Shown piece after piece: positions 1 through 64,000 of a stretch of 64,000 nucleotides of DNA (positions are counted from its first letter, which is position 1; the number at the start of each line of letters is the position of its first letter). Both the position numbers and the translations under genes were made by a program. The notes under the pieces were generated by a model. The model did no database searches. It saw nothing but the letters and a program-made list of their open reading frames with translations, and was not told the DNA's origin. The stretch spans positions 143,667 to 207,666 of the forward strand of contig JAJVIF010000004.1 of the NCBI GenBank assembly GCA_022072165.1, given 5' to 3'. Source of the stretch: a bacterium (GTDB taxonomy: Bacteria; JAJVIF01).

Positions 1-13
1 ACCCACCCGGCTG

Positions 14-3000
14 GTGCCCTGGACGATGCTGGTCGTCCTGGGTCTTCTGGGCTGCAATGGTCAGCGCAGCCCCCTCTCGCTTAGCTCCGGTCCCTCCGGC
101 GACTACCTCCTGGGCGTTGGCGGCCAATATGACCGCGCTCCGGTGGTGGCACAGGGGGATGACACCTACATTCTGCCGATGCAGCATGTCCAGCTCCGCC
201 TGAACGAGGATCTCAGCGGCGAGCTCCTCTTTCCTCACAGCGCGAATGCTTTTGGGCAGTTGCTGACCGCTGACATTGATCAGCTGGTTCCGCAGCGGAA
301 CATCCGGCTGCAGAGTGTCACCCGATCCCCCGCGGGCAACTTCGTGGTAGACCTCGAAGTCGAACATCCCTTCCCGGCTCCGGACTTGAGCGGTGTGGTC
401 TCCCCCACGAACCGGGCGGACCTCCATGCCAATCACCTGCGGGCGATTTTCTTCCTCGATGGCAATGAAGGCTTCACGGTCAGCGGCAATCCGGTCACCG
501 TCAATCCGGGGCTGTTGGTGAATGCCGATGGCTACACCGACCAGGTGCCGCCACCAACCGGCGCGTCACTGAATGCCACTGCCTTCCCCTATGTGGTCTT
601 TGGGACTGAAGACTCCCGTCAGCTGACCAACGGCAACTTCCACATTACGGATGCCGGCGGTCTGGGCTGGAATCATGTTCCCACCGGCGAAACCAGGAAC
701 CGACTGGAAGAGCCCCTCGGTTTCAATGTCTTTCGACAGGGGGGGCTCTCGCGGGGAACCTTCGAATTCAAAATCCCCAACGGCGGCGGCGCTTCGCTGG
801 ACTTCCTGCTGGTGGTGAACTACTCCCCGGCTGCCCGAAGCAAAAGCCAGCGGCTGACCCCCGAGTACTTCCTGCCGGCGAATGCGCCGCAGGAAGCCTG
901 GCGGGTCCTGGTGAACCGGACCGCCGGCCAGCTGGAAGCGGGTCCCTCTCCGGGATCGCCTCAGTTCGCAAACTCTGCAACCTATCAAATCGAGGTCTAT
1001 GACTGGCAGCATGGACACAGCGGTGACGTGGTGTCCGACTTCCCCCGCAGTACGTTCCGGGTAGGGCTGGCAGCGGCCAGCGACATTCAGTCGGTCCGGG
1101 TCGTTGCGCCGGGCTTTATCGGCGGCACCCTGAGCCTGCCGGTACCGCCCATCCTGCCGGAAGATGCTCCGATGTATGGCTCACCGCAGGTGTTTGAGTT
1201 TTCGCTGAACAACGCTACATCGGAACTACCTGTCGGAACGTATTACGGCCTGGTGGAAGTCACCGACAGCCGGACCCCGGATGTCGACCTGTCGACCCTG
1301 GGCGACAGCAAGAGTGTTTTCGGGGTGGATGCCTCTACGCTGGAGTTCCGGACGCTGCCGGCCTTCCGGACCTGGCAGGTCTTCCCTCTGGAAGTGGTGG
1401 AGGGCAACGTTGCTCCCGTGGCGGCTGCTGTCGCGACCTCGAGCACCAGCATCCTGCAGGGACAGACTGTGAGCTTTGAATCGCAGTCCACGGATGACAA
1501 CGGCGATGCCCTGACCTACGAATGGGACTTTGATGGCGATGGACAGTTTAACCATCCGGTCAAAGACGCCTACACCGGTGCGCCGGATGCCCCGACTGCG
1601 ACGTTTCTTGCGGCAGGCAGCTTCAGTGTCAATCTGCGCGTGAGTGATGGCCGGGGGGGGACCGATACCCTGAACGCGGCGGGTGTCAGCCCGTTCATCC
1701 GGATTCCGGTGACGGTTGGTGCGCAGAACATTCCACCAGTCGCCTGCTTCAGTATCGTCACACCGACGGACTATCTGACGCCGGGGGCGATTGTGACCTT
1801 TGATGCGTCCTGCAGCTTCGACACGTCGGTGCCGCTGATCTATGAGTGGGATTTCGACAACGACGGAGTGTTTGGCGATGCCTGGCACGCCTCCAGCCCA
1901 GCGCCTCCGGTGACGGTCAGCTATCAGTGTGTGGCGGCTGACAAGTACTCCGTCTCTGTGCGAGTGCGGGAGGCGAGCACCCCTGAGCTGTACTCGAACG
2001 ACGCACCGTATCAGGACTTTGTCGTTCGTGGACCGGGCGCGATTCTCACGAACCCGACCGGCGGCAGCCCCCGTTACTTTGGAAAAACCCTGGCGATGGG
2101 GGATCTCAACAACGATGGTCTGGATGATCTCGTGGTCGCCGCGACTGGCTTTCACAATGTCCCGACCGAAGAGCAGCCGGGGCGGGTCTATGTCTATCTC
2201 AACACGGGTGGTGATCCGCCTTATTCCAGCACACCCACCACCATCATCACGGCCGCGCATGGTGGCGGCCAGGGGGCCTATGGCGTGACCGTCGCCATCG
2301 GCGATGTCAACAACGATGGGTATGGCGACATCGCGGTGGGGCAGTACCAGGCGCTCTCGTTCCAGGGCTATGCGGAAGTCATCGTGAATCAGGGCGCTGC
2401 TGCCGCACCGTTCTACTTCCGGACCGCCGCAACCGCCGGGCGTCCAATTCAGGTGATCCCCGTCATCAATCCGACGCCGGAGTCCGGATCAGAGAGCTTC
2501 GGCAACATCGTGGACTTCATCGATGTCGATGGTGACGGGTTCGACGATCTCGCTGTCGGAGCCTACGCCGCCGCCCGTCCGGGAGGCCACTGGCAGGCGG
2601 GCGAGTGCTATCTCTTCCATTCCGATGGAGTCACTCTCACCAAAGTGGCGGTGCTGCAGAAGTTCCCCGCCCTGACTGCGGACTATCTGGGGACCGGCAT
2701 CGTGGCCGGCGACTTCGATGGCGATGGCGACCTGGATATTGTCGGTGGCGCACCGGGGACCAAGGTCTCAGGTGTCACTGGCGCAGGCGTAATCGCCTAC
2801 TGGGAAAACAAGATGGGCGAAGTCGGGATCACCGCGCCGTACTACTTCGGTGGCGACGCTACCAACAACAACGTCATTCAACGCTACCTGGCCACCGCGC
2901 CGGCTATTGTCGGCGATGGCGCCTTTGGCCAGGTGCTGAAAGCGGCGGACCTCAACAACGATGGCTACTGGGAACTGCTGGTCGGATCACCCGGGTACTA

Positions 3001-3448
3001 CACCGGGAATGACCAGGTGAAGAGTGGACGGGTCTTCATTTACCCGGGGAACGCGAACTTCTCCAATATCTTCCCGGCCCCAATCCAACAACTGCGGAGT
3101 TCCGCACCAAAGTTCCGGGCCTTCTTCGGCAGCTCGATCGCCCTGGGGGATGTCACCGGCGATGGGGTACTGGACCTCGCGGTTGGATCTCCCTTCCGTG
3201 ACGAGAGCTCGACCGTGCTCGAGACTGGTTTTGTCGAACTCTTCCGTGGGCTCGGGTCCACCTTCACCACGACCGCCACTATCGTGACCCCACCGAATCA
3301 GAGCCATCGCGGCGAGTCAGGATTCGCGGTGGCGATCGGCGATGCCTTCGTGGGGCAGAACTTTAAGGAAGTGGTCTATGGCGCGCCGCGTCAGACCACC
3401 TATCCCACCGGACCCGGACGGGTCCACATCAGTCGCGGACCCTACTAA
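14..3448 (+). CDS. Giant lipoprotein: novel N-terminal region, PKD domains, FG-GAP propeller
   Basis: A predicted surface lipoprotein of about 1144 residues. The visible start is GTG, and the hydrophobic stretch ends in a lipobox LLGC only 14 residues in, with no positive n-region, so the true start may lie before the window. Residues ~40-460 match no family I know but resemble the start of the protein at 37002-40454 (NADGYT, YFLP, E-V-x-DWQ, TWQV). Two PKD-type domains follow at ~465-560 and ~573-675 (EWDFDGDG, EWDFDNDG). From ~690 to the end there are about seven FG-GAP repeats with calcium-loop motifs such as DLNNDGLDD, DVDGDGFDD and DFDGDGDLD, enough for one seven-bladed propeller. Extracellular binding or adhesion is inferred; no catalytic motif is seen. 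Confidence 0.85.
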   Translation: MPWTMLVVLGLLGCNGQRSPLSLSSGPSGDYLLGVGGQYDRAPVVAQGDDTYILPMQHVQLRLNEDLSGELLFPHSANAFGQLLTADIDQLVPQRNIRLQSVTRSPAGNFVVDLEVEHPFPAPDLSGVVSPTNRADLHANHLRAIFFLDGNEGFTVSGNPVTVNPGLLVNADGYTDQVPPPTGASLNATAFPYVVFGTEDSRQLTNGNFHITDAGGLGWNHVPTGETRNRLEEPLGFNVFRQGGLSRGTFEFKIPNGGGASLDFLLVVNYSPAARSKSQRLTPEYFLPANAPQEAWRVLVNRTAGQLEAGPSPGSPQFANSATYQIEVYDWQHGHSGDVVSDFPRSTFRVGLAAASDIQSVRVVAPGFIGGTLSLPVPPILPEDAPMYGSPQVFEFSLNNATSELPVGTYYGLVEVTDSRTPDVDLSTLGDSKSVFGVDASTLEFRTLPAFRTWQVFPLEVVEGNVAPVAAAVATSSTSILQGQTVSFESQSTDDNGDALTYEWDFDGDGQFNHPVKDAYTGAPDAPTATFLAAGSFSVNLRVSDGRGGTDTLNAAGVSPFIRIPVTVGAQNIPPVACFSIVTPTDYLTPGAIVTFDASCSFDTSVPLIYEWDFDNDGVFGDAWHASSPAPPVTVSYQCVAADKYSVSVRVREASTPELYSNDAPYQDFVVRGPGAILTNPTGGSPRYFGKTLAMGDLNNDGLDDLVVAATGFHNVPTEEQPGRVYVYLNTGGDPPYSSTPTTIITAAHGGGQGAYGVTVAIGDVNNDGYGDIAVGQYQALSFQGYAEVIVNQGAAAAPFYFRTAATAGRPIQVIPVINPTPESGSESFGNIVDFIDVDGDGFDDLAVGAYAAARPGGHWQAGECYLFHSDGVTLTKVAVLQKFPALTADYLGTGIVAGDFDGDGDLDIVGGAPGTKVSGVTGAGVIAYWENKMGEVGITAPYYFGGDATNNNVIQRYLATAPAIVGDGAFGQVLKAADLNNDGYWELLVGSPGYYTGNDQVKSGRVFIYPGNANFSNIFPAPIQQLRSSAPKFRAFFGSSIALGDVTGDGVLDLAVGSPFRDESSTVLETGFVELFRGLGSTFTTTATIVTPPNQSHRGESGFAVAIGDAFVGQNFKEVVYGAPRQTTYPTGPGRVHISRGPY

Positions 3449-3488
3449 CCCCAGGGCCCGGACTGCAGGACAACCTGCCTGCTTTCGC

Positions 3489-3516
3489 ATCAGCCCCGGC
3501 CAGCACCGGGGCTGAT
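3489..3516. terminator. Hairpin between convergent genes
   Basis: A perfect 11-bp stem (ATCAGCCCCGG / CCGGGGCTGAT) with the six-base loop CCAGCA lies between the convergent lipoprotein and FMN-reductase genes. CTGTTC follows on the plus strand, so the T tract is weak. It is well placed as a bidirectional terminator. Confidence 0.55.
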
Positions 3517-3559
3517 CTGTTCAGTTGAGGATGCGAGAGCAAGCGCACCCCGAGGTCCG

Positions 3560-4162
3560 TTAACTCTGACGTCGGCGACGCTGATGGAAGCTGGCGAAGC
3601 CCGGCGCAGGGGACGCATCGAGGTCGGTCTCGAACTGGTGGCTCAACAGCTGGCTGTAGACCGCGACATCCCGCCCCAGCCGCGTGAGCCGCTCCAGGAT
3701 CTTCGGGTCCTCTGGCGGACCATCGGGGCGGAACTTCGCCGCTTCCACGCCGACGTGATACGGCAGGGTCCAGCCGTGGCAAAACTGCACCGTGGCGCGC
3801 ATATGGGTAAAGCAGGAGGTGCCGGGTCCGCCTCCGGTGGCACCCACCAGGGCGAAGCACTTCCCGGCGAACTCGTGGTAGTAGTGATCGAACCAGTTTT
3901 TGGTTGCGCCGGTCATGGAGCCGTGATACTCCGGACTCCCCACGACAAAGCCCTCCGCCCACAGGATGTCCGCGCGGACCGCCCGGATAGCGTCATGGCC
4001 CGAGTAGTCCTCGTGATCCGCATAGAGGGGGAGGGGGGTGACGCGCAGGTCAAGGAGGCGCGTCTCCGCGCCGGCCGCCTGCGCCGCAGCGAGGACGTAG
4101 TGCACCAGATGGGCGGTATGCGACTTGTCGCGCAGGCTGCCGATGACACCAAGAATGCGCAT
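3560..4162 (-). CDS. NADPH-dependent FMN reductase family protein
   Basis: A 200-residue flavodoxin-fold protein of the NADPH-dependent FMN reductase family (PF03358). It starts MRILGVIGSLR, the phosphate-binding loop at the first strand. The family motif GSPEYHGSMTGATKNWFDH lies near residues 95-113, followed by a glycine-rich ALVGATGGG loop. Members reduce FMN, quinones, azo compounds or metals with NAD(P)H in the cytoplasm; the substrate here cannot be read. A GAGAGGA ribosome-binding site lies about 11 bases before the ATG. The gene stands alone and is convergent with the upstream lipoprotein. The C-terminus is Arg- and Gln-rich (FHQRRRRQS). Confidence 0.85.
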   Translation of the reverse strand: MRILGVIGSLRDKSHTAHLVHYVLAAAQAAGAETRLLDLRVTPLPLYADHEDYSGHDAIRAVRADILWAEGFVVGSPEYHGSMTGATKNWFDHYYHEFAGKCFALVGATGGGPGTSCFTHMRATVQFCHGWTLPYHVGVEAAKFRPDGPPEDPKILERLTRLGRDVAVYSQLLSHQFETDLDASPAPGFASFHQRRRRQS

Positions 4163-4216
4163 GTGGGGGTGGTCCTCTCGTGCCTCACGGGATGCGCAGA
4201 GGATACCCGGTGCAGG

Positions 4217-4399
4217 CTACCAGGACCCGTCGGCGGTGGCGAGCCAGAGGGGGCTATCGGGAGCGGCGGACGCGAAGTCGGCGTCGCGCGCATAGAGGAC
4301 GAAGCAGTCCAGGCCCTGCGTCGCGATGGAAGCATAGAGCCCATCGCGAGCCTGGAAATCGCCGCCCAGTTGCGTTTCATCTGCGAGTCGCTGGGTCGG
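4217..4399 (-). pseudogene. Decayed 3' end of a secreted-protein gene
   Basis: Downstream of, and in the same frame as, the lipoprotein ending at 4457 there is an open stretch after an in-frame TGA (4400-4402). It reads like real protein: LADETQLGGDFQARDGLYAS, then LDCFVLYARDADFASAAPDS and PLWLATADGSW, ending in TAG at 4217. It has no start codon or ribosome-binding site. The likeliest reading is the tail of a neighbouring surface-protein gene, or of this gene, cut off by nonsense mutation or deletion. It could instead be chance reading. Confidence 0.35.
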
Positions 4400-4456
4400 T
4401 CATCCTGCTGGTCCCGGCATGCCGGGTTCCAAAGCCCGAGCGAGCCCGATACGCCC

Positions 4457-5857
4457 CTAGTCCTGCACGAGCAGAATGAGCCGATCGCCCCAGACATCGA
4501 GTACGGAGCGGACCAGCGGTCGCAGCAGCGCGTGGTGGGGAAAGGGAGCCAACTGCGGGACTTGCTGGAATGTCCAGGGCGCATTGACACCGGTGGGATC
4601 GCCAGTCATGGCTAAGCCGAGGCCTCGGGAGGGGTCTGGCACTTCGTCCGGCCCTCCGGGGGAGTAGGCCAGGATAAGACGGTCCTGATGCGTCACGAGT
4701 CCAGCAGGCACTCCGGTTTGAGATGGGCCCGTGCCGATCGGCTGCAGACGCCAGGCATTCGCGCGGACTGCGGCTTCGCTCGCCCCGTAGTAACAATCGA
4801 GCAGGGCGGAACCATCGGTCTGGATGTACGTGAATCCACCATCCGGAAGCGAGACCGCGTGGGCGGCAAAAGCATCGTCGTCCCAGGCGGCGATGGTTCC
4901 AAACGTGACGCGCTTTGCCGATCCGGTCCCGAAGCCATCGATGAGATCGGGCAGGCGGAGGACATCCCAATCGTCGTTGGAGTCCGGCAAGGGGGTATTC
5001 GCAATGGCGACGTAGTTGGTGTAGAAGGAGGCCAGGGTGATCTGATTCTCGCGCAGGATCGAGGTGCCCATCAACACGGGCTTATCTCCGGCGAAAGTGA
5101 GGACAGCCGGACATATCCCGTCGCCAGAGCCAGTCACATCGGCAGGAGTGAGAGTCTCGCTGGAACTCCAGTCATCTAATGAACCAGGCAACGGACTGGC
5201 TGAGCAAGCAAGAAACTCCCTGTCAAATCGTGCATGGCCGCGCAGATAAACGCGCCCCATATGTTCACGCAGTTCTGCTGTTCGAAGTTTACCGAGAGAT
5301 GGAAAGCTTCTTCCCGACAGCGAATCGCTGTAACTTATCCAGCCTGTGGATTCCGAAGCATCACGAGCTCGCACAAAAAATGTAGCTGCGTTGGACTCAT
5401 CCCGTGGCGTGTAGTACACGATGATTGCTGTCGAAGTAACCAGCAGTGCGGGTTCAAGCATCGAGCCTGTCACGCCGATCTCCATTTGTTCCCAAATAGG
5501 AGTCACCGGGGCAGTGGCGATCTCAACATCCAAATTCATACTCCCGGATGTCCCCAGAGTGTTTTCCGCGCGGACCGTTACTTGCCCTGTTCCGGCAGCG
5601 CCGAGAAGCACTCTGGGAGTATTCGAGGTTTCGGAGCTAGCGCCAATTTGCGAAAAGTCCCAAACCCAGGTGGTTGGATTGTTTGTCGCCTTGGCTCGGA
5701 ATCGCACCCAACCTCCTGCACTTCCTACCACGCCGGTTGGCTTGACTTCCGTGATCATCGGTACGTCTGGCGGAGGAGTGGTCTGACCACTTCCGCTGCA
5801 GGCGGACAGGCCACAGAGAACAAGCGCGAATCCCAGGACTGTGAGCTTCCAATTCAT
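4457..5857 (-). CDS. Lipoprotein with N-terminal PKD-like domain
   Basis: A 466-residue exported lipoprotein. Its signal peptide is MNWKLTVLGFALVLCGLSAC with lipobox LSAC. Residues ~32-112 form a PKD-like domain (VKPTGVVGSAGG, PTTWVWDF, V-R-A-E-N) very close to domains in the lipoprotein at 51919-52542. The rest looks like repeated short beta units (for example LDVWGDRLILLVQD at the end), perhaps a propeller, but I recognise no family. Its ATG overlaps the stop of the upstream gene (ATGA), so it is the last gene of a three-gene operon. GC is clearly lower here (some 60-base lines are about 47-55 %), suggesting transfer or relaxed selection. Confidence 0.75.
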   Translation of the reverse strand: MNWKLTVLGFALVLCGLSACSGSGQTTPPPDVPMITEVKPTGVVGSAGGWVRFRAKATNNPTTWVWDFSQIGASSETSNTPRVLLGAAGTGQVTVRAENTLGTSGSMNLDVEIATAPVTPIWEQMEIGVTGSMLEPALLVTSTAIIVYYTPRDESNAATFFVRARDASESTGWISYSDSLSGRSFPSLGKLRTAELREHMGRVYLRGHARFDREFLACSASPLPGSLDDWSSSETLTPADVTGSGDGICPAVLTFAGDKPVLMGTSILRENQITLASFYTNYVAIANTPLPDSNDDWDVLRLPDLIDGFGTGSAKRVTFGTIAAWDDDAFAAHAVSLPDGGFTYIQTDGSALLDCYYGASEAAVRANAWRLQPIGTGPSQTGVPAGLVTHQDRLILAYSPGGPDEVPDPSRGLGLAMTGDPTGVNAPWTFQQVPQLAPFPHHALLRPLVRSVLDVWGDRLILLVQD

Positions 5858-6252
5858 GCCAGCACCTCACGCTCGTAGATGCGGACTTCATTTGCCAGGA
5901 GGGGCAGGATGAGGCCAGTGGTGTTTTCCGACATGGTAAACCGGTAAGGCGTGTCGCCGGATGCCACGGTCCCTTGTGGTTGCGGCAAGACGATGTTCTG
6001 CAGGCTAGCGACCGCTGCCCCGTAGTGATACATTTGCCAACCCTCCCCATCGGGATTCAGAGCAGCTACTTCCGAGAAGTTCAGACCGATCCGGCGAGTT
6101 CGCCAACTCGGATTCGCCATGAACAGCACTTGTTTCCCGGCTGGCCGGGTGGGTTTTGTTAAAGCAGTCCGCCGCTCAACGAGGAGTGCCAGCAGCGGCA
6201 ATTCAACCCGCCCTTCAGGCTCAGCCGGTGATTGTGCACTCAACTTGACCAA
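5854..6252 (-). CDS. Hypothetical protein, middle gene of surface-protein operon
   Basis: A 132-residue protein of unknown function. It has no signal peptide or membrane segment. It contains a hydrophobic patch near the start (RVELPLLALLVERR) and otherwise looks like mixed beta sequence. It overlaps the upstream gene by 13 bases and the downstream lipoprotein by 4, so translation is probably coupled. Lacking an export signal between two export-type proteins is odd. It may be part of a larger protein split by frameshift rather than an independent gene. Confidence 0.5.
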   Translation of the reverse strand: MVKLSAQSPAEPEGRVELPLLALLVERRTALTKPTRPAGKQVLFMANPSWRTRRIGLNFSEVAALNPDGEGWQMYHYGAAVASLQNIVLPQPQGTVASGDTPYRFTMSENTTGLILPLLANEVRIYEREVLA

Positions 6253-7247
6253 CTCCCGGGCGTTTCCTCGCCGGGTCGAATCCAGCTCGGATAGGGATTT
6301 ATCCGCTGCCGTTGGATCACCAGGCGTAAGTTCTGCGTCACGATGTCAGCTCCGGAACCAACCTTTACGGAGCAGCGTTCCACTGTAGTATGGCCTGAAG
6401 CATTGTTCAGGTCGCCGGTATAGGGAGGAAAACTGAGCTTAGCCGTTTCATTAGAACTGCGATCTGACATGAATGCTCTGTCATCGATCGTCCAGTCAGA
6501 TTCGTGAAACGCTAGCTCTTCGTGCGGCACACTAAAGGTACTGATGACTTCCTCTGATGCGTGGACGGCACAATAGCCGAGAAAACCATCCTGCCCCACA
6601 GCCCCAAACACTGAACCAGCAGGCGTCCACTCCAGTGTCACATCAGATTGCGGATCATCATCGGACTTTTCCAGGGCGATCCCGCGGACGACACCTTCAG
6701 TGGTTCGAGAATAGTGGCCCGTGATGACCGGGGCGACGGGTCCGGCGGTCTCCAGGGCATCGAAGTGAAACTGGTATTCCCGCCCTGCGCCCCACCAGTT
6801 CCCTGCGCGAACTTTCACGATGGCTCTGCCAGCAAAAGGAAAGCGAACCTTCGGCTCAAATGTGGCTCCGAAAGCTACCGTGCCTCCCGCGTCTGTGACT
6901 TCGACACCATTAATGAAGAACTGCCAGGACCATTCGGTCGGGCGATTGGTGCTGACCACCCGAAAAGCACACTCTTCGCTCATAACGACTTTCCCGGCCA
7001 GAAGACCTACGATTTCCGGGGCCTCCTGGGGCAGGCGGCGAGGGATGTCTGGCTCGTCGAAAATAAAGAACCCAGCGATAAAAGGTGTGATGGCAAGATC
7101 GGTGAGACAGATGTTCACAAACTTGTCAATGTGCTTGAAGCTGGTCACGGCATTGCGCTGCTGAAGCGGAAAGGCATCAGCAGCGACATTCAGATAATCG
7201 CCCGTGTCGGAATCATTTGCAGTAGCCCGATCAAACATCATCAGCAA
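6240..7247 (-). CDS. Hypothetical PKD-like protein, possibly 5'-truncated
   Basis: A 335-residue protein of unknown function. It contains one recognisable PKD-like signature (NRPTEWSWQFFINGVEV, residues ~105-121), the same W-x-W-x-F pattern as its operon partner. The best start is TTG at 7247, with ATGs two and three codons later. An in-frame TAG lies eight codons upstream (7269-7271). No ribosome-binding site or signal peptide is visible, although the partners look exported, so the original 5' end may have been lost. GC is low (line 6421 is about 45 %). Confidence 0.55.
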   Translation of the reverse strand: MLMMFDRATANDSDTGDYLNVAADAFPLQQRNAVTSFKHIDKFVNICLTDLAITPFIAGFFIFDEPDIPRRLPQEAPEIVGLLAGKVVMSEECAFRVVSTNRPTEWSWQFFINGVEVTDAGGTVAFGATFEPKVRFPFAGRAIVKVRAGNWWGAGREYQFHFDALETAGPVAPVITGHYSRTTEGVVRGIALEKSDDDPQSDVTLEWTPAGSVFGAVGQDGFLGYCAVHASEEVISTFSVPHEELAFHESDWTIDDRAFMSDRSSNETAKLSFPPYTGDLNNASGHTTVERCSVKVGSGADIVTQNLRLVIQRQRINPYPSWIRPGEETPGSWSS

Positions 7248-7551
7248 CGGTCGGCCAGCCAGCCAACGCTAACTGAGTGCTGCCCCGGCGTTCAACCCGT
7301 CCGTCAGATACCCGGCTGCCCCCCCCCGCTTTGACCGGAGCGCGACGGATCATCTCCACCGCTACCCACCACGTCCTCCACGTCGCTCGTTGTCGACGTC
7401 ACTTCAAACGTTCCCGATGTCGAACTCACGTTCCCGCTGGTGCTCTCAGGGGCCATAACTGCCCACCGTCCTTCTCGCTTCTGACCACGCCGAACTTAAT
7501 ACCATTCATACCACGCTGTCGTTCAAGCAACAAGCCTCCATGTCCGCCCCC
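7248..7551. other. Gene-poor stretch with a G9 tract and a tiny ORF
   Basis: This lies between the exonuclease gene and the surface-protein operon. A minus-strand ORF at 7304-7456 would encode 50 Ser/Thr/Gly-rich residues (MAPESTSGNVSSTSG...), but it has no clear ribosome-binding site. It contains a run of nine G (minus strand, about 7319-7327). The ORF is a weak candidate only. No promoter was identified. Confidence 0.25.
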
Positions 7552-10095
7552 TTAGTACTGCACGGCGGGGCGGGTGTCGAGAAGCTCCTGATTGGGGAAG
7601 TTTGCCCGCAGCATCGCCTTGAGCGATGGGAGTTCCAGCTGCCGAAAGTCGAGCAGATAGACCGCCGCCTGGCCCGCCCGGAAGGTGGACCACTGCCACA
7701 ACGCCCGCTTGAGATCCAGGACGCCCAGGGGGGTCATCACCTGCTCCCGGAAAGCGTCAGCGCTCAGGCCCAACTGCTGCTGCAGCGCGACACACACCAG
7801 CTCGTTTGGCGGACGGGTCGGGACATGCAGGATCACGATGGTGTCGGGGGGCTCCGGGAAGCGATTGAGTTCCTGGAGAATTTCGCCGGTCGCCACCATC
7901 ACGACCTTGTCGAAGCTGCCGAACTCCCGCATCAGGAAGCCCTTGGTGCCATCGTGACGCTGGAAGAGGGGCTGCCAGCCTGCCTGGAGCATGGGTTCGC
8001 GCAGCCGATGATGGAGGCTCACCACTTCCTGGGGGTTGCGGGCCACCAGGAGCCAGCGTCCGGACTCCTGTGTCATCAGGCGTCGCAGGATCGTCATCTG
8101 CCAGTTCTGCCAGGTTTTCTTCGCCGGGACGCCACTCATGTGGGGTGGCGGGAGGGGCGTATGGAGGGTGTTTCCCCGGGGGATGGCGGTCGCCTGATCG
8201 GTATAGGTCACCGGTCGGGCCGGGGCTTGCCAGAGTCTTTCCACTGCCTGCCAGTCAGCGGGCTCCATGAACGCGGAGACCAGTGGCAGGGGCTGATTGC
8301 CGGGGATGAGACCCGCGACATCCCGGGGCAATTGCGGGGCGGCGGCAAGTCCCCACCAGAGGTGATCGCGATGCCACTGCTGCCGGACCACGATCAGGGA
8401 GGCGCTGGTATCTGGCGCGACCATCCAGTCGGCTTTCACACGGAGGGATTCGAGTCGTCGGCAGAAAATGGCCAGGACTCGTTGCGTTTCGGCTGGGAGG
8501 TCGGCATCCGCCAGGATGGTGCGGAACGATGGCAGATGGGTCCCCAGGAGGGTCGCGATGGTGGCGATCGCGTCCCGGACCGCAACGGCCTGTGGCTGGG
8601 CGGATCCGGGGGCGGGCAATGGCCAGTAGTGCTCATCGCCACGGGCGACCGAGGCAGGATCCTGCTGATCGGACCCGGCAGTGGCAAGAGCGGCTTCCAG
8701 CTGCTGGGTTGCATCCAGGAGCGCGAAACCACCAGCACTCCACCAGTCGCGCAAGGGGCCCTGCATATGCCGTAGTAGTCCGCTGAGCCAGTGGCACTCC
8801 TCTTTGAGGGCGGTGACCTGCCAGATCCGAATGGCGGCCCGCAGCGCGTGAAGTGGGTAGTAGACCGGCACCAGCACGCTCCAGGGAGCGGCGAGGTCGG
8901 TGTCCGAGAGTGTGGCGCTCCAGGGAACCCGACGGGTGAGCGCGGTCTCCCAGGGGAGGAGCGCGACCCCATCTGCCGGTGGTGCGACCGGCGGATGCGC
9001 CAGGACATCACTCCGCTCAACGGACAGGCGGGGGAGTGTCGCGGCGAGATTTGGGAAATTGTTCAGGACCCACCAGGAGAGTCGCGAGAAGTCGTGACTG
9101 GTGCTGGTGGTCGCCCAGGCTCGCGCCAGGGCACGTTCGAAGGGCAGTAGTGGTGCAGGAACTGCCATGCCGCCGGCCAGCAGCAGTTCCAGCTTCTCCG
9201 GGTCGAGCAGGCAATGCTCCCCACTGTCGCAGGGGATGTCCTGTTGCTCCGCCTGGTGGCGGAGTTCCTTGTCCGGACCGTGAAACTGACCGGGATAGAG
9301 ATGGGGCGGATAGAGAAGGCGATGTCCTGCCAGCGTCGGGTGATGCAGGGCATCGGCGACCTGATCGACCCGCAGGAGATGCAGCGGACGCTGGGGGTCG
9401 CCGGTGGGGATGTCGCCCCGGAATGGCGCTGCGGCAGGGGTAATCGGCAGGGGGGCTAATGGTGCGGCTGCCGGTCGCTCCGGCAACGGCAGCCGCTGCA
9501 GCAGCTGTCCGAAATGATGTGCTGCCAGGTCTGTGGACCGGATCGTCTCAATCAGCGAAGCGGGCCAGTAGGTCGCGATGAACTCGAAGAGGGCCGAGAA
9601 GACCCGACCCGCCAGCAGCGCATCGGCATCGGCGCGATGGAGCGTGCCGAATTCCAGATGCAGGGCGGTAGCGACATGCTCCAGCGCCAGGGACTCCAGC
9701 TCCGGAAAGACCAGGGCGGCGAGCTCCAGCGAGTCCCACCAGGGATTGTCGGTGAGGTCGACCCCATCGAGCCCCTTCGAGAACCGGATGAGGAACTCCC
9801 GATCCAGTGACACGTTATGCGCGACCAGCGGAAGATCTCCGGCGAACGCATCAAGACGCCGTATAGCTTCGGCGGCGGGGAGTCCGGCGGCGAGGGCGGA
9901 GTCGGTGAGCCCGGTGAGTCGCGCGGTACGTCGGGCCAGGGCGTGGTCGATTTGCAGGGTGGTGGAAAAATGATCCACCGCCTCACCTCCCACAAACCGA
10001 ACACCGGCGATTTCCAGCAATTCATCGTGCTGTGCCGCGAGGCCGGTAGTCTCGATGTCGACCGCGACAAAGTCCGGCAGCCATTGGCAAGGCAT
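7552..10095 (-). CDS. DEDDh exonuclease fused to degenerate DinG-like region
   Basis: An 847-residue protein. Residues ~8-170 are a DnaQ-type 3'-5' exonuclease with the acidic residues in place: VAVDIETTG (Exo I), HNVSLDREFL (Exo II) and HRADADALL (Exo III, H-x4-D). The rest aligns by pattern with the C-terminus of DinG-type helicases: ILHVPTRPPNELV, LSADAFREQVMTPLGVLDLK and VYLLDFR resemble the last DinG motifs. However, there is no Walker A GxGKT, no DEAH box, no Fe-S cysteine set, and the arginine-rich motif VI is replaced by LWQWSTF. I infer an active nuclease with an ATPase-dead helicase fold. A GGGAAGGGA ribosome-binding site precedes the ATG. Confidence 0.75.
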   Translation of the reverse strand: MPCQWLPDFVAVDIETTGLAAQHDELLEIAGVRFVGGEAVDHFSTTLQIDHALARRTARLTGLTDSALAAGLPAAEAIRRLDAFAGDLPLVAHNVSLDREFLIRFSKGLDGVDLTDNPWWDSLELAALVFPELESLALEHVATALHLEFGTLHRADADALLAGRVFSALFEFIATYWPASLIETIRSTDLAAHHFGQLLQRLPLPERPAAAPLAPLPITPAAAPFRGDIPTGDPQRPLHLLRVDQVADALHHPTLAGHRLLYPPHLYPGQFHGPDKELRHQAEQQDIPCDSGEHCLLDPEKLELLLAGGMAVPAPLLPFERALARAWATTSTSHDFSRLSWWVLNNFPNLAATLPRLSVERSDVLAHPPVAPPADGVALLPWETALTRRVPWSATLSDTDLAAPWSVLVPVYYPLHALRAAIRIWQVTALKEECHWLSGLLRHMQGPLRDWWSAGGFALLDATQQLEAALATAGSDQQDPASVARGDEHYWPLPAPGSAQPQAVAVRDAIATIATLLGTHLPSFRTILADADLPAETQRVLAIFCRRLESLRVKADWMVAPDTSASLIVVRQQWHRDHLWWGLAAAPQLPRDVAGLIPGNQPLPLVSAFMEPADWQAVERLWQAPARPVTYTDQATAIPRGNTLHTPLPPPHMSGVPAKKTWQNWQMTILRRLMTQESGRWLLVARNPQEVVSLHHRLREPMLQAGWQPLFQRHDGTKGFLMREFGSFDKVVMVATGEILQELNRFPEPPDTIVILHVPTRPPNELVCVALQQQLGLSADAFREQVMTPLGVLDLKRALWQWSTFRAGQAAVYLLDFRQLELPSLKAMLRANFPNQELLDTRPAVQY

Positions 10096-10218
10096 ATGGG
10101 TGCCTGGTCCCTTCCCGATCCACCAGTCTGGTTGTACTGCCGGGGATCAGCCGACAAGTATACGGGGCAGGGCAATCTCCGGCTGGATGCTTGAGAGTCG
10201 GGTCAGATGCCTGCATCC

Positions 10219-10224
10219 TACGGT
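10219..10224 (+). promoter_or_regulatory. -10 element, probable leaderless start
   Basis: TACGGT ends 5 bases before the ATG of the membrane metallopeptidase, which lacks a Shine-Dalgarno. It belongs to a TACNNT-N5-8-ATG pattern seen at eight genes here. No clear -35. Confidence 0.4.
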
Positions 10225-10229
10225 GACTC

Positions 10230-12908
10230 ATGACGTCCTTGCCCGCACATCCCCCCCGCGATGGATTTGGGGACTTCCTCACCGCCCCGGTGCTGTTGGG
10301 ACGCTTGCGGTTTCCGTACGGCGTGGTAGCGGGTGTGCTGCTGCTGCTGCTGGGGATCGGTCTGAGCCTGTCGCGATCTCCCCTGCTGGGAGTCCTGGGT
10401 TACGAAACGAGTGCGATTGTGGCAGTCGCGATCGCGCTCATCCTCCCCTGGGGACTCGCCCATCGACTCACCGATCTGCGGGCGCAAGTGGAAGCAGATG
10501 AAGCGGGGGGGGCGTCCTGGGCCTCGCAGGCGGAGGGGCGGGGCGCAGGATGGCTCCTGGCCGCGATCCTCCTTGCCTCGATTCCCGGCGCGGTCCTGGT
10601 GCTCGCTGCCGGTATCCGGCAGCTGATCCCGGCGAGTCCCTTTGTCCGGAACTGCGACCTGGTCGGGGGGCTGGCGTGGTACGCCGGCATCACGGGCGTC
10701 ACGACCTTCCTCGTTTTCGGCATGACCGCCGGCATGGCCGCCTGGTGCCGGCACGGACGGGGCGTCGGATGGTTCACCACCAGCTGGGTCATCGGCAGCA
10801 TCGTGCTGGTCCTGGGGCACTGGATTCTCGGACCCCGGGTAGCGTTCCTGCATCCGATTGCCGGTGCGATCATCCTGCCCAACTACAGCCCGGTCGTGAA
10901 CCAGGACCTTCCTTACTGGGTGAGTCGAGCTATCGCCCTCCACTGGGGGCTGCTGGGGTGGCTCCTCTATCTGCTGGCCTGGCACGGCAGCGAGCGTCGC
11001 TTCTCCGGCCTCGCGACCTGGCGTCACGATGCCCTGCATGGCTGGCGGGGCGCGCGGCAGGTCCAGGCACTGCTGATCGTAGCGGGACTCGCCTTCACCT
11101 GGTGGTATCGGGGACCGTTGGGACTGGCGACACCGATGTCGTGGTTGCGTCATGAACTGGCTGGGCTCCGGACCACCCCCCACTTCCGCATCCACTACGA
11201 CAAGGATGTCGCGAGTCCGGCGCAACTCGATGATGTGGAACTCCTTTGCGAGTTTCACTACGACGCCATCGCCCGTGCCTTTGAACTGACGGAGCCGCTC
11301 ATCATCGATGTCTGGCTCTATCCCAGCGCTGCGGAGAAGGAACGTCTCACTGGTGCTCGGGGGAGTGTGTTCGCCAAGCCCTGGATAAACGCCACGCATG
11401 TGTTCGCGACCGGCACGGACATCTCAGCCCTGCGCCATGAACTGACGCACATCATGGGTCGGGAGTTTGGTCCGCCGCCGACCTACGTCAATCTCCTCGC
11501 GGGGATTGCGGAGGGGACTTCAGAGGCCATCGCCTGGGATGCGGGTCCCGATCTGACCTTTCATCAGTGGGCGCGTGGCGGGCAGGAACTCCGGCTCGCG
11601 GGGTCGCTGCCGGTCGTCCTGAGTAATGAAGGCTTCTTCACCGGACGGGTTCCGCTGAACTACGCCACCAGCGGCTCCTTCATGCGCTACCTGATCGACA
11701 CCTATGGCATGGCCAAATTCCGGGAGCTGTTTCGTCACTACAACCCCTTCATGCCGGGGCACATCCGGCAATGGAAACAGCATTACGGCAAGTCCTTGCA
11801 GGAACTGGAACAGGAGTGGCGAACCTGGCTTGCAGCGCAGGTTCCGTTTAGCGATCGCGACCGGGAGACCGTGCAGTTCACATATGAGCAACCAGCGTTT
11901 ACGAACCAGGTCTGCGCCCGGGTAGTGGCTTCGGCCCAGGTCAAAGCACAACAGGCCTCAGCTTTCCGGCTGTGGGACCTGGCCCTCGCGCAGTACGACC
12001 TCCTCTGGCAGTACCAGCCGGGAAACCTCTACCATCGCTTCGGGAAGCTGGATGTCCTTGTGCAGGCGGAGCGTTACGACGCGGCACTCGCGCTGTATGA
12101 GGAGATGCTCAGCAGTCCACAGTTGAATCAGGGACTTCGATCACGCCTGTTAGGTGTACGGGCCGACATCGCGCTGCGGCAGAGTGACTGGGACGCCGCG
12201 GCGGCAGCGCTTGAAGAAGCGCTGAGTCTGGCGGTCTTCAGCTGGCAGGATCGTGACGGCAGCATCAAGCAGGCGTTGCTGGGGCTGCCAGAGGGAGCGC
12301 GATCGCCCCTCATCGCAGGACTCACCGGCCGGGCGGAGTACGCGCTGTTCCACTTCGCGCGGGCCGAGGCCGGGATCCCTTTCACCAGCTGGATTCCATC
12401 GTATTTGCAGGCGCGGCGACTCTCTTTCGCTGGTGAGTACGCCGCTGCGATGGAGGGCCACACCCGCTTCCTGCTCTCCGACGGAGTCCAGCAGGCGCTG
12501 CACGGAAGTACGGCTGCCGCGCTGGGCGACCCGGCGATTCCGATCGCAGTCCTGCGGGAGGGCCTGCTGGTGGCACTGCATGACGCTGTCTGGTCGCACG
12601 ATCTGGCGGCGGCGGCAGCGCTGGAAGCGTGGATCGATGAAGGCTCGCAGATGCGGCATGGCGCATCGGTCCCCTGGTCGCCGGCGGATGAAGTACGGAT
12701 TCAGCTCTATCGGGATTACGCCGCCTTTCAGCGGCATCGCGCCGTGCCACCGCCAGCGATCATTCAGGCGGGACTATGGTCCCGGGCACTAGTGCCTCCC
12801 GTACCGGTGGTCCCTCTGGAAGCACCCCCGGCTGCGGCTGACGATAGACCCGGTACAGCATCCCGGCAGGACGCCAGCCAAAGCGTTCCGGATCCTGCCA
12901 GGGAATGA
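10230..12908 (+). CDS. Membrane protein with gluzincin-like peptidase domain and TPR-like repeats
   Basis: An 892-residue protein in three parts. Residues ~25-320 hold about seven hydrophobic segments. Residues ~325-530 look like a peptidase MA-like domain (PF13485 type), with RHELTHIMG giving the zinc motif H-E-x-x-H near residue 402 and GIAEGTSEAIA giving a possible third ligand about 25 residues later. Residues ~560 onward are TPR-like helical repeats (LYHRFGKLDVLVQAERYDAA, WDAAAAALEEALS). A membrane-anchored metalloprotease with a protein-binding tail is inferred; the substrate is unknown. The last 149 bases overlap the convergent DUF2723 gene. Confidence 0.75.
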   Translation: MTSLPAHPPRDGFGDFLTAPVLLGRLRFPYGVVAGVLLLLLGIGLSLSRSPLLGVLGYETSAIVAVAIALILPWGLAHRLTDLRAQVEADEAGGASWASQAEGRGAGWLLAAILLASIPGAVLVLAAGIRQLIPASPFVRNCDLVGGLAWYAGITGVTTFLVFGMTAGMAAWCRHGRGVGWFTTSWVIGSIVLVLGHWILGPRVAFLHPIAGAIILPNYSPVVNQDLPYWVSRAIALHWGLLGWLLYLLAWHGSERRFSGLATWRHDALHGWRGARQVQALLIVAGLAFTWWYRGPLGLATPMSWLRHELAGLRTTPHFRIHYDKDVASPAQLDDVELLCEFHYDAIARAFELTEPLIIDVWLYPSAAEKERLTGARGSVFAKPWINATHVFATGTDISALRHELTHIMGREFGPPPTYVNLLAGIAEGTSEAIAWDAGPDLTFHQWARGGQELRLAGSLPVVLSNEGFFTGRVPLNYATSGSFMRYLIDTYGMAKFRELFRHYNPFMPGHIRQWKQHYGKSLQELEQEWRTWLAAQVPFSDRDRETVQFTYEQPAFTNQVCARVVASAQVKAQQASAFRLWDLALAQYDLLWQYQPGNLYHRFGKLDVLVQAERYDAALALYEEMLSSPQLNQGLRSRLLGVRADIALRQSDWDAAAAALEEALSLAVFSWQDRDGSIKQALLGLPEGARSPLIAGLTGRAEYALFHFARAEAGIPFTSWIPSYLQARRLSFAGEYAAAMEGHTRFLLSDGVQQALHGSTAAALGDPAIPIAVLREGLLVALHDAVWSHDLAAAAALEAWIDEGSQMRHGASVPWSPADEVRIQLYRDYAAFQRHRAVPPPAIIQAGLWSRALVPPVPVVPLEAPPAAADDRPGTASRQDASQSVPDPARE

Positions 12909-14412
12909 AGCCGGTAAAGACAGGACGGCGATCGATGTTCTCGGCGATGAGATGCTCGATGACTTTGCTCTCATCAGGGGTCAGAGGCGACTCCAGCACG
13001 ACACTGGGATTGGTCCGCTTCAAAAGCTCGCGACCCCAGGGGGCGCGCAGCGACTCCACATACACGATGTCGATGTCATGGTCACGCCAGTAGGGATCGG
13101 TCTCCCGAAAGTACCACCACGCAAAGCCGCGTCCATAGAAGCGCTCCACCAGCAGCGCTCCGGGGGGGAGTTGCTGACGGGCATCCTCCCGCATCAGCAC
13201 AGGATCCGTCGGGACTGGAATTGCTGTGCGTTCGAAATTCCCGGCACCATTGACGAGTACTGTCACGATGGTCCAGGCCCAGAGTGATGGCATCAGTTGG
13301 GCGGGTCCGGTCGCCCGGGCGAGGGTCGCCAGTCCGGCAATGCCGATGGTCGCCAGCAGTTGCAGCATCAGGGCCGCTGGCAGCAGGAAGGCTTCGAAAT
13401 CCTCGACAGCGTAGTTACAGATATGCCAGATGTTGAAGCCCCAGATGGTCAGCAGCCCCAGGGTGAAGGCTCGTCCAGCAGGACGTGCCCCGGTGAGTCC
13501 CCAGACCATCCCCCCCAGTGCCAGGATCGCCATCCAGGGGCCCGCATCGGTGGTGAAGTCCATTTCGATGATGAGGCGATTGATCACCTGGACCGCATGA
13601 GAGCCGAGGAGCATGAAGCGGAACTGACGCCCGGTCGCGTGGGTGATCAGATTTGCCGGGTGCTGAGTGTCGGTCCAGTCGAGCGGTGGCTGTTGGGCCG
13701 AAAAGAGCATCAGCACGCCATAGAGGGAGAGGGGTGCGAGCAGGGCGACCGGAATCCGCCGCCAGGTGTCGGGCCGGGGCCAGTGGCGACTCCAGAGCAA
13801 TACCACCAGCCCCGCGATCCCGGCATAGATGCTGGTCAGATGATTGGTCAGGGCGAACCCCTGGAGGAGTGCGAAGCGGGGGAGATAGCGATCCCGCGCG
13901 GGATCCTCCGGCTGGCTCAGCCACAGACTCACCACCAGCAGCATCGCGGCGACAAACGCGAGACTGGCGGCGTAGACCTCAGCGATGATGCTCTGACTCC
14001 AGACCGGGAACGACACGCCGGCGAGGAGCGTGGCGGTGGCTTGCAGCCATGGACGGGTCCGCTCTGCGGGGAGCCCGGGAAGAAAGGCGGGTGCCAGCTG
14101 ACGCATGGCGAGTCCGGCGAGGACGCAGGCCAGGACACCGTTGATGATGGTGTAGAGATGTGCACGCCAGGCGATGGTCCCGAGGGGGACCAGGTCCATC
14201 ACGGCTTTGCAGGTCAGGAGATACCAGGGATAGCCGGTGGGGTGGGGGATCCCCCGCACCCAGGCCGCCGCGATGAGGTCACCGGAGTCTTCATTGGAAT
14301 GGGTCCAGGTGATGTCCGGTGCGGTGGTTCGCAGGTAGAGCATGAACAGCATGAGGGCGCAAAGGATCGCGACCCCGGTCGGCCCTGCCAGTATGGTGCG
14401 CAGTCGGGTCAT
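12760..14412 (-). CDS. DUF2723 family multi-pass membrane protein
   Basis: A 550-residue integral membrane protein with about ten hydrophobic segments. The N-terminal pattern SNEDSGDLIAAAWVRGIPHP followed by TGYPWYLL is the hallmark of DUF2723 (PF11028), related to GT-C glycosyltransferases. Its job is unproven; transfer of a lipid-linked sugar is a reasonable guess. I chose the ATG at 14412 because an upstream GTG at 14535 would run into the preceding gene and add a non-membrane extension. The 3' end overlaps the convergent metallopeptidase gene by 149 bases. It lies 44 bases after the TPR gene and is probably cotranscribed. Confidence 0.85.
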   Translation of the reverse strand: MTRLRTILAGPTGVAILCALMLFMLYLRTTAPDITWTHSNEDSGDLIAAAWVRGIPHPTGYPWYLLTCKAVMDLVPLGTIAWRAHLYTIINGVLACVLAGLAMRQLAPAFLPGLPAERTRPWLQATATLLAGVSFPVWSQSIIAEVYAASLAFVAAMLLVVSLWLSQPEDPARDRYLPRFALLQGFALTNHLTSIYAGIAGLVVLLWSRHWPRPDTWRRIPVALLAPLSLYGVLMLFSAQQPPLDWTDTQHPANLITHATGRQFRFMLLGSHAVQVINRLIIEMDFTTDAGPWMAILALGGMVWGLTGARPAGRAFTLGLLTIWGFNIWHICNYAVEDFEAFLLPAALMLQLLATIGIAGLATLARATGPAQLMPSLWAWTIVTVLVNGAGNFERTAIPVPTDPVLMREDARQQLPPGALLVERFYGRGFAWWYFRETDPYWRDHDIDIVYVESLRAPWGRELLKRTNPSVVLESPLTPDESKVIEHLIAENIDRRPVFTGFIPWQDPERFGWRPAGMLYRVYRQPQPGVLPEGPPVREALVPGTIVPPE

Positions 14413-14456
14413 CAATCCGGGGGGATCGTACCGCGCTGTCCCGCCTTCGCCGCAGG

Positions 14457-15860
14457 TCAGCGCTGCTCGGTGCCGTAGCGCTCCTTGCGGAGGCCACCGA
14501 AGTCGTTCTCGGGATCCGAGATGTTCCAGGACCACCGACTCCCCCGGGCCTTCGTGTAGACATAGACCGCCCGGTCCTTTTCCTCAAACACGACCCGCAT
14601 GGCTTCGGGATCGATGCTTCGGACCTTCACGACATAGCCGCTGACCGGCATGACGACTTCTTCGCCGACATGAATCCGCTGGTTGCCAGCCATGTCCGCG
14701 TTCACCATCCGGACATACCAGACTTTCTCTTCAGTCCCGTTGGGAAGCACTTTGAAGTAGGAGTCGATGGCGTTGGGCCGGACCCGGGGGCCGGGACCGC
14801 GTCCTGTCGCCCCCTCGAGAATCGAAGGCGTCTCATTGGGACGACCATCGGGGGAGAGTCCTGGCGAAGGAGCCAGCGCACCGCCACCCCGACCGGGGAT
14901 CCCAATCGCCGGACTGGGGAACGCAGGACCGGCAGGAGTCTCACCATCGAGGGGAATGATGCTGCCCGGGACGGGGGCCTGGGGGATCGCGCCAGTGGGT
15001 GGGACTGCCAGCGGGGGGGTCGGGATGGGCGGATCGATCGTTTCCTCCGCCAGGACCAGGAACGCCTGGAAACTTGGCAGGTTGATGCCATCGATGGTCG
15101 CCATCCGGTCATAGGCCTGCTGACGTGCTTCGTTGGACTCACCCTGCAGCAATGCCAGAGCGCTGTCGGCGCTGTCGAGGAGGGCAGCGTCAGTGTCGCC
15201 GAGATCGCGGAGCCGATTCAGGTGCATGGCCGCCAGTTCGGGGCTGGCCTCGGCGAGATCAAGTCCGGCAGCGCGAGGATCGAGCCCGGCAACCGTGAAC
15301 CCGAAAAGGCGGGTCCAGTCGCGGATCATCGCTTTGCGCAGATCGACATCAAAGCCATCGACCCGCTGCAGCAGGATGTCGAGGCCATAGAGGTAGAGCA
15401 GGCCCTGGCGGGCCAGCGTGTCTTCCGGCTGACGGGCCACATGGGCTGCCAGTAACGCTTCCGCTTCACTGAAACGGGCCTGCCCGAGGCTGACCAGCCC
15501 CTGGTAGCGTCCGAGATCGGGATGGTCCGGCGAGGTAGCGGCGAAGGTATCGAGGGTGGTTTGCGCGGCGGTGAGTTCGCCCGCCAGGATTTGGGCATCG
15601 AGGGTCTGCTTCAACTGTTGCCGTTCATACCAGGGACGCAGCCCCAGCCAGGCCCCGCACAGGACCGCCACGAGGAGGCCGACGCCGATCCCGACGCGCC
15701 AGGTCAGGGGCAACGGCGCGATCGTCGGCTCCGGGTTAACCGCTACGGGTTCGGAGGATGCCAGCGCGGCCTCGTCCAGTCGCAGGAGGAGTGGGGAAGT
15801 CGGCAGGACCGGAGCGGGCTCCGGTAACTGGCGATCTGCTGGCAGGGACCCCTCAGCCAT
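14457..15860 (-). CDS. Single-pass membrane protein with TPR-like repeats
   Basis: A 467-residue protein with a proline-rich N-terminal tail, one membrane segment near residues 52-72 (VGIGVGLLVAVLCGAWLGL) and helical TPR-like repeats to ~270 (LAGELTAAQTTLDTF, ARFSEAEALLAAHVARQPED). A long Pro/Gly linker follows (~275-370), then a small beta-rich C-terminal domain (EEVVMPVSGYVVKV, MRVVFEEKDRAVYVY). The topology suggests the bulk lies outside the cytoplasm. The ATG at 15860 is preferred to the GTG at 15899, since TACGCT sits 7 bases before it. A scaffold for surface assembly is inferred from the nearby Flp pilin. Confidence 0.7.
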   Translation of the reverse strand: MAEGSLPADRQLPEPAPVLPTSPLLLRLDEAALASSEPVAVNPEPTIAPLPLTWRVGIGVGLLVAVLCGAWLGLRPWYERQQLKQTLDAQILAGELTAAQTTLDTFAATSPDHPDLGRYQGLVSLGQARFSEAEALLAAHVARQPEDTLARQGLLYLYGLDILLQRVDGFDVDLRKAMIRDWTRLFGFTVAGLDPRAAGLDLAEASPELAAMHLNRLRDLGDTDAALLDSADSALALLQGESNEARQQAYDRMATIDGINLPSFQAFLVLAEETIDPPIPTPPLAVPPTGAIPQAPVPGSIIPLDGETPAGPAFPSPAIGIPGRGGGALAPSPGLSPDGRPNETPSILEGATGRGPGPRVRPNAIDSYFKVLPNGTEEKVWYVRMVNADMAGNQRIHVGEEVVMPVSGYVVKVRSIDPEAMRVVFEEKDRAVYVYTKARGSRWSWNISDPENDFGGLRKERYGTEQR

Positions 15861-15867
15861 GCCGAAA

Positions 15868-15873
15868 AGCGTA
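15868..15873 (-). promoter_or_regulatory. -10 element, probable leaderless start
   Basis: TACGCT on the minus strand ends 7 bases before the ATG of the TPR membrane protein. No Shine-Dalgarno is visible. Confidence 0.4.
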
Positions 15874-15905
15874 CCACCCAGGGCCGGTGCCGGGAGCACA
15901 AGCAG

Positions 15906-15933
15906 ACCCCCGGGAGGCCTGATCCCGGGGGGT
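15906..15933 (-). terminator. GC-rich hairpin downstream of the Flp pilin
   Basis: A roughly 10-bp stem (ACCCCCGGGA / TCCCGGGGGT, one extra G in the 3' arm) with a short loop. It follows the pilin gene on the minus strand. There is no T run, so Rho-independent termination is uncertain. Confidence 0.35.
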
Positions 15934-16002
15934 GTGGTGTTTCAGCGTGGGCGGTTGAAAGCGAGGGGGGCGTTCTGCCCGAAGATGCCCCTCAGTCGCC
16001 TT

Positions 16003-16185
16003 CTAGACCGAGTCCAGGACGTCGCTAATTTCCGTGATGTAGTAGGCAACCAGCTGGTTACCGAAGGTCGAAAGTGCCGCGACCACAGCGATAGCGACGA
16101 GACCAATGATGAGGGCGTATTCCGTCAGGCCCTGGCCGCGTCGGGGCTGGAGCCGGGGGACAACGCGCAGCAAGTGAAAGAGCAT
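16003..16185 (-). CDS. flp: Flp-type pilin
   Basis: A 60-residue pilin precursor of the Flp/Fap family (PF04964). A short basic leader (RLQPRRGQG) is followed by LTEYALIIGLVAIAVVAAL, with the conserved Glu five residues into the mature hydrophobic helix. Prepilin peptidase would cut after the glycine. Flp pilins form thin tight-adherence pili. No tad, rcp or cpa genes are in the window, so the assembly machinery must be elsewhere. A strong ribosome-binding site (GGAGGAGG) lies 6 bases before the ATG, fitting high expression. Confidence 0.9.
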   Translation of the reverse strand: MLFHLLRVVPRLQPRRGQGLTEYALIIGLVAIAVVAALSTFGNQLVAYYITEISDVLDSV

Positions 16186-16478
16186 GGCTGAGCCTCCTCC
16201 GTTCCGTCAGCAGTCCCGGCGACTCTCTGCGGAGTCACCGTCCAAACGCCTCACCGGACTCTGCCCAAGGGCCCGGGCTGGCTGGCGTCGCCCCCTTTAC
16301 CTGTGTCGGCCGCCAAAGCGTGCAGATCGCACTGGCAGCGGAGGGTGACGCGCTTTGTGACTAATATCGGCAGGGTTGACGCGTCAGAGTTAATGCCACT
16401 GAAGCCAATCCATTGAAGTGCAGCCTCAACCGGGCGATTTTCCGGCGAGCTGCGGGGAGACTGCTACACTCGGTCCTC
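16186..16478. other. Divergent intergenic region, pilin / PQQ lipoprotein
   Basis: About 290 bases between divergent genes. TTGACG occurs near 16375 without a matching -10 at normal spacing. A TACACT -10 lies at 16465-16470 for the plus-strand gene. No coding sequence was found. Confidence 0.4.
16465..16470 (+). promoter_or_regulatory. -10 element, probable leaderless start
   Basis: TACACT lies 8 bases before the ATG at 16479, and no Shine-Dalgarno intervenes. Confidence 0.45.
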
Positions 16479-18125
16479 ATGCGCGCTCTGCTCCTCCTCA
16501 GTCTCGCACTGGGGGCCCTCAGTGTGACCGCCTGCGCCCATGTGGTCACCGGTCCCCGCTTCAAAGACCAGATCCCCAAGGGGCAGACCTACTTTGGGGA
16601 AGTCTTCTCCCCAGTCCATTTCACCAGCGCCAGCCCGGTCAAAGTCCCCCTGGGGAACGACCAGGGGTACTTCCTGGTGGCTGCCATCGATGGATCGCTC
16701 TACTCCTATGACATCGTGCAGGGGAAGCGTCGCGAAAAGCGTCCCTGGGCCAAGCTCCCGAAAGGGGTCCGCGGGACTCCGGTTTTTGACCCCAGCCACA
16801 AACACCTGATTTTGGGGACGTACGACCGCAAGGTCTATGCGCTGGACATGCACAGCAGCGCAGAGCACTGGGCGGTACCGGTCGATGGCTATGTCCAGGC
16901 ACCGGTAGCCCTCATCGGTCAAACCGCAGTCGTGGGGACCTTACGCGGGACCGTCTATGGGCTCGCGTCGATCGATGGCTCCATCCAGTGGCAGTACAAA
17001 TTGGGCGGCGAGGTCTATGGGCAGGCGGGTGTGCATCCGGACTGGCCCCAGCGAGCGGTCGTCTCGAACTCCCGCGGCAAACTCGCGGTTCTGAACACCG
17101 CGACCGGCGACGCCCTCGCGGAATTTCAGGCGGACTCTGGTCTGCACGATGGCGTGGCGGTCACGCTCATCGATGGCGCGCCACGGCTCTTCTTCGGCAC
17201 CGACAAGGGGGAGGTCCAGGCCTGGGATGTGCCGGCCAGTGGTGCCCCGGCACGCGTCTGGTCGCAGGACGCTGGGGGAGAGGTCTGGGCGACTCCAGCG
17301 CTGGCCCCCCGGGGAACCGGTGGTGCCGGCTGGGATGGTGTCGGGGTGTACGTCGTCACCACAAACTCCCGGGTGCTGGCGCTGCAGGGTGACACCGGCG
17401 CAACTTTGTGGGAGCGGACACTGGAGCCGGTGGATCGACTCCATGCCACGCCGCTGGTGGCCGGGGACCGGATGTACCTGGGGTCGCTGAATCATCACCT
17501 GTACTGCCTGCAGCGGGAGGATGGCACCACCCTCTGGGACTACGAGGCGTATGGCGAGTTCCGGACCGCCCCGATTCTCGATGCAGGTCGCATCATCGCT
17601 GTCTCCAACGACCACTTTCTGTATGCCCTCACCTGGGACACGGGCGAACCCCTCATCGGGGAAAAGCAGATCGCTACGGCTCCGCCGGTCCTCGACCTGA
17701 CCCGCGAGGTGCTGGGAGCGGGCGGGATCACCGCCGAAGCCCCCCTGGATGACCAGGTCCTGCAACAGGAAGTCACGCCAGTCATCAACGACCTGATCGC
17801 GGCACTGGCGACAGGCGACGCCAAGGCTCTGACTCCCTTTCTGGCCGAAAATGACCAGGTCCGGCAATCGACATTTGCGGTGGCGATTCAGGACAACTTC
17901 CGCCCTTATGTGCTGCAGCAGCATGAGGTCCGGACCGTGATTCCGGCGACCGCTGGCGATCTTGTGGCGATTGTGAATGTCCAGGGAGTCCAGGCGGGTC
18001 AGCCGATCCGGATGGTGCTGACCCTGCGGCTGCTGAAAGACGCGAGTCAGACGCCAGTCTGGCGGGTGGAGCCCTCCACGCTGAAGCCGGAAAATGTCCT
18101 GCAGGTCCCGGTGGTTCGCAACTAA
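16479..18125 (+). CDS. PQQ-type beta-propeller lipoprotein
   Basis: A 548-residue lipoprotein: MRALLLLSLALGALSVTAC with lipobox VTAC. Residues ~30-410 carry repeated PQQ/BamB-like blades (GSLYSYDIVQGK, KVYALDMHSSAEHWAV, GTVYGLASIDGSIQWQY, RVLALQGDTGATLWE, HLYCLQREDGTTLWDY, FLYALTWDTGEPL). Residues ~430-548 form an NTF2-like tail (LIAALATGDAKALTPFLAEN). The propeller could scaffold outer-membrane assembly as BamB does, but the tail and the lack of bam neighbours make this uncertain. The ATG at 16479 is chosen over an upstream one at 16413 because it gives a proper signal peptide. Confidence 0.8.
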   Translation: MRALLLLSLALGALSVTACAHVVTGPRFKDQIPKGQTYFGEVFSPVHFTSASPVKVPLGNDQGYFLVAAIDGSLYSYDIVQGKRREKRPWAKLPKGVRGTPVFDPSHKHLILGTYDRKVYALDMHSSAEHWAVPVDGYVQAPVALIGQTAVVGTLRGTVYGLASIDGSIQWQYKLGGEVYGQAGVHPDWPQRAVVSNSRGKLAVLNTATGDALAEFQADSGLHDGVAVTLIDGAPRLFFGTDKGEVQAWDVPASGAPARVWSQDAGGEVWATPALAPRGTGGAGWDGVGVYVVTTNSRVLALQGDTGATLWERTLEPVDRLHATPLVAGDRMYLGSLNHHLYCLQREDGTTLWDYEAYGEFRTAPILDAGRIIAVSNDHFLYALTWDTGEPLIGEKQIATAPPVLDLTREVLGAGGITAEAPLDDQVLQQEVTPVINDLIAALATGDAKALTPFLAENDQVRQSTFAVAIQDNFRPYVLQQHEVRTVIPATAGDLVAIVNVQGVQAGQPIRMVLTLRLLKDASQTPVWRVEPSTLKPENVLQVPVVRN

Positions 18126-18135
18126 AGAGCGGGAG

Positions 18136-19491
18136 CTATGCGCCCTGTCCCACCATCTCGTCCATGTTGAGATCGGTGGCGAGCTTCTTGAGGATGGTCC
18201 AGGTTTTCTGCCGATCGCCCCAGTCGACAAACAGGGTGATGTCGGCCTGTGACGTGATCACTTCCAGCACATTGATCCCTTCTGTCGCGAGGGGTCGCAT
18301 GATTTGCTCCAGGACACCGGGGGCATCGATGAATTTGGGGCTCGCGATGTTGAGGCGGGCGATTCCTTCACGAATCACGAGGGGCTTGATCGCGGGCCAG
18401 TCGGCGAGGGTCGTCGAGAGCTGGCGATAGACCTCCACGGCGCGGTCTTCTGGCAGGTAGACCGCCAGGAAGCCTTCCGTGAGCGAGATGCCATAGAGGG
18501 GGAGTTCCGCCACCCGCACGAGACGTCCGAGCTGCCCTAACAGTTCATTCGCTTCGAAGAGGCGATGCCCCACCAGCGTAAGCATGGTGAGTCGCTGGGG
18601 GGTGCTCCGGAGGAGGGCGCGATAGAACCCTGAAATCTCGGTGCCGCCGGTGGCGTAGTCGGGTTCGTCGTAGTGCACGACCCGGGCTTTAAAGCGGTCG
18701 GTTTTGTACTCGAGGCTCTTGGGATGCAGGACCTGCGCTCCCGCCTTCGCCATGGAGTCGATTTCCTCAATCGTGAGATGCCGGATGGTGGTCGGCTGCG
18801 CCACGACCCGGGGGTCCGCCTGCAGAATGCCCGGTGTGTCGGTGACGATGATCACCTGATTGGCAGCGCAGAGCTTCGCGAGCATGAATGCCGTGACATC
18901 AGAGCCTCCGCGCCCCAGCGTGGTGAGTCGTCCACCGGTGGTCTCGGCGAGGAATCCGGTCACGACGGGGATGACCCCTTCGGCGATGAGCCGCTGGAGT
19001 CCATCGCGCGCCCGGTCCCGGCTCAGGTCCTCTTCCAGCTCGACCGACACCTGCTGATTGACTTTGCTGGCCGCCAGACTCTGCCCCCCCAGTTCCCGTA
19101 CGAGCAATGGCCAGCGGGGGTCGCCGGGGACAATCGCAGCGGCGCGTCCGCCGAGGGCGGTCAGGGCCGCTTTGAAGACATACGCGCTGGTGATTTCTCC
19201 CTGTGCCGCGACCGTGATCAGGTCCTGGGGGTCGGGATGCTCGCCGCTGGCGGCAGTGGCGATGTCGATCAGTTCCGATGTCTGATTCCCCATCGCGGAC
19301 ACCACAATCAGCAAATCGTGGGTTGCCTGCAGCTGCAGAACATGCTGCGCCAGCTGCTGGATACGAACGGGGTCACCGAGCGTCTTGCCCCCAAACTTGA
19401 GGACCAGGAGTTCGCGTACGGCAAGGGGGGGCGTTTCCGGCTCCGGTGACATGCCCGACCACTCAGCATCCGGTACGCCATTCTGGGTCAT
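18136..19491 (-). CDS. lysC: Aspartate kinase
   Basis: A 451-residue monofunctional aspartokinase, the first step from aspartate to lysine, threonine, methionine and diaminopimelate. The kinase half starts VLKFGGKTLGDP (family KFGGTS) near residue 30 and contains GRGGSDVTAF and the AQVLHPKS motif. The C-terminal ~150 residues hold paired ACT-like domains (LTLVGHRL, INVLEVITSQADITLFVDW) that usually sense lysine or threonine. The ATG overlaps the stop of lysA by four bases, so the two are translationally coupled. Overall length is normal. Confidence 0.93.
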   Translation of the reverse strand: MTQNGVPDAEWSGMSPEPETPPLAVRELLVLKFGGKTLGDPVRIQQLAQHVLQLQATHDLLIVVSAMGNQTSELIDIATAASGEHPDPQDLITVAAQGEITSAYVFKAALTALGGRAAAIVPGDPRWPLLVRELGGQSLAASKVNQQVSVELEEDLSRDRARDGLQRLIAEGVIPVVTGFLAETTGGRLTTLGRGGSDVTAFMLAKLCAANQVIIVTDTPGILQADPRVVAQPTTIRHLTIEEIDSMAKAGAQVLHPKSLEYKTDRFKARVVHYDEPDYATGGTEISGFYRALLRSTPQRLTMLTLVGHRLFEANELLGQLGRLVRVAELPLYGISLTEGFLAVYLPEDRAVEVYRQLSTTLADWPAIKPLVIREGIARLNIASPKFIDAPGVLEQIMRPLATEGINVLEVITSQADITLFVDWGDRQKTWTILKKLATDLNMDEMVGQGA

Positions 19492-20786
19492 GCGGGGAGC
19501 TCGTGCGGAAAATAGAGATCGCGCCGCCCCAGATCATCGGGTTGCTCGCGGTCGCGGATCAGCGAGAAACTCGCGCCATCCACGAGGACTTCTGCCGGAC
19601 GGAGTCGCCCGTTGTACTGCATCTGCATGGCGTAGCTGTAAGCCCCTACGCAGGCCTGGGCGAGGAGGGCATCCCGCTCAAGGAGCGGGAGCTCGACATC
19701 CAGCGCCAGAAAGTCGCCGGACTCGCAGAGTGGCCCCACGAGATCGACCAACGCGCTTTCGTTGGTATCCACCACCGGCACCACCGGATGTCGGGCGTGA
19801 TAGAGGGCAGGACGCAGGTTGTCGCTCATGCCGGCATCCACCACCAGGAACGATTTCGCCGGAGTTGTCTTGACTCCCCGCACGGACATCACGAGCATCG
19901 CGGATTCGGCAAAGAGGTAGCGCCCTGGTTCCTGTCGCAGACGCCAGTCGGTGCCCTGCAGACGGCTCGCCAGTCCGGCAGTGTATTCCCCCAACGGGAA
20001 GCGGTCGCCTGCCAGATAGGGGATGGCGAAGCCGCCGCCAAGGGAGAGATCAGTCAGGGGCCAGCCATCGGCGCGAAGGATTGCGCCCTGTTCCAGCATC
20101 CAGTCGAGGGCCTGCAGCAGGGGAGCGGGGTCCGCGATCTGACTGCCGATGTGGCAATGGAGCCCGGTGAGCAGCAACTGAGGATGCTGTCGCAGAAAGT
20201 CGAGCACGGCCGGCAGGTCGGCGGGGGGGATGCCGAATTTGCTGGAGGCGAGTCCGGTCGCCAGGTAGGGATGTGTTTCGGCATCGATGGCGGGATTGAG
20301 CCGGAGAGCGACCGGGACCATGTCGCGGCCGGTGATGGCGGCAGTCTCGACCAGGGCCGGGAGTTCGAACAGGGCATCGATGACGATCTGCCCGACTTCC
20401 ATCCGGTGCGCCCGGATGAGATCTGCTTCGCCCTTCCCGTTGCCATTCAGCACCAGTTCGGTCCCCTCGAAGCCAGCGGCATCGGCGCGATGCAGTTCCC
20501 CGAGGGAAGCGGCATCCGCCCCAAAGCCCTGAGTTCGCAGGAGATGGAGGAGGGTCAGATTGTCATTCGCCTTCAGTGCGACATGATGCTTCACCCGCAG
20601 GTCCCCAAAGGCCTGCAGGTAGGTCGCAGCGCGCTGCATCAGCGCCTGCTGTGAATAGACAAAGAGAGGAGTCCCAAAGCGCCTGGCCAGCTCCACCAGG
20701 GGGACTTCTTCCACCCAGAGGGTGCCATCGCGGTAGGTGAAGGCGGGGCCATAGGGAGCGATGCGCTGGGGGTAGTCGACAGTCAT
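19488..20786 (-). CDS. lysA: Diaminopimelate decarboxylase
   Basis: A 432-residue PLP-dependent decarboxylase that makes lysine from meso-diaminopimelate. The PLP lysine is in HHVALKAN near residue 68. The GGGFAIPY phosphate-binding loop, the VDAGMSDNLRPALYHARHPV block and GPLCESGDFLA (catalytic Cys) are all present. Fold-type III barrel and beta domain are complete, and the length is typical. It is the first gene of lysA-lysC. The next gene upstream is on the same strand 130 bases away, beyond a terminator. A TTTAAT lies 9 bases before the ATG; no Shine-Dalgarno is clear. Confidence 0.95.
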   Translation of the reverse strand: MTVDYPQRIAPYGPAFTYRDGTLWVEEVPLVELARRFGTPLFVYSQQALMQRAATYLQAFGDLRVKHHVALKANDNLTLLHLLRTQGFGADAASLGELHRADAAGFEGTELVLNGNGKGEADLIRAHRMEVGQIVIDALFELPALVETAAITGRDMVPVALRLNPAIDAETHPYLATGLASSKFGIPPADLPAVLDFLRQHPQLLLTGLHCHIGSQIADPAPLLQALDWMLEQGAILRADGWPLTDLSLGGGFAIPYLAGDRFPLGEYTAGLASRLQGTDWRLRQEPGRYLFAESAMLVMSVRGVKTTPAKSFLVVDAGMSDNLRPALYHARHPVVPVVDTNESALVDLVGPLCESGDFLALDVELPLLERDALLAQACVGAYSYAMQMQYNGRLRPAEVLVDGASFSLIRDREQPDDLGRRDLYFPHELPA

Positions 20787-20843
20787 ACGCCGGTCATTAA
20801 AGCACCGGACCTGCTGTGAGGTGGCAATGGCGGGGAGATGCCC

Positions 20844-20880
20844 AAAAAGCGAACCGCCCTGTCCAGTCAGGACAGGGCGG
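20844..20880 (-). terminator. Rho-independent terminator after the HicB-like gene
   Basis: A perfect 11-bp stem (CCGCCCTGTCC / GGACAGGGCGG, 20854-20880) with a 5-base loop. On the minus strand it is followed by TTCGCTTTTT. It separates the HicB-like gene from lysA. Confidence 0.75.
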
Positions 20881-20918
20881 CGATCAGCTTTCCGAAGGGG
20901 GAGCAGGCAGGGGAGTCG

Positions 20919-21155
20919 CTAGTTTGCGGAGGGCATTTTGATCGCGACGACATCCACCACCGGCTCCTGAGCAAAGTCCGGGGGGACGAGGTCGCCGGAC
21001 TGCGCGACGACCAGCTGAATGGCCTCGGCAATCCGGGCCTTCGCCTGCTCCTTCGTGGTACCGAAGGACTGAACTTCGGGGAGGGCCGGGACCGAAGCGA
21101 GATAGCCATCTTCGCAAGGCTGCAAAATGACCCGATAACTGAGGTGTGACGACAT
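20919..21155 (-). CDS. HicB-like antitoxin-fold protein (solo)
   Basis: A 78-residue protein of the HicB type (PF15919): SYRVILQPCEDGYLASVPAL, then LPEVQSFGTTKEQAKARIAE, the partial RNase H-like fold. HicB usually neutralises the HicA mRNA interferase, with a DNA-binding tail for autoregulation. Here there is no adjacent HicA and no C-terminal ribbon-helix-helix or HTH, only a short tail (VVDVVAIKMPSAN). Solo HicB-like proteins are common and their role is unclear. The start at 21155 has AAAGGA about 10 bases upstream; an earlier start would add 26 unrelated residues. Confidence 0.75.
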   Translation of the reverse strand: MSSHLSYRVILQPCEDGYLASVPALPEVQSFGTTKEQAKARIAEAIQLVVAQSGDLVPPDFAQEPVVDVVAIKMPSAN

Positions 21156-21576
21156 GGGGGGGATCCTTTGTCGGATGCGCCTGGAATGTGTAATGCCTGT
21201 GGTTGCTGAGAGGTTCAGACCAGCCGTTGTCACTTCGGTCTTAAGGCGAGTTTACCCGCCTGAGACGTCCTGAACAAGGGGAGGCCCAGGGGGTATACCT
21301 CTGTGACCCGGCGTCGACATCGCCATGGGTCAGACTGGCGACATGGCACGCCCGGGAACAACAGTGGTTTGGCAGGCAGGGTCGACCTAATATCGCGTAA
21401 GTGGAAGACGCTGGAACCGGAGGCGGATCAACGCAGGGGCAGAATTTCGCCGTGCGGTGGGCATCGATTCAACCCAGAGGCAGGCTATGCGCTCTTACGC
21501 CCCGACAGCGGAGACATCGTCCTCGTCGTCCCAACCCGACCGGTCAGCGTTTTGGATCCCCCCAAGGAGGCCTCCT
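21156..21576. other. Intergenic region before the VIT-VWA gene
   Basis: About 420 bases between divergent genes. GGGTATACCT near 21291 could hold a -10 (TATACC), but no -35 fits well. The region remains open in the frame of the VIT-VWA gene from 21457, but lacks a ribosome-binding site there. No repeat or RNA was recognised. Confidence 0.4.
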
Positions 21577-24165
21577 GTGCCCCCCGAACGATTCGCCACT
21601 TCCTTCACTCCGTTAGTGCGCATATTTGATCCCTCCCGACTCCTGCAAGCCGGCCTGTGGGCCGGTCTGGCGGGACTGCTGGTATTGCAAAGCGGACCCA
21701 GCCGCGCACAAACGGTCGGCATCGCGCCTCCGGGGATGCCTCCGCCCGACCGGCCCTGGCAGCCGCCGGACCGGGTCGCGCCCCATCCGATCATCACGCG
21801 CAATTTGTCATTGCTGAAGTACCAGGCGGCCATCAGCATCACCAATGGCATGGCGACCACCCGGGTCACTCTCGATTTTCGCAATGACACACCCAGCACC
21901 CTGGAGGGGGACTTTGTGTTCCCGGTCCCGGCGGGGGCGATTCTGTCGGATTTCGCGTTGCGGGATGGTGATCAGCGGCTGAAGCCGGAGTTGCTGGAAG
22001 CCGAGCACGCCCGGCAGTGGTACCTCGACATCGTGCGGCAGGCGATCGATCCTGGGCTGCTGGAGTATGTGAATCAGTCGGCGTATCGCGTGCGGGCCTT
22101 CCCGTTCACCGCCGGGCAGACCCGGTCGATTGAGATTTCCTTTACGCATCAGCTCCCTTCCCGGGGGAGCCTGCGGCACTACACCCTGCCGCTGCAGTTC
22201 GCCGCACCGAATGTGAATCTGATCCGGAATCTCCAGATGATGCCGGAGACTTCCGGTCGTCCTGCAAATGCCATCGCGCCGGTGCCCCGGATGCCCGCAC
22301 CGATGCCGCCGCCTGCGGCGACCTTTGTCGCCACCGTGGAACTGAACGACACCACGGGCCTGGGGGCCATCACCTGCCCGACCCACGGTCTGTCGTTGAG
22401 TCGGGATGGCGCGCAAAAAGCACATGGGAATGTCGAGGGGACCATCACGCCGAGCGCCGGGACGTTCGAGTTGCTCATCGGACGCGCCTCGGAAGAGTTC
22501 GCGGCCTCGATGATCGCGTATCCCGGCGAACGGGGAGAGGATGGCTACTTCACCCTCACGATCTATCCCTCGACCCGGGGCATCAGCCAGGTGCTCCCCA
22601 AAAATGTTGTGCTGGTGCTGGACACCTCGGGGTCCATGGATGGCGAAAAATGGCAGCAGGCCCGGGAGGCGCTGCAGTATGTCGTGGACCATCTGGGACC
22701 AGACGACAAGCTGTCGCTCATCGACTATGACGATCTGGTGAACGAAGCCTGGAAGGGATTCAAGCCAGCGTCAGCACCGGTCAGGCAGGAAGCCCGCAGC
22801 TATCTCGCGAGCCTGTCTGCCGATGGCGGGACCAACATCTATGACGCGTTGCGGCGGGGCTCTCAAACCATTGCCGGGAACTCCCGGGAGGGACGTCCGG
22901 AGTATCTGCTTTTCTTCACCGATGGCCTGCCGACAGTGGGTCAGACTGACCCGGCGTCGATCCTGGGGATGATGGAGTCATCGCTGCCAGCGCATGTCCG
23001 GCTCTTCACGTTCGGGGTGGGCTATGACGTCAACACGCAGCTGCTGAACTCACTGGGACGGAATCACCGGGGAGCCAGCGACTATGTGGAGCCGAATCAG
23101 AGCATCGAGAGCGTGGTGTCGGCGTTCTACCAGAAGATCCAGCATCCGGCGCTGACCGATGTTGCCATCGACTGGGGCGGCCTCCAGGTCTACGACCTGA
23201 TGCCCAATCAGAGTGTCGATCTCTTTCATGGCACCCAGCTCACGCTGGCCGGGCGGTATCGCGGTACGCCACCGGCGAACCTGACCCTGCGACTCAGCGG
23301 CAAGGCGGGCAATCAGAGCAAAACGATTCCGCTGACGATTCCAAGCCAGCCGAGTCGGGAAGCGAGCTTCGTGCCCCGGCTGTGGGCGAATTTCCGGGTC
23401 GCACGGCTGCTGGAGCAGCTGCAGGCGCAGCCGGGGAACGCTGAATTGCTGGAACAGGTACGGAGCCTTGCCATGCGCTACGGCATCGTGACGCCTTACA
23501 CCAGCTACCTGGTCCGTGAGGACCTCCGCTTCACCAGCGAAGGGCAGCGGGATGCGCTGATGGAGCGTGCGGCCCCCGCTCCGGTCAGTGGCTACGGTGC
23601 CGTCCAGAAGTCCCAGAGTCTGAATCGTCGTGCCGACCAGGCACAGCTGGGAGGGAGTGGCGGTGGTGCATGGAACGCGGTGGCGGATGAGGAGATCGCC
23701 GACGAGGACAGGGCGGCGTTTGAGGCCAACAAGCAGGGGCCGACGATCGATGGGCAGCCGCCAGCGGTCGCCAATGCCCTGCCGGTGCAGTTCATGAACC
23801 AGCTCGGGAATCTCACCTTCCTGCAGGCCGGCATCGGGATGGTCGACAGCCGGTATGACCCCGCCGGGAATGTCCGGGTCGTGCAGGTCGCGGCCTTCTC
23901 GGATCGGTATCTCGCGCTGCTGAAGGCGGTGCCTAACCTGGGACGGTTGCTGTCGCAGAGCGCCGAAGTGACCGTGATGGTAGGTCCGGACCTCGTGTTG
24001 CAGACTGTGCTGACCGATACGCGTCAGCAGCCCGTGAGCGAGTCGCAGGTCAACGCGCTGCGGGCACAATCGGGGGACAAGAGTCCGGCAGGCTATCGCT
24101 CCGCTTCGGACCAGGAATGGCAGGAGCTGATCGCGGCACTGAAGACAGGGTACTTCGAGGGGTAG
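21577..24165 (+). CDS. VIT and VWA domain exported protein
   Basis: An 862-residue protein. The start is GTG at 21577, fixed by a perfect AAGGAGG at 21564-21570 six bases upstream. Its signal-like segment is LLQAGLWAGLAGLLVLQSG, ending SRAQT. Residues ~65-195 form a VIT domain (inter-alpha-trypsin inhibitor type: TLEGDFVFPVPAGAILSDF, AHARQWYLDIVRQAID-like). Residues ~340-510 form a VWA domain with an intact MIDAS (VLDTSGSMDGEKW, near residue 346) and DGGTNIYDAL. The C-terminal ~300 residues have no known motif. VIT-VWA proteins are usually secreted or membrane-bound and adhesive. It stands alone, with palindromic repeats after its stop. Confidence 0.88.
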   Translation: MPPERFATSFTPLVRIFDPSRLLQAGLWAGLAGLLVLQSGPSRAQTVGIAPPGMPPPDRPWQPPDRVAPHPIITRNLSLLKYQAAISITNGMATTRVTLDFRNDTPSTLEGDFVFPVPAGAILSDFALRDGDQRLKPELLEAEHARQWYLDIVRQAIDPGLLEYVNQSAYRVRAFPFTAGQTRSIEISFTHQLPSRGSLRHYTLPLQFAAPNVNLIRNLQMMPETSGRPANAIAPVPRMPAPMPPPAATFVATVELNDTTGLGAITCPTHGLSLSRDGAQKAHGNVEGTITPSAGTFELLIGRASEEFAASMIAYPGERGEDGYFTLTIYPSTRGISQVLPKNVVLVLDTSGSMDGEKWQQAREALQYVVDHLGPDDKLSLIDYDDLVNEAWKGFKPASAPVRQEARSYLASLSADGGTNIYDALRRGSQTIAGNSREGRPEYLLFFTDGLPTVGQTDPASILGMMESSLPAHVRLFTFGVGYDVNTQLLNSLGRNHRGASDYVEPNQSIESVVSAFYQKIQHPALTDVAIDWGGLQVYDLMPNQSVDLFHGTQLTLAGRYRGTPPANLTLRLSGKAGNQSKTIPLTIPSQPSREASFVPRLWANFRVARLLEQLQAQPGNAELLEQVRSLAMRYGIVTPYTSYLVREDLRFTSEGQRDALMERAAPAPVSGYGAVQKSQSLNRRADQAQLGGSGGGAWNAVADEEIADEDRAAFEANKQGPTIDGQPPAVANALPVQFMNQLGNLTFLQAGIGMVDSRYDPAGNVRVVQVAAFSDRYLALLKAVPNLGRLLSQSAEVTVMVGPDLVLQTVLTDTRQQPVSESQVNALRAQSGDKSPAGYRSASDQEWQELIAALKTGYFEG

Positions 24166-24190
24166 CCGACATCGCTAGCGCAACCACGTT

Positions 24191-24296
24191 CCGGCCTCCG
24201 GAATTCCGCCGGAGGCCGGGTCTTGAGACCCGGCTGGTCCAGACAACGCCGGACGCTGACTGCCAGCGCTGGCGGGTCGAGTCTAAAGACTCGACC
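24191..24296. repeat. Palindromic intergenic repeat cluster, copy 1
   Basis: Three dyads lie between convergent genes: CCGGCCTCCG / CGGAGGCCGG (24191-24219), CCGGGTCT-TG-AGACCCGG (24216-24233) and arms GGTCGAGTCT / AGACTCGACC around AA (24275-24296). The GTCT-NN-AGAC core recurs at 56.1-56.3 kb and 60.2 kb. It could also terminate both flanking transcripts. Confidence 0.7.
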
Positions 24297-24328
24297 TCCG
24301 GGGGGAGATGAAATTGCGAACTGGCTGG

Positions 24329-25156
24329 TTACAGCGTCAGGTGCGACGCCACCGAACGGACTTCATTGTGGCTCTGAGCACGGAGCAACTGCGCCAGGCT
24401 CTGCTCAACTTCCACCCGCCACTCGTCGTGGCGCTCCAGCAGGGTCTGGGCGGTCGTCAGATGGACCCGGGCTTCAGAATACTGTCCCGATTGCAATGCC
24501 AGTTCGCCGAGCGTCAGGCTGGCCAGCCCCAGGTTGTAGGCATCCTCATCCGCCGGGCTCAATTCGCGGGCCGACAGCGCTGTGGTACGGGCCTCAGTGA
24601 ACAGACGGGCTTCGTAGTGGATGCGGGCTTGCTGATTGAGTGCATAAGCCGCCATGCCCAGACGCTCGCTGTCGAGTCCCAGCTTTTCCAGTCGCTGCCA
24701 CTGGGTGAGGGAGTCTTCCGTGTCGCCGAGTTCTGCCGATGCCTCAGCGGCGTACTGACAGGCCGCTGCTTGCGCCAGCAAAAAATCGGAGCGAATGGCA
24801 TGGAGATAGGCCTGATGAAAGGTGTCCCGGGCCTGCTCAAAGTCCCGCAATTCGACATGACAATTGCCCAGCGAAAGGAGCGTCTGTGCGATGGATCGTT
24901 CGTCCTGTGCCAGCCGCTCCAGGTCCAGCGCCCGACGGAAGTGGACCATGGCACCCCGGCTGTCACCCTTCATCTGGTGGGCGAGCCCCAGGTTGTGATG
25001 CATGATCCCCTCGCCCTTGGGATCCCCCAACTGCTGCATCGCTCCGAGGCACGAGTGGAAGAGGTTGATCGCCAGGTCATGCCAGCCCTGTGCTGCGGAC
25101 CACTGGGCGAGTCGCTGCAGCAGACAGACCTGGAGGCAATGTAGCAGGCGGGGCAT
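24329..25156 (-). CDS. TPR repeat protein
   Basis: A 275-residue, almost wholly helical protein made of TPR units of about 34-40 residues (IMHHNLGLAHQMKGDSRGAM, AQTLLSLGNCHVELRDFEQA, ALNQQARIHYEARLFTEART). It has no signal peptide or membrane segment and no catalytic motif, so a cytoplasmic protein-binding role is inferred. It is the last gene of a three-gene minus-strand set, 56 bases after the previous stop. TATATT lies 9 bases before its ATG, so it may also have its own start site. Confidence 0.7.
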   Translation of the reverse strand: MPRLLHCLQVCLLQRLAQWSAAQGWHDLAINLFHSCLGAMQQLGDPKGEGIMHHNLGLAHQMKGDSRGAMVHFRRALDLERLAQDERSIAQTLLSLGNCHVELRDFEQARDTFHQAYLHAIRSDFLLAQAAACQYAAEASAELGDTEDSLTQWQRLEKLGLDSERLGMAAYALNQQARIHYEARLFTEARTTALSARELSPADEDAYNLGLASLTLGELALQSGQYSEARVHLTTAQTLLERHDEWRVEVEQSLAQLLRAQSHNEVRSVASHLTL

Positions 25157-25212
25157 AGCCTGACAAATATACCCGGAAAGCCTCGGGTTGGAGGGTATCG
25201 GGAGCCAAAAAT

Positions 25213-26535
25213 TCAGCGTCGACCGGCGGCGGTAGGACGCATGGGTGGGGGACGCTGGATGCCAAGTCGCCGCCGCAGGGCATCCCCTTCCTGTTCATAG
25301 CGGACCCCTTCGGTCAGCAGGCCCATCCGGTGATGCAGCAGCGCCAGGCGATAGGGGAGGTCCGGATCCAGTGTCGGCTGATCGAGCCCCGAGAGGAGTC
25401 GCTCGCCCAGTCGGAAATGGGCATAGGCCTCCCGGTCATCGCCCTGCTCCAGAAACCATTCACCCCATGCCAGGAGCGTTTGCGCCAACTGTGATCCCGG
25501 CTCTTCGCTCAGCAACTCCACCTGCAGGCGCAACAGCAGGTCCCGGGCGGGGGCATGTTGCTGCTGCTGGCGCAGCTGCCGCGTGAGGGCGAGTCCGATC
25601 TGGCAGGCGAGCTCCGGGTCTGTCACCTGTGAGGCATCCATTCGGGCCTGCTCCAGGGCCAGTCGTGCTGCCTGGGGCTGCTGTGCCAGATGGTGAATCC
25701 TGGCGAGGGCGAGATGGTGCCAGCCGCGGAGGGTTGAGGCGGATGGAGGGAGCCGCTGCAGGTTGCGCTCGAGGACCTGGACCGCCCGGTCGAACGCCCC
25801 CCGCTCCAGATCGATGCGGGCATGGAGCAGCAACGATTCGGTGTTGACCAGCGACCCCTCGGTGCTATGAGCCTGCGCTTCGTCGAGGCGCAGCAGCGCT
25901 TCATCCCAGAGTCCCAGTTCGTGACACAGCCTGCCGAGCTCATAACAGAGCCGGGGGTGCGTGAACGCTGATTTGGGATACCGGCTGACATCGCTGCAGG
26001 CTGCGCGGGCGTAGTCGAGTGCGAGTTGTCGATTCCCGATGGCGAGATGCGCCTGGCCCAGGGCGGTCCGGATGAACATCCGGGGTTCCTGGAGATTGAG
26101 CGTAGTGGCGCGCAGTTCAGCAGCCTCGAGGGGCTTGCGAGCCTCTTCGGGACGACCCATTACAACGAGCGCCCAGCCATACGCGATTTCGCTCAGCAAC
26201 TGCTGCCAGGGCTTGCCAGCGACCAGGGCTTCATCAACGGCTCGTCGCGACTGATCCGCCAGCTTCCGGGGCTCGTGATTTTCCCAGGCCCGGGCAGCGA
26301 TCCAGAGACGGACCGTAGCGAGGTCACGATAGAGACGCAGATTTTCCAGCCGCGGGAGCATGGACTTCGCGAGAGTCGCCGCTTCTTCATGCTGGCCGCG
26401 CCGCCACAGCGCTCGGATGCGTCGCACCACAGGACGGGGCCATTTGAAGTAGAACCAGCTCCAGAGGAGCAGCAGCAGTCCCCCCAGAATCAGGGAAACG
26501 ATGAGAATCGACTGTTGCAACTGGGCATTCGTCAT
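25213..26535 (-). CDS. Membrane-anchored TPR repeat protein
   Basis: A 440-residue protein with one N-terminal membrane segment (ILIVSLILGGLLLLLWSWFY, residues ~10-29) and a following basic stretch (KWPRPVVRRIRALWRRG), which places the TPR body in the cytoplasm. The rest is TPR-like repeats (PRMFIRTALGQAHLAIGNRQ, LCYELGRLCHELGLWDEALL, WHHLALARIHHLAQQPQAAR). No enzyme motif is seen. It starts 15 bases after the TPR/DUF5343-like gene, so the two are almost certainly cotranscribed. It may tether a complex of the three operon products at the membrane. Confidence 0.75.
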   Translation of the reverse strand: MTNAQLQQSILIVSLILGGLLLLLWSWFYFKWPRPVVRRIRALWRRGQHEEAATLAKSMLPRLENLRLYRDLATVRLWIAARAWENHEPRKLADQSRRAVDEALVAGKPWQQLLSEIAYGWALVVMGRPEEARKPLEAAELRATTLNLQEPRMFIRTALGQAHLAIGNRQLALDYARAACSDVSRYPKSAFTHPRLCYELGRLCHELGLWDEALLRLDEAQAHSTEGSLVNTESLLLHARIDLERGAFDRAVQVLERNLQRLPPSASTLRGWHHLALARIHHLAQQPQAARLALEQARMDASQVTDPELACQIGLALTRQLRQQQQHAPARDLLLRLQVELLSEEPGSQLAQTLLAWGEWFLEQGDDREAYAHFRLGERLLSGLDQPTLDPDLPYRLALLHHRMGLLTEGVRYEQEGDALRRRLGIQRPPPMRPTAAGRR

Positions 26536-26550
26536 CGCGCCACTTTCTCC

Positions 26551-28398
26551 TTAGGGAATCAGGAACTCCAGGCCCTCAGAGGTCCGGCGTATCTCAATCA
26601 CGCTGTTATCCGACGCCACACTCACCCGCACCGCCGCCCCTGCTGGAAGCGCCACCAGCCCTGGCAGATCGAAAGTCGCCAGCAGCGGGACAAACTGGAG
26701 CGCCTTCGGTGCACCCGCCAGGAGTCCAGCACCTGATTCGGCAGACTCTGATGCGATGGTGGCAGGTTTCGCCAACGGACGAGTCCTGACGACCGGAGGC
26801 GGCGAGGCGACCCGCCGGGGTCCTGCACTCTTGCGGATGCTGACTTTTTCCGGCAGGGCCAGACCAGCGGCCTGGCAGGCTCGGATGAAGAACGTTCGCA
26901 TCTTGCGGGCGGTCTCAGCGGAATTGGTGACCTGAAAGTCCTGCAGAGCCTGATCGATGCCTTCGTTGGTGGCATAGAAAAAGGCGCCGGTTTCGTAGTC
27001 CAGCAGGAGCGGGGCATAGGCCGCCAGGACCACCGGACGGAAGGCCGCGGCGAAAGCGGAGGGGGACGCCGAATCCGACAACGATTCAAGGAGGGTCATC
27101 AGGGGGCGGCTCGGCCAGAGCGCGCTGGTCATCAGGCCGAGGCTCGCAAGGGCAAAGCGATACTGCTGCGCCAATGCCGGGGGATGCACGCCCCCTTCCA
27201 GCAGGGCTTCCAGCGCGACCTGGACCGCAGCCTCTTCTGTGGAGCCATCCGCCGCGACCCGGATCGACCGGAGGAAATCGACAAAGCTGGCAAAGCTCAG
27301 GTAGGGATAGCTGGGAGCATGGGGAGATGGCCTCCCTGAAAGATCCAGCGACACCGGCGCTTCGGGCAGTGATGGGATCGGCGCGACCGGATCCCCCAGG
27401 ATGCCTGCAAACCGTCGGAGCATCCGGGCCAGCAACGCCTGCTCTGCACCGGCTTCGGTGAGCTGCTGCAGCAGTCGTTCACGAAGCGCTTCGATGGCAG
27501 GGCGATGGGTCGCGAGGGATTGTTGCGCGAGGATGGTCGCCTGCGTGAAAACAAAGCCCTGATAGATGGAATCGAGGGGGGAGTAGCAGGCGTCGGCATA
27601 GGCGAGCACATGCGACTGGATTTGTGCGGCCGCCTCCAGATCCGTTGAGGTGCCCCGGGTTTGCAGGAGGTCCGCCACGGAGTCGGCAAACGCGAGAGTG
27701 AGTTTTGCCGTTTCACCATACTGCGCCACGACCCGCGCATAGACCTCGTGGATCAGCGCGATGGCTTCATCGTGGCGGGCACAGGCACTGAGGGTGTAGG
27801 CCAGGGCGTTGTCGGCCCAGAGGACCGGTTCGCTTTCCGCCGGATGCAGACTCCGGAGGCGCTTTACCCGTTCCCGGGTGAGGGCCAGAGCCGCTTCGGC
27901 CTCCCCCATCCGGAGGAGATTCCCCTCGAGGTTGCTCATCACATGGAGCGTGGCGGAATCCGCCGGCCCCAGGGAGGTCTCCATCGACGCAAGGAGCGCG
28001 GTGCGCAGGTCCCGGGCGTCGTCGTAGCGCTCGGCGTGGAAGTAAATGACCGCGAGGTCGTCCTGCGCCAGGAAGGCATCGCGATGGGCGGGCCCATGTA
28101 CCTGGTGATAGGCCTCGATCAGGGTCTGCTGCAGGGCCTCAGCCTGGTCGTAGTTGCCGAGACGGTCATGGACCCGGGCGAGCATCCGGTGAATGCTGAA
28201 GCGTCGTTCATCCGCCGGGTCCAACAATCGCTGGGCATCGCGCCAGGCCCGTTCCCAGAGCTGTCGCGCTTCGGCGAGTGCCCCCGCCTCGAAAGCGCGG
28301 GTAGCGCGCCAGTGCAACAAGTCGAGCCCCCGGGTGTCGGGGGGAGCGGCGACTATCGCGCTGGGAGCGCCCATGTGGGGGCGCAGCCGGGAGAACAC
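26551..28398 (-). CDS. TPR protein with C-terminal DUF5343-like domain
   Basis: A 615-residue protein. Residues ~25-330 are TPR-like repeats (RMLARVHDRLGNYDQAEALQ, DLAVIYFHAERYDDARDLRT). Residues ~365-530 resemble DUF5343 (PF17278) by pattern: SYPYLSFASFVDFLRSI, LASLGLMTSALWPSRPLMTL, AYAPLLLDYETGAFFYATNE and TARKMRTFFIRACQAAGLAL. A linker and a small beta-rich tail close the protein (LPAGAAVRVSVASDNSVIEI). DUF5343 has no proven function. The family call is from memory of the pattern, so moderate. GTG at 28398 has GGAGG upstream; ATG at 28374 is the alternative. First gene of the TPR operon. Confidence 0.65.
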   Translation of the reverse strand: MFSRLRPHMGAPSAIVAAPPDTRGLDLLHWRATRAFEAGALAEARQLWERAWRDAQRLLDPADERRFSIHRMLARVHDRLGNYDQAEALQQTLIEAYHQVHGPAHRDAFLAQDDLAVIYFHAERYDDARDLRTALLASMETSLGPADSATLHVMSNLEGNLLRMGEAEAALALTRERVKRLRSLHPAESEPVLWADNALAYTLSACARHDEAIALIHEVYARVVAQYGETAKLTLAFADSVADLLQTRGTSTDLEAAAQIQSHVLAYADACYSPLDSIYQGFVFTQATILAQQSLATHRPAIEALRERLLQQLTEAGAEQALLARMLRRFAGILGDPVAPIPSLPEAPVSLDLSGRPSPHAPSYPYLSFASFVDFLRSIRVAADGSTEEAAVQVALEALLEGGVHPPALAQQYRFALASLGLMTSALWPSRPLMTLLESLSDSASPSAFAAAFRPVVLAAYAPLLLDYETGAFFYATNEGIDQALQDFQVTNSAETARKMRTFFIRACQAAGLALPEKVSIRKSAGPRRVASPPPVVRTRPLAKPATIASESAESGAGLLAGAPKALQFVPLLATFDLPGLVALPAGAAVRVSVASDNSVIEIRRTSEGLEFLIP

Positions 28399-28471
28399 GC
28401 GGACCAGAGACCTCCGGAAAGCGAGTATGACCGTATCACAAGGCGGCGTGTGAGAGGGTCAGAAACGAACA

Positions 28472-28496
28472 GGGCATGGCCGATGCGGCCATGCCC
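28472..28496 (-). terminator. Hairpin after surE-wecB
   Basis: A perfect 10-bp stem (GGGCATGGCC / GGCCATGCCC) with the 5-base loop GATGC, in the ~265-base gap between wecB and the TPR operon. TGTTCGTTTC follows on the minus strand. Short ORFs in the gap (28497-28663) do not look coding in any frame. Confidence 0.5.
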
Positions 28497-28663
28497 GGAT
28501 GCACTCCCTGGTGTGAAACTGGTCGTGCGACTCTGCCAGGTCCGGTCGAAGCTTGCAGCTCTTCTTCCGGAAGGGGGTCAGCGGTGCTCTCTCTCGGTCT
28601 TGGCCCGGGCTTTGCGCCGGGGCGTTCGTCGGATGCAGGAGGAAGATACCCGACATCCGGCAA

Positions 28664-29788
28664 TCAGGCAAGGGCATTTCCGAAAAATTGCCGGATTGCC
28701 GTAAGAATTTTTTCCGCCGCCTGACCGTCACCATACGGGTTCTGGGCGGTCGCCATGTGCTGATAAATGCCGGGGTCGCTGAGGATTTCCCGGGCGGCCC
28801 CGACGATCCCGGCTGTCTGGGTCCCCACGAGCCGGACACAACCTGCGGCGATGCCTTCAGTTCGTTCCGTCACATCCCGCATCACCAGAACCGGCAAATT
28901 GAGGGAGGGCGCTTCCTCCTGGATGCCGCCACTATCGGTGAGGACCAGGTGCGACCAGCGCATCGCCTGGACGAACGCCTCGTAATCCAAGGGCTCGACC
29001 AGGGCGATCCGGGGGTGGTCCTCGAGCAACGGCCCCATCTGCTCCCGGACCACCGGGTTCTTGTGGATGGGAAAAAGAACCGCCGTGTCGGGGAACTCTT
29101 CCACCAACCGCCGCAGGGCCCGGGCAATGTTGGCGAGTCCTTCATCCCAGGATTCCCGTCGATGGGCGGTCACCAGCAGGATCCGGTAACCCCCAAGCTG
29201 CTCATGCCAGGGGGGGAGCGGGAGATGATCAATTCGATCCCGGACATAGAGCAGGGCATCGACCACGGTGTTGCCCGTCACGAAAACCCCGCTGGTGATC
29301 CCTTCCCGCGCAAGGGCTTCCTGGGCGGTAGGGGTGGGGGCGAAAAAGAGGGTCGAGAGGCGGTCGATGACCCGACGATTCATTTCTTCCGGAAAGGGGA
29401 TCATCAGGTCCGGGGTCCGGAGCCCCGCCTCGACATGTCCCACCGGGATCTGCTGATAGAAGCTCGCCAAAGCGGCAGCCATGCCCGTGGTGGTGTCGCC
29501 GTGGACGAGTACCAGGTCCGGCTGCAATTCAGCGAGGACTGGTGTCATCTGGAGGAGGACCCGGGCGGTGACATCCTGGACGGTCTGCCGGGCGGTCATG
29601 AGGTCGAGGTCGACATCGGGTGTGATGCGGAAGATCTCCAGCACCTGGTCCAGCATTTGGCGATGCTGGGCGGTCACCACGACCTGACAGTCCAGGTCGT
29701 CCGCCGCCTGCAGGGCATGGACTACCGGGGCCATCTTGATGGCGCAGGGACGGGTCCCGAAGCAGCAGAGGACACGGGGTCGCCTCAT
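28664..29788 (-). CDS. wecB: UDP-N-acetylglucosamine 2-epimerase, non-hydrolysing
   Basis: A 374-residue enzyme interconverting UDP-GlcNAc and UDP-ManNAc for surface polysaccharide. The GT-B-like fold starts RVLCCFGTRPCAIKMAPV (family GTRPE-IK). LVHGDTTTGMAAALASFY and GHVEAGLRT lie at ~95-125, and the C-terminal UDP site DSGGIQEEAPSLNLPVL, then RDVTERTEG, is intact. In GTRPCAIK the usual Glu is Cys, a small deviation in the first loop. It starts five bases after surE, so the two form an operon. No other polysaccharide genes are in the window. Confidence 0.92.
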   Translation of the reverse strand: MRRPRVLCCFGTRPCAIKMAPVVHALQAADDLDCQVVVTAQHRQMLDQVLEIFRITPDVDLDLMTARQTVQDVTARVLLQMTPVLAELQPDLVLVHGDTTTGMAAALASFYQQIPVGHVEAGLRTPDLMIPFPEEMNRRVIDRLSTLFFAPTPTAQEALAREGITSGVFVTGNTVVDALLYVRDRIDHLPLPPWHEQLGGYRILLVTAHRRESWDEGLANIARALRRLVEEFPDTAVLFPIHKNPVVREQMGPLLEDHPRIALVEPLDYEAFVQAMRWSHLVLTDSGGIQEEAPSLNLPVLVMRDVTERTEGIAAGCVRLVGTQTAGIVGAAREILSDPGIYQHMATAQNPYGDGQAAEKILTAIRQFFGNALA

Positions 29789-29793
29789 GGGGC

Positions 29794-30672
29794 TTACTCG
29801 GTATCCAGCAGGTGCATGCTGGTGTAGGGGATTTCGCCGGCATCCGGACCAGGGGAGGTCCAGTCAGTGATGGCATCAAGGACCCCCTGCGCGGTCTGAT
29901 GCCGCTGCTCGAGGGCCTCCAGTTGCAGGCTGTGGGTCATGTCCATATCGAGGGGAGTAATGCTGATGCGATTCTGCTTCAGGGCCCAGGTGTCGGTCCC
30001 TTCCGCGAGGTCCTCTTCGTACTTGTCCCCCGCGATCCAGTAGTAGGCCTGCCCCTTGGGGTCGACCCGCTTTTCGATGACATCCTTGAAGGTGCGATGC
30101 CCCAGCCGGGTAAAGCTGATGCCGCTGAAGTCCTCGAGGGGGAGATTGGGGAGGTTGATGTTCCAGAGCAGCCGCCCCGCAGGAGGAGCCGCCTGCCAGA
30201 GTTCGACCAGTGACCGAATCGCCCGGGCGGCATCGGCGTAGTAAAAGTGATTGGCGAACCAGCCCATGGAACAGGCGAAGGCGGGGAGACCCATCAGGAC
30301 GGCTTCCATGGCAGCGGCGATGGTTCCGGAGTAGGTGACGTCATCGCCGACATTGGGTCCTGAATTGATGCCAGAGACCACGAGGTCGGGGGCGTCGCCA
30401 CCGAAGACTTCGTACATCCCGAGAATGACGCAGTCGCCGGGGGTCCCGGTGGTGCCATAGGCTCGAATGCCCCGCTCCAGGAATTCGTGAATCTTCGGCT
30501 CAGACATCCGCAAGGGCTTATGAAGCGTGATGGCGTGTCCGGCTGCGCTGCGGGGGCGGTCCGGGGCTACGACCGTCACCTCCGCGATGGCCGAGAGCGC
30601 GCAGGCCAGGGCGATGATGCCGGGGGCGTGGACGCCATCATCATTCGTGACCAGGATGCGCAGGGGAGCCAT
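29794..30672 (-). CDS. surE: 5'/3'-nucleotidase SurE
   Basis: A 292-residue SurE family phosphatase acting on nucleoside monophosphates, in the cytoplasm. The metal-binding start MAPLRILVTNDDGVHAPG is complete, followed by VVAPDRPRSAAGHAIT, GTPGDCVILGM and VVSGINSGPNVGDDVTYSGT, the full active-site set. The ATG at 30672 is chosen because it puts the NDDG motif at the usual place and has AAAGGA about 10 bases upstream; an upstream ATG at 30813 adds 47 unrelated residues. First gene of surE-wecB. Confidence 0.93.
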   Translation of the reverse strand: MAPLRILVTNDDGVHAPGIIALACALSAIAEVTVVAPDRPRSAAGHAITLHKPLRMSEPKIHEFLERGIRAYGTTGTPGDCVILGMYEVFGGDAPDLVVSGINSGPNVGDDVTYSGTIAAAMEAVLMGLPAFACSMGWFANHFYYADAARAIRSLVELWQAAPPAGRLLWNINLPNLPLEDFSGISFTRLGHRTFKDVIEKRVDPKGQAYYWIAGDKYEEDLAEGTDTWALKQNRISITPLDMDMTHSLQLEALEQRHQTAQGVLDAITDWTSPGPDAGEIPYTSMHLLDTE

Positions 30673-30842
30673 AGGACCAGTCCTTTGCCGACCGAGGATG
30701 GAAGCGAGCCCGGTGAGGATAACAGCCCCGGCTGGCCAGGCAGGCAGGATGCCGGGGAAGATGTCGCAAAAAGAGACCGGGGACCCTGACAGATCCCCGG
30801 TCAACGCACGCAAGTTGTCGGTCCGCCATTGGACCAGACCAG

Positions 30843-31907
30843 CTAGAAGGTCTGGGTCTCGCCGGCGGGAGTGAAGACCTGCACGATGCCGTCAGGCGCG
30901 CCATCGGGGGCGCCATAGGCGTACTCTTCGGTCGCCTCAGCGGTGTTATCCGAGCGGAGGCTGACCTTCACATACGGGAAGTACGGGTTGTTATCCGCAT
31001 CGCCACCACCCATGACTTCGGGCAGGCTGGAGAAAGTCCCCTGGTTGTTGGTGAGGGCCACGTTCGGATAAGTAGAGCCGGTGGTGGGGGGCTGGCGATA
31101 GTAGATGTCGTTGCCAGCGATCCGCATCCGGACGACGTCGGCACCATTGGTGGTCTTGTCGCCATAGCCGCCGAGGATGTAGCTCTCATAGCGGGTGGTG
31201 TAGTAGCTCCAGCGCTCCGGGGGATTCTCCACGTTGCGGCTCGGATGTGGCGTGGAGAAGTCGACCGGTCCGACGGCGCGATAGAAGAAGTTGCCGGGCC
31301 ACCAGTTCGCGACGAAGACTTCCTGGCCGTTGGCCATATTCTTCAGTCCGCCGGCGGGATACGGGGTGTCGCGGTTGTCGGCGGCGGCGCCGCGACGGGA
31401 CCAGGAGAACATCCGGCCGTATTCGTTGGGGTTCGTGACATCGTTGTAGAAGCGGGTGTCATCCATGATGTTCCCCATGCTCAGGCCATTGGGGCCGAAG
31501 CGGGGGTCACCGGACCCCGGATCGGTCTCGATGCCACCGGAGGCGACCACGATGGTCTGGCCTTCGCTCACGAAGGGATTCCGGGGGTAGGCATCGACGT
31601 AGCCGTTGATGATCAGGGGATCGACCAGCTGGGCATGGTTGGCATCGGAGACACTCAGCCGGTTGAAGAACATCTGCCAGCCTGGAGCGGTCCCGCCTGC
31701 GATGTAGTGGGGGTACTGCTCGTTGTCGACATAGAAGCGCTCGACGGAGGTCTGGATGCTGTGGAGGTTCGCCTTGACTTCGGTTTCCTTGGCCTTAATG
31801 CGGGCTTTGGTGAAGTTTGGCAGGGCCAGCGCCGCCAGGATCCCGATGATGGTGATCACGACGAGCAACTCGACGAGGGTAAATCCCGCGCGATGACGAC
31901 AGCGCAT
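30843..31907 (-). CDS. Large type II/IV pseudopilin
   Basis: A 354-residue prepilin-like protein. The class III leader MRCRHRAG is followed by FTLVELLVVITIIGILAALA, with Glu at +5, so a prepilin peptidase should cut before Phe. The next stretch (KETEVKANLHSIQTSVERFY, VDNEQYP) is typical of major pseudopilin GspG. The C-terminal ~280 residues are much longer than GspG (about 140 aa in all) and rich in Gly, Asn and Tyr, so a large globular domain is displayed. AAAGGAG lies 9 bases before the ATG at 31907. No secretion ATPase or secretin is nearby. Confidence 0.88.
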   Translation of the reverse strand: MRCRHRAGFTLVELLVVITIIGILAALALPNFTKARIKAKETEVKANLHSIQTSVERFYVDNEQYPHYIAGGTAPGWQMFFNRLSVSDANHAQLVDPLIINGYVDAYPRNPFVSEGQTIVVASGGIETDPGSGDPRFGPNGLSMGNIMDDTRFYNDVTNPNEYGRMFSWSRRGAAADNRDTPYPAGGLKNMANGQEVFVANWWPGNFFYRAVGPVDFSTPHPSRNVENPPERWSYYTTRYESYILGGYGDKTTNGADVVRMRIAGNDIYYRQPPTTGSTYPNVALTNNQGTFSSLPEVMGGGDADNNPYFPYVKVSLRSDNTAEATEEYAYGAPDGAPDGIVQVFTPAGETQTF

Positions 31908-32336
31908 GCGACTGGTTCTCCTTTGATGAGCCTCCGCTACGGGCTGCCGGGCCCGGCGGTGCAACAAACGGACGATGCAGGTGGGGGGGCCTGGGGACGC
32001 CTCGCGGCAACTACACTGAGGGTCCTGGCCAGCGGCTGACGATCATTGGGCTGACGGTTGCGACGCCGTCAGAGTGAGGCCACCCGCACTCTCGCATCAT
32101 ATACCAGAGTTTCGGCAGCGTGGCGAGGGGTCCAGAGAGAGAAGTTTGGCGTACGCCGTGCTACCCCCTTGGTTGGTGCGACTTTCCGGGACTTTGGAGC
32201 AGGGAGGCGATCGGCAGTGATCCCTCGGCTTGCGATGGAGTCGCGGCACTCACTATAATCCTGAGCGGCCTGCCGTACCCGGTGTGCGCCCCTCAACAGG
32301 AACTTCCGCCCCTGGTGGCGGTGCAGGAGCCATTGC
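31908..32336. other. Divergent intergenic region with a strong promoter
   Basis: About 430 bases between the pseudopilin and the plus-strand lipoprotein. The one clear element is the TTGCGA-N18-TATAAT promoter at 32230-32259. The stretch 32040-32220 shows no coding signal; TATGAT on the minus strand near 32095-32100 is a possible -10 for the pseudopilin. Confidence 0.45.
32230..32259 (+). promoter_or_regulatory. Sigma-70-type promoter
   Basis: -35 TTGCGA (32230-32235), 18-base spacer, -10 TATAAT (32254-32259). This gives a 5' leader of about 70 bases before the lipoprotein ATG at 32337. Confidence 0.7.
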
Positions 32337-33329
32337 ATGTCCCGTGCATTCCTCGCTGGCAGTCTCGCGACCCTTCTTCTGGCGCTGGCCGGCTGTAGTT
32401 CCAGCGGCCGGGACCCCCAGGTCGGGGAGCCGAGTAACACGGACATTCAGCAGGTCCGGATCGGCAGCCACATCGTCGACTTCAATGGCCAGAACCTGGT
32501 CTATCTGGAGGGGGCGGGGCGGGTCCGGATCGATGTCAACCAGGAAGTCAACCTGGATCGCGTCCGGGAGACTCTGGCGATCAACCTGCTGGCCCTGAGC
32601 CCGCTGCCGGAAGACAGTCGGCAATTCACCGGCTTCGATGTCACGAACTTCGGTCGGCTGGAACTGGTCAGTCGGGAGTTAGGGATCTTCGACTGGATTC
32701 CTTACAGCGGCTCCCTCGCTGGGCTCCAGCCTGGTGTGCCGTACCGGATGCGGGTCTCTTCGTTCTATGCGCAGGTCGGCAACAAGCCCCCGGATGGCAT
32801 CGGCCTCTCGAAAGAAGAGTTTGATCTGATTCCGCTGTCGCGCCCCCGGACGGCTTTCGCGACGAAGCTCCAGTCGGATGGCCTCATCAACCGGATCTTC
32901 CTCGGCAATACGGTCGTGGATCGTCGGGATAACGAGTTCACCCTGGTGGCACTTAGCAGCACCAATACCGTGCAGGTGGACCTCGCCACCGACATCAATC
33001 CGGCGACGTTTGAGCCGGGACTCCAGTACGAACTGGTGATCAACAACCTGACCCGGGGCGAGTCGTTCAGCTTTGGGTATGCGGAGCTGATCGCGAATGG
33101 CGAATTCTCCTTCCCGGATGCGAACAACTCGAAGATCGTCTGGACCAAGACCTCTCCTGGCGGGCTGGCGAGCTTTGTGAACGCCGGCACCGGCGGCGCG
33201 ATTAATGTGTCGTCGGTGGGCGACGAGCTGGAACTGCGGATCGACCGGGTGTCGGGTCTCCGGGCCAACGGCGATCGGCTGACACTGCGGGACCGGTCGT
33301 TCCGGATCGTGCACATCTACGGCGAATAG
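32337..33329 (+). CDS. Lipoprotein of unknown function
   Basis: A 330-residue lipoprotein with signal MSRAFLAGSLATLLLALAGC and lipobox LAGC. The mature part is all-beta in character (RIGSHIVDFNGQNLVYLEGA, YELVINNLTRGESFSFGYAE, SVGDELELRIDRVSGL), with no motif I recognise. It has its own consensus promoter and a CAGGAG ribosome-binding site 8 bases before the ATG. It sits between two large pseudopilins, so an accessory role in that fibre or secretion system is possible, but this rests on position only. Confidence 0.75.
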   Translation: MSRAFLAGSLATLLLALAGCSSSGRDPQVGEPSNTDIQQVRIGSHIVDFNGQNLVYLEGAGRVRIDVNQEVNLDRVRETLAINLLALSPLPEDSRQFTGFDVTNFGRLELVSRELGIFDWIPYSGSLAGLQPGVPYRMRVSSFYAQVGNKPPDGIGLSKEEFDLIPLSRPRTAFATKLQSDGLINRIFLGNTVVDRRDNEFTLVALSSTNTVQVDLATDINPATFEPGLQYELVINNLTRGESFSFGYAELIANGEFSFPDANNSKIVWTKTSPGGLASFVNAGTGGAINVSSVGDELELRIDRVSGLRANGDRLTLRDRSFRIVHIYGE

Positions 33330-33394
33330 CGTTCAGGTGTAAAAGGCGGGGTCGGGAGCCACAGAGTTTCTGAAAGAAGTCGGTCCGGCCCCCC

Positions 33395-33422
33395 TTGCAT
33401 ACCTTCAATCACAGGGTATACT
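33395..33422 (+). promoter_or_regulatory. Sigma-70-type promoter
   Basis: -35 TTGCAT (33395-33400), 16-base spacer, -10 TATACT (33417-33422), giving a leader of about 150 bases for the pseudopilin at 33578. Confidence 0.6.
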
Positions 33423-33577
33423 CAGTTCCGTCAGTCCGCCCCGTTCGCCGGGCGCTACTTGACAGGCGGGGATGTGGGTGGGATAACCATCAGCACTGCG
33501 TGCCGCACCCTGCGGCTGGTTGCATCCTCGCAGTTCCCCCTTCGACCTCACGCCTGAGTCTGCATGGAGTCTCCTGC

Positions 33578-34627
33578 ATGACGTACTGTCTGTCCCCCCG
33601 AAAGCGCGGCTTTACACTGGTCGAGATGATCGTCGTCTTCTCGGTGCTGGCGGTAATCGCGGTGATCGCGGCCAAAACCTACTCCAGCGTCTACAACCGG
33701 GGCAAGCTCGCCCGGGTGGAGGCGGGCATCGGCGAGATCGATGCCGCGCTGCAGCGCTTCAAGATGGCGAATGGGGGGTACTACCCTGGCCTGTCGCCCT
33801 GGCCGATTACTTCGACCGGGGGCTCGGTCGCCGCCTACCCGCGGGACCAGTACTTCGCCGGTCCCCGGGTGATCGGTGGGTCCGCTGGATTTGCTGATGA
33901 CCCGACGGCGGTCGCGCAGGACGACTACCTGTACGACAAGAAGAATCCCCAGAGCCCGTTCGTGAACGCCGCGTTCACGGCTTCTTACCCTCTGTATCTC
34001 TCGAACATCACCCGTCCGAACAGCCCGATGAAGCCGGTGGACTCGCTGGTGGCGGGGGGCTTCTTCAACGAGAACAAGTACCCCAACAACCCGTACCGGC
34101 CAGGTTCCAGCATGGTGAACGTGGCGTTCATGCTGGGGTCGTACCGCAAAAGCACCAATGCGTTCTCGCTGGTCGCGCTGCCGAACGTCAGTGGGTACAA
34201 CCCGAGGGGACTGACGATCGGTCGTCCCGAAGCCGATCCGGTCTCTGGGCAGCTCAACAGCTTCTATCGGTACTCGCTCCAGGCGACACACTGGAGCCTG
34301 ACCAGCCTGCCGCCGGGAGTTCGGGTCGAGGATGTCTATCCGGAAGGGGACTTCGCTTACATTCCCCTGGGGCGCAAGGACCCGAAAGCGCAATTAGTGC
34401 CCGATTATTGGCTAATTGGCTACGGGAGCATTGAGACCCGGAGCGGGAGCCCGTACAATGAGTGGCTACAGGAGAACCCCACACTCCCGGATTTCCCACC
34501 GCCCATGGGTGACGGTAATCCGAACAGTTTGACCGGGTTCGAGCGTACGGTCCGATCCTTGCTCTACGGGGCACTGACGGTCCGGGGGAGTAAGTACGTG
34601 GATCAGCTGAACTCTGTCCGGCAGTAG
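33578..34627 (+). CDS. Large type II/IV pseudopilin
   Basis: A 349-residue prepilin-like protein. The leader MTYCLSPRKRG precedes FTLVEMIVVFSVLAVIAVIA, with the conserved Glu at +5. A GspG-like helix follows (KLARVEAGIGEIDAALQRFK, MANGGYYPG), then a ~250-residue Tyr/Asn/Pro-rich domain. It parallels the protein at 30843-31907 in plan (size, ANGGYYP versus NEQYP) but is diverged, so the pair are probably paralogues. The ATG at 33578 is chosen for the proper short leader, with GGAG 8 bases upstream. An upstream start at 33395 would overlap the promoter. Confidence 0.88.
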   Translation: MTYCLSPRKRGFTLVEMIVVFSVLAVIAVIAAKTYSSVYNRGKLARVEAGIGEIDAALQRFKMANGGYYPGLSPWPITSTGGSVAAYPRDQYFAGPRVIGGSAGFADDPTAVAQDDYLYDKKNPQSPFVNAAFTASYPLYLSNITRPNSPMKPVDSLVAGGFFNENKYPNNPYRPGSSMVNVAFMLGSYRKSTNAFSLVALPNVSGYNPRGLTIGRPEADPVSGQLNSFYRYSLQATHWSLTSLPPGVRVEDVYPEGDFAYIPLGRKDPKAQLVPDYWLIGYGSIETRSGSPYNEWLQENPTLPDFPPPMGDGNPNSLTGFERTVRSLLYGALTVRGSKYVDQLNSVRQ

Positions 34628-34654
34628 GCAGTCCCAGCAGATACGCGGTATACT
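34625..34654 (+). promoter_or_regulatory. Probable promoter of the structured RNA
   Basis: -10 TATACT (34649-34654) with TAGGCA (34625-34630, four of six consensus) 18 bases upstream, overlapping the end of the pseudopilin gene. It predicts a start near 34661. Confidence 0.5.
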
Positions 34655-34660
34655 TACCGG

Positions 34661-34874
34661 AGGATAGACAGACAGGGCAGGTGGTCCCAGAGCCGTCAAG
34701 AGTACAGCGACGACAAGGGGCCTGCCGGCTGGGTACGGAGTTCACCGCCTGTTTCGAACTCCATACCAGGCTGCGGAAGCCAACGGTCAGCGGACCTCTG
34801 CCCCATTCATCCTCTTTATCGCCTCTTTTCATCTTATGATACCCTGGCCCCAAGCCGGGGTATCATTCCTTTTA
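34661..34874 (+). ncRNA. Candidate structured small RNA, 6S-like rod
   Basis: A non-coding stretch with its own -10 and terminator, about 210 nt. The closing stem pairs GGGCAG (34675-34680) with CTGCCC (34798-34803) and GGTCC (34683-34687) with GGACC (34792-34796). Next come a small internal loop and GCCGT / ACGGT. An apical hairpin pairs GTA-C-GGAGTTC (34733-34742) with GAACTCC-A-TAC (34756-34766). Between them lies a purine-rich unpaired stretch (34699-34719). A long rod with a central bubble is the shape of 6S RNA, but no sequence signature proves that family. A leader of the transglutaminase gene is the main alternative. Confidence 0.5.
34836..34874 (+). terminator. Rho-independent terminator
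   Basis: A perfect 9-bp stem, ATGATACCC (34836-34844) / GGGTATCAT (34858-34866), with an inner GGC/GCC, followed by TCCTTTTAT. It ends the candidate small RNA and lies before the ribosome-binding site of the next gene. Confidence 0.75.
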
Positions 34875-34907
34875 TGCGGGGCTGCACGCCCCTGGAGGAT
34901 CCCCGGT

Positions 34908-36434
34908 ATGCGCAGAGGGAGCAGTCTGTGGATGCAGCGATTTTTGGGCTGTATGAGCCTGATCGGGTGCTTGTTCGCCACTGGGATTCCAGGACATGCG
35001 TCCGCCTCCATCGATGAGCAGCACTGGTACGGCGCGTATATGCAGGGGACCAAGATCGGCTTTGCGGTCATGGGCAAGCGTGCCACGACGTTTGCTGGTG
35101 TCCCGGCGGTGGAGTCGTTCATGGACACCACCCTGGAGATCAGTCTCCTGGGAGCGAAGCAACAGCTGACAATTCAGGAACGGGACTATGTTGATCCCGA
35201 CACGCGTGGCTTCCTGGGCGCTGAGGTCTTCATGCAGACCGGCTTGCCGGGAATGGACCAGCACACCCGAATGCGCCGGGAAGGCAACGAAGTCGTAATC
35301 GAGCTGTTAAGCGGTGAGGTGGTGACCTCCAGCGAACGCCGGCCGTGGGAAGCGGGAGCCATCAGCGCACAGGAAGCGGCGTTCCAGATCGCGGAGCAGC
35401 TCGACCCGGCGACCGGCGGCGAGTTCAGCTTTCTGATCTTCAGCGCCGCGACCCAGTCGGCGACCCAGTCGACGATGACCTACAGCCCGGCACGGATGGT
35501 CTACCACGAGGGGGTCGAGATCCAGGTGTATGAAGTCACGAGTCGGCTGCCCGCGATGGGGATGACTTCCACGGCCACAGAGACGGTTGATGGGGTCGTG
35601 CTTAAAACGACGATGCTCAGTGGTCTGTTTGAGCTGCGACTGGAAGATGAAACACTGGCGCAGAGCCCAACGGGCACGCCGGATATGCTGGCGATGTCAC
35701 GAGTGGAGACCACGGGAGAACGCCTCCCCCGGCAGCCGGTGAGGCACCTGGAACTGCGACCGGTCATCGACGACCCGGTGGAGCAGCTCTTTCCGGAAAC
35801 GGGACGCCAGCGGCTGCAGCAGTCACTGGAGGGTCCGGTGCTGGTGATCGACATGCTTGGGGTCGGGCAGGGGCCGCAGGTGTCACTGACACTGGAGGAG
35901 CGGGAGCGCTGGACCGGCAGGTCGCTGCATGTACAGAGCGATGACCCTCGCATCGTGGAACTTGCCCGTCACATCACCGGGCATCTGTCACCCGATGATG
36001 ATGCCGGTCGGGCCTTCGCCATCACGCGGTATGTCTTCGAGACGCTGAAAAAGGAAATGGTTCCGACGACCCCCAATGCCCTGCAGGTCCTCGAGATGGG
36101 GAAGGGCGACTGCGGCGAACACGCGGTGCTGACGGTCGCGTTGCTGCGGGCAGCGGGGCTGCCGGCGAAGACGCTGTACGGGCTGGTGTACACGCCGCTT
36201 TATGGCCAGGGGTTCTTCTATCACGCCTGGAACGCGGTCCTGGTGGACGACCGCTGGCTGGAGGTCGACAGCGCGCTGGGGATGTTCCCGGCGGACGCGA
36301 CACATGTCGTGGTGGGGGAGGCGGATGATCTGGCGACTGCCACGGCCATCATGCCTCTGTATGGGCGCCTGGCTTTCGACATCCAGCGGGCCCTGGGCGG
36401 GAGCTTCCCGGCGGAGTACCGGCTGACCCCGTAA
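34908..36434 (+). CDS. Exported transglutaminase-like protein
   Basis: A 508-residue protein with a signal peptide ending GIPGHASA. Residues ~35-330 are a long beta-rich N-terminal region. The C-terminal transglutaminase-like domain (PF01841) has the full triad: Cys in GKGDCGEHA (near 401), His in FYHAWNAVLV (near 438) and Asp in LEVDSALG (near 454). Such domains act as cysteine proteases, amidases or cross-linkers outside the cytoplasm. The ATG at 34908 has GGAGGAT eight bases upstream; an upstream ATG at 34836 lies inside the terminator hairpin and is rejected. The 36-residue DUF-type tail is unremarkable. Confidence 0.88.
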   Translation: MRRGSSLWMQRFLGCMSLIGCLFATGIPGHASASIDEQHWYGAYMQGTKIGFAVMGKRATTFAGVPAVESFMDTTLEISLLGAKQQLTIQERDYVDPDTRGFLGAEVFMQTGLPGMDQHTRMRREGNEVVIELLSGEVVTSSERRPWEAGAISAQEAAFQIAEQLDPATGGEFSFLIFSAATQSATQSTMTYSPARMVYHEGVEIQVYEVTSRLPAMGMTSTATETVDGVVLKTTMLSGLFELRLEDETLAQSPTGTPDMLAMSRVETTGERLPRQPVRHLELRPVIDDPVEQLFPETGRQRLQQSLEGPVLVIDMLGVGQGPQVSLTLEERERWTGRSLHVQSDDPRIVELARHITGHLSPDDDAGRAFAITRYVFETLKKEMVPTTPNALQVLEMGKGDCGEHAVLTVALLRAAGLPAKTLYGLVYTPLYGQGFFYHAWNAVLVDDRWLEVDSALGMFPADATHVVVGEADDLATATAIMPLYGRLAFDIQRALGGSFPAEYRLTP

Positions 36435-36535
36435 GGGATCTGCTATCGCGGCATACTCTGTGCTGTAGAGGACCTGGACACGCCAGCCTTCATGCGCCAG
36501 GTGGAGTCAGTCTGCGACGCAAAGGAGCCCCAAGG

Positions 36536-36991
36536 ATGCCGACCGGACTTGAATCTATCGGCTGGACGATCCAGATCTGCCTGCTGCTGGCGGGGCTCTG
36601 CGCCCTGCTGGCCATGATCTTTGGAGTCCGGACCATGACGCTGGCGCTGGCCTGCTTTGCTCTCTCGTTTGTCGGGATGGCGATGCGCGGCGAGCCGGCG
36701 GCCCTGGTGGCCGTGGCGATGGGCACCATGATGGAACTGCGGCTGGTGCCGCGAAAGCGACACCGGGGCCTGGTGGAATGGCTGCTGGTGGCGGTTGCGA
36801 TGTGTCAGGTCGCGCTGATCCTGCTGACACCGACGCTGGATGTCCGCTTTTGGATCGCCCAGGGACTCGGGACGAGTGTGCATCTGCTGGCGATTGTGGC
36901 GGCGTTCGCGCCCCACTGGTGGAGCCCTGGGGGGTATGGCGCGCCGACGCCCCGGTCGCACGGACCGTTGCTGCCGCCGGGCGAAATCTGA
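36536..36991 (+). CDS. Small four-helix membrane protein
   Basis: A 151-residue integral membrane protein with about four hydrophobic helices (WTIQICLLLAGLCALLAMIF, MTLALACFALSFVGMAM, VEWLLVAVAMCQVALILL, VHLLAIVAAFA) and a Pro/Gly-rich C-terminal tail. I recognise no family. AAAGGAG lies 8 bases before the ATG. It follows the transglutaminase gene by 100 bases on the same strand, with a CATACT in between that could be a separate -10. Its stop is 10 bases from that of the convergent giant lipoprotein. Confidence 0.7.
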   Translation: MPTGLESIGWTIQICLLLAGLCALLAMIFGVRTMTLALACFALSFVGMAMRGEPAALVAVAMGTMMELRLVPRKRHRGLVEWLLVAVAMCQVALILLTPTLDVRFWIAQGLGTSVHLLAIVAAFAPHWWSPGGYGAPTPRSHGPLLPPGEI

Positions 36992-37001
36992 TACCGGATC
37001 G

Positions 37002-40000
37002 CTAGTAGGCGACGACCAGGATGTCGTCGATGCTCCACCCGATGTGGGAGGGGTGCTGCGCCCACTCATCACCTGCAAAGCCGAACTGCAGCACGGGCTG
37101 AGTCATGTTCCGTGCGGGTGTGAGGTCGAAGACGCTGCGGGTCCAGTCAGGAGCCCCGGAGCCAGGGACGCGATAGTCGCCCGCAAGGAAATGCATTTTG
37201 GGAATCTGTTGCTCCGGCTTGCGGCTGGAGACCGGCCAGTTCTGTTGATCCAGGAAGGGATTGACACCCGGCGCGGCGGAGTCGTAGCCCTTGCCATCGA
37301 TGATGGGGAGGTCGACCAGCTTGTTGAAGCGATTCGCTTCCCAGTCCGCGTGGGGCGTGACACAGACATAGCCCATATCTGCGGCGACCTCGACCCCCTG
37401 GTTGGGGTCGTAGTAGGTCTCCATCTGGTACTTATGCCAGAGTTGCATCTGCCGGAAAGTGACCCCGGAGAAGGGATTGGAGTCCAGATCAGTGAAGAGT
37501 TGCGGACCGAAACTGTTCCAGTAGCCATCATCGATGAAGTCATCGAAGTTGCTGCCCGCGGCATACGGGGCGTGGTTAGTGGGACCGTAGCCGCCCGAGG
37601 CGATGTCGGCAGACTCATCCAGACAGTGGGAGCCGGTGTTGCCGAGGTTGGTGGCGATCTCAAAGCCATAGTTGAAGGCGGTGAGGTCCGGGTAGGCCAG
37701 GGCATTCACCAGTCCCCAGGAGAAGCCGGAGCGGGTGCCACGGAAGGTCCCGCCGGTGAGCTGGGTCATTCCTTCGAAATCGTTGACGTAGACGAAGACC
37801 CGATTGGAGTCGAGGCTGCTCAGGATCGAGCTCCCCGGTCCCTGGGAAACTGTCCGCACCACATACATGTAGTACTTGTTGGTGGTGGGGAAGCCGCTGG
37901 CGCTCCAGGAGTTCTCCGTCCAGGTGGTATCGGTGAGGACCTCGTTGGCGTCGATCTGATTGTCGCCATCCAGGTCGTGCATCAGCCGCCAGGTATTGTC
38001 GGGGCCGACCCGGGTCGAGCGCCAGACGGCATAGCCGAGCAGACAGCCGTTGGGATCCGGTGGCGCGGTCCAGGCAAGGGTGATGGGATTGGTGCTGTAA
38101 GGGGGTGTCGGCCAGTTGCTCATCCGGAACGAGGATGGGGCCTGGAGGGGTTCCGGGCAGTTCTGTTGCGGCGCCGGATTCACCGTGATGACGATGTCCT
38201 CGATGTCAGTCGCGCCATGGGTGTCTTTGACCCGCAGGGAGGCGGTGATCTGAATCGGGGCGGTTCCGGTGTTGGTGTAGGTCGTTTTCGCGCGATTGGG
38301 CAGGGTGTTCACGGAGTCAGTGTATGTTGCGCCATTGGCGAGATCGTAGTCCCAGGCATACTCCACGACTTTGTCCGGGGCCGGGTCGGGGTCATAGGAA
38401 TTGGAGTCCAGGAACTCCACGAGTTCGCCGGAATCGACGGTCGTTTTGATGGCTTCTGCCACCGCCACGGGTGGTCGATTGCCGGCGGTCGGCTCCGGAT
38501 TCACCGTGATGACGATGTCTTCGGTATCGCTCGCCCCATTGGTGTCGGTGACCCGGAGGGACGCAGTGATTTCGATAGGTGCGGTGGTGCTGTTGGTGTA
38601 GGTGGCGAAGGCGACATTGGGGGTCGCGGAGACACTGTCGGTGTAGGTGCGGCCGTTGCTGACATCGAAGTCCCATTCATACAGGACCACGGAGTCGCCA
38701 GGATCCGGGTCATAGGACTGGCCATCGCGAAGATTCACCGGGTTGCCCGAAGCGACCGGATTGGGGGTCGCGCTGGTGACCGCCACTGGGGGATTGTTCC
38801 CCGCCACTGGGGGCTGCACCTGGATGATGAGGTCTTCCGTATCGGTCGCCCCGTGGGCATCGGTGACCCGCAGCGAGGCCGTAACTTGAATGGGAGTGGA
38901 CTGCGTATTGATGTACTGGGTGATGGCGGCGTTGGGGGAGCTGCTGATGCTGTCCACGTAGGTGCGTCCGTTGCTGACATCGAAGTCCCACTCGTACTTC
39001 ACGATGCTGTCGCCCGGATCGTTGTCGTAGGAGTTGATGTCGATCAACTGAATGTCTGCGCCGGAGGCGACCGGATTCGGGGTGGCATCGGCGACGGCCA
39101 CGGGCGGTGTGTTGTTGCCGGTGAACTCGTCCACTTTCACACGGACTACCTGCCAGGTGCAAAAGCTGTAGTAGATCTCGCCTGGTGTGGCAGTCAGGCG
39201 GAAGCCGGTGCCGTCGATGGAGTCGCTGACGCTCACCAGCCCGAGATACTCCCCGGGAGGGGCGCCGAATTCATTGCGGATGGTCCACTCATAGCGATAG
39301 GGATCGTTGAGGGTCCCCTGACCGCTTAAGCGCGGCAGTTCCTGGACACCGTTCATCAGGCCGGTCAACTCGCCGGTGACCCGGGCGACCTCGCTGGTCA
39401 CCGGAATCTCGCTTGGCTTGTTCAGACTACCGTAGGTGGGGCTGCCGGTGAGTCCCGCCTGCCAGTCTTCGACTTCGATGGCGACCGTCAGGGTTTTGGA
39501 CGGCGGGTCGACTGATGAAAAAGTACCGTTCACCTGCGCCTGGACCCGGTACGCCTCGGCCTGATTGAACGCGGGCAGGAAGTAGACCGGGCTGGTGCGG
39601 GAGCCGGGTGAGCCAGGAAAATCGCGAGTCTGGGCAAAGGTGGCGGAGACCCCGTAGCTGGCCTCGATGACGATGATCACCCGCAATTGAGCCGCCTGCC
39701 CCTGGGGCATCCGGAAGGCAAAGCGCTTGATGTCCCGGACAGGAGTCTGGGAAAAGCGGTGATTCGTGATGGGGAAGCCGTTGCGAGTGGGGCTGGGGTC
39801 GTTTTCCGTGAAGAATTTGATGTAGGGGTTGACGGTGCCCTTGATGTCGAGGGGCGGGTTGAAGTAGCGCGTGTCCTCGACTTTGCGATCGAAATGATGG
39901 GTGTAGCCATCGGCGTTCATCAGGAGATCGAAATTGCCCTGCACGACCCGGTCGCCGGTGCCATCGCCATTGACATGAATCCGGGGTGAGAGCAGGAACG

Positions 40001-40454
40001 CCGTGTGCCCTTCGGTAATGACGATGGCGCGGGTGTCGAAGACATCGAGGTCGCGGCGCTTGTCGGTGTTTGGGAAGGGATGGCGGAGTCCGAAGTCGAC
40101 CAGCAGATTGCCATCGGGGTCCTTGCTGAGGGCCGTGACTTCGAAGCAGTCGGTGCAGGGGGAATCGGTCAGATAGGGGGAGATGTCGGGGACATAGAGA
40201 TCGCCAAAGGCGGCCCCGGTGTGAGCCGGTGGAATGGGAGTCAGCGCGACCGTGCCCCGTTCAAAGTCGAGGACCGCGTCGAAGAGTCCCAGAGTCCCGG
40301 TGCCAGCATCAGCCATCCGGCTGGCAGTTGCGAGCTCTGCGGTTGGCAGTAGCGCCGGGTTCTGCGAAGCCGGACTTACCGGAACCCGTCCGCCTGTGTT
40401 GCAGGCGGCGAGCAGGAGGAGTGGCAGAGTCAGGAGCCAGGGCAGGTATCGCAT
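37002..40454 (-). CDS. Giant PKD-domain lipoprotein
   Basis: A 1150-residue surface lipoprotein: MRYLPWLLTLPLLLLAAC with lipobox LAAC. Residues ~45-445 form the same unnamed region as in the protein at 14-3448 (NADGYT, VYFLP, VEDWQ, TWQV). Three tandem PKD domains follow at ~447-765, about 105 residues each (DPGDS, EWDFDVSNGRTY, TASLRVTDTHGA). A fibronectin-III-like unit spans ~770-880 (NPITLAWTAPPDPNGCLLGY). The C-terminal ~260 residues end GWSIDDILVVAY, resembling the jelly-roll ends of secreted proteases such as immune inhibitor A, but no protease domain is present. GGAGG lies 5 bases before the ATG. Confidence 0.88.
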   Translation of the reverse strand: MRYLPWLLTLPLLLLAACNTGGRVPVSPASQNPALLPTAELATASRMADAGTGTLGLFDAVLDFERGTVALTPIPPAHTGAAFGDLYVPDISPYLTDSPCTDCFEVTALSKDPDGNLLVDFGLRHPFPNTDKRRDLDVFDTRAIVITEGHTAFLLSPRIHVNGDGTGDRVVQGNFDLLMNADGYTHHFDRKVEDTRYFNPPLDIKGTVNPYIKFFTENDPSPTRNGFPITNHRFSQTPVRDIKRFAFRMPQGQAAQLRVIIVIEASYGVSATFAQTRDFPGSPGSRTSPVYFLPAFNQAEAYRVQAQVNGTFSSVDPPSKTLTVAIEVEDWQAGLTGSPTYGSLNKPSEIPVTSEVARVTGELTGLMNGVQELPRLSGQGTLNDPYRYEWTIRNEFGAPPGEYLGLVSVSDSIDGTGFRLTATPGEIYYSFCTWQVVRVKVDEFTGNNTPPVAVADATPNPVASGADIQLIDINSYDNDPGDSIVKYEWDFDVSNGRTYVDSISSSPNAAITQYINTQSTPIQVTASLRVTDAHGATDTEDLIIQVQPPVAGNNPPVAVTSATPNPVASGNPVNLRDGQSYDPDPGDSVVLYEWDFDVSNGRTYTDSVSATPNVAFATYTNSTTAPIEITASLRVTDTNGASDTEDIVITVNPEPTAGNRPPVAVAEAIKTTVDSGELVEFLDSNSYDPDPAPDKVVEYAWDYDLANGATYTDSVNTLPNRAKTTYTNTGTAPIQITASLRVKDTHGATDIEDIVITVNPAPQQNCPEPLQAPSSFRMSNWPTPPYSTNPITLAWTAPPDPNGCLLGYAVWRSTRVGPDNTWRLMHDLDGDNQIDANEVLTDTTWTENSWSASGFPTTNKYYMYVVRTVSQGPGSSILSSLDSNRVFVYVNDFEGMTQLTGGTFRGTRSGFSWGLVNALAYPDLTAFNYGFEIATNLGNTGSHCLDESADIASGGYGPTNHAPYAAGSNFDDFIDDGYWNSFGPQLFTDLDSNPFSGVTFRQMQLWHKYQMETYYDPNQGVEVAADMGYVCVTPHADWEANRFNKLVDLPIIDGKGYDSAAPGVNPFLDQQNWPVSSRKPEQQIPKMHFLAGDYRVPGSGAPDWTRSVFDLTPARNMTQPVLQFGFAGDEWAQHPSHIGWSIDDILVVAY
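38170..39115 (-). repeat. Three tandem PKD-coding repeats
   Basis: Three units of about 310-320 bases inside the giant lipoprotein gene. The first two share EWDFDVSNGRTY exactly, and the shared stretch is close at DNA level too (GTGCGTCCGTTGCTGACATC versus GTGCGGCCGTTGCTGACATC on the plus strand). This suggests recent duplication and possible copy-number change by recombination. Confidence 0.75.
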
Positions 40455-40524
40455 ACAGCCTCCACGACTAGTCGCAGTCGCGCGGATGAGAGTCCGGTCA
40501 CCGGGAACGGTCGGCGAGAGGGAG

Positions 40525-40530
40525 AGTATA
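40525..40530 (-). promoter_or_regulatory. -10 element of the giant lipoprotein
   Basis: TATACT on the minus strand, about 70 bases before the ATG at 40454. No good -35 is seen. Confidence 0.35.
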
Positions 40531-40571
40531 GCGTGAGTTGGGGGCGGATTTACTGGTGAAATCTGGTGGAG

Positions 40572-41105
40572 TCAGGGTCGGGTAGTGAGGATAACGGGAA
40601 CATCCAGACTCCACATGTCCCGGTCATCGCTCACCAGGATGAGCTACTGGGTGCGGCAGATCATCGCCAGGCAGACGTCGTTAAAGTCTGCCTGATTCAG
40701 ACTCGTGGCTGCAGACAAGGCGACCAGTTCCGATCGACCAAGCGAGAGTGTCATGGCACTGGTGAGTGCGCAGACTTGCGTCAGTGCATGGCTGGCATCT
40801 TGCCTTGCATCCGCAGAGTCGGAATGCGCTCGCCACCGCTTGAAGGATTGTGTGGCCCAACCAGAATTGTTGAAGCTGCGGCGCAGGATAACGTTCGCAA
40901 TCTCTGACATGACCAGCAAGTCAGCTAACAAGGTGCTGCCAGCGACTTGGCAGCGGCTAAGGAAGACCGAAGAATCTGTCGTGGCTCTTGCGGGTGAGGA
41001 CCGAAAAGAGGGAGCCACAATCGGGAGCCAGATGTTCGTGTCGAAGAGGAATCGATGTTCGCTGGTCGAGATAAACGTGGCGGCGTCGTGGACCACAGGG
41101 GGCAC
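40572..41105 (-). pseudogene. PIN-domain protein with in-frame TAG
   Basis: A PIN-type nuclease-fold protein, read as 153 residues before TAG at 40644-40646. PIN acidic residues are visible: Asp22 in FLFDTNIWL, Glu68 in VMSEIANVIL, and Asp140/143 in LNQADFNDVCLAM. Straight after the TAG the same frame continues LILVSDDRDMWSLDVPVIL and stops at 40572-40574. SDDRD is the expected last PIN motif, so the TAG cuts a gene that was 176 codons long. TAG ends other genes here, so a recoded genome is unlikely. Nonsense mutation, sequencing error or readthrough are the options. GTG start overlaps the STAS gene stop (TAGTG). Confidence 0.75.
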
Positions 41106-41455
41106 TATGCTGCTTCCTCCTGTGCAGCGCGCCAGGCCGCTTCAGCCGCCTCCGGGTTCCTGAAGTACTCAATGGCGTTCTCGCGAACACGTTCTACCAG
41201 CCCCTGCTGGAAGCTGCTGAGATTCTCCAGCTGTAGCAGGCTGCTGATCAGCTCAGGAGTAAACTCCTCATAGAGTGCGCCAATGGCCCCATTCAGGAAG
41301 GCAGATGTCACGATTTCCAGGCCCGTGAAATCCAGAGTGATCATCTCGCCCTGACGCAGCGCGTCACGGATTTGCTGAGCCAGCTTGTCGCCATCGACAC
41401 GCGAGACTGCGTAAGCCGAGTTGATGAGCGAAGCGATGCGCAGTTGTCGGACCAT
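41105..41455 (-). CDS. STAS-like (DUF4325) protein
   Basis: A 116-residue protein of the STAS-like DUF4325 family (PF14213): AYAVSRVDGDKLAQQIRDAL, then ITLDFTGLEIVTSAFLNGAI, matching the family pattern with its conserved (T/S)SAFLN. STAS-like proteins bind partners in switches that use a serine-kinase-type ATPase, such as the one encoded just upstream. ATG at 41455 gives a family-like N-terminus; a GTG at 41482, three bases after the ATPase stop, is an alternative and would mean coupling. Its TAG overlaps the GTG of the PIN gene. The region has lower GC than its surroundings. Confidence 0.8.
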   Translation of the reverse strand: MVRQLRIASLINSAYAVSRVDGDKLAQQIRDALRQGEMITLDFTGLEIVTSAFLNGAIGALYEEFTPELISSLLQLENLSSFQQGLVERVRENAIEYFRNPEAAEAAWRAAQEEAA

Positions 41456-41484
41456 AGCAAGAGTAATTTTATCAGAAGCCACAA

Positions 41485-42312
41485 TTACGGACGGGGAGTA
41501 GCGGGAAGCGTTCTGAGTTCGAGCACGACCAGGGTGCCCGGAAAGCGATCGGCTATGGAAGTGCAGGAACCCGCGTCCCCATCTTGCATGTAGAGCGCTA
41601 AGCCGGAAAGGATGCACAAGCGCCCTCCATTCTGCCTGACCACTGCTGCAACGTCGGGCAATCCAATGCCCCCGATTTCCGGCAGGGAGCTAAAGCCTCG
41701 CTGTAGCGCCCAGTCGAGGGCCTGGACAGCAGTCAAAGCACGCCGATCTTGCCGGCTTTGCTGAACGGATCCTGGAATGGTCACTCCCAGATCACACACG
41801 GAGAAGCCTACAAGGCGGACATTGGGATAGTGCTGGCCGGAGGCCAGACAACCGGCAGCGGATTGGGCATGGCGGTCCACATTTGAGAAGACTTCGCACA
41901 GGCTGGCCAGGAGGGGCTCCCGGACTTCCTGAGTCAGTGTCGGTAGCTCATTGCGCACGAATCCCTCAAGCAGGTACTTTGCAGCATCGGAGGTCAGCCC
42001 GGCGGTGCTGTCCCAGACCCGGTACTGAATGCTCGTGTGGTACCGGTCCTCAGTAAAACTCTCAGTAAAGCCGATTTGGCTGAGGGCATGGGCGACCTGG
42101 GATGACATCCCCGACAGTTGTCCTTGCGATCCCGCTCCGGCCAGTCTTTTGAGTGCTCCCAGCCCTGCACACAAGTGCGCTGAAATCCAGGTTGTCTGCC
42201 TGGCATCGAGATGAATCACTGCCGGCTGTTCCGCAAGCACGCTGGCGGCGGCGGCGGCGAGCCATCGCAAGCTGGCTTCATCGTCCTTGAATTGCTGCGG
42301 CAGCTGAATCAT
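41485..42312 (-). CDS. STAS/HATPase-type ATP-binding regulator
   Basis: A 275-residue protein. Residues ~30-100 look STAS-like (AVIHLDARQTTWISAHLCAG). Residues ~130-270 are a GHKL ATPase as in anti-sigma and serine kinases: N box LCEVFSNVDRHAQ, G1-like SVCDLGVTIPGSV and G2-like GGIGLPDVAAVVRQNGG. No histidine-kinase phosphoacceptor helix is present, so it should be a partner-switch kinase or an ATP-gated binder. First gene of a three-gene operon with the STAS-like and PIN genes. TACAAT lies 8 bases before the ATG with no Shine-Dalgarno. It diverges from flhA with a 71-base gap. Confidence 0.78.
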   Translation of the reverse strand: MIQLPQQFKDDEASLRWLAAAAASVLAEQPAVIHLDARQTTWISAHLCAGLGALKRLAGAGSQGQLSGMSSQVAHALSQIGFTESFTEDRYHTSIQYRVWDSTAGLTSDAAKYLLEGFVRNELPTLTQEVREPLLASLCEVFSNVDRHAQSAAGCLASGQHYPNVRLVGFSVCDLGVTIPGSVQQSRQDRRALTAVQALDWALQRGFSSLPEIGGIGLPDVAAVVRQNGGRLCILSGLALYMQDGDAGSCTSIADRFPGTLVVLELRTLPATPRP

Positions 42313-42320
42313 GTCCAGGG

Positions 42321-42326
42321 ATTGTA
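42321..42326 (-). promoter_or_regulatory. -10 element of the ATPase-STAS-PIN operon
   Basis: TACAAT on the minus strand, 8 bases before the ATG at 42312, implying a leaderless transcript. No clear -35. Confidence 0.45.
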
Positions 42327-42358
42327 TGGAAGGCTGCCTGAGAGCGTGGCGACTCAGC

Positions 42359-42364
42359 GATAAT
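42359..42364 (+). promoter_or_regulatory. Possible -10 element of flhA
   Basis: GATAAT, 19 bases before the flhA ATG, in CAGCGATAATCGGGG. A very similar CAGCGATAATGCGGG precedes the MNT gene at 48766. A sigma-28 -35 (TAAA) is absent. Confidence 0.3.
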
Positions 42365-42383
42365 CGGGGCGGGACCTGCCCGC

Positions 42384-44522
42384 ATGGATACCGCCAACGC
42401 CCCGACTCTGCTGCAGCGACTCGCCCGGTCGTCGGACCTGGTGATTCCGTTCATGCTCGTGCTGAGCGTGGTGATGCTGATCGTGCCCCTCCCCGCGGGG
42501 CTGATCGACTTTTTTGTCGCGCTGTCGCTCTCCCTGAGCCTGATGACGATCCTGGTGGCGATGAATGTCCTGCGGCCGCTGGAGTTCAGTGTCTTTCCCA
42601 CCTGGATCCTGATGATCACGCTTTTTAGGCTGAGTCTGAATGTCAGCACGACCCGGTCGATTCTCATTAATCCCCAGGACGCGCCGGACATGGTGCGGAC
42701 CTTCGGGCAGTGGGTCGTGGGGGGCGATGTCATTGTCGGGATCGTGATTTTCGCCATCCTGGTGGTGGTGAATTACATCGTGATCGCCAATGGCGCTCAG
42801 CGCATCGGCGAGGTGGCGGCGCGCTTCACCCTCGACGCCATGCCGGGCAAGCAGATGGCGATCGATGCCGAACTGACCAACGGCCTGATCGATGAAAAGG
42901 AAGCCCGTCAACGGCGCAAAGATGTCGGACGGGAAGCTGATTACTACGGGGCCATGGATGGCGCGAGTCGCTTCATCAAGGGCGAGGCGATCGCGGGCAT
43001 TGTCATCACGCTGATCAACATCGCTGCGGGTTTCATCATGGGGATGGTGCGGCACGGGATGTCGGCGGGACAGGCGTTCGAGACCTACACCCAGCTGACA
43101 GTCGGCGATGGCCTGGTGAGTCAGCTGCCGGCCCTGATGATGTCAGTTGCGACCGGTCTTTTGGTCACGAATGCCGCCGGTGACATGAACATCGGGGCGA
43201 GCCTGATGCAGCAACTCGGACGGCAACCGACGGCGATCCTGGTCTCCGGGGGGCTGCTGGCGATGATCGGGCTGCTCCCGGGGATGCCGAAGCTCTTCAT
43301 GTGGCCACTGGCGGCAGCGCTGATTTTTGCCGGACGGCAGTTAGGTCAGCAGGTAGCGCAGGTCCGGGTGGCTGAGGAAGCGCGGCAGGCGGCAGAGCTC
43401 CAGGAAGGACGCCCGGGAGAAGGGGGAGCCGCGTCGGCAGCGGCGGCTCCGGAGCCGGGGAGTCCGGAAGCGATCATGGAGCTTCTGGCGGTCGATACCC
43501 TGGAGCTGGAGTTAGGGTATTCGCTGATTCCCCTGGTCGATGCCCAGCAGGAAGGGGACCTGCTGTCACGCATCCGGAATCTGCGACGTCAGCTGGCGCT
43601 GGAACTGGGCATCGTGATTCCCGCGATCCGGATACGCGACAACATTCAGCTGAAGCCGCAGGAATATATCATTCGTCTGAGGGGGAGCGGCATCACGCGG
43701 TACGAGCTGCAGGTGGATCGCTTGCTGGCGATTCAGACCGGCGAGGCAGACTCCAATCTCGGCGGGACCCCCACCACAGATCCCGCCTTCGGACTCCCGG
43801 CGCGCTGGATCGCCGAAGGACAGCGGGGACAGGCGGAACTCGCTGGGTACACCGTGGTGGACCCCACCAGTGTCCTCACGACGCATCTCACGGAGACGAT
43901 CCGGTCCCGGGCGGGGGAGTTGCTGGACCGGGAAGCGGTGAAGGGGCTGCTCGACAAGTTGCGGGAGCGTCAGCCGGTGGTGGTCAACGAGCTGGTGCCG
44001 CAGGTCCTGGGCCTGGGGGACATCCAGCGGGTGTTGCGGCGACTCCTCCTGGAGGGCGTCAGCATTCGCGACCTGGGAACGATCCTCGAAGCGCTGGCGG
44101 ACGCCGCGCCGTTAAGCAAGGATCTCGACTACCTGGTGGAGCAGGTGCGCCTGGCGCTGGCGCGTCAGATTACGCAGTCGCTGGACAATGGCGATGGGGT
44201 GGTGCGGGTCTTCACGACTTCGCTGGAAGTCGAGGAAGCGATCCAGGCGCAGATGCAGGCGAGCATGGGCACCGGAGGGCGTCCGTTGGCCCCGGCGACC
44301 CTGGATGCTATGCTCACCGCCTTCCGTCAGTGTGCGGAACGGGCGCAGGAACTGGGAGTCCGCCCAGTGCTCGTGTGTTACCCGCGCAGCCGAACGTTCC
44401 TGCGTCGGCTGGTGGAAAAGGAATTCCCCCGGACGGCGGTGATCTCGTATGCCGAGGTCACGCCGGATGTGCGCATGGAAGCCATCGGCATGCTGGAGGT
44501 GGCCCAGCTCCATGCGGTTTAA
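42384..44522 (+). CDS. flhA: Flagellar export gate protein FlhA
   Basis: A 712-residue inner-membrane component of the flagellar type III export gate. The N-terminal half has about eight membrane helices and the FHIPEP-family signature RIGEVAARFTLDAMPGKQMA, then IDAELTNGLID, at ~145-175. The C-terminal half (~370-712) is the cytosolic ring domain (ELELGYSLIPLVDAQQEGDL, IRIRDNIQLKPQEYIIRLRG). Length and order are normal. It overlaps flhF by 11 bases, so translation is coupled. No other flagellar structural genes are in the window. Confidence 0.95.
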   Translation: MDTANAPTLLQRLARSSDLVIPFMLVLSVVMLIVPLPAGLIDFFVALSLSLSLMTILVAMNVLRPLEFSVFPTWILMITLFRLSLNVSTTRSILINPQDAPDMVRTFGQWVVGGDVIVGIVIFAILVVVNYIVIANGAQRIGEVAARFTLDAMPGKQMAIDAELTNGLIDEKEARQRRKDVGREADYYGAMDGASRFIKGEAIAGIVITLINIAAGFIMGMVRHGMSAGQAFETYTQLTVGDGLVSQLPALMMSVATGLLVTNAAGDMNIGASLMQQLGRQPTAILVSGGLLAMIGLLPGMPKLFMWPLAAALIFAGRQLGQQVAQVRVAEEARQAAELQEGRPGEGGAASAAAAPEPGSPEAIMELLAVDTLELELGYSLIPLVDAQQEGDLLSRIRNLRRQLALELGIVIPAIRIRDNIQLKPQEYIIRLRGSGITRYELQVDRLLAIQTGEADSNLGGTPTTDPAFGLPARWIAEGQRGQAELAGYTVVDPTSVLTTHLTETIRSRAGELLDREAVKGLLDKLRERQPVVVNELVPQVLGLGDIQRVLRRLLLEGVSIRDLGTILEALADAAPLSKDLDYLVEQVRLALARQITQSLDNGDGVVRVFTTSLEVEEAIQAQMQASMGTGGRPLAPATLDAMLTAFRQCAERAQELGVRPVLVCYPRSRTFLRRLVEKEFPRTAVISYAEVTPDVRMEAIGMLEVAQLHAV

Positions 44523-45984
44523 GACCTACATCGGTGGGTACAAAGAACTGTCGCGGCTCATCGCCGATGCCCAGCACGATCTCGGGCCTGAAGTCGTCAT
44601 CAAGACGGAGTACTTCACCGAGGGCGGGTTTTTCGGCATCGGGGCCCGGAATATGGTTCGGGTGACCGCTGGCGTGGAAGACCACCCAGGCGAGTCGCCC
44701 TTCAGCCTGCATACCCGGACCGCACCGCTCCCTTCCCCCGCTGCGCCGATGCCCGGTGTCGCTGAAATGGTCACGGACTCGCCGTGGCATGTGGGACATG
44801 TCCCCGGATCCATGAATGGCACGAACGGGACCGCGACTCCGGTCGCAGCGGTGACGCCGGCTGATCCGCTGGATGTCGCGCCGGTCCTGGAGGCCAGCGC
44901 GCCGGTGAGTCATCCGGAGCTCGCCCCGGAGTTGCCCTTCGCTGCGCCGGTCCAGAGCAATGTGCCTGATGTTGTGGAGTCGGAGCCAACGGAGAGTTTC
45001 GCGCCGTCTCCCGAGCCATCGCCTGTGATGGCGAGTGAAGAGTTAGCCGCGACTGCACCTGTCGAAGTCCCGGTCGCGCCCGCTGATGCTGCGCTGGCAG
45101 TCGTGCTGGCGGAGCTCCGGGCCTTGCGGGGCGAATTTGATGCGATTCGCCAGGGCAGCGGAACGCCTGCCACTGCCACTCCCGGCTTTGCGCCGCCGGT
45201 CCAGACGCTGTATGAGCGACTGCTCGAACGGGAACTGCCACCATCGCTGGCGCGGGTCCTCGCCACCGATGTCGAGCAACGCCTCGGGGATGTCACGCAT
45301 GCAACAGGCGCTGAAATCGAAGAAGCAGCCATCGCGACGTTGCTGGCGCATTGCCGTCCCGCGACGCCTGTCGAACCACTGACACATTCGACGCCGAAAG
45401 TATTGATGCTCATCGGACCGACCGGCGTTGGGAAGACCACCACGCTCGCGAAGCTCGCCGCCTCGTTCCATCTGGTTGACGAGCAGCAGGTGGCACTGAT
45501 CACCGCCGACACCTATCGCATCGCTGCCATTGATCAGCTTCGGACGTTCGCGCAGATCATTAATCTGCCGCTGGAGGTCGTGTTCGACCCGCTGGAGTTC
45601 AGCAAAGCGCTGGGGCTGCATGAGCAGGCGCAGGTGGTGCTGGTGGATACCGCGGGGCGGTCGCCGAAGGATGAGTTACGTCTCGGCGAACTCAAGCGCT
45701 TCCTGTCAGTGGAGCATCCCGTGGAGACCCTCCTGGTGGTGACCGCGACCACCAAAGCCCCGGATCTGCGGCTCATCCTCGACCGCTTTGGGGCGCTGGG
45801 CCTCGATGGGCTGATCGTGACCAAGCTCGATGAGACCATAGCCATCGGGCCGATCCTCGAACTCCTCTGGGAGCGGCAGCTGCCGGTCCGCTTCCTCGCG
45901 AATGGGCAGAATGTCCCGGACGATCTGGTGCGGGGCGACGAAGCGTCGCTGGTGCGTGTGCTAGCGGAGCAGCTTGTCCGGTAA
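44512..45984 (+). CDS. flhF: Flagellar biosynthesis GTPase FlhF
   Basis: A 490-residue SRP-type GTPase that recruits flagellar proteins to the pole. The N-terminal ~50 residues (MRFKTYIGGYKELSRLIADA) match FlhF basic regions. A Pro/Ala/Val-rich linker spans ~70-200. The NG domain follows, with G1 GPTGVGKTTTLAKLA near 303, G2/G3 ADTYRIAAIDQLRTFAQI and VDTAGRSPKDE, and TKLDETIAIGPI. The long linker is typical. The ATG at 44512 lies inside the flhA end; an earlier in-frame ATG at 44449 would overlap more. Confidence 0.93.
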   Translation: MRFKTYIGGYKELSRLIADAQHDLGPEVVIKTEYFTEGGFFGIGARNMVRVTAGVEDHPGESPFSLHTRTAPLPSPAAPMPGVAEMVTDSPWHVGHVPGSMNGTNGTATPVAAVTPADPLDVAPVLEASAPVSHPELAPELPFAAPVQSNVPDVVESEPTESFAPSPEPSPVMASEELAATAPVEVPVAPADAALAVVLAELRALRGEFDAIRQGSGTPATATPGFAPPVQTLYERLLERELPPSLARVLATDVEQRLGDVTHATGAEIEEAAIATLLAHCRPATPVEPLTHSTPKVLMLIGPTGVGKTTTLAKLAASFHLVDEQQVALITADTYRIAAIDQLRTFAQIINLPLEVVFDPLEFSKALGLHEQAQVVLVDTAGRSPKDELRLGELKRFLSVEHPVETLLVVTATTKAPDLRLILDRFGALGLDGLIVTKLDETIAIGPILELLWERQLPVRFLANGQNVPDDLVRGDEASLVRVLAEQLVR

Positions 45985-46149
45985 ACGGTCAGGGTCGTGG
46001 GAAAGCGCGGGGGACAGCCCCAGTCTGGAGCAAGGGGAACGCGGCAACTTAGCCACTTTTGTGGGGAGTCCGGGGCAATCAAACGCAACATCGGTACAAT
46101 GTCCTGACACCCAGCAGCCGGCAGAGGACGGAGCAGTAACGACCGACCC

Positions 46150-47058
46150 ATGGGAGATCAACTCGACCAGTTACGGCTGGAGTTGGCCCGTCGGCCCCAG
46201 ACCGGCCCGGCCCCAACTGCGCGCCCCTTCCGTCATGCCCGGGTGCTGGCGATCGCCTCCGGGAAGGGAGGGGTCGGCAAAACCAATCTGGTGGTGAATC
46301 TTGGAACCACGCTAGCCCAGCAGGGGCAGCGGGTCCTGATCTTTGATGCGGACCTTGGACTGGCAAACGTGGATGTGCTGCTGGGGATCTACCCGCCGCA
46401 TACGCTCTATCACGCCCTCTATGGCCAGATTCCGCTGAACGATGTCATTTACCACACACCCAATGGTCTGCAGATTCTGGCGGGAGCGAATGGGGTCGAT
46501 GGCCTCGCGGACCTGCCGGACACCCAGCGCCAGCAGTTGCTGCAACGCCTGGGCTACCTGGAAGAGCAGTACGACTGGCTGATCATCGATTGTGGGGCGG
46601 GGATCGATGCCAATGTCCTCGGCTTCGCCTGTACTGCCGATGAAGTCCTGCTGGTCTGTACGCCGGAACCGACCGCGATGATGGATGTCTATGGGCTGGT
46701 GAAACTGATTCATCAGCGGGGCGGGACACCAGCGCTGCGACTGGTGATGAACATGGTGGATCGTCCGCAGGAGGGAAAAGCAGCAGCGGACGGCATCAAA
46801 GATGTGGCGCAGAAATTCCTCCAGCTGGAGATTCCGCACATTCATTACATCCCGCTGGATCCGCAGCTCCGGCAGGCCGTGCGGCGTCAGCAGCCCCTGG
46901 TCGAGGTCTTTCCTACGAGTCCGGCAGCCAAAGCGATCCGGTCGTTGGCGCACGCACTGGCCGGACCGGGCGACAGTGCCCGTCCGCCGGTGTCGTTCTT
47001 CCAGCGTGTTGGGAAATGGCTGACTGAGTCGCCGCGTCCGCCAGAACCGCTCGGCTAA
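46150..47058 (+). CDS. flhG: FlhG/MinD-like ATPase
   Basis: A 302-residue ParA/MinD superfamily ATPase that limits flagellar number and antagonises FlhF. The deviant Walker A SGKGGVGKTNLVVNLG lies near residues 37-52. The typical FlhG stretch VLIFDADLGLANVDVLLGIY follows, and LIIDCGAGI is the Walker B region. The C-terminal amphipathic tail (FFQRVGKWLTESPRP) probably binds membrane. It lies 165 bases after flhF; TACAAT about 50 bases upstream (near 46095) might give a separate start site. Its last four bases overlap the end of convergent nuoI. Confidence 0.92.
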   Translation: MGDQLDQLRLELARRPQTGPAPTARPFRHARVLAIASGKGGVGKTNLVVNLGTTLAQQGQRVLIFDADLGLANVDVLLGIYPPHTLYHALYGQIPLNDVIYHTPNGLQILAGANGVDGLADLPDTQRQQLLQRLGYLEEQYDWLIIDCGAGIDANVLGFACTADEVLLVCTPEPTAMMDVYGLVKLIHQRGGTPALRLVMNMVDRPQEGKAAADGIKDVAQKFLQLEIPHIHYIPLDPQLRQAVRRQQPLVEVFPTSPAAKAIRSLAHALAGPGDSARPPVSFFQRVGKWLTESPRPPEPLG

Positions 47059-48632
47059 CCTTCGCCGTCGTTTTTCCGCTTCAGCTTCATGAAGAGGCCC
47101 TTTTCTTTCCGCTCATCAGCGGAGAGTTCGGAGGCCTTGCGGCTGTCGTTGAGCCAGAACTCGTAGCGCTCCTGACCCATGTCGCCATAGTCCAGCGGTG
47201 CCCCGGCGGACGCTGATGCGGCAGGGGCTGCCCCCGCCGCCGCGACCATGTCGGGGGAAGCGTTTGCGCCCCGCTCGTCGTTGGCTTTTTTGAGCTTGGC
47301 AAAAACGCCCTTTTCTTTCCGCTCATCGGCGGAGAGCTGCGACGCCTTGCGGTCATCGGCGAGCCAGAACTCATAGCGCTCCTGCCCCATGTCACCGTAG
47401 TCGAACGGCACCAGGGGGCCAGCGGGCATTGCTGCACCACCGCTGCCGCCACCGGCCGCCAGCCACTCGGCGTAGGCAGTCGCACCAGACTCATCGTTGG
47501 CTTTCTTCAGCTTTGCAAACGCGCCCTTGGCTTTGCGCTCATCGGCGGAGAGCTGCGACGCCTTGCGGTCATCCTTGGCCCATGTGTCGTAGGCCTCCTG
47601 CCCGAGATCGCCGTAGTCCATGGCGACCTGTGGCGGAGCGGGACCGACCGCGACTGCGCTACCAGCAGCACCGCCGCCGGAAGCGAGCCACTCGGCGTAG
47701 GCCGTGGCCCCGGACTCATCGTTGGTCTTCTTCAGCTTGGCGAAAGCGCCCTTCGCTTTGCGCTCATCGGGGGAAAGCTGGGACGCCTTGCGCTCGTCTT
47801 TGAGCCAGGTGTTGTACGCCGCTTCTCCGAGCTCGCCATAGTCCATCGCGACCGCTGGAGGCGCGGCTACGGCGGCGACTTTGGCGGCGGGGGCATGGGC
47901 TGGCTTCGGGGGCTCGGGCTTTTTATATTCCTCGCGCTTGCGGGGTTTGAAGCTCAGTCCCTCTGACGGAATGGTGGCGAGTTCCCGCTCGGTAAAGTGG
48001 GTGCCCGCCAGTTCGCGGGTAGTCGCCGGCTGAGCCATGACCCCGACTTCGGTGTCACTGAAGTAGTCGGTGAGTTCGGTGTACTTGGGCTGATAGCCCC
48101 GCAGGACCATGTCGCGGAACTCTTCGCGGGTTGCCTGGCGCTCGATTCCCTTTTCACGCGACAGGTAGAGCGCGGAGTCTTCCCAGCGGGAGTAATCGGA
48201 GTACTCGAACTTCTTGGTCATAATGATGCAGTAGGTGGGGCAGGCCTCGACACAGAGGTCGCAAAAGAGGCACTTGCTGAGATCGACGTTGTACTGGTCC
48301 AGGACGCGGGTCTTGCCATCCATCTGGAAGGTGACCTCGATGCAGTCGATGGGGCAGGCCTCAGCGCAGAGATTGCAGGAGATGCAGATGAGGCCGCCGC
48401 CCGGCTCCAGGAGGAGTTCATGGGCGCCGCGGTAGCGGTCGGCGATCGCCTTCTTCATCTCGGGGTACTCGAGGGTCGCTTTGCCATCAAACCAGGCATC
48501 GACCGACATCTGGAATGTGGTCGCCATCCCCTTGGTGATGCCACTCAGGGGGTTGACTTTGGCGTTGTAGATCGTGGCATCCAGGAACCGTTGCCAGGGG
48601 GTCTTGGGTTGTTGCTGGATCGAGAAGGGCAT
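47055..48632 (-). CDS. nuoI: Complex I subunit NuoI with four-repeat C-terminal extension
   Basis: A 525-residue protein; NuoI is usually about 160-220. Residues 1-~200 are the ferredoxin-like subunit that carries electrons to the quinone site, with two 4Fe-4S motifs CISCNLCAEACP (83-94) and CLFCDLCVEACP (121-132). Residues ~200-262 are a Pro/Lys linker. Residues 264-525 hold four repeats of about 70-75 residues beginning DYG, each with a W or Y-rich helix and R-K-A-S-x-L-S-x-D-E-R-K. The repeats look like a charged helical module. GAGGGAG lies about 11 bases before the ATG. Confidence 0.92.
   Translation of the reverse strand: MPFSIQQQPKTPWQRFLDATIYNAKVNPLSGITKGMATTFQMSVDAWFDGKATLEYPEMKKAIADRYRGAHELLLEPGGGLICISCNLCAEACPIDCIEVTFQMDGKTRVLDQYNVDLSKCLFCDLCVEACPTYCIIMTKKFEYSDYSRWEDSALYLSREKGIERQATREEFRDMVLRGYQPKYTELTDYFSDTEVGVMAQPATTRELAGTHFTERELATIPSEGLSFKPRKREEYKKPEPPKPAHAPAAKVAAVAAPPAVAMDYGELGEAAYNTWLKDERKASQLSPDERKAKGAFAKLKKTNDESGATAYAEWLASGGGAAGSAVAVGPAPPQVAMDYGDLGQEAYDTWAKDDRKASQLSADERKAKGAFAKLKKANDESGATAYAEWLAAGGGSGGAAMPAGPLVPFDYGDMGQERYEFWLADDRKASQLSADERKEKGVFAKLKKANDERGANASPDMVAAAGAAPAASASAGAPLDYGDMGQERYEFWLNDSRKASELSADERKEKGLFMKLKRKNDGEG
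47058..47843 (-). repeat. Four tandem ~70-residue repeats in nuoI
   Basis: Repeats start at residues 264, 339, 411 and 481. Shared pattern: DYG-(D/E)-(L/M)-G-(Q/E)-x-x-Y-x-x-W-L-x-D-x-RKAS-x-LS-x-DERK-x-KG-x-F-x-KLK-x-x-ND. Repeats 1 and 2, and 3 and 4, are the most alike. Confidence 0.85.
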
Positions 48633-48765
48633 GGCTGGCCGCGTCTCCCTCGAAGGGGGTCGCGCCGGTGAGCACGGCGCAACAAAGCGACGTCCGGCGG
48701 GCCGGGCGTCCTAGGAGAGAGTGTACCTGAATCCGGGCGTCAGGTTCAGCGATAATGCGGGGGTG

Positions 48766-49116
48766 ATGATCACTCTGCCACTGGAGGTCCAGGCCCGGCT
48801 CCCCGCGGGCTTTCAGGAATTCCTGGAAGCGCTGGTCCGGCAGTTTGATCCGGAGCAGGTGGTGCTGTTTGGGTCCCGGGCGCGTGGCGATGCCCACCCC
48901 GATTCCGATACGGATGTCCTCGTGGTGATGGATTGCGCTGGCAGTCCACTCCGTCAGGCACAGGAGATCCGATTGTCGATTCCGGTCTCTTTCCCCCTGG
49001 ACCTGATAGTAGTCACCCCGTCATATGCGGCCTCACAGCGCTTACGAACCTATTACGACTTTATCCAGGAAGTGGATGAAGAGGGGATGCTGCTCTATGG
49101 GCGTCACGCCGCATGA
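48766..49116 (+). CDS. MNT-type nucleotidyltransferase
   Basis: A 116-residue minimal nucleotidyltransferase (PF01909 type). VVLFGSRARGDAHPDSDTDV holds the GS-x10-DxD signature. In HEPN-MNT toxin-antitoxin pairs this enzyme adds AMP to the HEPN protein and silences it; I infer the same here from the adjacent gene. The ATG at 48766 is 10 bases after GATAAT (48751-48756), so little or no leader is expected; a GTG at 48763 is an alternative. The next gene starts inside its 3' end. The pair separates nuoI from nuoH. Confidence 0.85.
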   Translation: MITLPLEVQARLPAGFQEFLEALVRQFDPEQVVLFGSRARGDAHPDSDTDVLVVMDCAGSPLRQAQEIRLSIPVSFPLDLIVVTPSYAASQRLRTYYDFIQEVDEEGMLLYGRHAA

Positions 49117-49477
49117 TCTAGTCCGAAAGGCGCGGGCCGACTTGCAGGCAGCAGAATTGCTTGCAGCAGCCAGCCTGGACACGATGGCGGAAAATGTGTG
49201 CATCTGCTGCCAGCAGGCGGCCGAGAAGTATCTGAAGTCTGCGCTACGGTCGCGACGCATCAAGCCGCCTCGCACCCATGACCTGCCACAGTTGCTGGAA
49301 ATCCTGATTACTTGTGATGCTGACTGGAGCCAGTTCAGAGAGGACTGCCTGATGCTCAGTGAGCTCTTGACCCTGCGGTACGTTGGCTCAGCAACCGGCG
49401 AGGATGCCGAGGACGCGCTACATCAGACGCGGGGTCTCGCGCACTTTGCCGAGGCGTGGATTAGCGCAAACTCCTGA
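49097..49477 (+). CDS. HEPN-domain protein
   Basis: A 126-residue HEPN protein (PF05168 type), helical: DLVRKARADLQAAELLAA, ENVCICCQQAAEKYLKSAL, then RSRRIKPPRTHDLPQLLEI. R-x6-H (RIKPPRTH) fits the Rx4-6H RNase motif of HEPN toxins. It overlaps the MNT gene by 20 bases, so they are coupled, in the usual MNT-first order of one subset of pairs. The ATG at 49097 is chosen because upstream residues do not fit the family. It ends 10 bases from the convergent nuoH stop. Confidence 0.85.
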   Translation: MGVTPHDLVRKARADLQAAELLAAASLDTMAENVCICCQQAAEKYLKSALRSRRIKPPRTHDLPQLLEILITCDADWSQFREDCLMLSELLTLRYVGSATGEDAEDALHQTRGLAHFAEAWISANS

Positions 49478-49486
49478 TGAGAGTCG

Positions 49487-51784
49487 CTATCGCGTGTTCA
49501 TGCCGGGGAGGGGCTTGACATCGCCCCAGCCCTGCTGGCCTGGAATCTGCGCTGGCTGCGCAGGGACTTTCTCTTCGGGGAACCGGGCATCCCGCCAGTC
49601 GGGGACATCGCTGGCGGAGGCCGGGGTCGCCATGGAGGCGGGACGGCTCCGGTTGTAGAAGGGTGTGAGCTCGGTGCTCTGCACGATCTCAGCTTTGACA
49701 TCGCCCAGGTTCAGCGACACCGGCTTGTAGCTCACCAGTTCGTTGGCGAGGATGGCGGTGCGCTTCTCAGGGGAACGTCGCTGGCTCAGCGACAGCAGCC
49801 CCAGGGCGATGGGGACCGTGACGAACCACCACATGAGCGCCTGAATCCAGGCGAAGACCTGCGAGATTTCGGGCTGAGCCCGCTCGGTGAGACCGCAGAT
49901 GCTCGCGACGGGCACGATGGCCATCAGCACCAGATGACTGAGACGGAAGTACTTCTGCTCTTCGAGTCCATCCGCCAGCGTGAGGAGCGCCTTGCCGAAG
50001 AACCAGATGCTGGCGATCCAGGCCGCGTCCATGATGATCACGTGGGGAATGACATTCCCGCGCCAGATGTAATTCAGGATCAGCCCATCGAAGACAAAGG
50101 CGATGCTGAAGATCCAGAGGAACGGGGTGAGGTACTTCGCCACCCGGGGATAGCTGTTGCCGAACATGTCCGGGATCAGTGGCAGCATCAGCATCGCCAA
50201 CAGGCAGCGCCAGACCGGCCAGTCGAGGCCCGCGATGGCGTTGTTGTACCAGAGCTGGTAGTTGGTCTGCCGCAGGGTGGTGAAGTCCCAGTCGCTGAAC
50301 TGGAAGTAGGCCACGATGAGGAGATTCACCATGGAGAGGGGCAGCAGGGTCTTCCAGGCGTAATCCATGAGCTGGTCGGGGCGCAGACGCGGGAACGTGG
50401 CGCGGAACCAGATCATCACGTAGATGAGGAAGTACATCTTCAGGAAGAAGCTGAAGAAGTAGATCACCGGCCACTGCTCCGCCAGGGGTGTCATGAACCA
50501 GGGGACCCACCAGGCTCCGAGGAAGCAGAGGGTCGCGATGCTCGCCATGAGGATCATGGCCGCATACTCGCCCAGGAAGAAGAGGGCGAACTTCATGCCG
50601 GTGTATTCGGTGTGGAAGCCGGAGACCAGCTCCGACTCCGCTTCCGGCAGGTCGAAGGGTGAACGGTTGGTTTCAGCAGTGGCCGTAATGAAGAAGACCA
50701 CGAAGCCGATGAGCATCGGAATCAGGAACGGAATACCGCCGGTGACCATGATCCAGCGGATGGGAGAGCGCTGCTCATAGCTGATCCGGACCCGGTCGGG
50801 ATCCCAGCCCTCCGGGAGGGCGGCCGCCGCGAGGAGCTCCAGCGCGATCGGTTCCCGGTCCGGCTGCGCCAGGGCCACCGGATCGAGCTGCCCGACCGTG
50901 TCGCGGTTCGCGCCGATCCGGACAATCGTCAGGCCGTTGCGCTTCATCACCTGCGACAGGGGGGCGTTCTGTTCGGTCCATTCCGTGGGCGGTGCGACCC
51001 CCAGGCTGCTGGCCGCATCGCTGGCAAATCCATCCCGGACTTCGGCGAGCCGGGCATCGATGCTGGACTGGGTGACATCGCTGCGATACCCGACATAGGC
51101 GACATCAATGGCGTAGTCCCGGGCCAGCGGACGCCAGCGGGGTCCCTGCTTGAGCGCGACATCCTTCAGGGAGAGGGAACCGGTCATCACCACGACTGCC
51201 AGGAGCGACAGGACCATCGGGACTTCGTACGACACCACCTGGGCCACGCCGCGCATGGAGCCGAAGATCGAGTACTTGTTGTTCGAGGCCCAGCCCGCCA
51301 TGAAGACGCCGATGGCGGTGATGGACGACATCGCCAGGACCAGCACGACGCCGGTGTTCAGGTCGGCAGGCGCCCAGACCTTGAAATCGCGCAGGACTTC
51401 GTTGCCGACTTCGCGGAAGCCCTCGCCCCAGTAGCCGCCCATGCCGACCACGGCAAAGCTGACGAACACCGGGATGAAGCAGACCAGGGGGGCGAACCAG
51501 AACGGGATGGGGTCCGCGTTCTTCGGGGTGATGTCTTCTTTCTGGATCAGCTTGATGGCATCGGCAATGGTCTGGAGCCAGCCCCGGGGGCCGACCCGGT
51601 TTGGGCCATAGCGATGCTGCATGAAGCCCAGGACTTTGCGCTCGATGAGGACCGTAAAGGTGACCAGCGGAAGGACAAAGAGAAACGCGAGGAGTAAGAA
51701 GACGAGGATGTAATTGACCAGCGTCCCGATGGGTTCGGGAATCCGGCCGAGAGCGTCTTCGAGGGCGATGAACCATTGGGTCAT
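49487..51784 (-). CDS. nuoH: Complex I subunit NuoH with large insertion and C-terminal extension
   Basis: A 765-residue membrane subunit; NuoH is usually 320-420. Core NuoH motifs are clear: [20 protein letters not shown] and [20 protein letters not shown], then [40 protein letters not shown] and [20 protein letters not shown]. Between VALKQG and SPIRW (~203-345) there is an insertion of about 140 residues, mostly soluble ([20 protein letters not shown]). After ~500 there is an extension with about four more membrane segments and a Pro-rich soluble tail. The ATG at 51784 has AAGGAG 11 bases upstream. NuoH forms the quinone channel with NuoB and NuoD. Confidence 0.93.
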
Positions 51785-51844
51785 GCGCGTGCTGACTCCT
51801 TGTCCCACAGGCTGGCCTCCGGCGATCCGCCGGACACCACAAGA

Positions 51845-51870
51845 CCGGTCCCGGCAAGGACCGGGACCGG
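51845..51870 (-). terminator. GC-rich hairpin before nuoH
   Basis: A perfect 10-bp stem CCGGTCCCGG / CCGGGACCGG with loop CAAGGA, between the PKD lipoprotein stop and nuoH on the minus strand. A second small hairpin TCCGGC / GCCGGA follows. There is no T run. Confidence 0.4.
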
Positions 51871-51918
51871 GGACAGTGTAGCGAAAGGGGGGACCAGAGG
51901 CCAGTCTGCAGGCGACTC

Positions 51919-52542
51919 TTAAGGGGCAGGGAGGACCTGATAGGTAAAGGATGTCGGGAGGCTGCAGGCGGCGAGGCCGATGATACAGGCTGCGACCGTT
52001 CCGGTGTAGGTCCCCGGCGCTCCGAGCGTCACTTCCGTGGCGTCTCCGGCACTGACATTCGGAGTCGCGCCTCCACCGAAGTCCCAGCCGATGCCATCAG
52101 CGGCCCTATCCAGCGTGACTGTGAAGATGACTCGCTGGCCAGTGACGCCAGCGACTCCGGCTGGCAGCACGGACTGCACCACCGGTGCCTGATCCGAAGG
52201 GGCGATGGTGAAACTGAAGCTGAACGGATCCGAGCAGCCCATCACATTGCAGGCTTTCACCCGACCGGTGTAACTCCCTGGCTTGGCCAGGATCATGCCC
52301 GGAGAGGAATCGCCAGAGGTGCGGGGATGTGTCGCACCATCGAAGTTCCACTCCCAGGAGGTGGGCGCTTCGGTGGCCGTAGCGTTAAAGATGACTGTGG
52401 CATTCGCTTTCCCGACCACGCCAGTCGGCGAGACCGCCGTGATGGTGGGGGCCGCGAAGGGTCCCTCGTTTTGGAAGTCGCAACTGGTCAGGCTCAGCGA
52501 GCCTCCGAGGAGGACCAGCGCGACGATGGTGGTGTGTTTCAT
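51919..52542 (-). CDS. Lipoprotein with two PKD-like domains
   Basis: A 207-residue lipoprotein: [21 protein letters not shown] with lipobox LTSC. Two PKD-like domains fill the mature part: [20 protein letters not shown] with [12 protein letters not shown], and [20 protein letters not shown] with [15 protein letters not shown]. The first is a close relative of the domain at 4457-5857. TACGCT lies 7 bases before the ATG, with no Shine-Dalgarno, so transcription is probably leaderless. It lies between nuoH and an LRR gene, which does not suggest a complex I role. Confidence 0.8.
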
Positions 52543-52549
52543 GACACAA

Positions 52550-52555
52550 AGCGTA
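52550..52555 (-). promoter_or_regulatory. -10 element, probable leaderless start
   Basis: TACGCT on the minus strand, 7 bases before the PKD lipoprotein ATG. No clear -35. Confidence 0.45.
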
Positions 52556-52609
52556 ACGCTTTATGGCGCACGTTTCGTGTGCACTGTCACAATACTTTGC
52601 GACTCCGCT

Positions 52610-54010
52610 TCAGATCAGTTCTTCCCGTAGCAGAGACTCCAGGGGGCTCAGGGCTGGCTCGGGGAGCGGCATCGGGACCACCTGCTGCAGCATCGGCAAG
52701 GGAACGTGGTCTCGCTGTAGCACCAGGATCCCCCGGGTCTGCAGTGCACCCTGCTGGCGATCCCAGTCAGGATTCGCCACCTGGCACTGACGGAGGATCA
52801 CCGTACTCAGGTGCTCCATCGTCTGCAGGGCCGCCGGTGCTTCGAGCGTGACGCCTTCCAGCAGCAAAACCTGCAGCGCTGGGAGTTCCGCGACTTCAAG
52901 TGCATTGCAGTTCCCCTGCCCACTGAGGCGCAGGACTTCCAGGTGGGGATGACCCAGCAGTCCTGCCAGTTGGGGAGTGTCCGAGGCTTCCAGGGCGAGC
53001 TGGGTCAGCGCGGGCAGGTCTGCCAAGGGCGTCAGGACAGGAGCGGTGGCACAGACCAGGGTCAGTTGGCGCAGCTGCGACAGCCCGGCCAGCGGAGACA
53101 GATCCAGGACCGACGTGGTCGCGATGGTCAGGACCTCCAGGTCCTGCAACGTTGCCATGGGCATCAGGCTGGTGAAGGCGCCGCTGACATGCAGCTCGCG
53201 CAGCGAGGGGGCCGCCGCAAGTCCTGTCAGATCGCGGATGGGATTGCCCCGCAGATCAAGGACCTCCAGGGAGGGGAGCGCGGGGAGACTGGTGAGGCTG
53301 GTCAGGTTGTTCCCAGACAACAGGAGTCTTGTCAGGGCGGGCTGGTCTCCCAGCCCCTGCAGGGAGTCGAGCTCATTCCGCGCCACTGAGAGCGACTGCA
53401 GTGACGACAGAGTCGACAGCGGAGCCAGCGAGGTGAGCTGGTTGTCATCGAGGGTGAGATGGGTTAACTGCGATTTGCGCGCGAGGGGGGCGAGATCGGT
53501 CAGCTGATTGCCCGCAAGGGCGACTTCCCGCAGGTCGGACAGACTCTGCAGCGCCCGGATGTCGCGCAACCGATTGCGGCTGACATCCAGCCGCTGCAGG
53601 GATGTCACCTGCGACAACGGAGTCAGGCTGGTGATGGCATTGCCCTGCAGACGCAGCGTCTGCAGCTCCTGGCATTCCTGGAGCCCGGTCAGGTCGCGCA
53701 GCCCCCTGGACGGCGCGATGCACCAGGTCAGTCGCTGCAGATCACTGGTAGAAAGCGCCCTGATCTCAGCACTGGCGGCGGCATCCGGGCTCAGGCTCTC
53801 CCGGAGGGACTCTCCCAGCTGGTCCAGGAGCGCGGTGGCTGCTGGCGCAGGGGGCAGTTGCTGTTGCAGGGCCTGGGCGAGGGCCGGGTCCGGAATGGGA
53901 GTCCGGGCTGTCGGCTGCCAGGGCAACGGCCCATTGGCTGCCAGCAGGGCCCCGGGCAATCCCAGGAGGAGGAGTAGGGCGAGGGGGAGGGGGAAGGTGT
54001 CGTGTCGCAT
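52610..54010 (-). CDS. Exported leucine-rich-repeat protein
   Basis: A 466-residue protein with a signal peptide (LPLALLLLLGLPGALLAANG). Residues ~105-380 hold about twelve LRRs of 22 residues in the internalin style (LQTLRLQGNAITSLTPLSQV, LTHLTLDDNQLTSLAPLSTL, LEVLDLRGNPIRDLTGLAAA). Pattern L-x-x-L-x-x-N-x-(I/L)-x-x-(L/I). No membrane anchor, sortase signal or enzyme motif is seen, so it should be secreted or periplasmic and bind protein. The ATG at 54010 starts directly before the signal peptide. It is in the gap between nuoH and nuoD. Confidence 0.85.
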   Translation of the reverse strand: MRHDTFPLPLALLLLLGLPGALLAANGPLPWQPTARTPIPDPALAQALQQQLPPAPAATALLDQLGESLRESLSPDAAASAEIRALSTSDLQRLTWCIAPSRGLRDLTGLQECQELQTLRLQGNAITSLTPLSQVTSLQRLDVSRNRLRDIRALQSLSDLREVALAGNQLTDLAPLARKSQLTHLTLDDNQLTSLAPLSTLSSLQSLSVARNELDSLQGLGDQPALTRLLLSGNNLTSLTSLPALPSLEVLDLRGNPIRDLTGLAAAPSLRELHVSGAFTSLMPMATLQDLEVLTIATTSVLDLSPLAGLSQLRQLTLVCATAPVLTPLADLPALTQLALEASDTPQLAGLLGHPHLEVLRLSGQGNCNALEVAELPALQVLLLEGVTLEAPAALQTMEHLSTVILRQCQVANPDWDRQQGALQTRGILVLQRDHVPLPMLQQVVPMPLPEPALSPLESLLREELI

Positions 54011-54175
54011 GGCACTTCTGAGACGCCATACCCGCTGGTATGGTTTCACTCAAAATGAGATTTTTTCAGGCCGCGAGGCCAAAGCCAGCATTAACACTGG
54101 AGACGCAGAGACTGGGAATCACGACAGGGAGTCGCGCTGACAGGCGGTCTGACGGGGGCCGTTGAGCTTCTGGAG

Positions 54176-55327
54176 CTACTTATCCACCTCGCCCAGGACG
54201 ATGTCCACGGACCCCAGGGCGGCCACGATGTCACCAATGGGGAGTCCCGCGCACATCGGATTGATCGACTGCAGATTGATCATGCAGGGACTCTTGATGT
54301 GCATCTTGTAGGCGTTCTTGCTGCCATCAGTGACGAGGTAAATCCCGAGTTCGCCCCGGGCCCCCTCGACACAGGCGTAGGTCTCGCCCTTCGCCGGCTT
54401 CAGAGTCTTGGGGACCTTCCCCATGTATTCCCTGGAGGTGTCAGCCATCAGCCAGTCCCAGCACTGCTCCACCATTTTCAGGGACTGCTGCATTTCTTCC
54501 CACCGGACCTCAAAACGCCCAAGGATGTCGCAGCGGTCGCTGACTGCCATCTCGAAGTCGAGTTGGGGATAGATGGAATAGGGCTTGTTTTTCCGGATGT
54601 CGTAGGCGACGCCACTGGCGCGGAGCATCACGCCGGACATGGAGTAGGCGATGGCCTGCTCCGGGGTCAGGACCGCGACATTCTTCGAGCGGGCGTGGAA
54701 GATTTCGTTGGCGTTAAAGAGGTCGTAGTACTGCTGCATCCGGGCGGGGAACTCATCGCAGAAGGCGCGGATCATCCGCATAGCCTTCCGGGTGACATCG
54801 CCCATCACGCCGCCGATGCGGATGTAGTGGTAGGTCAGACGCGCGCCGCAGAGTTCCTCGAAGATGTCGACAATCTTCTCCCGCTCCCGGGTGGCGTAGA
54901 AGAGCATGGTGGTGGCCCCGATGTCGAGGCTGTAGGTGCCGAACCAGAAAAGGTGGGAGGCGATGCGCTGGAGCTCATCGACCAGCACCCGGATGTACTC
55001 GGCCCGTTCCGGGATCTCGATGCCGGCGAGGTCCTCGATGGCGAGGCAGGAGACGTGGTTATTGATCATGGCCGCCAGGTAGTCCCAGCGGTCGGAATAG
55101 GGAATCATCTGATAGAAGGGGTGGGTCTCGTTGAGCTTCTCATCGCAGCGATGGAGGTACCCAAAGACCAGGTCGGCGTCTTTGATGATCTCGCCATCGC
55201 AGCGCAGGATCAGACGGAGCACCCCGTGCGTGGAGGGATGCTGCGGTCCCATGTTGAGGAGGTATTCCTCGGACCCTTCGATGGTCTTTTCGATCGCGCG
55301 CTGGGTGCGTGTGAGCGTGTAGGTCAT
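54176..55327 (-). CDS. nuoD: Complex I subunit NuoD
   Basis: A 383-residue subunit of the quinone module. MGPQHPSTHGVLRLILRCDG, then FGYLHRCDEKLNE, and the end GDIVAALGSVDIVLGEVDK are the classic NuoD motifs; the HPSTHG His and the Tyr in the quinone pocket region are present. Length is normal and it is not fused to NuoC. It is separated from nuoC by two GNAT genes, a HAD-like gene and repeats, so it is likely transcribed on its own. The core motifs suggest a functional subunit. Confidence 0.95.
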   Translation of the reverse strand: MTYTLTRTQRAIEKTIEGSEEYLLNMGPQHPSTHGVLRLILRCDGEIIKDADLVFGYLHRCDEKLNETHPFYQMIPYSDRWDYLAAMINNHVSCLAIEDLAGIEIPERAEYIRVLVDELQRIASHLFWFGTYSLDIGATTMLFYATREREKIVDIFEELCGARLTYHYIRIGGVMGDVTRKAMRMIRAFCDEFPARMQQYYDLFNANEIFHARSKNVAVLTPEQAIAYSMSGVMLRASGVAYDIRKNKPYSIYPQLDFEMAVSDRCDILGRFEVRWEEMQQSLKMVEQCWDWLMADTSREYMGKVPKTLKPAKGETYACVEGARGELGIYLVTDGSKNAYKMHIKSPCMINLQSINPMCAGLPIGDIVAALGSVDIVLGEVDK

Positions 55328-55437
55328 GGCCTCGACGATTCCCCTTCGGGTCGGTACAAGTGCAGCCGGTCCGGATGCAGTGCACGGACCCGCCCATCAT
55401 ATCAAGTGGGGGGAACCACCTGCCGCAGCTGGTCCGC

Positions 55438-55443
55438 TACGAT
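55438..55443 (+). promoter_or_regulatory. -10 element, probable leaderless start
   Basis: TACGAT, 6 bases before the GNAT ATG at 55450. No Shine-Dalgarno. Confidence 0.45.
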
Positions 55444-55449
55444 AGGCTC

Positions 55450-56004
55450 ATGCTCCGGCTGCAGGTCCGCCCCGATTGTTGGTTGCGTCCGCTGGTGGCG
55501 CGGGATGCGTCGCTGCTGTTCTGGCATGTAGAGGCCAACCGGGAGCATCTGCGGGCGTGGGTTGAGGAGATCGATGCGCTGGCTGACGAGTCGGCGACCC
55601 GGTACTGGCTGGAGCAGGCGGTCCTGCGGGCGCGGGAAGGCCGGAGTTTGTTGCTGGGGTACTTCGAGGGGGGGAGGCTGATCGGGACAGTCGGGCTGCA
55701 TCACATCGACCGGGCGGATGCGAGTACAGAGATCGGTTACTGGCTGGCGGAGGATCGCCAGGGCCAGGGGCTGATGACCGCAGCGGTCTCGGCAGTCGTG
55801 ACGTATGTCTTTGAGGAGTGGCGTCTGAACCGGGTGGAGATTGTCTGCCCCGAGGAAAATGCGCGGAGTCGGGCGATCCCGGAGCGGTTGGGGTTTGTCC
55901 TGGAGGGGCAGCGTCGGCAGGCCATGATGCTGCGGAGCTGGCCCTATGACCTGTGCGACTACGGTCTGCTGGCCAGCGAGTGGGCGCGTCGGAGAGCGCG
56001 GTAG
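55450..56004 (+). CDS. GNAT acetyltransferase, RimJ/RimL type
   Basis: A 184-residue GNAT protein of the kind that acetylates protein or peptide amines or small molecules with acetyl-CoA. Motif A is intact: ASTEIGYWLAEDRQGQGLMT (Q/R-x-x-G-x-G/A), followed by VTYVFEEWRLNRVEIVCPEE and NARSRAIPERLGFVLEG, typical RimL. It is a paralogue of the GNAT at 56436-56996 (GYW, QGQGL, RSR, ERLG). TACGAT precedes the ATG by 6 bases. The substrate cannot be inferred. It is inserted between nuoD and nuoC. Confidence 0.85.
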   Translation: MLRLQVRPDCWLRPLVARDASLLFWHVEANREHLRAWVEEIDALADESATRYWLEQAVLRAREGRSLLLGYFEGGRLIGTVGLHHIDRADASTEIGYWLAEDRQGQGLMTAAVSAVVTYVFEEWRLNRVEIVCPEENARSRAIPERLGFVLEGQRRQAMMLRSWPYDLCDYGLLASEWARRRAR

Positions 56005-56006
56005 GG

Positions 56007-56375
56007 GGCCACCGGGCTGCGCGAAGCCCCCACAAGCGGGGGGAGGGGACCCACTCGAACAGCGAATGCGCCTGCGCCGGGGCCCGGGTCTTTAGACCCG
56101 GGACGTGATATGTGGTCCGTACGGATACATGCGCTGCCGTGTCGGGGACTAAGGTCCCAGCACCCATCGACCAGGAGCTCGACCCACCAGATGATTCATG
56201 AACTTTCGGAGGGGCGACCCCGGGTCGCCCGGTCATCCGACCCCCGGTCGGTGGGGACCGCGACGCCTCGTCGCGACGGGCAAGACGCGAAAACAGTAGC
56301 GGTGTGGCTCGCTGCGCCGCTCTGATTCGTCCCAGGTCTAAAGACCTGGTCTCCGACAGCAGCGCCAGCGACAGG
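56007..56375. repeat. Palindromic intergenic repeat cluster, copy 2
   Basis: The ~430-base gap between the two GNAT genes is repeat DNA. It contains CCCGGGTCTTTAGACCCGGG (56083-56102), then GACGTGATATGTGGTCCGTA, and CCAGGTCTAAAGACCTGG (56332-56349). The first palindrome and its tail match copy 3 (60214 on) closely: GGACGTGAT, TGTGGT, GTACGG, CCGTGT-GGGGAC. A CCCCC-CAAGCGGGGGG stretch upstream also matches. No coding sequence is seen. Confidence 0.8.
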
Positions 56376-56421
56376 GTCAAGCGGCACGAGCACCGATGCA
56401 GAGTAGAGCCGGCGAGTGCGG

Positions 56422-56427
56422 TACGCT
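56422..56427 (+). promoter_or_regulatory. -10 element, probable leaderless start
   Basis: TACGCT, 8 bases before the GNAT ATG at 56436. No Shine-Dalgarno. Confidence 0.45.
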
Positions 56428-56435
56428 CGGGTCGT

Positions 56436-56996
56436 ATGTTCCGTACCCCCATCACCGACCACCTGGAACTCCGCCTCTACGAAGAGCATCACGCCCCGAC
56501 GCTCGTGACGCTCATCCGCGCCAACTACGAGCATCTCGCCCCCTGGATGTCCTGGGCATCGCCGGAGTATGGCGAATCCGACGCCCTGGGCTTTATTCGC
56601 TCGAGTCGTGATCAGTGGGTGCGGGGAGACGGTTTCACTGCCGGCATCTGGCATCACGGGCAACTGGTCGGCAGTTTCGGTACCCACGACATCTCTCACG
56701 CCACCCGCTCCACGAGTCTGGGGTATTGGGTGGCGTCAGACGCGCAGGGGCAGGGACTTATCACGGCCTGCGGCGAAGTGGTGCTCGCCTGGTGCTTTGA
56801 GGAGCTCGGGCTGCACCGGGTCTGGCTTGATGCGGCGGAAGCCAACATTCGGAGCCGCAAGGTTGCGGAGCGACTTGGGATGGTGCAGGAAGGAGTCTTG
56901 CGGGATGCCCTGCTGGTGCAGGGACGCTGGCTCAGCATGGTCCGCTACAGCGTGCTCGAGGAGGAGTGGCGAGAGCGGAGGGCGCAACCCACATGA
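56436..56996 (+). CDS. GNAT acetyltransferase, RimJ/RimL type
   Basis: A 186-residue GNAT protein. Motif A SLGYWVASDAQGQGLITACG and VLAWCFEELGLHRVWLDAAE, then NIRSRKVAERLGMVQEG, are standard. The start resembles RimL-type ribosomal serine acetyltransferases (HLELRLYEEHHAPTLVTLIR, LAPWMSWA), so it may act on a ribosomal protein or a related amine, which is inference. Its stop overlaps the ATG of the HAD-like gene (ATGA), so the two are coupled. Paralogue of the GNAT at 55450. Confidence 0.85.
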   Translation: MFRTPITDHLELRLYEEHHAPTLVTLIRANYEHLAPWMSWASPEYGESDALGFIRSSRDQWVRGDGFTAGIWHHGQLVGSFGTHDISHATRSTSLGYWVASDAQGQGLITACGEVVLAWCFEELGLHRVWLDAAEANIRSRKVAERLGMVQEGVLRDALLVQGRWLSMVRYSVLEEEWRERRAQPT

Positions 56997-57352
56997 AGCG
57001 GCTGAACATCCTGCTCGACATCGATGGGACTATCAGCTCCTGGGACTCCGTAGCAGCACATGGGTTCGGCCCTGCCGGACGTGACTGCGATCCACGAGTC
57101 CCAGCATTGGTGCGCCGGCACGACATCACCCTCTTTTCGCGCAATCCCGAACTCGAACAATGGATGGCGCATCTGGGATGCGCGGGCCTGGCCAAGCCGG
57201 CGCCGGGGAGTCCTTCGTTGGGACTCACCGGCTTTGATCTGTTGATCGATGATGAAGCCGATGTCTTTGCCGGACATGCGCCGGGGGTCAGGCTTTTTTT
57301 GTCGCTGGACGCCTTCTTCAACGCGGAAAAATCGCTGATCGCTGACCCATAG
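56993..57352 (+). CDS. HAD-like phosphatase-fold protein
   Basis: A 119-residue protein. MKRLNILLDIDGTISSWD carries the HAD D-x-D-G-T motif. LVRRHDITLFSRNPELEQWM and GLTGFDLLIDDEADVFAGHA fit later HAD strands, with the DD pair as motif IV. Motif III lysine is plausible in LAKPAPGS. It is small with almost no cap, as in HAD IIIC or polynucleotide-phosphatase-like proteins, and the reaction is not predictable. It is coupled to the upstream GNAT. Confidence 0.65.
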   Translation: MKRLNILLDIDGTISSWDSVAAHGFGPAGRDCDPRVPALVRRHDITLFSRNPELEQWMAHLGCAGLAKPAPGSPSLGLTGFDLLIDDEADVFAGHAPGVRLFLSLDAFFNAEKSLIADP

Positions 57353-57415
57353 CGCTGTCGCAGAGCTACACGCTCCGGAGGGATGTTGGCAGAGGGTCGC
57401 TGGAAAACTGGCGGG

Positions 57416-58195
57416 TTACTTGCCGGCTTTGCGTTGCGCCGAAAGGGCTTTGGCGAGGCGGATCCGCTCGGCCATGTCCATCTTCGCGACCGGCCCGTCG
57501 GGCTTTACCGCGATCTCCCCTTCCGGAGCAGCCGCGGTCGCGGCGGGTGCGGGGAGGGCTTCCTTCGGCGCGTTCTTCGCCCGGACCTTCTCCTCTTCCT
57601 TCAGGAGCATGTCACGCCAGCCGCGCGGAAGGACCGCCTGGATGGCATCGAGATCCTCGACTCGCCCCTTCCAGGGGTAGTCCTTGCGCAGGGGGTGGCC
57701 GATGAACTCGTCCTGGAGCAGGATGCGGCGGAGATTCGGATGCCCTTCGAAGAGGATGCCGTACATGTCATACGCCTCGCGCTCCATGTAGTCCGCGCCG
57801 GGCCAGAGATCGCAGAGGGAGGGGCTCATCGGGGCTTCCCGATCCTGCCCGGTCAGGTCGATGCGGAGCACCAGATCGCCCCCGCTGGGCAGACTGGCGA
57901 GGACATAGACGATCTCGAAATGCGTCAGCCAGTCGATGGCGGTGGCATCGCGGCAATAGTTGAGCGGCAGGGCTTCGTAGTGGCGCAGAAACTCCGCGAC
58001 TCCCCGGACCTGGGAGGTGCCGGACAGGCGGATGGACGGCTTGCGGTACACCGTGCCGTCGGCTTCCAGGCGGGCGGTGTCGAAGCGACCCAGGAGCTGG
58101 GGGATCAGCTGCTCAGCAATGAGGGCCTTCGCCGGGGCTTCCGGATCCGGGTAGGCATCCTGGGGGCGAACGAAGGTCGAGGCGGCATCAGCCAT
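57416..58195 (-). CDS. nuoC: Complex I subunit NuoC
   Basis: A 259-residue subunit of the peripheral arm. The family block [20 protein letters not shown], then [20 protein letters not shown], is intact. The N-terminal ~90 residues are variable, as usual. The C-terminal ~55 residues are an added Ala/Pro/Lys tail ([19 protein letters not shown]) with a basic helix at the end ([17 protein letters not shown]), similar in flavour to the tail on NuoI. AGGAG lies upstream of the ATG. It follows the DUF3592 gene on the same strand. Confidence 0.93.
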
Positions 58196-58290
58196 AGTCT
58201 CGGGCCGCTCCTGTCTTTCAGCACAGGCGAAGTGTGAGCACCGGGGTCATTGTACGCACAGATGGCGGGATGCTCGGACCAGGCACGCTT

Positions 58291-58812
58291 TCAGGTGAGA
58301 CGTCCGGCGCGGTTGAGTTCGACTGTCAGCAACAGCAGCCCGACGATCAGCAAGATGCCACCCCAGCGCATGACCGGTCCGGTCAGGGGCGCAATGGCGG
58401 TGGAGCCGGGGACAAGGACCGACATCCGGGGGTCCGACGGATTGATCTGGGCGGTCACCCCCGCGCCTGCCGCATAGCGGGTTTCCATCGCGCGCTTTTC
58501 CGCTTCGCTATGGACCCTGACCGCGCCGAAACGGGTGACCCGGTTGCTGTTTTCCACGAGCCCATCAGGACGGCGGTAGCTGTACCGGACCTGGATGTCG
58601 TAGACCCCCTTCCGGAAGGGGATCGCCCGGGCCTCGATGCCACCGGCGTACCCCGGTGCGGCGTGCCAGCGGGTGGTCGCGCCTGCTTCGTTCATGGCCC
58701 AGAAGGTCCAGCCCAGCAGCAGGAATCCGAGGAGGATCAGCGCGGCGGGGACCCGGTAGATGACCGGGATGTGGAGCGAGGTCGGGGTGGGCTGGATCGC
58801 AGCGGTCGCCAT
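58291..58812 (-). CDS. DUF3592 membrane protein
   Basis: A 173-residue protein of the DUF3592 family (PF12158). Two membrane helices (residues ~20-40 and ~150-168) flank a soluble beta domain with the family pattern YDIQVRYSYRRPDGLVENSN and NPSDPRMSVLVPGS. No function is proven. It sits between nuoB and nuoC, so it may have been inserted there; TACCCT 7 bases before the ATG gives it its own likely leaderless start. Position alone does not make it a complex I part. Confidence 0.8.
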   Translation of the reverse strand: MATAAIQPTPTSLHIPVIYRVPAALILLGFLLLGWTFWAMNEAGATTRWHAAPGYAGGIEARAIPFRKGVYDIQVRYSYRRPDGLVENSNRVTRFGAVRVHSEAEKRAMETRYAAGAGVTAQINPSDPRMSVLVPGSTAIAPLTGPVMRWGGILLIVGLLLLTVELNRAGRLT

Positions 58813-58819
58813 AGCAGAC

Positions 58820-58825
58820 AGGGTA
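58820..58825 (-). promoter_or_regulatory. -10 element, probable leaderless start
   Basis: TACCCT on the minus strand, 7 bases before the DUF3592 ATG. Confidence 0.4.
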
Positions 58826-58879
58826 CTGCATACGGCAGTGCGGGCGTACGAAGAAGCAACTCTATGAGAGCTGAGGGCG

Positions 58880-59383
58880 CTAGGCCGAGAGCGCTGAGAC
58901 CGAGGGACGTCCCTCCTGCAGCATCAGACGCTGCAGTTTCATGATCCCCTCGATGAGGGCCTCAGGACGGGGCGGGCAGCCGGGAACATAGATGTCCACA
59001 GGAACCACGAGATCCACGCCCTGTACGACGTTGTAGGAGCCCTTGTAGGGGCCGCCGGAGATCGCGCAGGAGCCCATGGCGATAACCCGTCGGTGACTCG
59101 GCATCTGGTGATAGAGCTTCACCAGGTCCTTCACCATCCGCTGATTGACGGTGCCGGCGACGATCATCACATCGGCCTGACGCGGGGTGGCGCGAAAGAC
59201 CTCCGCACCGAACCGCGCGAGGTCGAAGCGGGCGGTGGTGGAAGAGATCATCTCAATGGCGCAGCAGGCGAGGCCGAAGGTCAGCGGCCAGATCGAATGC
59301 GCCCGGGCGGCATTGAGCAGCGAGTCGATTTTGGTGAGCACCACGTTGGGTGGCAGTTCGGTGTAGGTTTTGATTAGTCCCAC
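58880..59383 (-). CDS. nuoB: Complex I subunit NuoB
   Basis: A 167-residue iron-sulphur subunit carrying cluster N2, next to the quinone site. [15 protein letters not shown] holds the paired Cys, [20 protein letters not shown] the third, and [18 protein letters not shown] the fourth. All cluster ligands are present and the length is normal. It overlaps nuoA by 10 bases, so they are translationally coupled. It is followed by the DUF3592 gene on the same strand. Confidence 0.95.
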
Positions 59384-59799
59384 TGCAGGTACCCCTTGCG
59401 CCAGGCATAGGCCCAGCCGACGATGAGCAGGAAGATAAAGACCAGCATTTCGCCATAGATGCCGAAGCCCAGCGAGAGGAGCTCCCCGGAAACCGCATGG
59501 GAGGGGCTCTTCATGTGCTGAAAGACGGTCGCCCAGGGGAAGAAGAAGATGATTTCGACGTCGAACACGACGAAGAGGAGGGCGAAGTAGTAGTAGCGGA
59601 TGTTGAAGCGGATCCAGCCCGACCCGAAGGGGTCTTCACCGCACTCGTAGGTGGTGAGCTTTTCCGGGTAGGGGTTGCGCCAGCGGAGGTACCACGCGAC
59701 GCCATACATGATCATCGTCAGCAGGAACGTGCCGGTCGTGAATGCCAGCACCCAGCCATACAGGGGCCAGGTCGGGATGGGATTCCACTGGGGAGCCAC
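59374..59799 (-). CDS. nuoA: Complex I subunit NuoA
   Basis: A 141-residue membrane subunit with three helices. Core motifs are [20 protein letters not shown] (Cys of the family), [20 protein letters not shown], then a last helix ([20 protein letters not shown]). I chose GTG at 59799, giving a family-like N-terminus ([20 protein letters not shown]). The upstream ATG at 59994 would add 65 residues of repeat-like sequence. GAGG lies 14 bases upstream, so the start is uncertain. First gene of the nuoA-nuoB pair, divergent from nuoJ. Confidence 0.9.
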
Positions 59800-59934
59800 G
59801 GCCGGAGCGTACCTCGAAGCAGGTGAGCAACCTGTTATGCACCGCCAGCGGGCTGGAGGTGGAAGCGGAGTCGATTGTAGCGGAAATGGGAAGCGGGGGA
59901 AAGTTGCGGGGGCTGGCGGGGTCAGCGGCGGCTG

Positions 59935-60375
59935 CGTGAAGAGCCCCCGGTCGCTGCGCGACCACCCCCGCAAGCGGGGGGGGACCCACATCATCGATGC
60001 GACTGCGAGTGCGCCTGCGCCGGATTAGTAGACCCCCTCCCCAGCCCTCCCCCGGACCAAGGTCCAGGGGAGGGAGCCAGAGGGTGAGCGACCGACGCAA
60101 AGTGCCGCTGACTGCTCCCCCCCACCCGACCTTGGTCGGGGGGAGGGACAGGGACCAGTGGCCCAAGCGCCGGAGCCCAGGCCCTTACCGGAACCCCGGA
60201 CCGCTATCCGGAGCCCGGGTCTTTAGACCCGGGACGTGATGTGGTGCCAGTACGGGTGAACGCGCTTCCGTGTAGGGGACACAAGTCCCCCGAAAGCAGG
60301 TGAGTTACTACGTCCCGACAGCGATTTCGCGTCCCAGGTCTAAAGTCCAGAGCTCCGACTGCAGCGCTGGCGTCG
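59935..60375. repeat. Palindromic intergenic repeat cluster, copy 3
   Basis: This fills most of the 730-base gap between divergent nuoA and nuoJ. Elements are a CCCCCGCAAGCGGGGG-type hairpin near 59966, CCCTCCCC-C-GGACC-AA-GGTCC-A-GGGGAGGG near 60050-60078, CCCGACC-TT-GGTCGGG near 60125-60142, CCCGGGTCTTTAGACCCGGG (60214-60233) with the GACGTGATGTGGT tail, and a degenerate CCAGGTCTAAAG at 60334. The parallels to copy 2 are close. The remaining ~150 bases before nuoJ (60376-60529) show nothing clear. Confidence 0.8.
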
Positions 60376-60529
60376 TTCTGATTTGAGGTTCTTCGCCCTT
60401 CGGTGCCGCATCCCAATTCATGCGGATTCGGTTGCCTTTGCCGCAGGGGTCCGCTACCCTCTCGGGCTGTGCCGCGCTGGGTGCGCGGCATATGTTTGCC
60501 ACGTCCGTCCTGGGGGAGGCTGCCTCGCG

Positions 60530-61264
60530 GTGGATCCGCAAAGCATCCAGGAATGGCAGGGCTGGGACAAACTCCCGATCCTCCATTTCCTCATCCTGAG
60601 TGCCACCATCATCGGCGCCGCGCTGGCGGTGGTCTCCCTGCGCAACCTCGTCCATGCCGCCCTCTGCCTGGTGATTGTCTTTGGCGCGACCGCCGGCTTC
60701 TTCCTGTTGCTGAACGCCGAGTTCCTCGCCTTCGCCCAGGTGCTGATCTACATGGGTGGCATCAGCATTCTGATCCTTTTCGCCATCATGCTCAGCCGCA
60801 AGCTCGTGGGCTGGGACATCGTGATGAGCAACCGCCAGTCGATCCCCGCCGCCATTGTCTGCACGCTCTTCGGCGCGATTCTGCTGATGCCACCGCCGAT
60901 TGGGATCCTGCATTCGGTCGACTGGACCCCCGAGCCGAGCCTCCAGCTCACCAAGCAGTTGCTGCTGGAGAATCCCGAAATGGCAGCCACGGCCCGGGAC
61001 TACTTCAAGACCGACCTGGTGGCCTTTTTCGAGGCCGAAGAACGGGCCGCTGCCGCAGAGGATCGTCCCCCCCTCACCAGCATCAGCATCACGAACTGGT
61101 ATGGCCCGAACACCCTGACCCTGGGTCAGAGCCTGATGAGCACCTATACCCTCATCTTCTGGGTCGCAAGCTTCCTGCTGACCGTGGCGATGATCGGCTC
61201 CCTCTACATCGCGCGCAAGGATGATGGGATCCAGGTGGATCCCCGGGAAGGAGAGGTGCTCTAG
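60530..61264 (+). CDS. nuoJ: Complex I subunit NuoJ
   Basis: A 244-residue membrane subunit with five helices. The family block AEFLAFAQVLIYMGGISILI with LFAIML is clear. A soluble insertion of ~70 residues lies before the last helix (NPEMAATARDYFKTDLVAFF, EAEERAAAAEDRPP). I chose GTG at 60530, 11 bases after GGGAGG, which gives a start close to the first helix. An ATG at 60383 lies near the repeats and adds non-membrane sequence. The stop abuts the nuoK ATG directly. Confidence 0.92.
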   Translation: MDPQSIQEWQGWDKLPILHFLILSATIIGAALAVVSLRNLVHAALCLVIVFGATAGFFLLLNAEFLAFAQVLIYMGGISILILFAIMLSRKLVGWDIVMSNRQSIPAAIVCTLFGAILLMPPPIGILHSVDWTPEPSLQLTKQLLLENPEMAATARDYFKTDLVAFFEAEERAAAAEDRPPLTSISITNWYGPNTLTLGQSLMSTYTLIFWVASFLLTVAMIGSLYIARKDDGIQVDPREGEVL

Positions 61265-61648
61265 ATGCTCCCGCCCGACATCCAGTACAACCACCTGGCG
61301 GTCCCGAATCTGGCGTGGTACCTGAACCTCGGGGTCATCGTCTTTCTGATCGGGCTCTATGGGGCCATGACACGCCGCAACGCCATCGCGATCCTGATGT
61401 GCCTCGAAATGATGCTCTCGGGCATCAACATCATGTTCGCGACCATGGCCGAGAAGTGGGGTGTCACCTTCACGCTGCAGTCGTTCCGGCTGGCCAGCAA
61501 TGTTCCGACCCCCATCGGTCAGATCTTTGTCGTCTTCATCATCACGGTGGCTGCGGCTGAAGCGGCCATCGGGCTGGCGCTGATCATCGCCATGTACCGG
61601 CACTTCCGGTCAGTCCAGGTGGAGGAGATCAATCTGCTGCGCTGGTAG
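61265..61648 (+). CDS. nuoK: Complex I subunit NuoK
   Basis: A 127-residue membrane subunit, an antiporter-like proton channel part. Three helices with the conserved Glu in LMCLEMMLSGINIMF and the second Glu in VAAAEAAIGLALI, both needed for proton transfer. It starts at the base after the nuoJ stop, with GGAGAGG about 10 bases upstream. An N-terminal stretch of about 15 residues before the first helix is slightly longer than usual. Confidence 0.95.
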   Translation: MLPPDIQYNHLAVPNLAWYLNLGVIVFLIGLYGAMTRRNAIAILMCLEMMLSGINIMFATMAEKWGVTFTLQSFRLASNVPTPIGQIFVVFIITVAAAEAAIGLALIIAMYRHFRSVQVEEINLLRW

Positions 61649-61662
61649 CGGACCCCATAGCC

Positions 61663-64000
61663 ATGCCCCTGGGAATCCTCGCGATGGATGCGACTCAAGC
61701 CCTCGACCTGGCGCAGCTGGTCCCCTTCGGACCGCTGACCAGTCTGGCCATCATCTTCCTGCTTCTCCTCTTTGTCCCCAAGGGGGTCCGCGAGTCGGGT
61801 CCCTTCGCGCAGCTCTGTGGCTGGATCTCGGTAGCGGGCATCGCGACGACCGGTCTGCTCGCGACCATGATCTGGATGGCGTTCTTCCGCGGCGACTTTG
61901 CGGCGGAAATGACGCTGGCTGGTGGTGGGGGACTGGCCAGGGAATACACCTGGAGCATGCTCGGCTCCTGGCCGATGAAGGTCGGGATCATCCTCGACCC
62001 CCTCGCCATCACGACCCTCTTTATGGTCGGCTGGGTCGCGACCATGATTCAGGTCTTCTCCATCGGGTACATGCATGGCGAGGCGCACTTCCCGCGCTAC
62101 TTCGCCTATCACTCCCTTTTCGTGACCGGGATGCTCATTCTGGTCATCTCCGACAACTTCCTGACCCTGCTGGTCGGCTGGGAGCTGATGGGGCTCTGCT
62201 CCTATCTGCTCATCGGCTTCTATACGAAGAAGGCTTCGGCGAACGCCGCGCAGCTGAAAGCGTTTCTCACCACGCGTCTGGCCGACATGTTCATGCTGCT
62301 CGGCATCGCGATGGTGATGGGATTTGTGATCCAGGCGAATGCGACCGGGATGCGCCCCCCCGGCAAGGAGATCACGGCGCGGGTCATGGCAGGCGAGATC
62401 TCCAGCCAGTACGCCACCTGGCAGGATGTGTCGAAGACGTCGTTCCAGTTCGCGACCATTCAGCAGACCATCGCGCAGACGCTGGCTGCCGATCCGGCGC
62501 AGGTGTCAGAGTCCGGACGTCCGAATCCCCAGCTGAAGTACTACGGCGCGCTGATGATCGCCGCCTTCCTGGTGTTTGTTGGAACGATGGGGAAATCGGC
62601 GCAGTTCCCACTCCATATCTGGCTGCCCGATGCGATGGAGGGTCCGACCCCGGTCTCGGCCCTGATCCATGCCGCCACGATGGTCGCCGCCGGGGTTTAT
62701 CTGATCGCGAGGACCTACTTCCTCTTTGACCCCCTCAATGTGGGGGTGAGTCCTGCATTGCTGGCCCTGGCAGTGATCGGTGGATTCACTGCCCTCTGGG
62801 CCGCGACCATCGGGCTGGCGCAATACGACATCAAGCGGGTCCTGGCGTACTCCACCCTCTCGCAGCTCGGCTACATGGTGGCGGGGCTGGGGGTTGGAGC
62901 CTACGCCGCCGGGGCGTTCCACCTGGTGACCCACGCATACTTCAAAGCGCTGTTGTTCCTGGGGTCCGGGGCGGTCATTCTCGCGTGTCATCACAACCAG
63001 GACATGCGGTACATGGGGCGGCTGTCGAAGTACCTGAAGTGGTCCTTCTACGCCTACATGATTGGTTACCTGGCTCTGATCGGCACCCCCGGTCTCGCGG
63101 GGGCGTTCTCCAAAGACGCCATCATCGTGGGAGCCTTCGACCGGCTCCACGGCGAAGGGGGCGTGCTCTATCCCTTCGTCTTCTGGTGTCTGATCCTCGG
63201 TGCGTTCCTGACGCCCCTGTACATGACCCGCCAGATGGCCATGATCTTCTATGGCCCGAAGTACCGTGGCGACGAGAACCCCGATGCCCACGGACATGGG
63301 CACGATGCTGCGGCGCATGGACACGACGATGCACACGGGCATCACGAAGTCGCGCACGCTGAGGATCATGCTCACGCTGCGGTCCATGACGGCCACGGCG
63401 CGCATGACGCGCATGACGGCCATCATGGCGGAGAGCCTCACGAGCAGCCGGTCATCATCTGGGGTCCCCTGATGGTGCTGTCGCTCTTCACGGTCCTCAT
63501 CGGCTGGTTCTACGCGCCGCATGGCCCCTTCCTGACGAAGCTGTCGGTTCCCTCCCTGGATCACCATGCCTTCGGCGGGGTCCCCACCGTGTTTGCCAGT
63601 GCCTACTACCCCAAGAGCTGGATGGGTGGGCATCACGATGACGGGCATGGCGATGAGCACGGCGCGGGGCATGGCGACGAGCATCATGAGTCGGAGTACT
63701 ACCCGGGTCTGGTGAAGTACGCGGGTCACGAGCCGGTGGTCGCCAGCCACGACACCCATCTGATCGTGGAGTGGGCCATCTTCCTGATGGCGCTCCTGGG
63801 GGTCGGGGTGGGGTATCTGATCTACGGCAAAGACGCGCCCATCGTGTTCGGGATGCGGAAGGATGCGTTCAAGGCGACCCCTCAAGGGGCCGCGCTCTTC
63901 CGGCTGCTGAACAACAAGTACTACATCGATGAGATCTACGCGGCGTACATCATCACGCCGTTCTTGGTCTTCACGCACTGGTGCCGGGCGTTTGACACGT
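61663..64000 (+). CDS. nuoL: Complex I subunit NuoL (3' end beyond the window)
   Basis: A large antiporter-like subunit; 779 codons are visible and the frame is still open at the edge. The core is clear: LLVGWELMGLCSYLLIGFY, LHIWLPDAMEGPTPVSALIH, then ATMVAAGVYLI, and KRVLAYSTLSQLGYMVAGLG. Between two later helices there is a His/Asp-rich loop (63270-63440; AHGHGHD, HGHHE, AHDGHHGG) and a second one at 63625-63695 (GGHHDDGHGDEHGAGHGDEH). These are not part of model NuoL. The ATG at 61663 has no good ribosome-binding site; ATG at 61684 is the alternative. It follows nuoK by 14 bases. Confidence 0.93.
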   Translation, partial: MPLGILAMDATQALDLAQLVPFGPLTSLAIIFLLLLFVPKGVRESGPFAQLCGWISVAGIATTGLLATMIWMAFFRGDFAAEMTLAGGGGLAREYTWSMLGSWPMKVGIILDPLAITTLFMVGWVATMIQVFSIGYMHGEAHFPRYFAYHSLFVTGMLILVISDNFLTLLVGWELMGLCSYLLIGFYTKKASANAAQLKAFLTTRLADMFMLLGIAMVMGFVIQANATGMRPPGKEITARVMAGEISSQYATWQDVSKTSFQFATIQQTIAQTLAADPAQVSESGRPNPQLKYYGALMIAAFLVFVGTMGKSAQFPLHIWLPDAMEGPTPVSALIHAATMVAAGVYLIARTYFLFDPLNVGVSPALLALAVIGGFTALWAATIGLAQYDIKRVLAYSTLSQLGYMVAGLGVGAYAAGAFHLVTHAYFKALLFLGSGAVILACHHNQDMRYMGRLSKYLKWSFYAYMIGYLALIGTPGLAGAFSKDAIIVGAFDRLHGEGGVLYPFVFWCLILGAFLTPLYMTRQMAMIFYGPKYRGDENPDAHGHGHDAAAHGHDDAHGHHEVAHAEDHAHAAVHDGHGAHDAHDGHHGGEPHEQPVIIWGPLMVLSLFTVLIGWFYAPHGPFLTKLSVPSLDHHAFGGVPTVFASAYYPKSWMGGHHDDGHGDEHGAGHGDEHHESEYYPGLVKYAGHEPVVASHDTHLIVEWAIFLMALLGVGVGYLIYGKDAPIVFGMRKDAFKATPQGAALFRLLNNKYYIDEIYAAYIITPFLVFTHWCRAFDT

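Follow-up and report, generated by a model that had tools for sequence, protein, structure and literature searches.

The question raised by this locus was whether the intergenic interval between a pseudopilin-like gene and a transglutaminase-like gene of an uncultured bacterium contains a small RNA gene of its own and, if so, whether that RNA is a form of 6S RNA. The interval lies in a window of 64,000 nucleotides, which is the whole stretch of DNA analyzed, and covers positions 34628-34907, or 280 bases, provided that 34908 is the start of the next gene; that start was our choice, and a codon-usage gene model favored 34932. An earlier note on this DNA had proposed a structured small RNA with its own promoter and terminator and had remarked on its 6S-like shape. 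All of the elements it named (the -10 box, the closing, inner, and apical stems, and the terminator) were found in the sequence where it had placed them, and they are listed with the neighboring features in Table 1. The 5' end of the proposed transcript was set 7 nt past the -10 box.

Table 1. Predicted elements of the interval and the genes on either side of it
Feature	Position	Strand	Basis and remarks
Upstream gene, pseudopilin-like protein with N-terminal methylation motif	33578-34627	+	Pfam N_methyl, 8.1e-08; full-length orthologs in 3 class relatives
Weak -35-like hexamer TAGGCA	34625-34630	+	Consensus scan; 18 nt before the -10 box, overlaps the pilin stop codon
-10 box TATACT	34649-34654	+	Consensus scan; hexamer enrichment upstream of genes
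Proposed small non-coding transcript	34661-34875	+	Inferred from promoter and terminator positions
Rod-like fold: AGGAU/ATCCT ends, closing stems, asymmetric bubble, apical stem	34661-34813	+	-59.6 kcal/mol, z -1.85; weak
Closing stems, 5' arm: GGGCAG 34675-34680, GGTCC 34683-34687	34675-34687	+	Pair probability about 0.99
Inner stem GCCGT/ACGGT, uncertain	34692-34696 / 34783-34787	+	Pair probability 0.38-0.62
Apical hairpin GGTACGGAGTTC / GAACTCCATACC, 12-nt loop	34728-34771	+	Shuffles; high pair probabilities
Apical stem core GGAGTTC / GAACTCC	34737-34743 / 34756-34762	+	Named by the earlier note; present
Closing stems, 3' arm: GGACC 34792-34796, CTGCCC 34798-34803	34792-34803	+	Pair probability about 0.99
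CU-rich linker, predicted single-stranded; proposed pairing seed	34814-34835	+	95% unpaired in the RNA as drawn; rare pyrimidine tract
Intrinsic terminator, 13-pair stem, 5-nt loop, tail TCCTTTTAT	34836-34875 (hairpin 34836-34866)	+	Scan; shuffles; spacing
Shine-Dalgarno site GGAGG of the downstream gene	34894-34898	+	Seen in the sequence
Downstream gene, exported transglutaminase-like protein	34908-36434	+	Pfam Transglut_core, 1.7e-18

A 52-codon open reading frame with a GTG start (34681-34839) was passed over as coding by the gene model, and a small-protein reading of the interval was rejected. So was its reading as a palindromic operator or repeat; the terminator and apical palindromes are single in the window, and BLAST found the locus in single copy in its own genome. 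ARAGORN found no tRNA or tmRNA in the window, and plasmid records gave no match to the locus. By prediction, the interval has the generic features of an intergenic sRNA gene, namely its own promoter, an intrinsic terminator, and no coding capacity.

Promoter and terminator

Promoter usage was examined in contig C4 of the same genome, for which the codon-usage model gave 171 genes and hexamers were counted in 115 upstream regions. The most enriched hexamer upstream of genes was TATACT, found in 10 of the 115 regions compared with 1.0 expected, followed by TACAAT (9 upstream regions, 1.1 expected). The TATACT of the locus, at a distance of 253 nt from the start codon (34908), is outside the ten regions counted. 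The sequence GGTATACT occurs twice in the window, compared with 0.19 expected (one shuffle in 100 has two); one site is upstream of the candidate locus and the other is upstream of the pilin gene, 16 nt after TTGCAT. As at the locus, several of the ten TATACT sites in contig C4 have no -35 that is obvious by eye. These genome-specific hexamer statistics support the proposal that the locus has a promoter of its own.

The terminator hairpin has a predicted stability of -21.8 kcal/mol, which none of 1000 shuffles equaled. To place it among the terminators of the genome, we used a scan of contig C4 that gave 29 intergenic rows representing 26 distinct sites, 21 of them with a same-strand gene upstream. 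Seventeen of these 21 stand 23-51 nt past the stop codon of that gene. The terminator of the locus stands 209 nt past the pilin stop codon, and the remaining outliers are at 168, 412, and 446 nt; thus, its position is not that of an ordinary gene-end terminator in this genome. Six terminators far from any upstream gene end were checked for four -10 hexamers (TATACT, TACAAT, TATAAT, and TATCCT) on the same strand. Only that of the locus has one within 420 nt upstream, the TATACT at a distance of 182 nt. The terminator proposed for the RNA is supported by its stability and its atypical spacing. Taken together, the TATACT enrichment, the strength of the terminator, and its spacing argue for a separate transcription unit from about 34661 to 34875.

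The same terminator could instead be that of the pilin mRNA, in which case the preceding 200 nt would be untranslated filler and the TATACT a chance match. Because the orthologous pilin genes of two relatives (G001 and G003) end in a plain terminator, the pilin gene of this genome should have one as well, and none besides this one was found between 34627 and 34836. The statistics of the rod, which are near background (see below), also fit an ordinary 3' end. The spacing just described does not, and neither do a -10 box that looks functional in this genome or the rare pyrimidine tract in the linker. We consider an ordinary pilin 3' end quite unlikely.

Two other terminators in the window, both on the minus strand, are unusually placed. 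The hairpin at 28472-28496 lies 168 nt past a minus-strand gene end, an unusual spacing like that of the locus, and has none of the four tested -10 hexamers upstream. Upstream of the terminator at 20853-20881 there are 855 nt free of minus-strand genes, an sRNA-like arrangement.

Predicted fold

The predicted stability of the apical hairpin was equaled by 8 of 1000 shuffles, and its core, GGAGTTC..GAACTCC, is found a single time in the window and was absent from all of 100 shuffles. Folding of the whole interval from 34649 to 34880, terminator included, gave a z of -2.84. The z of the rod alone (Table 1) was reached by 11% of 900 sampled intergenic windows, and 88 of 1066 windows tiled across both strands had a z of -2 or lower. 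When the flanks were shuffled and the apical hairpin was kept, 124 of 1000 sequences folded equally well, and 12 of 1000 reached the same number of cross-pairs. The inner GCCGT/ACGGT stem competes with a local hairpin. Thus, of the structured RNA described in the earlier note, the apical hairpin and the terminator exceed chance but the long rod does not clearly do so; the rod is a possible structure, not a demonstrated one. The reverse complement of the rod folds better than the rod itself (z -3.7), but an RNA from the opposite strand was rejected since no promoter or terminator was found on that strand in 34400-35000.

Very stable intergenic folds, far above that of the candidate locus, were seen elsewhere in the window. 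On both strands of 60040-60370 (C4:203706 and C4:203886) z was -5.3, with -7.95 on the minus strand. The windows at about 20787-20940 and 24166-24390 each gave a z of -6.3 (-5.1 at 24241), and the former overlaps the minus-strand terminator at 20853-20881.

The folds also bear on the main rival explanation, in which the transglutaminase gene has this RNA as its 5' untranslated leader and a signal would determine read-through of the terminator. The order of elements is that of attenuator leaders and riboswitches: promoter, folded domain, terminator, ribosome-binding site, and gene. The terminator ends 33 nt before the start codon, and the linker sequence AUCCUC is able to cover the ribosome-binding site, GGAGGAU, as well. 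A consensus scan of the plus strand from 34655 to 35000 found no promoter-like site, which favors a leader, as does the prediction that the Shine-Dalgarno site is only about 13-15% unpaired in read-through transcripts. In a separate fold of 34806-34935, the linker and the Shine-Dalgarno site pair with each other and enclose the terminator. In contrast, when the RNA is folded as far as the terminator loop, the rod persists and only 4 linker bases pair locally, so that these single-sequence folds offer no convincing antiterminator; nor did Rfam give a riboswitch or T-box match. The closeness of the terminator to the next gene is not diagnostic of a leader, because several ordinary terminators of contig C4 located right after genes also lie 34-60 nt before the next same-strand gene. 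A scan of the genome contigs found no relatives of the transglutaminase-like gene, and hence no close relative in which a conserved leader could be sought. On balance, a leader is rather unlikely.

Known RNA families and relatives

A canonical 6S RNA has a closing stem, a large central bubble, and an apical stem (PMC8414754, in the available part of the text). The candidate resembles 6S RNA (RF00013) in its predicted rod with an asymmetric bubble and in having its own promoter and terminator; the 6S-like shape carries a z of only -1.85. A covariance search had been suggested for 6S RNA, SRP RNA, T-box, and tmRNA, and none of these matched the locus. Across the whole window no Rfam family, RF00013 included, reached its cut-off. 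With E up to 10 and 321 bases around the locus, there was again no RF00013 match, and the only matches, all at chance level, were to eukaryotic microRNA models and to one Brucella sRNA model. Weak matches to mir-276 and mir-490 were rejected, as these are animal families and the scores were far below the cut-off. The best chance match to RF00013 in the genome was elsewhere (11.9 bits). SRP RNA (RF00169) and RNase P RNA (RF00010) were likewise rejected as identities of the locus; the former gave no match there, and the genome has its copies at C1:406349-406447 and C1:161979-162348, respectively. No Rfam match to tmRNA, T-box, or known riboswitches was found at the locus.

Two covariance models, each built from a single sequence, were used for comparison in both directions. 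R1 was built from the candidate locus, and R2, a control for the power of such models, was built from the 6S RNA of an unrelated genome. R2 recognized 27 of 31 6S loci, including itself and E. coli ssrS; this control set consists of E. coli and the 30 best Rfam scorers from the 108 genomes with a match, and so overstates the power for very divergent 6S RNAs. At 34000-36000, R2 found no match. Of the 31 6S RNAs, R1 recovered none; its sole match (6.7 bits, in L042) is outside the 6S gene. Segments that recur in 6S RNAs were read from printouts in which several minus-strand loci were reverse-complemented and the locus L062 was cut at the wrong place; the pairs GUGNGCAUGCC...GGAAGCCUGAA and CCCACCUG...CAGGUUCAA are missing from the locus in that arrangement. 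The bubble begins with CCCAGAGCCG, whose likeness to CCCTGAGCCG of E. coli 6S RNA is genuine although short; TTGAGCC of other 6S RNAs is similar to it as well.

We conclude that the locus is not a member of the 6S family, and the 6S-like reading of the earlier note is set aside. Calling an RNA 6S takes more than a rod with a bubble: a 6S model built from one sequence readily recognizes loci in other phyla, and the locus fails in both directions. A divergent 6S RNA that would bind RNA polymerase could still be argued from the shape, from the likeness of CCCAGAGCCG, and from the phylum itself, in which none of the four genomes (G000-G003) has an RF00013 match above the cut-off, compared with 108 genomes that match at E up to 0.01 in a broad set of 193. 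Set against the model comparisons, the missing segments, and the lack of conservation of the locus in its class, these points leave such an RNA barely credible. An unrelated or unrecognizably diverged RNA might also have taken over RNA polymerase binding in this lineage, as Ms1 RNA did in Actinobacteria. Ms1 is a structured RNA proposed where 6S goes unrecognized (PMC9130861, available part), and this phylum lacks a recognizable 6S RNA in 4 of 4 genomes. The genes flanking the candidate differ from the HAD hydrolase and others that the available part of PMC9130861 reports for Ms1, and beyond the flanks the two were compared through Rfam only. We regard an Ms1-like role as very improbable.

Below the level of domain, three relatives were available (G001-G003), all from other families of the same class. 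Neither R1 nor BLAST found anything convincing in them, and blastn of the locus against 59 genomes gave short matches only. In these 59 genomes R1 had two matches besides itself, one in G054 (L038; 22.4 bits, E 0.015 per genome), with a 253-aa reading frame overlapping it on the opposite strand, and one in G026 (13.5 bits); a further weak match was in the genome of the candidate (15.0 bits, L081). After the alignments were viewed, all three were judged to be chance and rejected as homologs. The pilin gene, for its part, has full-length orthologs in all three class relatives. A plain terminator lies within about 70 nt downstream of the ortholog in G001 and G003, and in G002 a different sequence with hairpins follows it. 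A search of the genome contigs with the pilin alignment gave 4 loci, including a fourth relative (L088) in which another reading frame lies 3' of the ortholog and a terminator is absent within 400 nt. R1 found no rod at the syntenic pilin loci of the relatives. The interval probably encodes a small RNA, which to date is known from this genome alone.

Two further observations were made during these searches. The genome of the candidate (G000) has about 20 pseudopilin-like matches, of which several lie together as pairs or triplets. In G003, the sequence 3' of the pilin terminator (L087, about 4130-4260) looks like what we take to be the start of a group II intron.

The CU-rich linker and a proposed small RNA

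The linker between rod and terminator is unusual in composition. A 30-nt window in it contains 4 purines, a pyrimidine content matched by just 6 of 81616 intergenic windows of that length, 2 of them at this locus; among 118 strand-regions at least 200 nt long, 2 have such a tract. Against the 171 translation starts, the linker paired better than all of 100 shuffled linkers. It also paired unusually well with mid-gene stretches, and the difference was not significant (-0.88 vs. -0.68, sd 0.37); specificity for translation starts is thus not supported. Hfq was not detected in any of the four genomes of the phylum (G000-G003), so the usual chaperone is missing.

In layout, the candidate is like the LhrC-type sRNAs of Listeria, which have a hairpin, a single-stranded CU-rich stretch, and a terminator; the comparisons that follow draw on the available part of PMC4132741. 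The CU-rich stretches of LhrC pair with ribosome-binding sites, to which the CU-rich motif of the candidate is likewise complementary, and Hfq is reported there to be unnecessary for the effect on lapB. The single-stranded stretch of LhrC4 is the weakest of its three sites. Unlike LhrC, the candidate is in single copy by BLAST and has one CU-rich stretch and none in loops.

The best explanation of the locus, in our view, is that this lineage has a free-standing gene for a small non-coding RNA, which would act by pairing of its linker; we hold it tentatively, at somewhat less than even confidence. The promoter type, the terminator, the unusual pyrimidine tract, and the absence of the known families tested were computed here. 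Support comes from the TATACT enrichment, the strength and spacing of the terminator, the lone -10 hexamer among six far terminators, a reading frame that the gene model passed over, and a rare linker predicted to be unpaired. Against it stand the lack of a homolog from which covariation could be read, a rod barely above shuffles, the better fold of the other strand, a poor -35 hexamer, linker pairing not shown to be specific for translation starts, and the missing Hfq.

From these features we infer transcription of the locus, its separateness from its neighbors, and the whole of the pairing mechanism. RNA polymerase would start at about 34661 from a housekeeping-type promoter with a TATACT box and would stop at 34836-34875, the intrinsic terminator, so that the RNA would be ~215 nt long. 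In this RNA the 5' end would be paired into the rod, followed by the stable apical hairpin within it, the single-stranded CU-rich linker, and the terminator hairpin. Most probably the linker, AUCCUCUUUAUCGCCUCUUUUCAUCUU, would then base-pair with G/A-rich ribosome-binding sites and so reduce translation of target mRNAs without Hfq.

The locus is therefore a credible but unremarkable orphan sRNA candidate of putative function and not a 6S RNA. We know of no sRNA biology in this candidate phylum. For the phylum, represented here by four genomes without an Hfq match, the locus provides one sRNA candidate supported by a promoter and a terminator.

What the first reader, a model, noticed from the sequence alone, without database searches (positions are those of the whole stretch)
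40572..42326. ATPase - STAS-like (DUF4325) - PIN operon
Three overlapping or closely spaced genes encode a GHKL ATPase with a STAS-like N-terminus, a DUF4325 STAS-like protein, and a PIN-fold nuclease-like protein. Seen: N box, G1 and G2 motifs, the TSAFLN core and the PIN acidic residues. Known: STAS domains and serine-kinase ATPases work as partner switches; PIN domains are usually RNases. Inference: a partner switch controlling an RNase, perhaps a stress or defence module. GC is lower than in the neighbours, which suits horizontal transfer.
Basis: partly seen in the sequence, partly recalled or inferred. Interest (0 to 1): 0.78.

Follow-up and report, generated by a model that had tools for sequence, protein, structure and literature searches.

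The report
vapKSC toxin-antitoxin-kinase operon, toxin interrupted
Three bacterial genes here form a recently described anti-phage switch (a kinase, an inhibitor it releases, and an RNA-cutting toxin), but in this genome the toxin gene carries a stop codon, so it is a new and probably damaged copy of a known system.

Summary
On the minus strand lie a STAS-GHKL kinase gene (42312-41485), a DUF4325 STAS-like gene (41482 or 41455 to 41105) and a PIN nuclease gene (41105-40572). The same three genes in the same order occur in every related locus whose contig continues far enough (78 of 78), across about 20 bacterial phyla, in two archaeal records and in phage-type records. This arrangement was published in June 2026 as vapKSC (Chambers et al., EMBO J, PMC13373217). 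PDB 9Z7O is the Escherichia VapS-VapC complex. The window's STAS-like protein matches VapS at E = 1.1e-9 by single sequence. The family PIN profile matches VapC at 9e-16. The published phospho-acceptor S48 aligns with S60 here, and that site is Ser or Thr in 89 of 89 family members. In the window, an in-frame TAG removes the last 23 residues of VapC, including an invariant acidic residue. TAG is an ordinary stop in this genome. All catalytic residues before and after it are kept. The lesion is therefore recent, a sequencing error, or an inactivated toxin. The copy is very divergent.

The parts
41485..42312 (-). vapK-like gene (P0003, 275 aa): N-terminal STAS-like domain plus GHKL kinase domain, no HTH
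   Evidence: ORF; AlphaFold model pLDDT 86.7, best PDB match SpoIIAB 1l0o at 4.3e-4 and 1tid with TM 0.71 on the target; invariant E140 N144 H148 G159 Q160 D174 G176 G215 G217 L218 N228 G230 in 87 rows
41105..41482 (-). vapS-like gene (P0002): DUF4325 STAS-like antitoxin with acceptor Ser60; start may instead be ATG at 41455 (116 aa)
   Evidence: Pfam DUF4325 4.1e-14; phmmer to PDB 9Z7O chain A 'Escherichia VapS' 1.1e-9; S/T at position 60 in 89 of 89 rows; the family's conserved start Met aligns near P0002 M10
40572..41105 (-). vapC-like PIN nuclease gene, interrupted by one in-frame TAG; read through it gives 177 aa (P0001)
   Evidence: PIN Pfam 5.8e-4; profile of the family to 9Z7O chain C 'Escherichia VapC' 9e-16; D22, N24, E68, N71, D140, D143, D161 all kept; AGGAGG about 10 nt before the GTG start
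40644..40646 (-). in-frame TAG at codon 154 of vapC, before the last beta strand and D161
   Evidence: TAG ends 14 of 38 long ORFs in the window, so it is not recoded

Best explanation
This is a divergent vapKSC locus. By homology to the studied Escherichia system, VapS (the DUF4325 protein) binds VapC (the PIN nuclease) and blocks it. A signal, thought to be single-stranded DNA from damage or phage infection, activates VapK. VapK phosphorylates the conserved Ser (S60 here, S48 in Escherichia), VapS lets go, and free VapC cuts RNA and stops growth. Shown here: gene content, order, homology, and conservation of the kinase, acceptor and nuclease residues. Shown in the paper for Escherichia: VapC toxicity, VapS antitoxicity, the S48E effect, the 2:2 complex and phage protection. 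Inferred there and here: ssDNA as the signal for VapK, and RNA as the target. In this genome an in-frame TAG truncates VapC, so the toxin arm is probably inactive as sequenced, while kinase and antitoxin are open.
For: 78 of 78 uncut related loci carry K-S-C in this order. P0002 matches VapS 9Z7O_A at 1.1e-9 and the family profile at 3.9e-25; the PIN profile matches VapC 9Z7O_C at 9e-16. Published S48 aligns with S60, and published D28 aligns with D22. Hydroxyl residue in 89 of 89. SpoIIAB-like fold with an added N-terminal STAS-like domain. VapC interrupted, TAG an ordinary stop.
Against: P0003 sits on a very long branch (5.34 changes per column, median 0.31) and lacks several near-invariant residues (for example G178 to T and K219 to P), so its kinase may not work in the standard way. 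P0001 alone matches 9Z7O_C only at 0.54; the link rests on the profile. The window has Ile at position 43, where most homologues have Phe. Whether that is the proposed ssDNA-stacking Phe (F54 in Escherichia) could not be checked.
Confidence: 0.9

Rival explanations
1. A decaying relic: the toxin has been inactivated by a real nonsense mutation and kinase plus antitoxin are drifting, as toxin loss is tolerated while antitoxin loss is not.
For: In-frame TAG. Long branch of P0003 and lowest nearest-neighbour identity of P0001. Broken vapC is over-represented across the family: 8 lesions in vapC against 7 in vapK plus vapS, about 2.7-fold per kb, one-sided p = 0.046 after my curation of the flags. 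A decayed remnant exists on a Leptotrichia plasmid.
Against: vapK and vapS are fully open with all catalytic and acceptor residues. The VapC tail beyond the stop keeps D161, D163 and T174. So the lesion is recent at most. The enrichment is marginal and mixes real lesions with assembly errors.
Confidence: 0.45
2. The stop is a sequencing or assembly error and the locus is an intact, working vapKSC.
For: All conserved VapC residues on both sides of the TAG are kept. A good ribosome-binding site precedes vapC. Frameshifted kinase genes in other metagenome bins suggest such errors are common.
Against: The lesion is a clean single nonsense codon in a nearly closed assembly (4 contigs). No reads were available.
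Confidence: 0.35
3. A CapKS-type pair that regulates transcription of a neighbouring operon rather than a toxin.
For: VapK and VapS are kin of CapK and CapS (PMC13373217). The operon diverges from the flagellar flhA-flhF operon with only about 70 bases between.
Against: P0003 has no N-terminal HTH and P0002 no winged helix, both of which define CapKS. A PIN gene follows directly. Same-class relatives have flhA without these genes beside it.
Confidence: 0.04
4. An ordinary VapBC toxin-antitoxin pair beside an unrelated ATPase.
For: PIN toxins are common in VapBC.
Against: No VapB-type antitoxin. The ATPase and DUF4325 genes are present in every uncut homologous locus.
Confidence: 0.01

Closest known systems
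vapKSC (Chambers et al. 2026, EMBO J, PMC13373217; Escherichia sp. E4736; VapS-VapC complex PDB 9Z7O)
   Same: Gene order, STAS-GHKL kinase without HTH, single STAS antitoxin with Ser/Thr acceptor and C-terminal helix, PIN toxin with the same catalytic residues.
   Different: Very divergent sequence; vapC carries an in-frame TAG; several near-invariant VapK residues changed; host lies in a sparsely sampled class (only three other genomes of the class were returned).
CapK-CapS (same paper)
   Same: GHKL kinase with fused STAS domain plus a STAS substrate with a conserved Ser.
   Different: CapK has an HTH and CapS a winged HTH and they repress an immune operon; here both are absent and a PIN gene follows.
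SpoIIAB-SpoIIAA and RsbW-RsbV partner switches
   Same: GHKL serine kinase (model best match 1l0o, 1tid) and STAS protein with acceptor Ser.
   Different: No sigma factor in the three-gene unit or the adjacent genes examined; the kinase has its own extra STAS-like domain; the STAS protein guards a nuclease.
VapBC type II toxin-antitoxin
   Same: PIN-domain toxin held by a protein inhibitor.
   Different: Inhibitor is a STAS protein released by phosphorylation instead of a VapB protein.

Membership tests
vapKSC | Three-gene operon in the order kinase, STAS protein, PIN protein | tested here: met
   same order in 78 of 78 uncut homologous loci
vapKSC | VapK: STAS plus GHKL domains, no N-terminal HTH | tested here: met
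   model of P0003 starts with the STAS-like domain, then a GHKL domain matching SpoIIAB; HATPase_c in 33 of 37 homologues
vapKSC | VapS homologous to Escherichia VapS with absolutely conserved Ser/Thr (S48) | tested here: met
   1.1e-9 to 9Z7O_A with S60 aligned to chain residue 66, which is S48 if the 134-residue chain carries an 18-residue tag before the 116-aa protein (length inferred from PMC13373217); S79/T10 of 89 rows
vapKSC | VapS short C-terminal helical region after the STAS domain | tested here: met
   predicted helices 90-108 and 110-124 in P0002
vapKSC | VapC: PIN protein of this family with conserved catalytic residues including D28 | tested here: met
   D22 aligns with D28 of 9Z7O_C; D22 E68 D140 D143 D161 kept in the read-through protein
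vapKSC | Uninterrupted vapC reading frame (needed for function, not for descent) | tested here: not met
   TAG at codon 154. The locus is filed by descent; a working toxin is not claimed.
vapKSC | VapS binds and neutralises VapC; phosphorylation releases it; ssDNA activates VapK; phage protection | not testable with these tools
   experimental features, reported for Escherichia only (PMC13373217), with ssDNA activation of VapK untested there too
CapKS | HTH on the kinase and winged HTH on the STAS protein, immune operon downstream | tested here: not met
   neither present in the models; the next genes on that strand are the PIN gene and then a large PKD protein
VapBC | Adjacent VapB-type antitoxin | tested here: not met
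   partner is DUF4325, no VapB

The most novel reading that the evidence does not exclude
The toxin stop is real and the kinase-antitoxin pair has been kept under selection for another use, for example as an antidote against incoming vapKSC elements on phages or plasmids, or as a damage-responsive regulator of the adjacent genes.
Probability: 0.08. Interest if true: 0.5.

Novelty: new member of a known kind. Interest (0 to 1): 0.3.

Why it matters
The survey shows that vapKSC is widespread (8 of 385 genomes in a diverse sample, about 20 bacterial phyla, two archaeal records, a Streptococcus prophage, a Deinococcus plasmid). The literature found here has one study on one member, so independent sequence support for its key steps is useful. 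The acceptor hydroxyl and the PIN residues are conserved almost without exception, while the toxin gene tends to be the broken one, as expected of a toxin. The window copy itself is of modest interest because its toxin is interrupted.

Tried and rejected
Recoding of TAG: rejected, 14 of 38 long ORFs of the window end in TAG. DrmA (DISARM) membership suggested by PADLOC (1.2e-12): rejected, the match covers only the GHKL stretch of a 1750-position model. GC as proof of transfer: weak. Repeats flanking the operon as insertion scars: none of 14 bases or more. Nucleotide relatives on plasmids: none. First genome-contig scan with P0003 alone found nothing; it needed a profile of closer homologues. 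Searching Escherichia genomes for the VapK sequence, in order to map F54, was not possible. Searching papers for 'VapS' alone gave noise; 'VapC' + 'STAS' + 'antitoxin' found the paper. More distant ATPases (under about 125 bits) were checked and carry no PIN gene; several pair with DUF4325 beside housekeeping genes.

Full report
What is there. On the minus strand three genes follow each other: a 275-aa protein (42312-41485), a 125-aa protein (41482-41105; a start at ATG 41455, giving 116 aa, fits the family better) and a PIN gene that starts with GTG at 41105, overlapping the previous stop by one base and about ten bases after AGGAGG. The PIN frame meets TAG at 40646-40644 and then stays open to TGA at 40574-40572. 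Read through, it gives 177 aa with every conserved PIN residue. The divergent neighbour is flhA, about 70 bases away; the neighbour on the other side is a large PKD protein.

Is it more than chance? A profile of the ATPase found 80 loci in 84,980 genomes and one viral contig. In three of these 81 the contig ends before or within 200 bases after the second gene; in all other 78 a PIN gene of the same family (whole or in pieces) follows, always in the order kinase, DUF4325, PIN. In a broad sample of 385 genomes, 8 carry the unit. More distant ATPases lack the PIN gene although several keep a DUF4325 partner. The triplet is therefore a fixed unit.

Conservation. Kinase residues E140, N144, H148, G159, Q160, D174, G176, G215, G217, L218, N228 and G230 are invariant in 87 rows. 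In the DUF4325 protein, position 60 is Ser in 79 and Thr in 10 of 89 rows. In the PIN protein E68, N71, D140, D143 and D161 are invariant in 80 rows and D22 and N24 in 79. The exchange of Ser for Thr and nothing else is what a phosphate acceptor would show (inference).

Structure. The kinase model (pLDDT 86.7) matches SpoIIAB best (1l0o 4.3e-4; 1tid TM 0.71 on the target) and has an extra N-terminal STAS-like domain; by sequence that domain resembles anti-sigma factor antagonists weakly. The DUF4325 model gives only weak matches, several of them to STAS proteins such as RsbV and SpoIIAA.

What it is. Sequence search of the PDB gave 9Z7O, 'Escherichia VapS' and 'Escherichia VapC'. The paper is Chambers et al., EMBO J 2026 (PMC13373217). 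It names the operon vapKSC, reports 289 instances across bacteria, 36% near other immune genes, a 2:2 VapS-VapC complex, toxicity of VapC but not D28A, rescue by VapS but not by S48E or a C-terminal deletion, and about 100-fold protection against phage Bas42. ssDNA activation is shown for CapK and only predicted for VapK. S48 aligns with S60 and D28 with D22 of the window. The locus is thus a vapKSC locus by descent.

How this copy differs. P0003 has an end branch of 5.34 changes per column against a median of 0.31; nearest identities are 35, 36 and 29% for the three proteins. The TAG removes the last 23 residues with D161. TAG ends 14 of 38 long ORFs in the window, so it is a normal stop. Because vapK and vapS are open and the VapC tail keeps its conserved residues, the stop is recent or an error. 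Across the family vapC is broken more often than its partners: 8 lesions in vapC against 7 in vapK plus vapS, p = 0.046 one-sided. I curated these flags by hand, removing stops that lie only at gene ends, and bins contain errors, so this is suggestive only.

Spread. The kinase tree mixes phyla: 35 changes of phylum label where 19 is the least possible. The copy in G002, of the same class, lies near Thiotrichaceae copies and not near the window's. The flhA region of the three class relatives has no vapKSC. This supports horizontal movement; the long branch leaves the window's own source open.

Verdict. It is a new, divergent member of a system described in 2026, with an interrupted toxin gene.

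Noticed in passing
L015 3962-5754 (Streptococcus phage Javan172, MK448860): A complete vapKSC beside the integrase of a temperate phage; the VapC gene (5224-5754) is not annotated in the record.
   Followed up: partly
L007 4575-5773 and L016 3968-5166 (S. agalactiae plasmid/prophage records): A related kinase plus DUF4325 pair without a PIN gene, just after the lysin gene, a usual place for prophage cargo.
   Followed up: partly
L017 3503-4822 (faecal scaffold MT837999): A single protein joining GHKL and a C-terminal STAS domain (VSSSFIDEF), lying between type I restriction hsdR-like and hsdM-like genes.
   Followed up: no
L062 5967-7016 (G076): One protein with HTH-like, GHKL and DUF4325-like parts, that is kinase and possible substrate in one chain.
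   Followed up: no
L122 3977-5831 and L123 2328-4119: vapKSC in records named Methanosarcinaceae and Thermoplasmata, although the paper speaks of bacteria; L123 is a short contig and could be mis-binned.
   Followed up: partly
L006 4243-6595 (Deinococcus gobiensis plasmid P5): Plasmid-borne vapKSC preceded by a helix-turn-helix regulator gene.
   Followed up: no
L009 4480-5387 (Leptotrichia hofstadii plasmid): Fragmented remnant of all three genes.
   Followed up: partly
window 41485-42312: PADLOC model PDLC02567 'DrmA' matches this kinase at 1.2e-12 through the GHKL region only; automatic annotation could wrongly call DISARM.
   Followed up: partly

Follow-up and report, generated by a model that had tools for sequence, protein, structure and literature searches.

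A lineage-restricted tail of tandem repeats on the NuoI subunit of a probable 11-subunit complex I

The NuoI protein encoded in the stretch of 64,000 nucleotides analysed here, referred to as the window, ends in a long tail built from tandem repeats, and this tail is an old, selectively maintained and lineage-restricted extension of a known subunit. Such an arm would illustrate how a core subunit of the respiratory chain can gain a repeat domain of its own. We tentatively suggest that the tail may be a lineage-specific docking arm for an electron donor at the input end of an 11-subunit complex I, a possible role that is deduced from comparisons with other complexes and in which our confidence is limited.

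Architecture of the NuoI protein

The nuoI-like gene was located on the minus strand (47055..48632), where a single open reading frame with an ATG start codon and no internal stop codon encodes 525 amino acids. The core (residues 1-205; 48018..48632, minus strand) is of the NuoI type and contains two CxxCxxCxxxCP motifs for 4Fe-4S clusters, CISCNLCAEACP and CLFCDLCVEACP. The best family for the core was TIGR01971 NuoI (E 2.7e-31), with a score of 107.7 bits, which is slightly below the cut-off of 113.05. The assignment to NuoI was also supported by the surrounding genes, since nuoA, B, C, D, H, J, K and the gene for an antiporter-like subunit are all present within the window.

The core is followed by a linker of 58 residues that is rich in K, E, P and A (residues 206-263; 47844..48017, minus strand) and by the repeat block, which covers residues 264-525 and coincides exactly with the 47055-47843 segment delimited in the first-pass annotation. 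The repeat units begin with DYG at residues 264, 339, 411, and 481. Repeat 1 (75 residues, 264-338; 47619..47843, minus strand) consists of a hairpin, an end that contains a Trp residue and a Gly/Ala/Pro linker, and is followed by repeat 2 (72 residues, 339-410; 47403..47618, minus strand), repeat 3 (70 residues, 411-480; 47193..47402, minus strand), in which the AYAEWL end is eroded, and repeat 4 (45 residues and the stop codon, 481-525; 47055..47192, minus strand), which is truncated after the second helix. The four tandem repeats after NuoI and a linker described in the first-pass annotation were thus recovered with their coordinates, but only three of the units are full-length, the third with erosion, and the fourth is truncated. 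The same annotation held that more than half of the protein is additional, and we counted 393 residues past the second cluster motif, as compared to 32 to 97 in 30 other NuoI proteins.

A search with repeat 2 as the query recovered the other three copies at E-values of 3.6e-29, 8.2e-22, and 9.9e-16, which is far beyond chance. The repeat copies were 60% to 82% identical in protein sequence over 45 codons, with 26 columns invariant across all four copies, many of them charged, and four 119-nt copies were discernible in the DNA (47080-47849) with 71% to 81% identity to the reference copy. The net charge is about -1 to -2 per repeat, and there is a basic stretch on the second helix.

A model of two repeats, built from a repeat alignment of three rows and therefore of modest confidence, predicted the hairpins H5-17/H27-56 and H80-92/H102-131, with pLDDT values of about 73 to 87 over most of the helix residues and below 50 in the linker. 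The repeat may thus fold into a helical hairpin, with the linker remaining disordered, and the charge count and the model together agree with the earlier description of the tail as charged and helical. A full-length model of NuoI from the single sequence had a mean pLDDT of 38 and was set aside.

Age and distribution of the repeats

The silent differences between the repeat copies affected 46% to 67% of the silent sites (pS 0.46-0.67), whereas the differences that change the amino acid affected 9% to 27% of the sites (pN 0.09-0.27). The pN/pS ratios of the six repeat pairs, which are not independent of each other, ranged from 0.16 to 0.49 (Fisher P 0.012 to 2e-7). Since the silent sites have diverged far and the amino-acid-changing sites little, the repeats are old and have been maintained at the protein level. 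The far-diverged silent sites also exclude a recent copy, so that a duplication introduced by the sequence assembly was rejected.

A profile of the repeat matched only the nuoI gene in the window among 385 genomes, with no match in the 384 others. The first-pass annotation had asked whether the repeat occurs in other proteins of the same genome, which was not borne out: repeat 2 recovered no further copy and no second protein with the module. It had also considered that the extension could be present as a separate gene in close relatives, but no repeat copy was identified in the three nearest genomes in the comparison (G001-G003), which belong to the same class and not to the same order, family or genus. 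With a single open frame and no separate copy in these relatives or in the genome itself, a separate gene or a fusion artefact was rejected. No relative of the repeat was identified by tblastn searches of plasmids and phages, nor among the GTDB r220 contigs and viral contigs, which were screened with exact peptide patterns that can miss diverged copies.

The repeat could not be placed in a known repeat or domain family. Nothing convincing was obtained from Pfam (best E 0.045) or from the PDB sequences, where the best match was short (exendin-4, E 0.0056), the best PHROGs match (E 0.006) fell in the linker outside the repeats, and a Foldseek search of the repeat model against the PDB gave no match. 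The exendin-4 match reflects a resemblance to the Trp-cage of the 'AYAEWLASGGG...PAPP' ends of repeats 1 and 2 (47418-47702), and the likeness of AYAEWLxxGGG, restricted to these two repeats, is likely to represent chance or a local mimic. Two further candidates were discarded, namely a weak match elsewhere in the genome, at C1:481202, obtained with the whole NuoI as the query (E 0.005), which lies opposite another long frame and was not recovered with the repeat query, and a match to NDUFS5 (E 0.8), which was attributed to chance.

Two complexes I in one genome

The subunits A to D and H to K could be assigned for the complex I to which this NuoI belongs, with genes that are scattered and have unrelated genes between them. 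On the minus strand, nuoI is accompanied by nuoH (49487..51808), nuoD (54176..55327), and open frames for nuoC (57419..58246, start not fixed), nuoB (58883..59635, residues 95-241 matching) and nuoA (59377..60024, residues 92-215 matching). On the plus strand are an open frame for nuoJ (60344..61261, matching from residue 79), nuoK (61265..61645) and an open frame for an antiporter-like subunit, nuoL by position, that runs past the end of the window (61561..64000). A second antiporter-like subunit follows just past the window (G000:C4:208740), and a third one on contig C2 is a candidate for NuoN, which gives three genes of the antiporter family (two on contig C4, one on C2) outside the operon on contig C1 described below, with L, M, and N identified by position only.

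It was also noted that the NuoH protein comprises 773 amino acids, with an insertion of about 120 residues and a C-terminal extension of extra hydrophobic segments, as compared to 366 amino acids (open frame) for the copy on contig C1. The NuoH proteins of the class relatives are also large (open frames of 781 to 787 amino acids), with the insertion located elsewhere in G001 and G003. A nucleotidyltransferase/HEPN gene pair of the toxin-antitoxin-like MNT/HEPN type (48715-49474, plus strand) is located between nuoI and nuoH on the opposite strand, and another such pair and a further HEPN gene were observed past the window (L070:5346-6159, L070:15927-16313). Genes for a PKD-domain protein and a leucine-rich-repeat protein (51919-54049, minus strand) split the nuo genes between nuoH and nuoD.

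No genes for NuoEFG were present in this locus. The genome also contains a complete operon for a 14-subunit complex I on contig C1 (about 860730-879000), in which NuoF and NuoG scored above the curated cut-offs. Two genes of the NuoF type were identified in the genome, one in the C1 operon and the other a NuoE/NuoF fusion beside the alpha subunit of a formate dehydrogenase (839.6 bits, cut-off 666). All of the NuoG-like proteins examined in the relatives scored below the NuoG cut-off.

In a tree inferred from the NuoI cores, the window copy grouped with the NuoI proteins of the three class relatives (support 95/82), whereas NuoI of the C1 operon was placed elsewhere, outside the class lineage. 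This suggests that the C1 operon is of a different origin than the complex I of the class, and that the repeat-bearing NuoI belongs to the class-typical complex, which probably has 11 subunits. The complex encoded in the window might, however, share the NuoEFG module of the C1 operon, which would weigh against the docking role discussed below.

Possible roles of the tail and comparison with known systems

The first-pass annotation suggested that the repeats could bind a partner or another complex. It did not include the observation that this NuoI is part of a second complex I whose locus lacks NuoEFG, a context that makes a position and a role for the tail plausible. In Escherichia coli, the C-terminal extension of NuoI (139-180) touches NuoG, NuoE, NuoF, NuoB, and NuoD, which is the input side (PMC8357420), so that in an enzyme lacking the NADH module the tail would emerge from the face through which electrons enter. 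Ferredoxin drives the cyanobacterial enzyme and docks on NdhI/NdhH, where a distance of 9.6 A separates its cluster from N6a (PMC6992706). Taken together, a flexible arm of four hairpins at this face would most simply be a donor dock. NuoI would act as the iron-sulphur subunit for electron input in an 11-subunit complex I that lacks NuoEFG, and its short charged tail would have been lengthened in this lineage by a linker and an internally duplicated helical-hairpin module, resulting in four mini-domains on flexible Ala/Gly/Pro linkers. By analogy with the E. coli complex, the arm would originate near the site occupied by the NADH module in the 14-subunit enzyme and may hold or recruit a soluble donor near the first NuoI cluster as a multivalent dock, with ferredoxin or a dehydrogenase such as an NAD-type formate dehydrogenase as candidates. 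The absence of repeats in three class relatives of the same NuoI lineage indicates that the arm is inessential to this kind of enzyme. It also weighs against docking that the net negative charge of the repeats provides no obvious basic lure for acidic ferredoxins. Docking of more than one donor has been proposed for the 11-subunit enzymes (PMC11238625), and an elongated arm of repeats on NuoI would offer a ready bait for the partner. The stronger version, in which a new family of helical-hairpin repeats forms a multivalent arm on the 11-subunit complex I from which the donor could be fished directly, we regard as unlikely.

The tail could instead wrap the peripheral arm or meet the enlarged NuoH and thereby hold the complex together, as do the tails of NuoI, NuoB, and NuoF in E. 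coli, which stabilise the complex and overlap accessory subunits (PMC8357420). However, those tails are extended, single-copy and 22 to 45 residues long, whereas the tail here has repeated compact modules with linkers modelled as disordered, and the enlargement of NuoH is class-wide while the repeats are not; such a stabilising role seems somewhat improbable. A role in clustering or in supercomplexes is doubtful; in this reading, the four equivalent modules would interact with one another, with the membrane or with a further complex, and in this way arrange the enzymes within the membrane. Their repetition on flexible linkers and the many charged positions among the invariant columns are in keeping with multivalent binding, but the genome was found to contain neither a partner repeat nor another protein that carries the module. 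Similarly, we find little reason to favour an expansion under weak constraint, in which a disordered charged tail grew by duplication and simply remained soluble and helical with no specific partner. The short K/E-rich tails of the relatives do vary in length and the ends of repeats 3 and 4 are eroded, but the low pN/pS ratios, the far-diverged silent sites and the invariant columns point to a specific constraint.

With regard to known systems, the donor-docking arm proposed here would belong to an enzyme that resembles the 11-subunit complex I of Desulfitobacterium hafniense (PMC11238625) in having genes for A to D and H to N in a locus that lacks NuoEFG, but differs from it in the scattered genes, the enlarged NuoI and NuoH and the additional 14-subunit complex I. 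The cyanobacterial NDH-1, with NdhI and NdhS/NdhV, is likewise devoid of NuoEFG and has additions around the donor site, which there consists of a hairpin loop of NdhI, NdhH and separate small subunits rather than tail repeats (PMC6992706). NuoI of E. coli shares the C-terminal addition, but as an extended, repeat-free segment of 42 residues, as compared to about 320 residues with four repeats here (PMC8357420). The class relatives G001 to G003 have NuoI proteins of the same lineage with a charged, K/E-rich tail at the same place; these tails extend for 64, 79, and 97 residues after the second motif and are repeat-free, whereas the tail of the window NuoI extends for 393.
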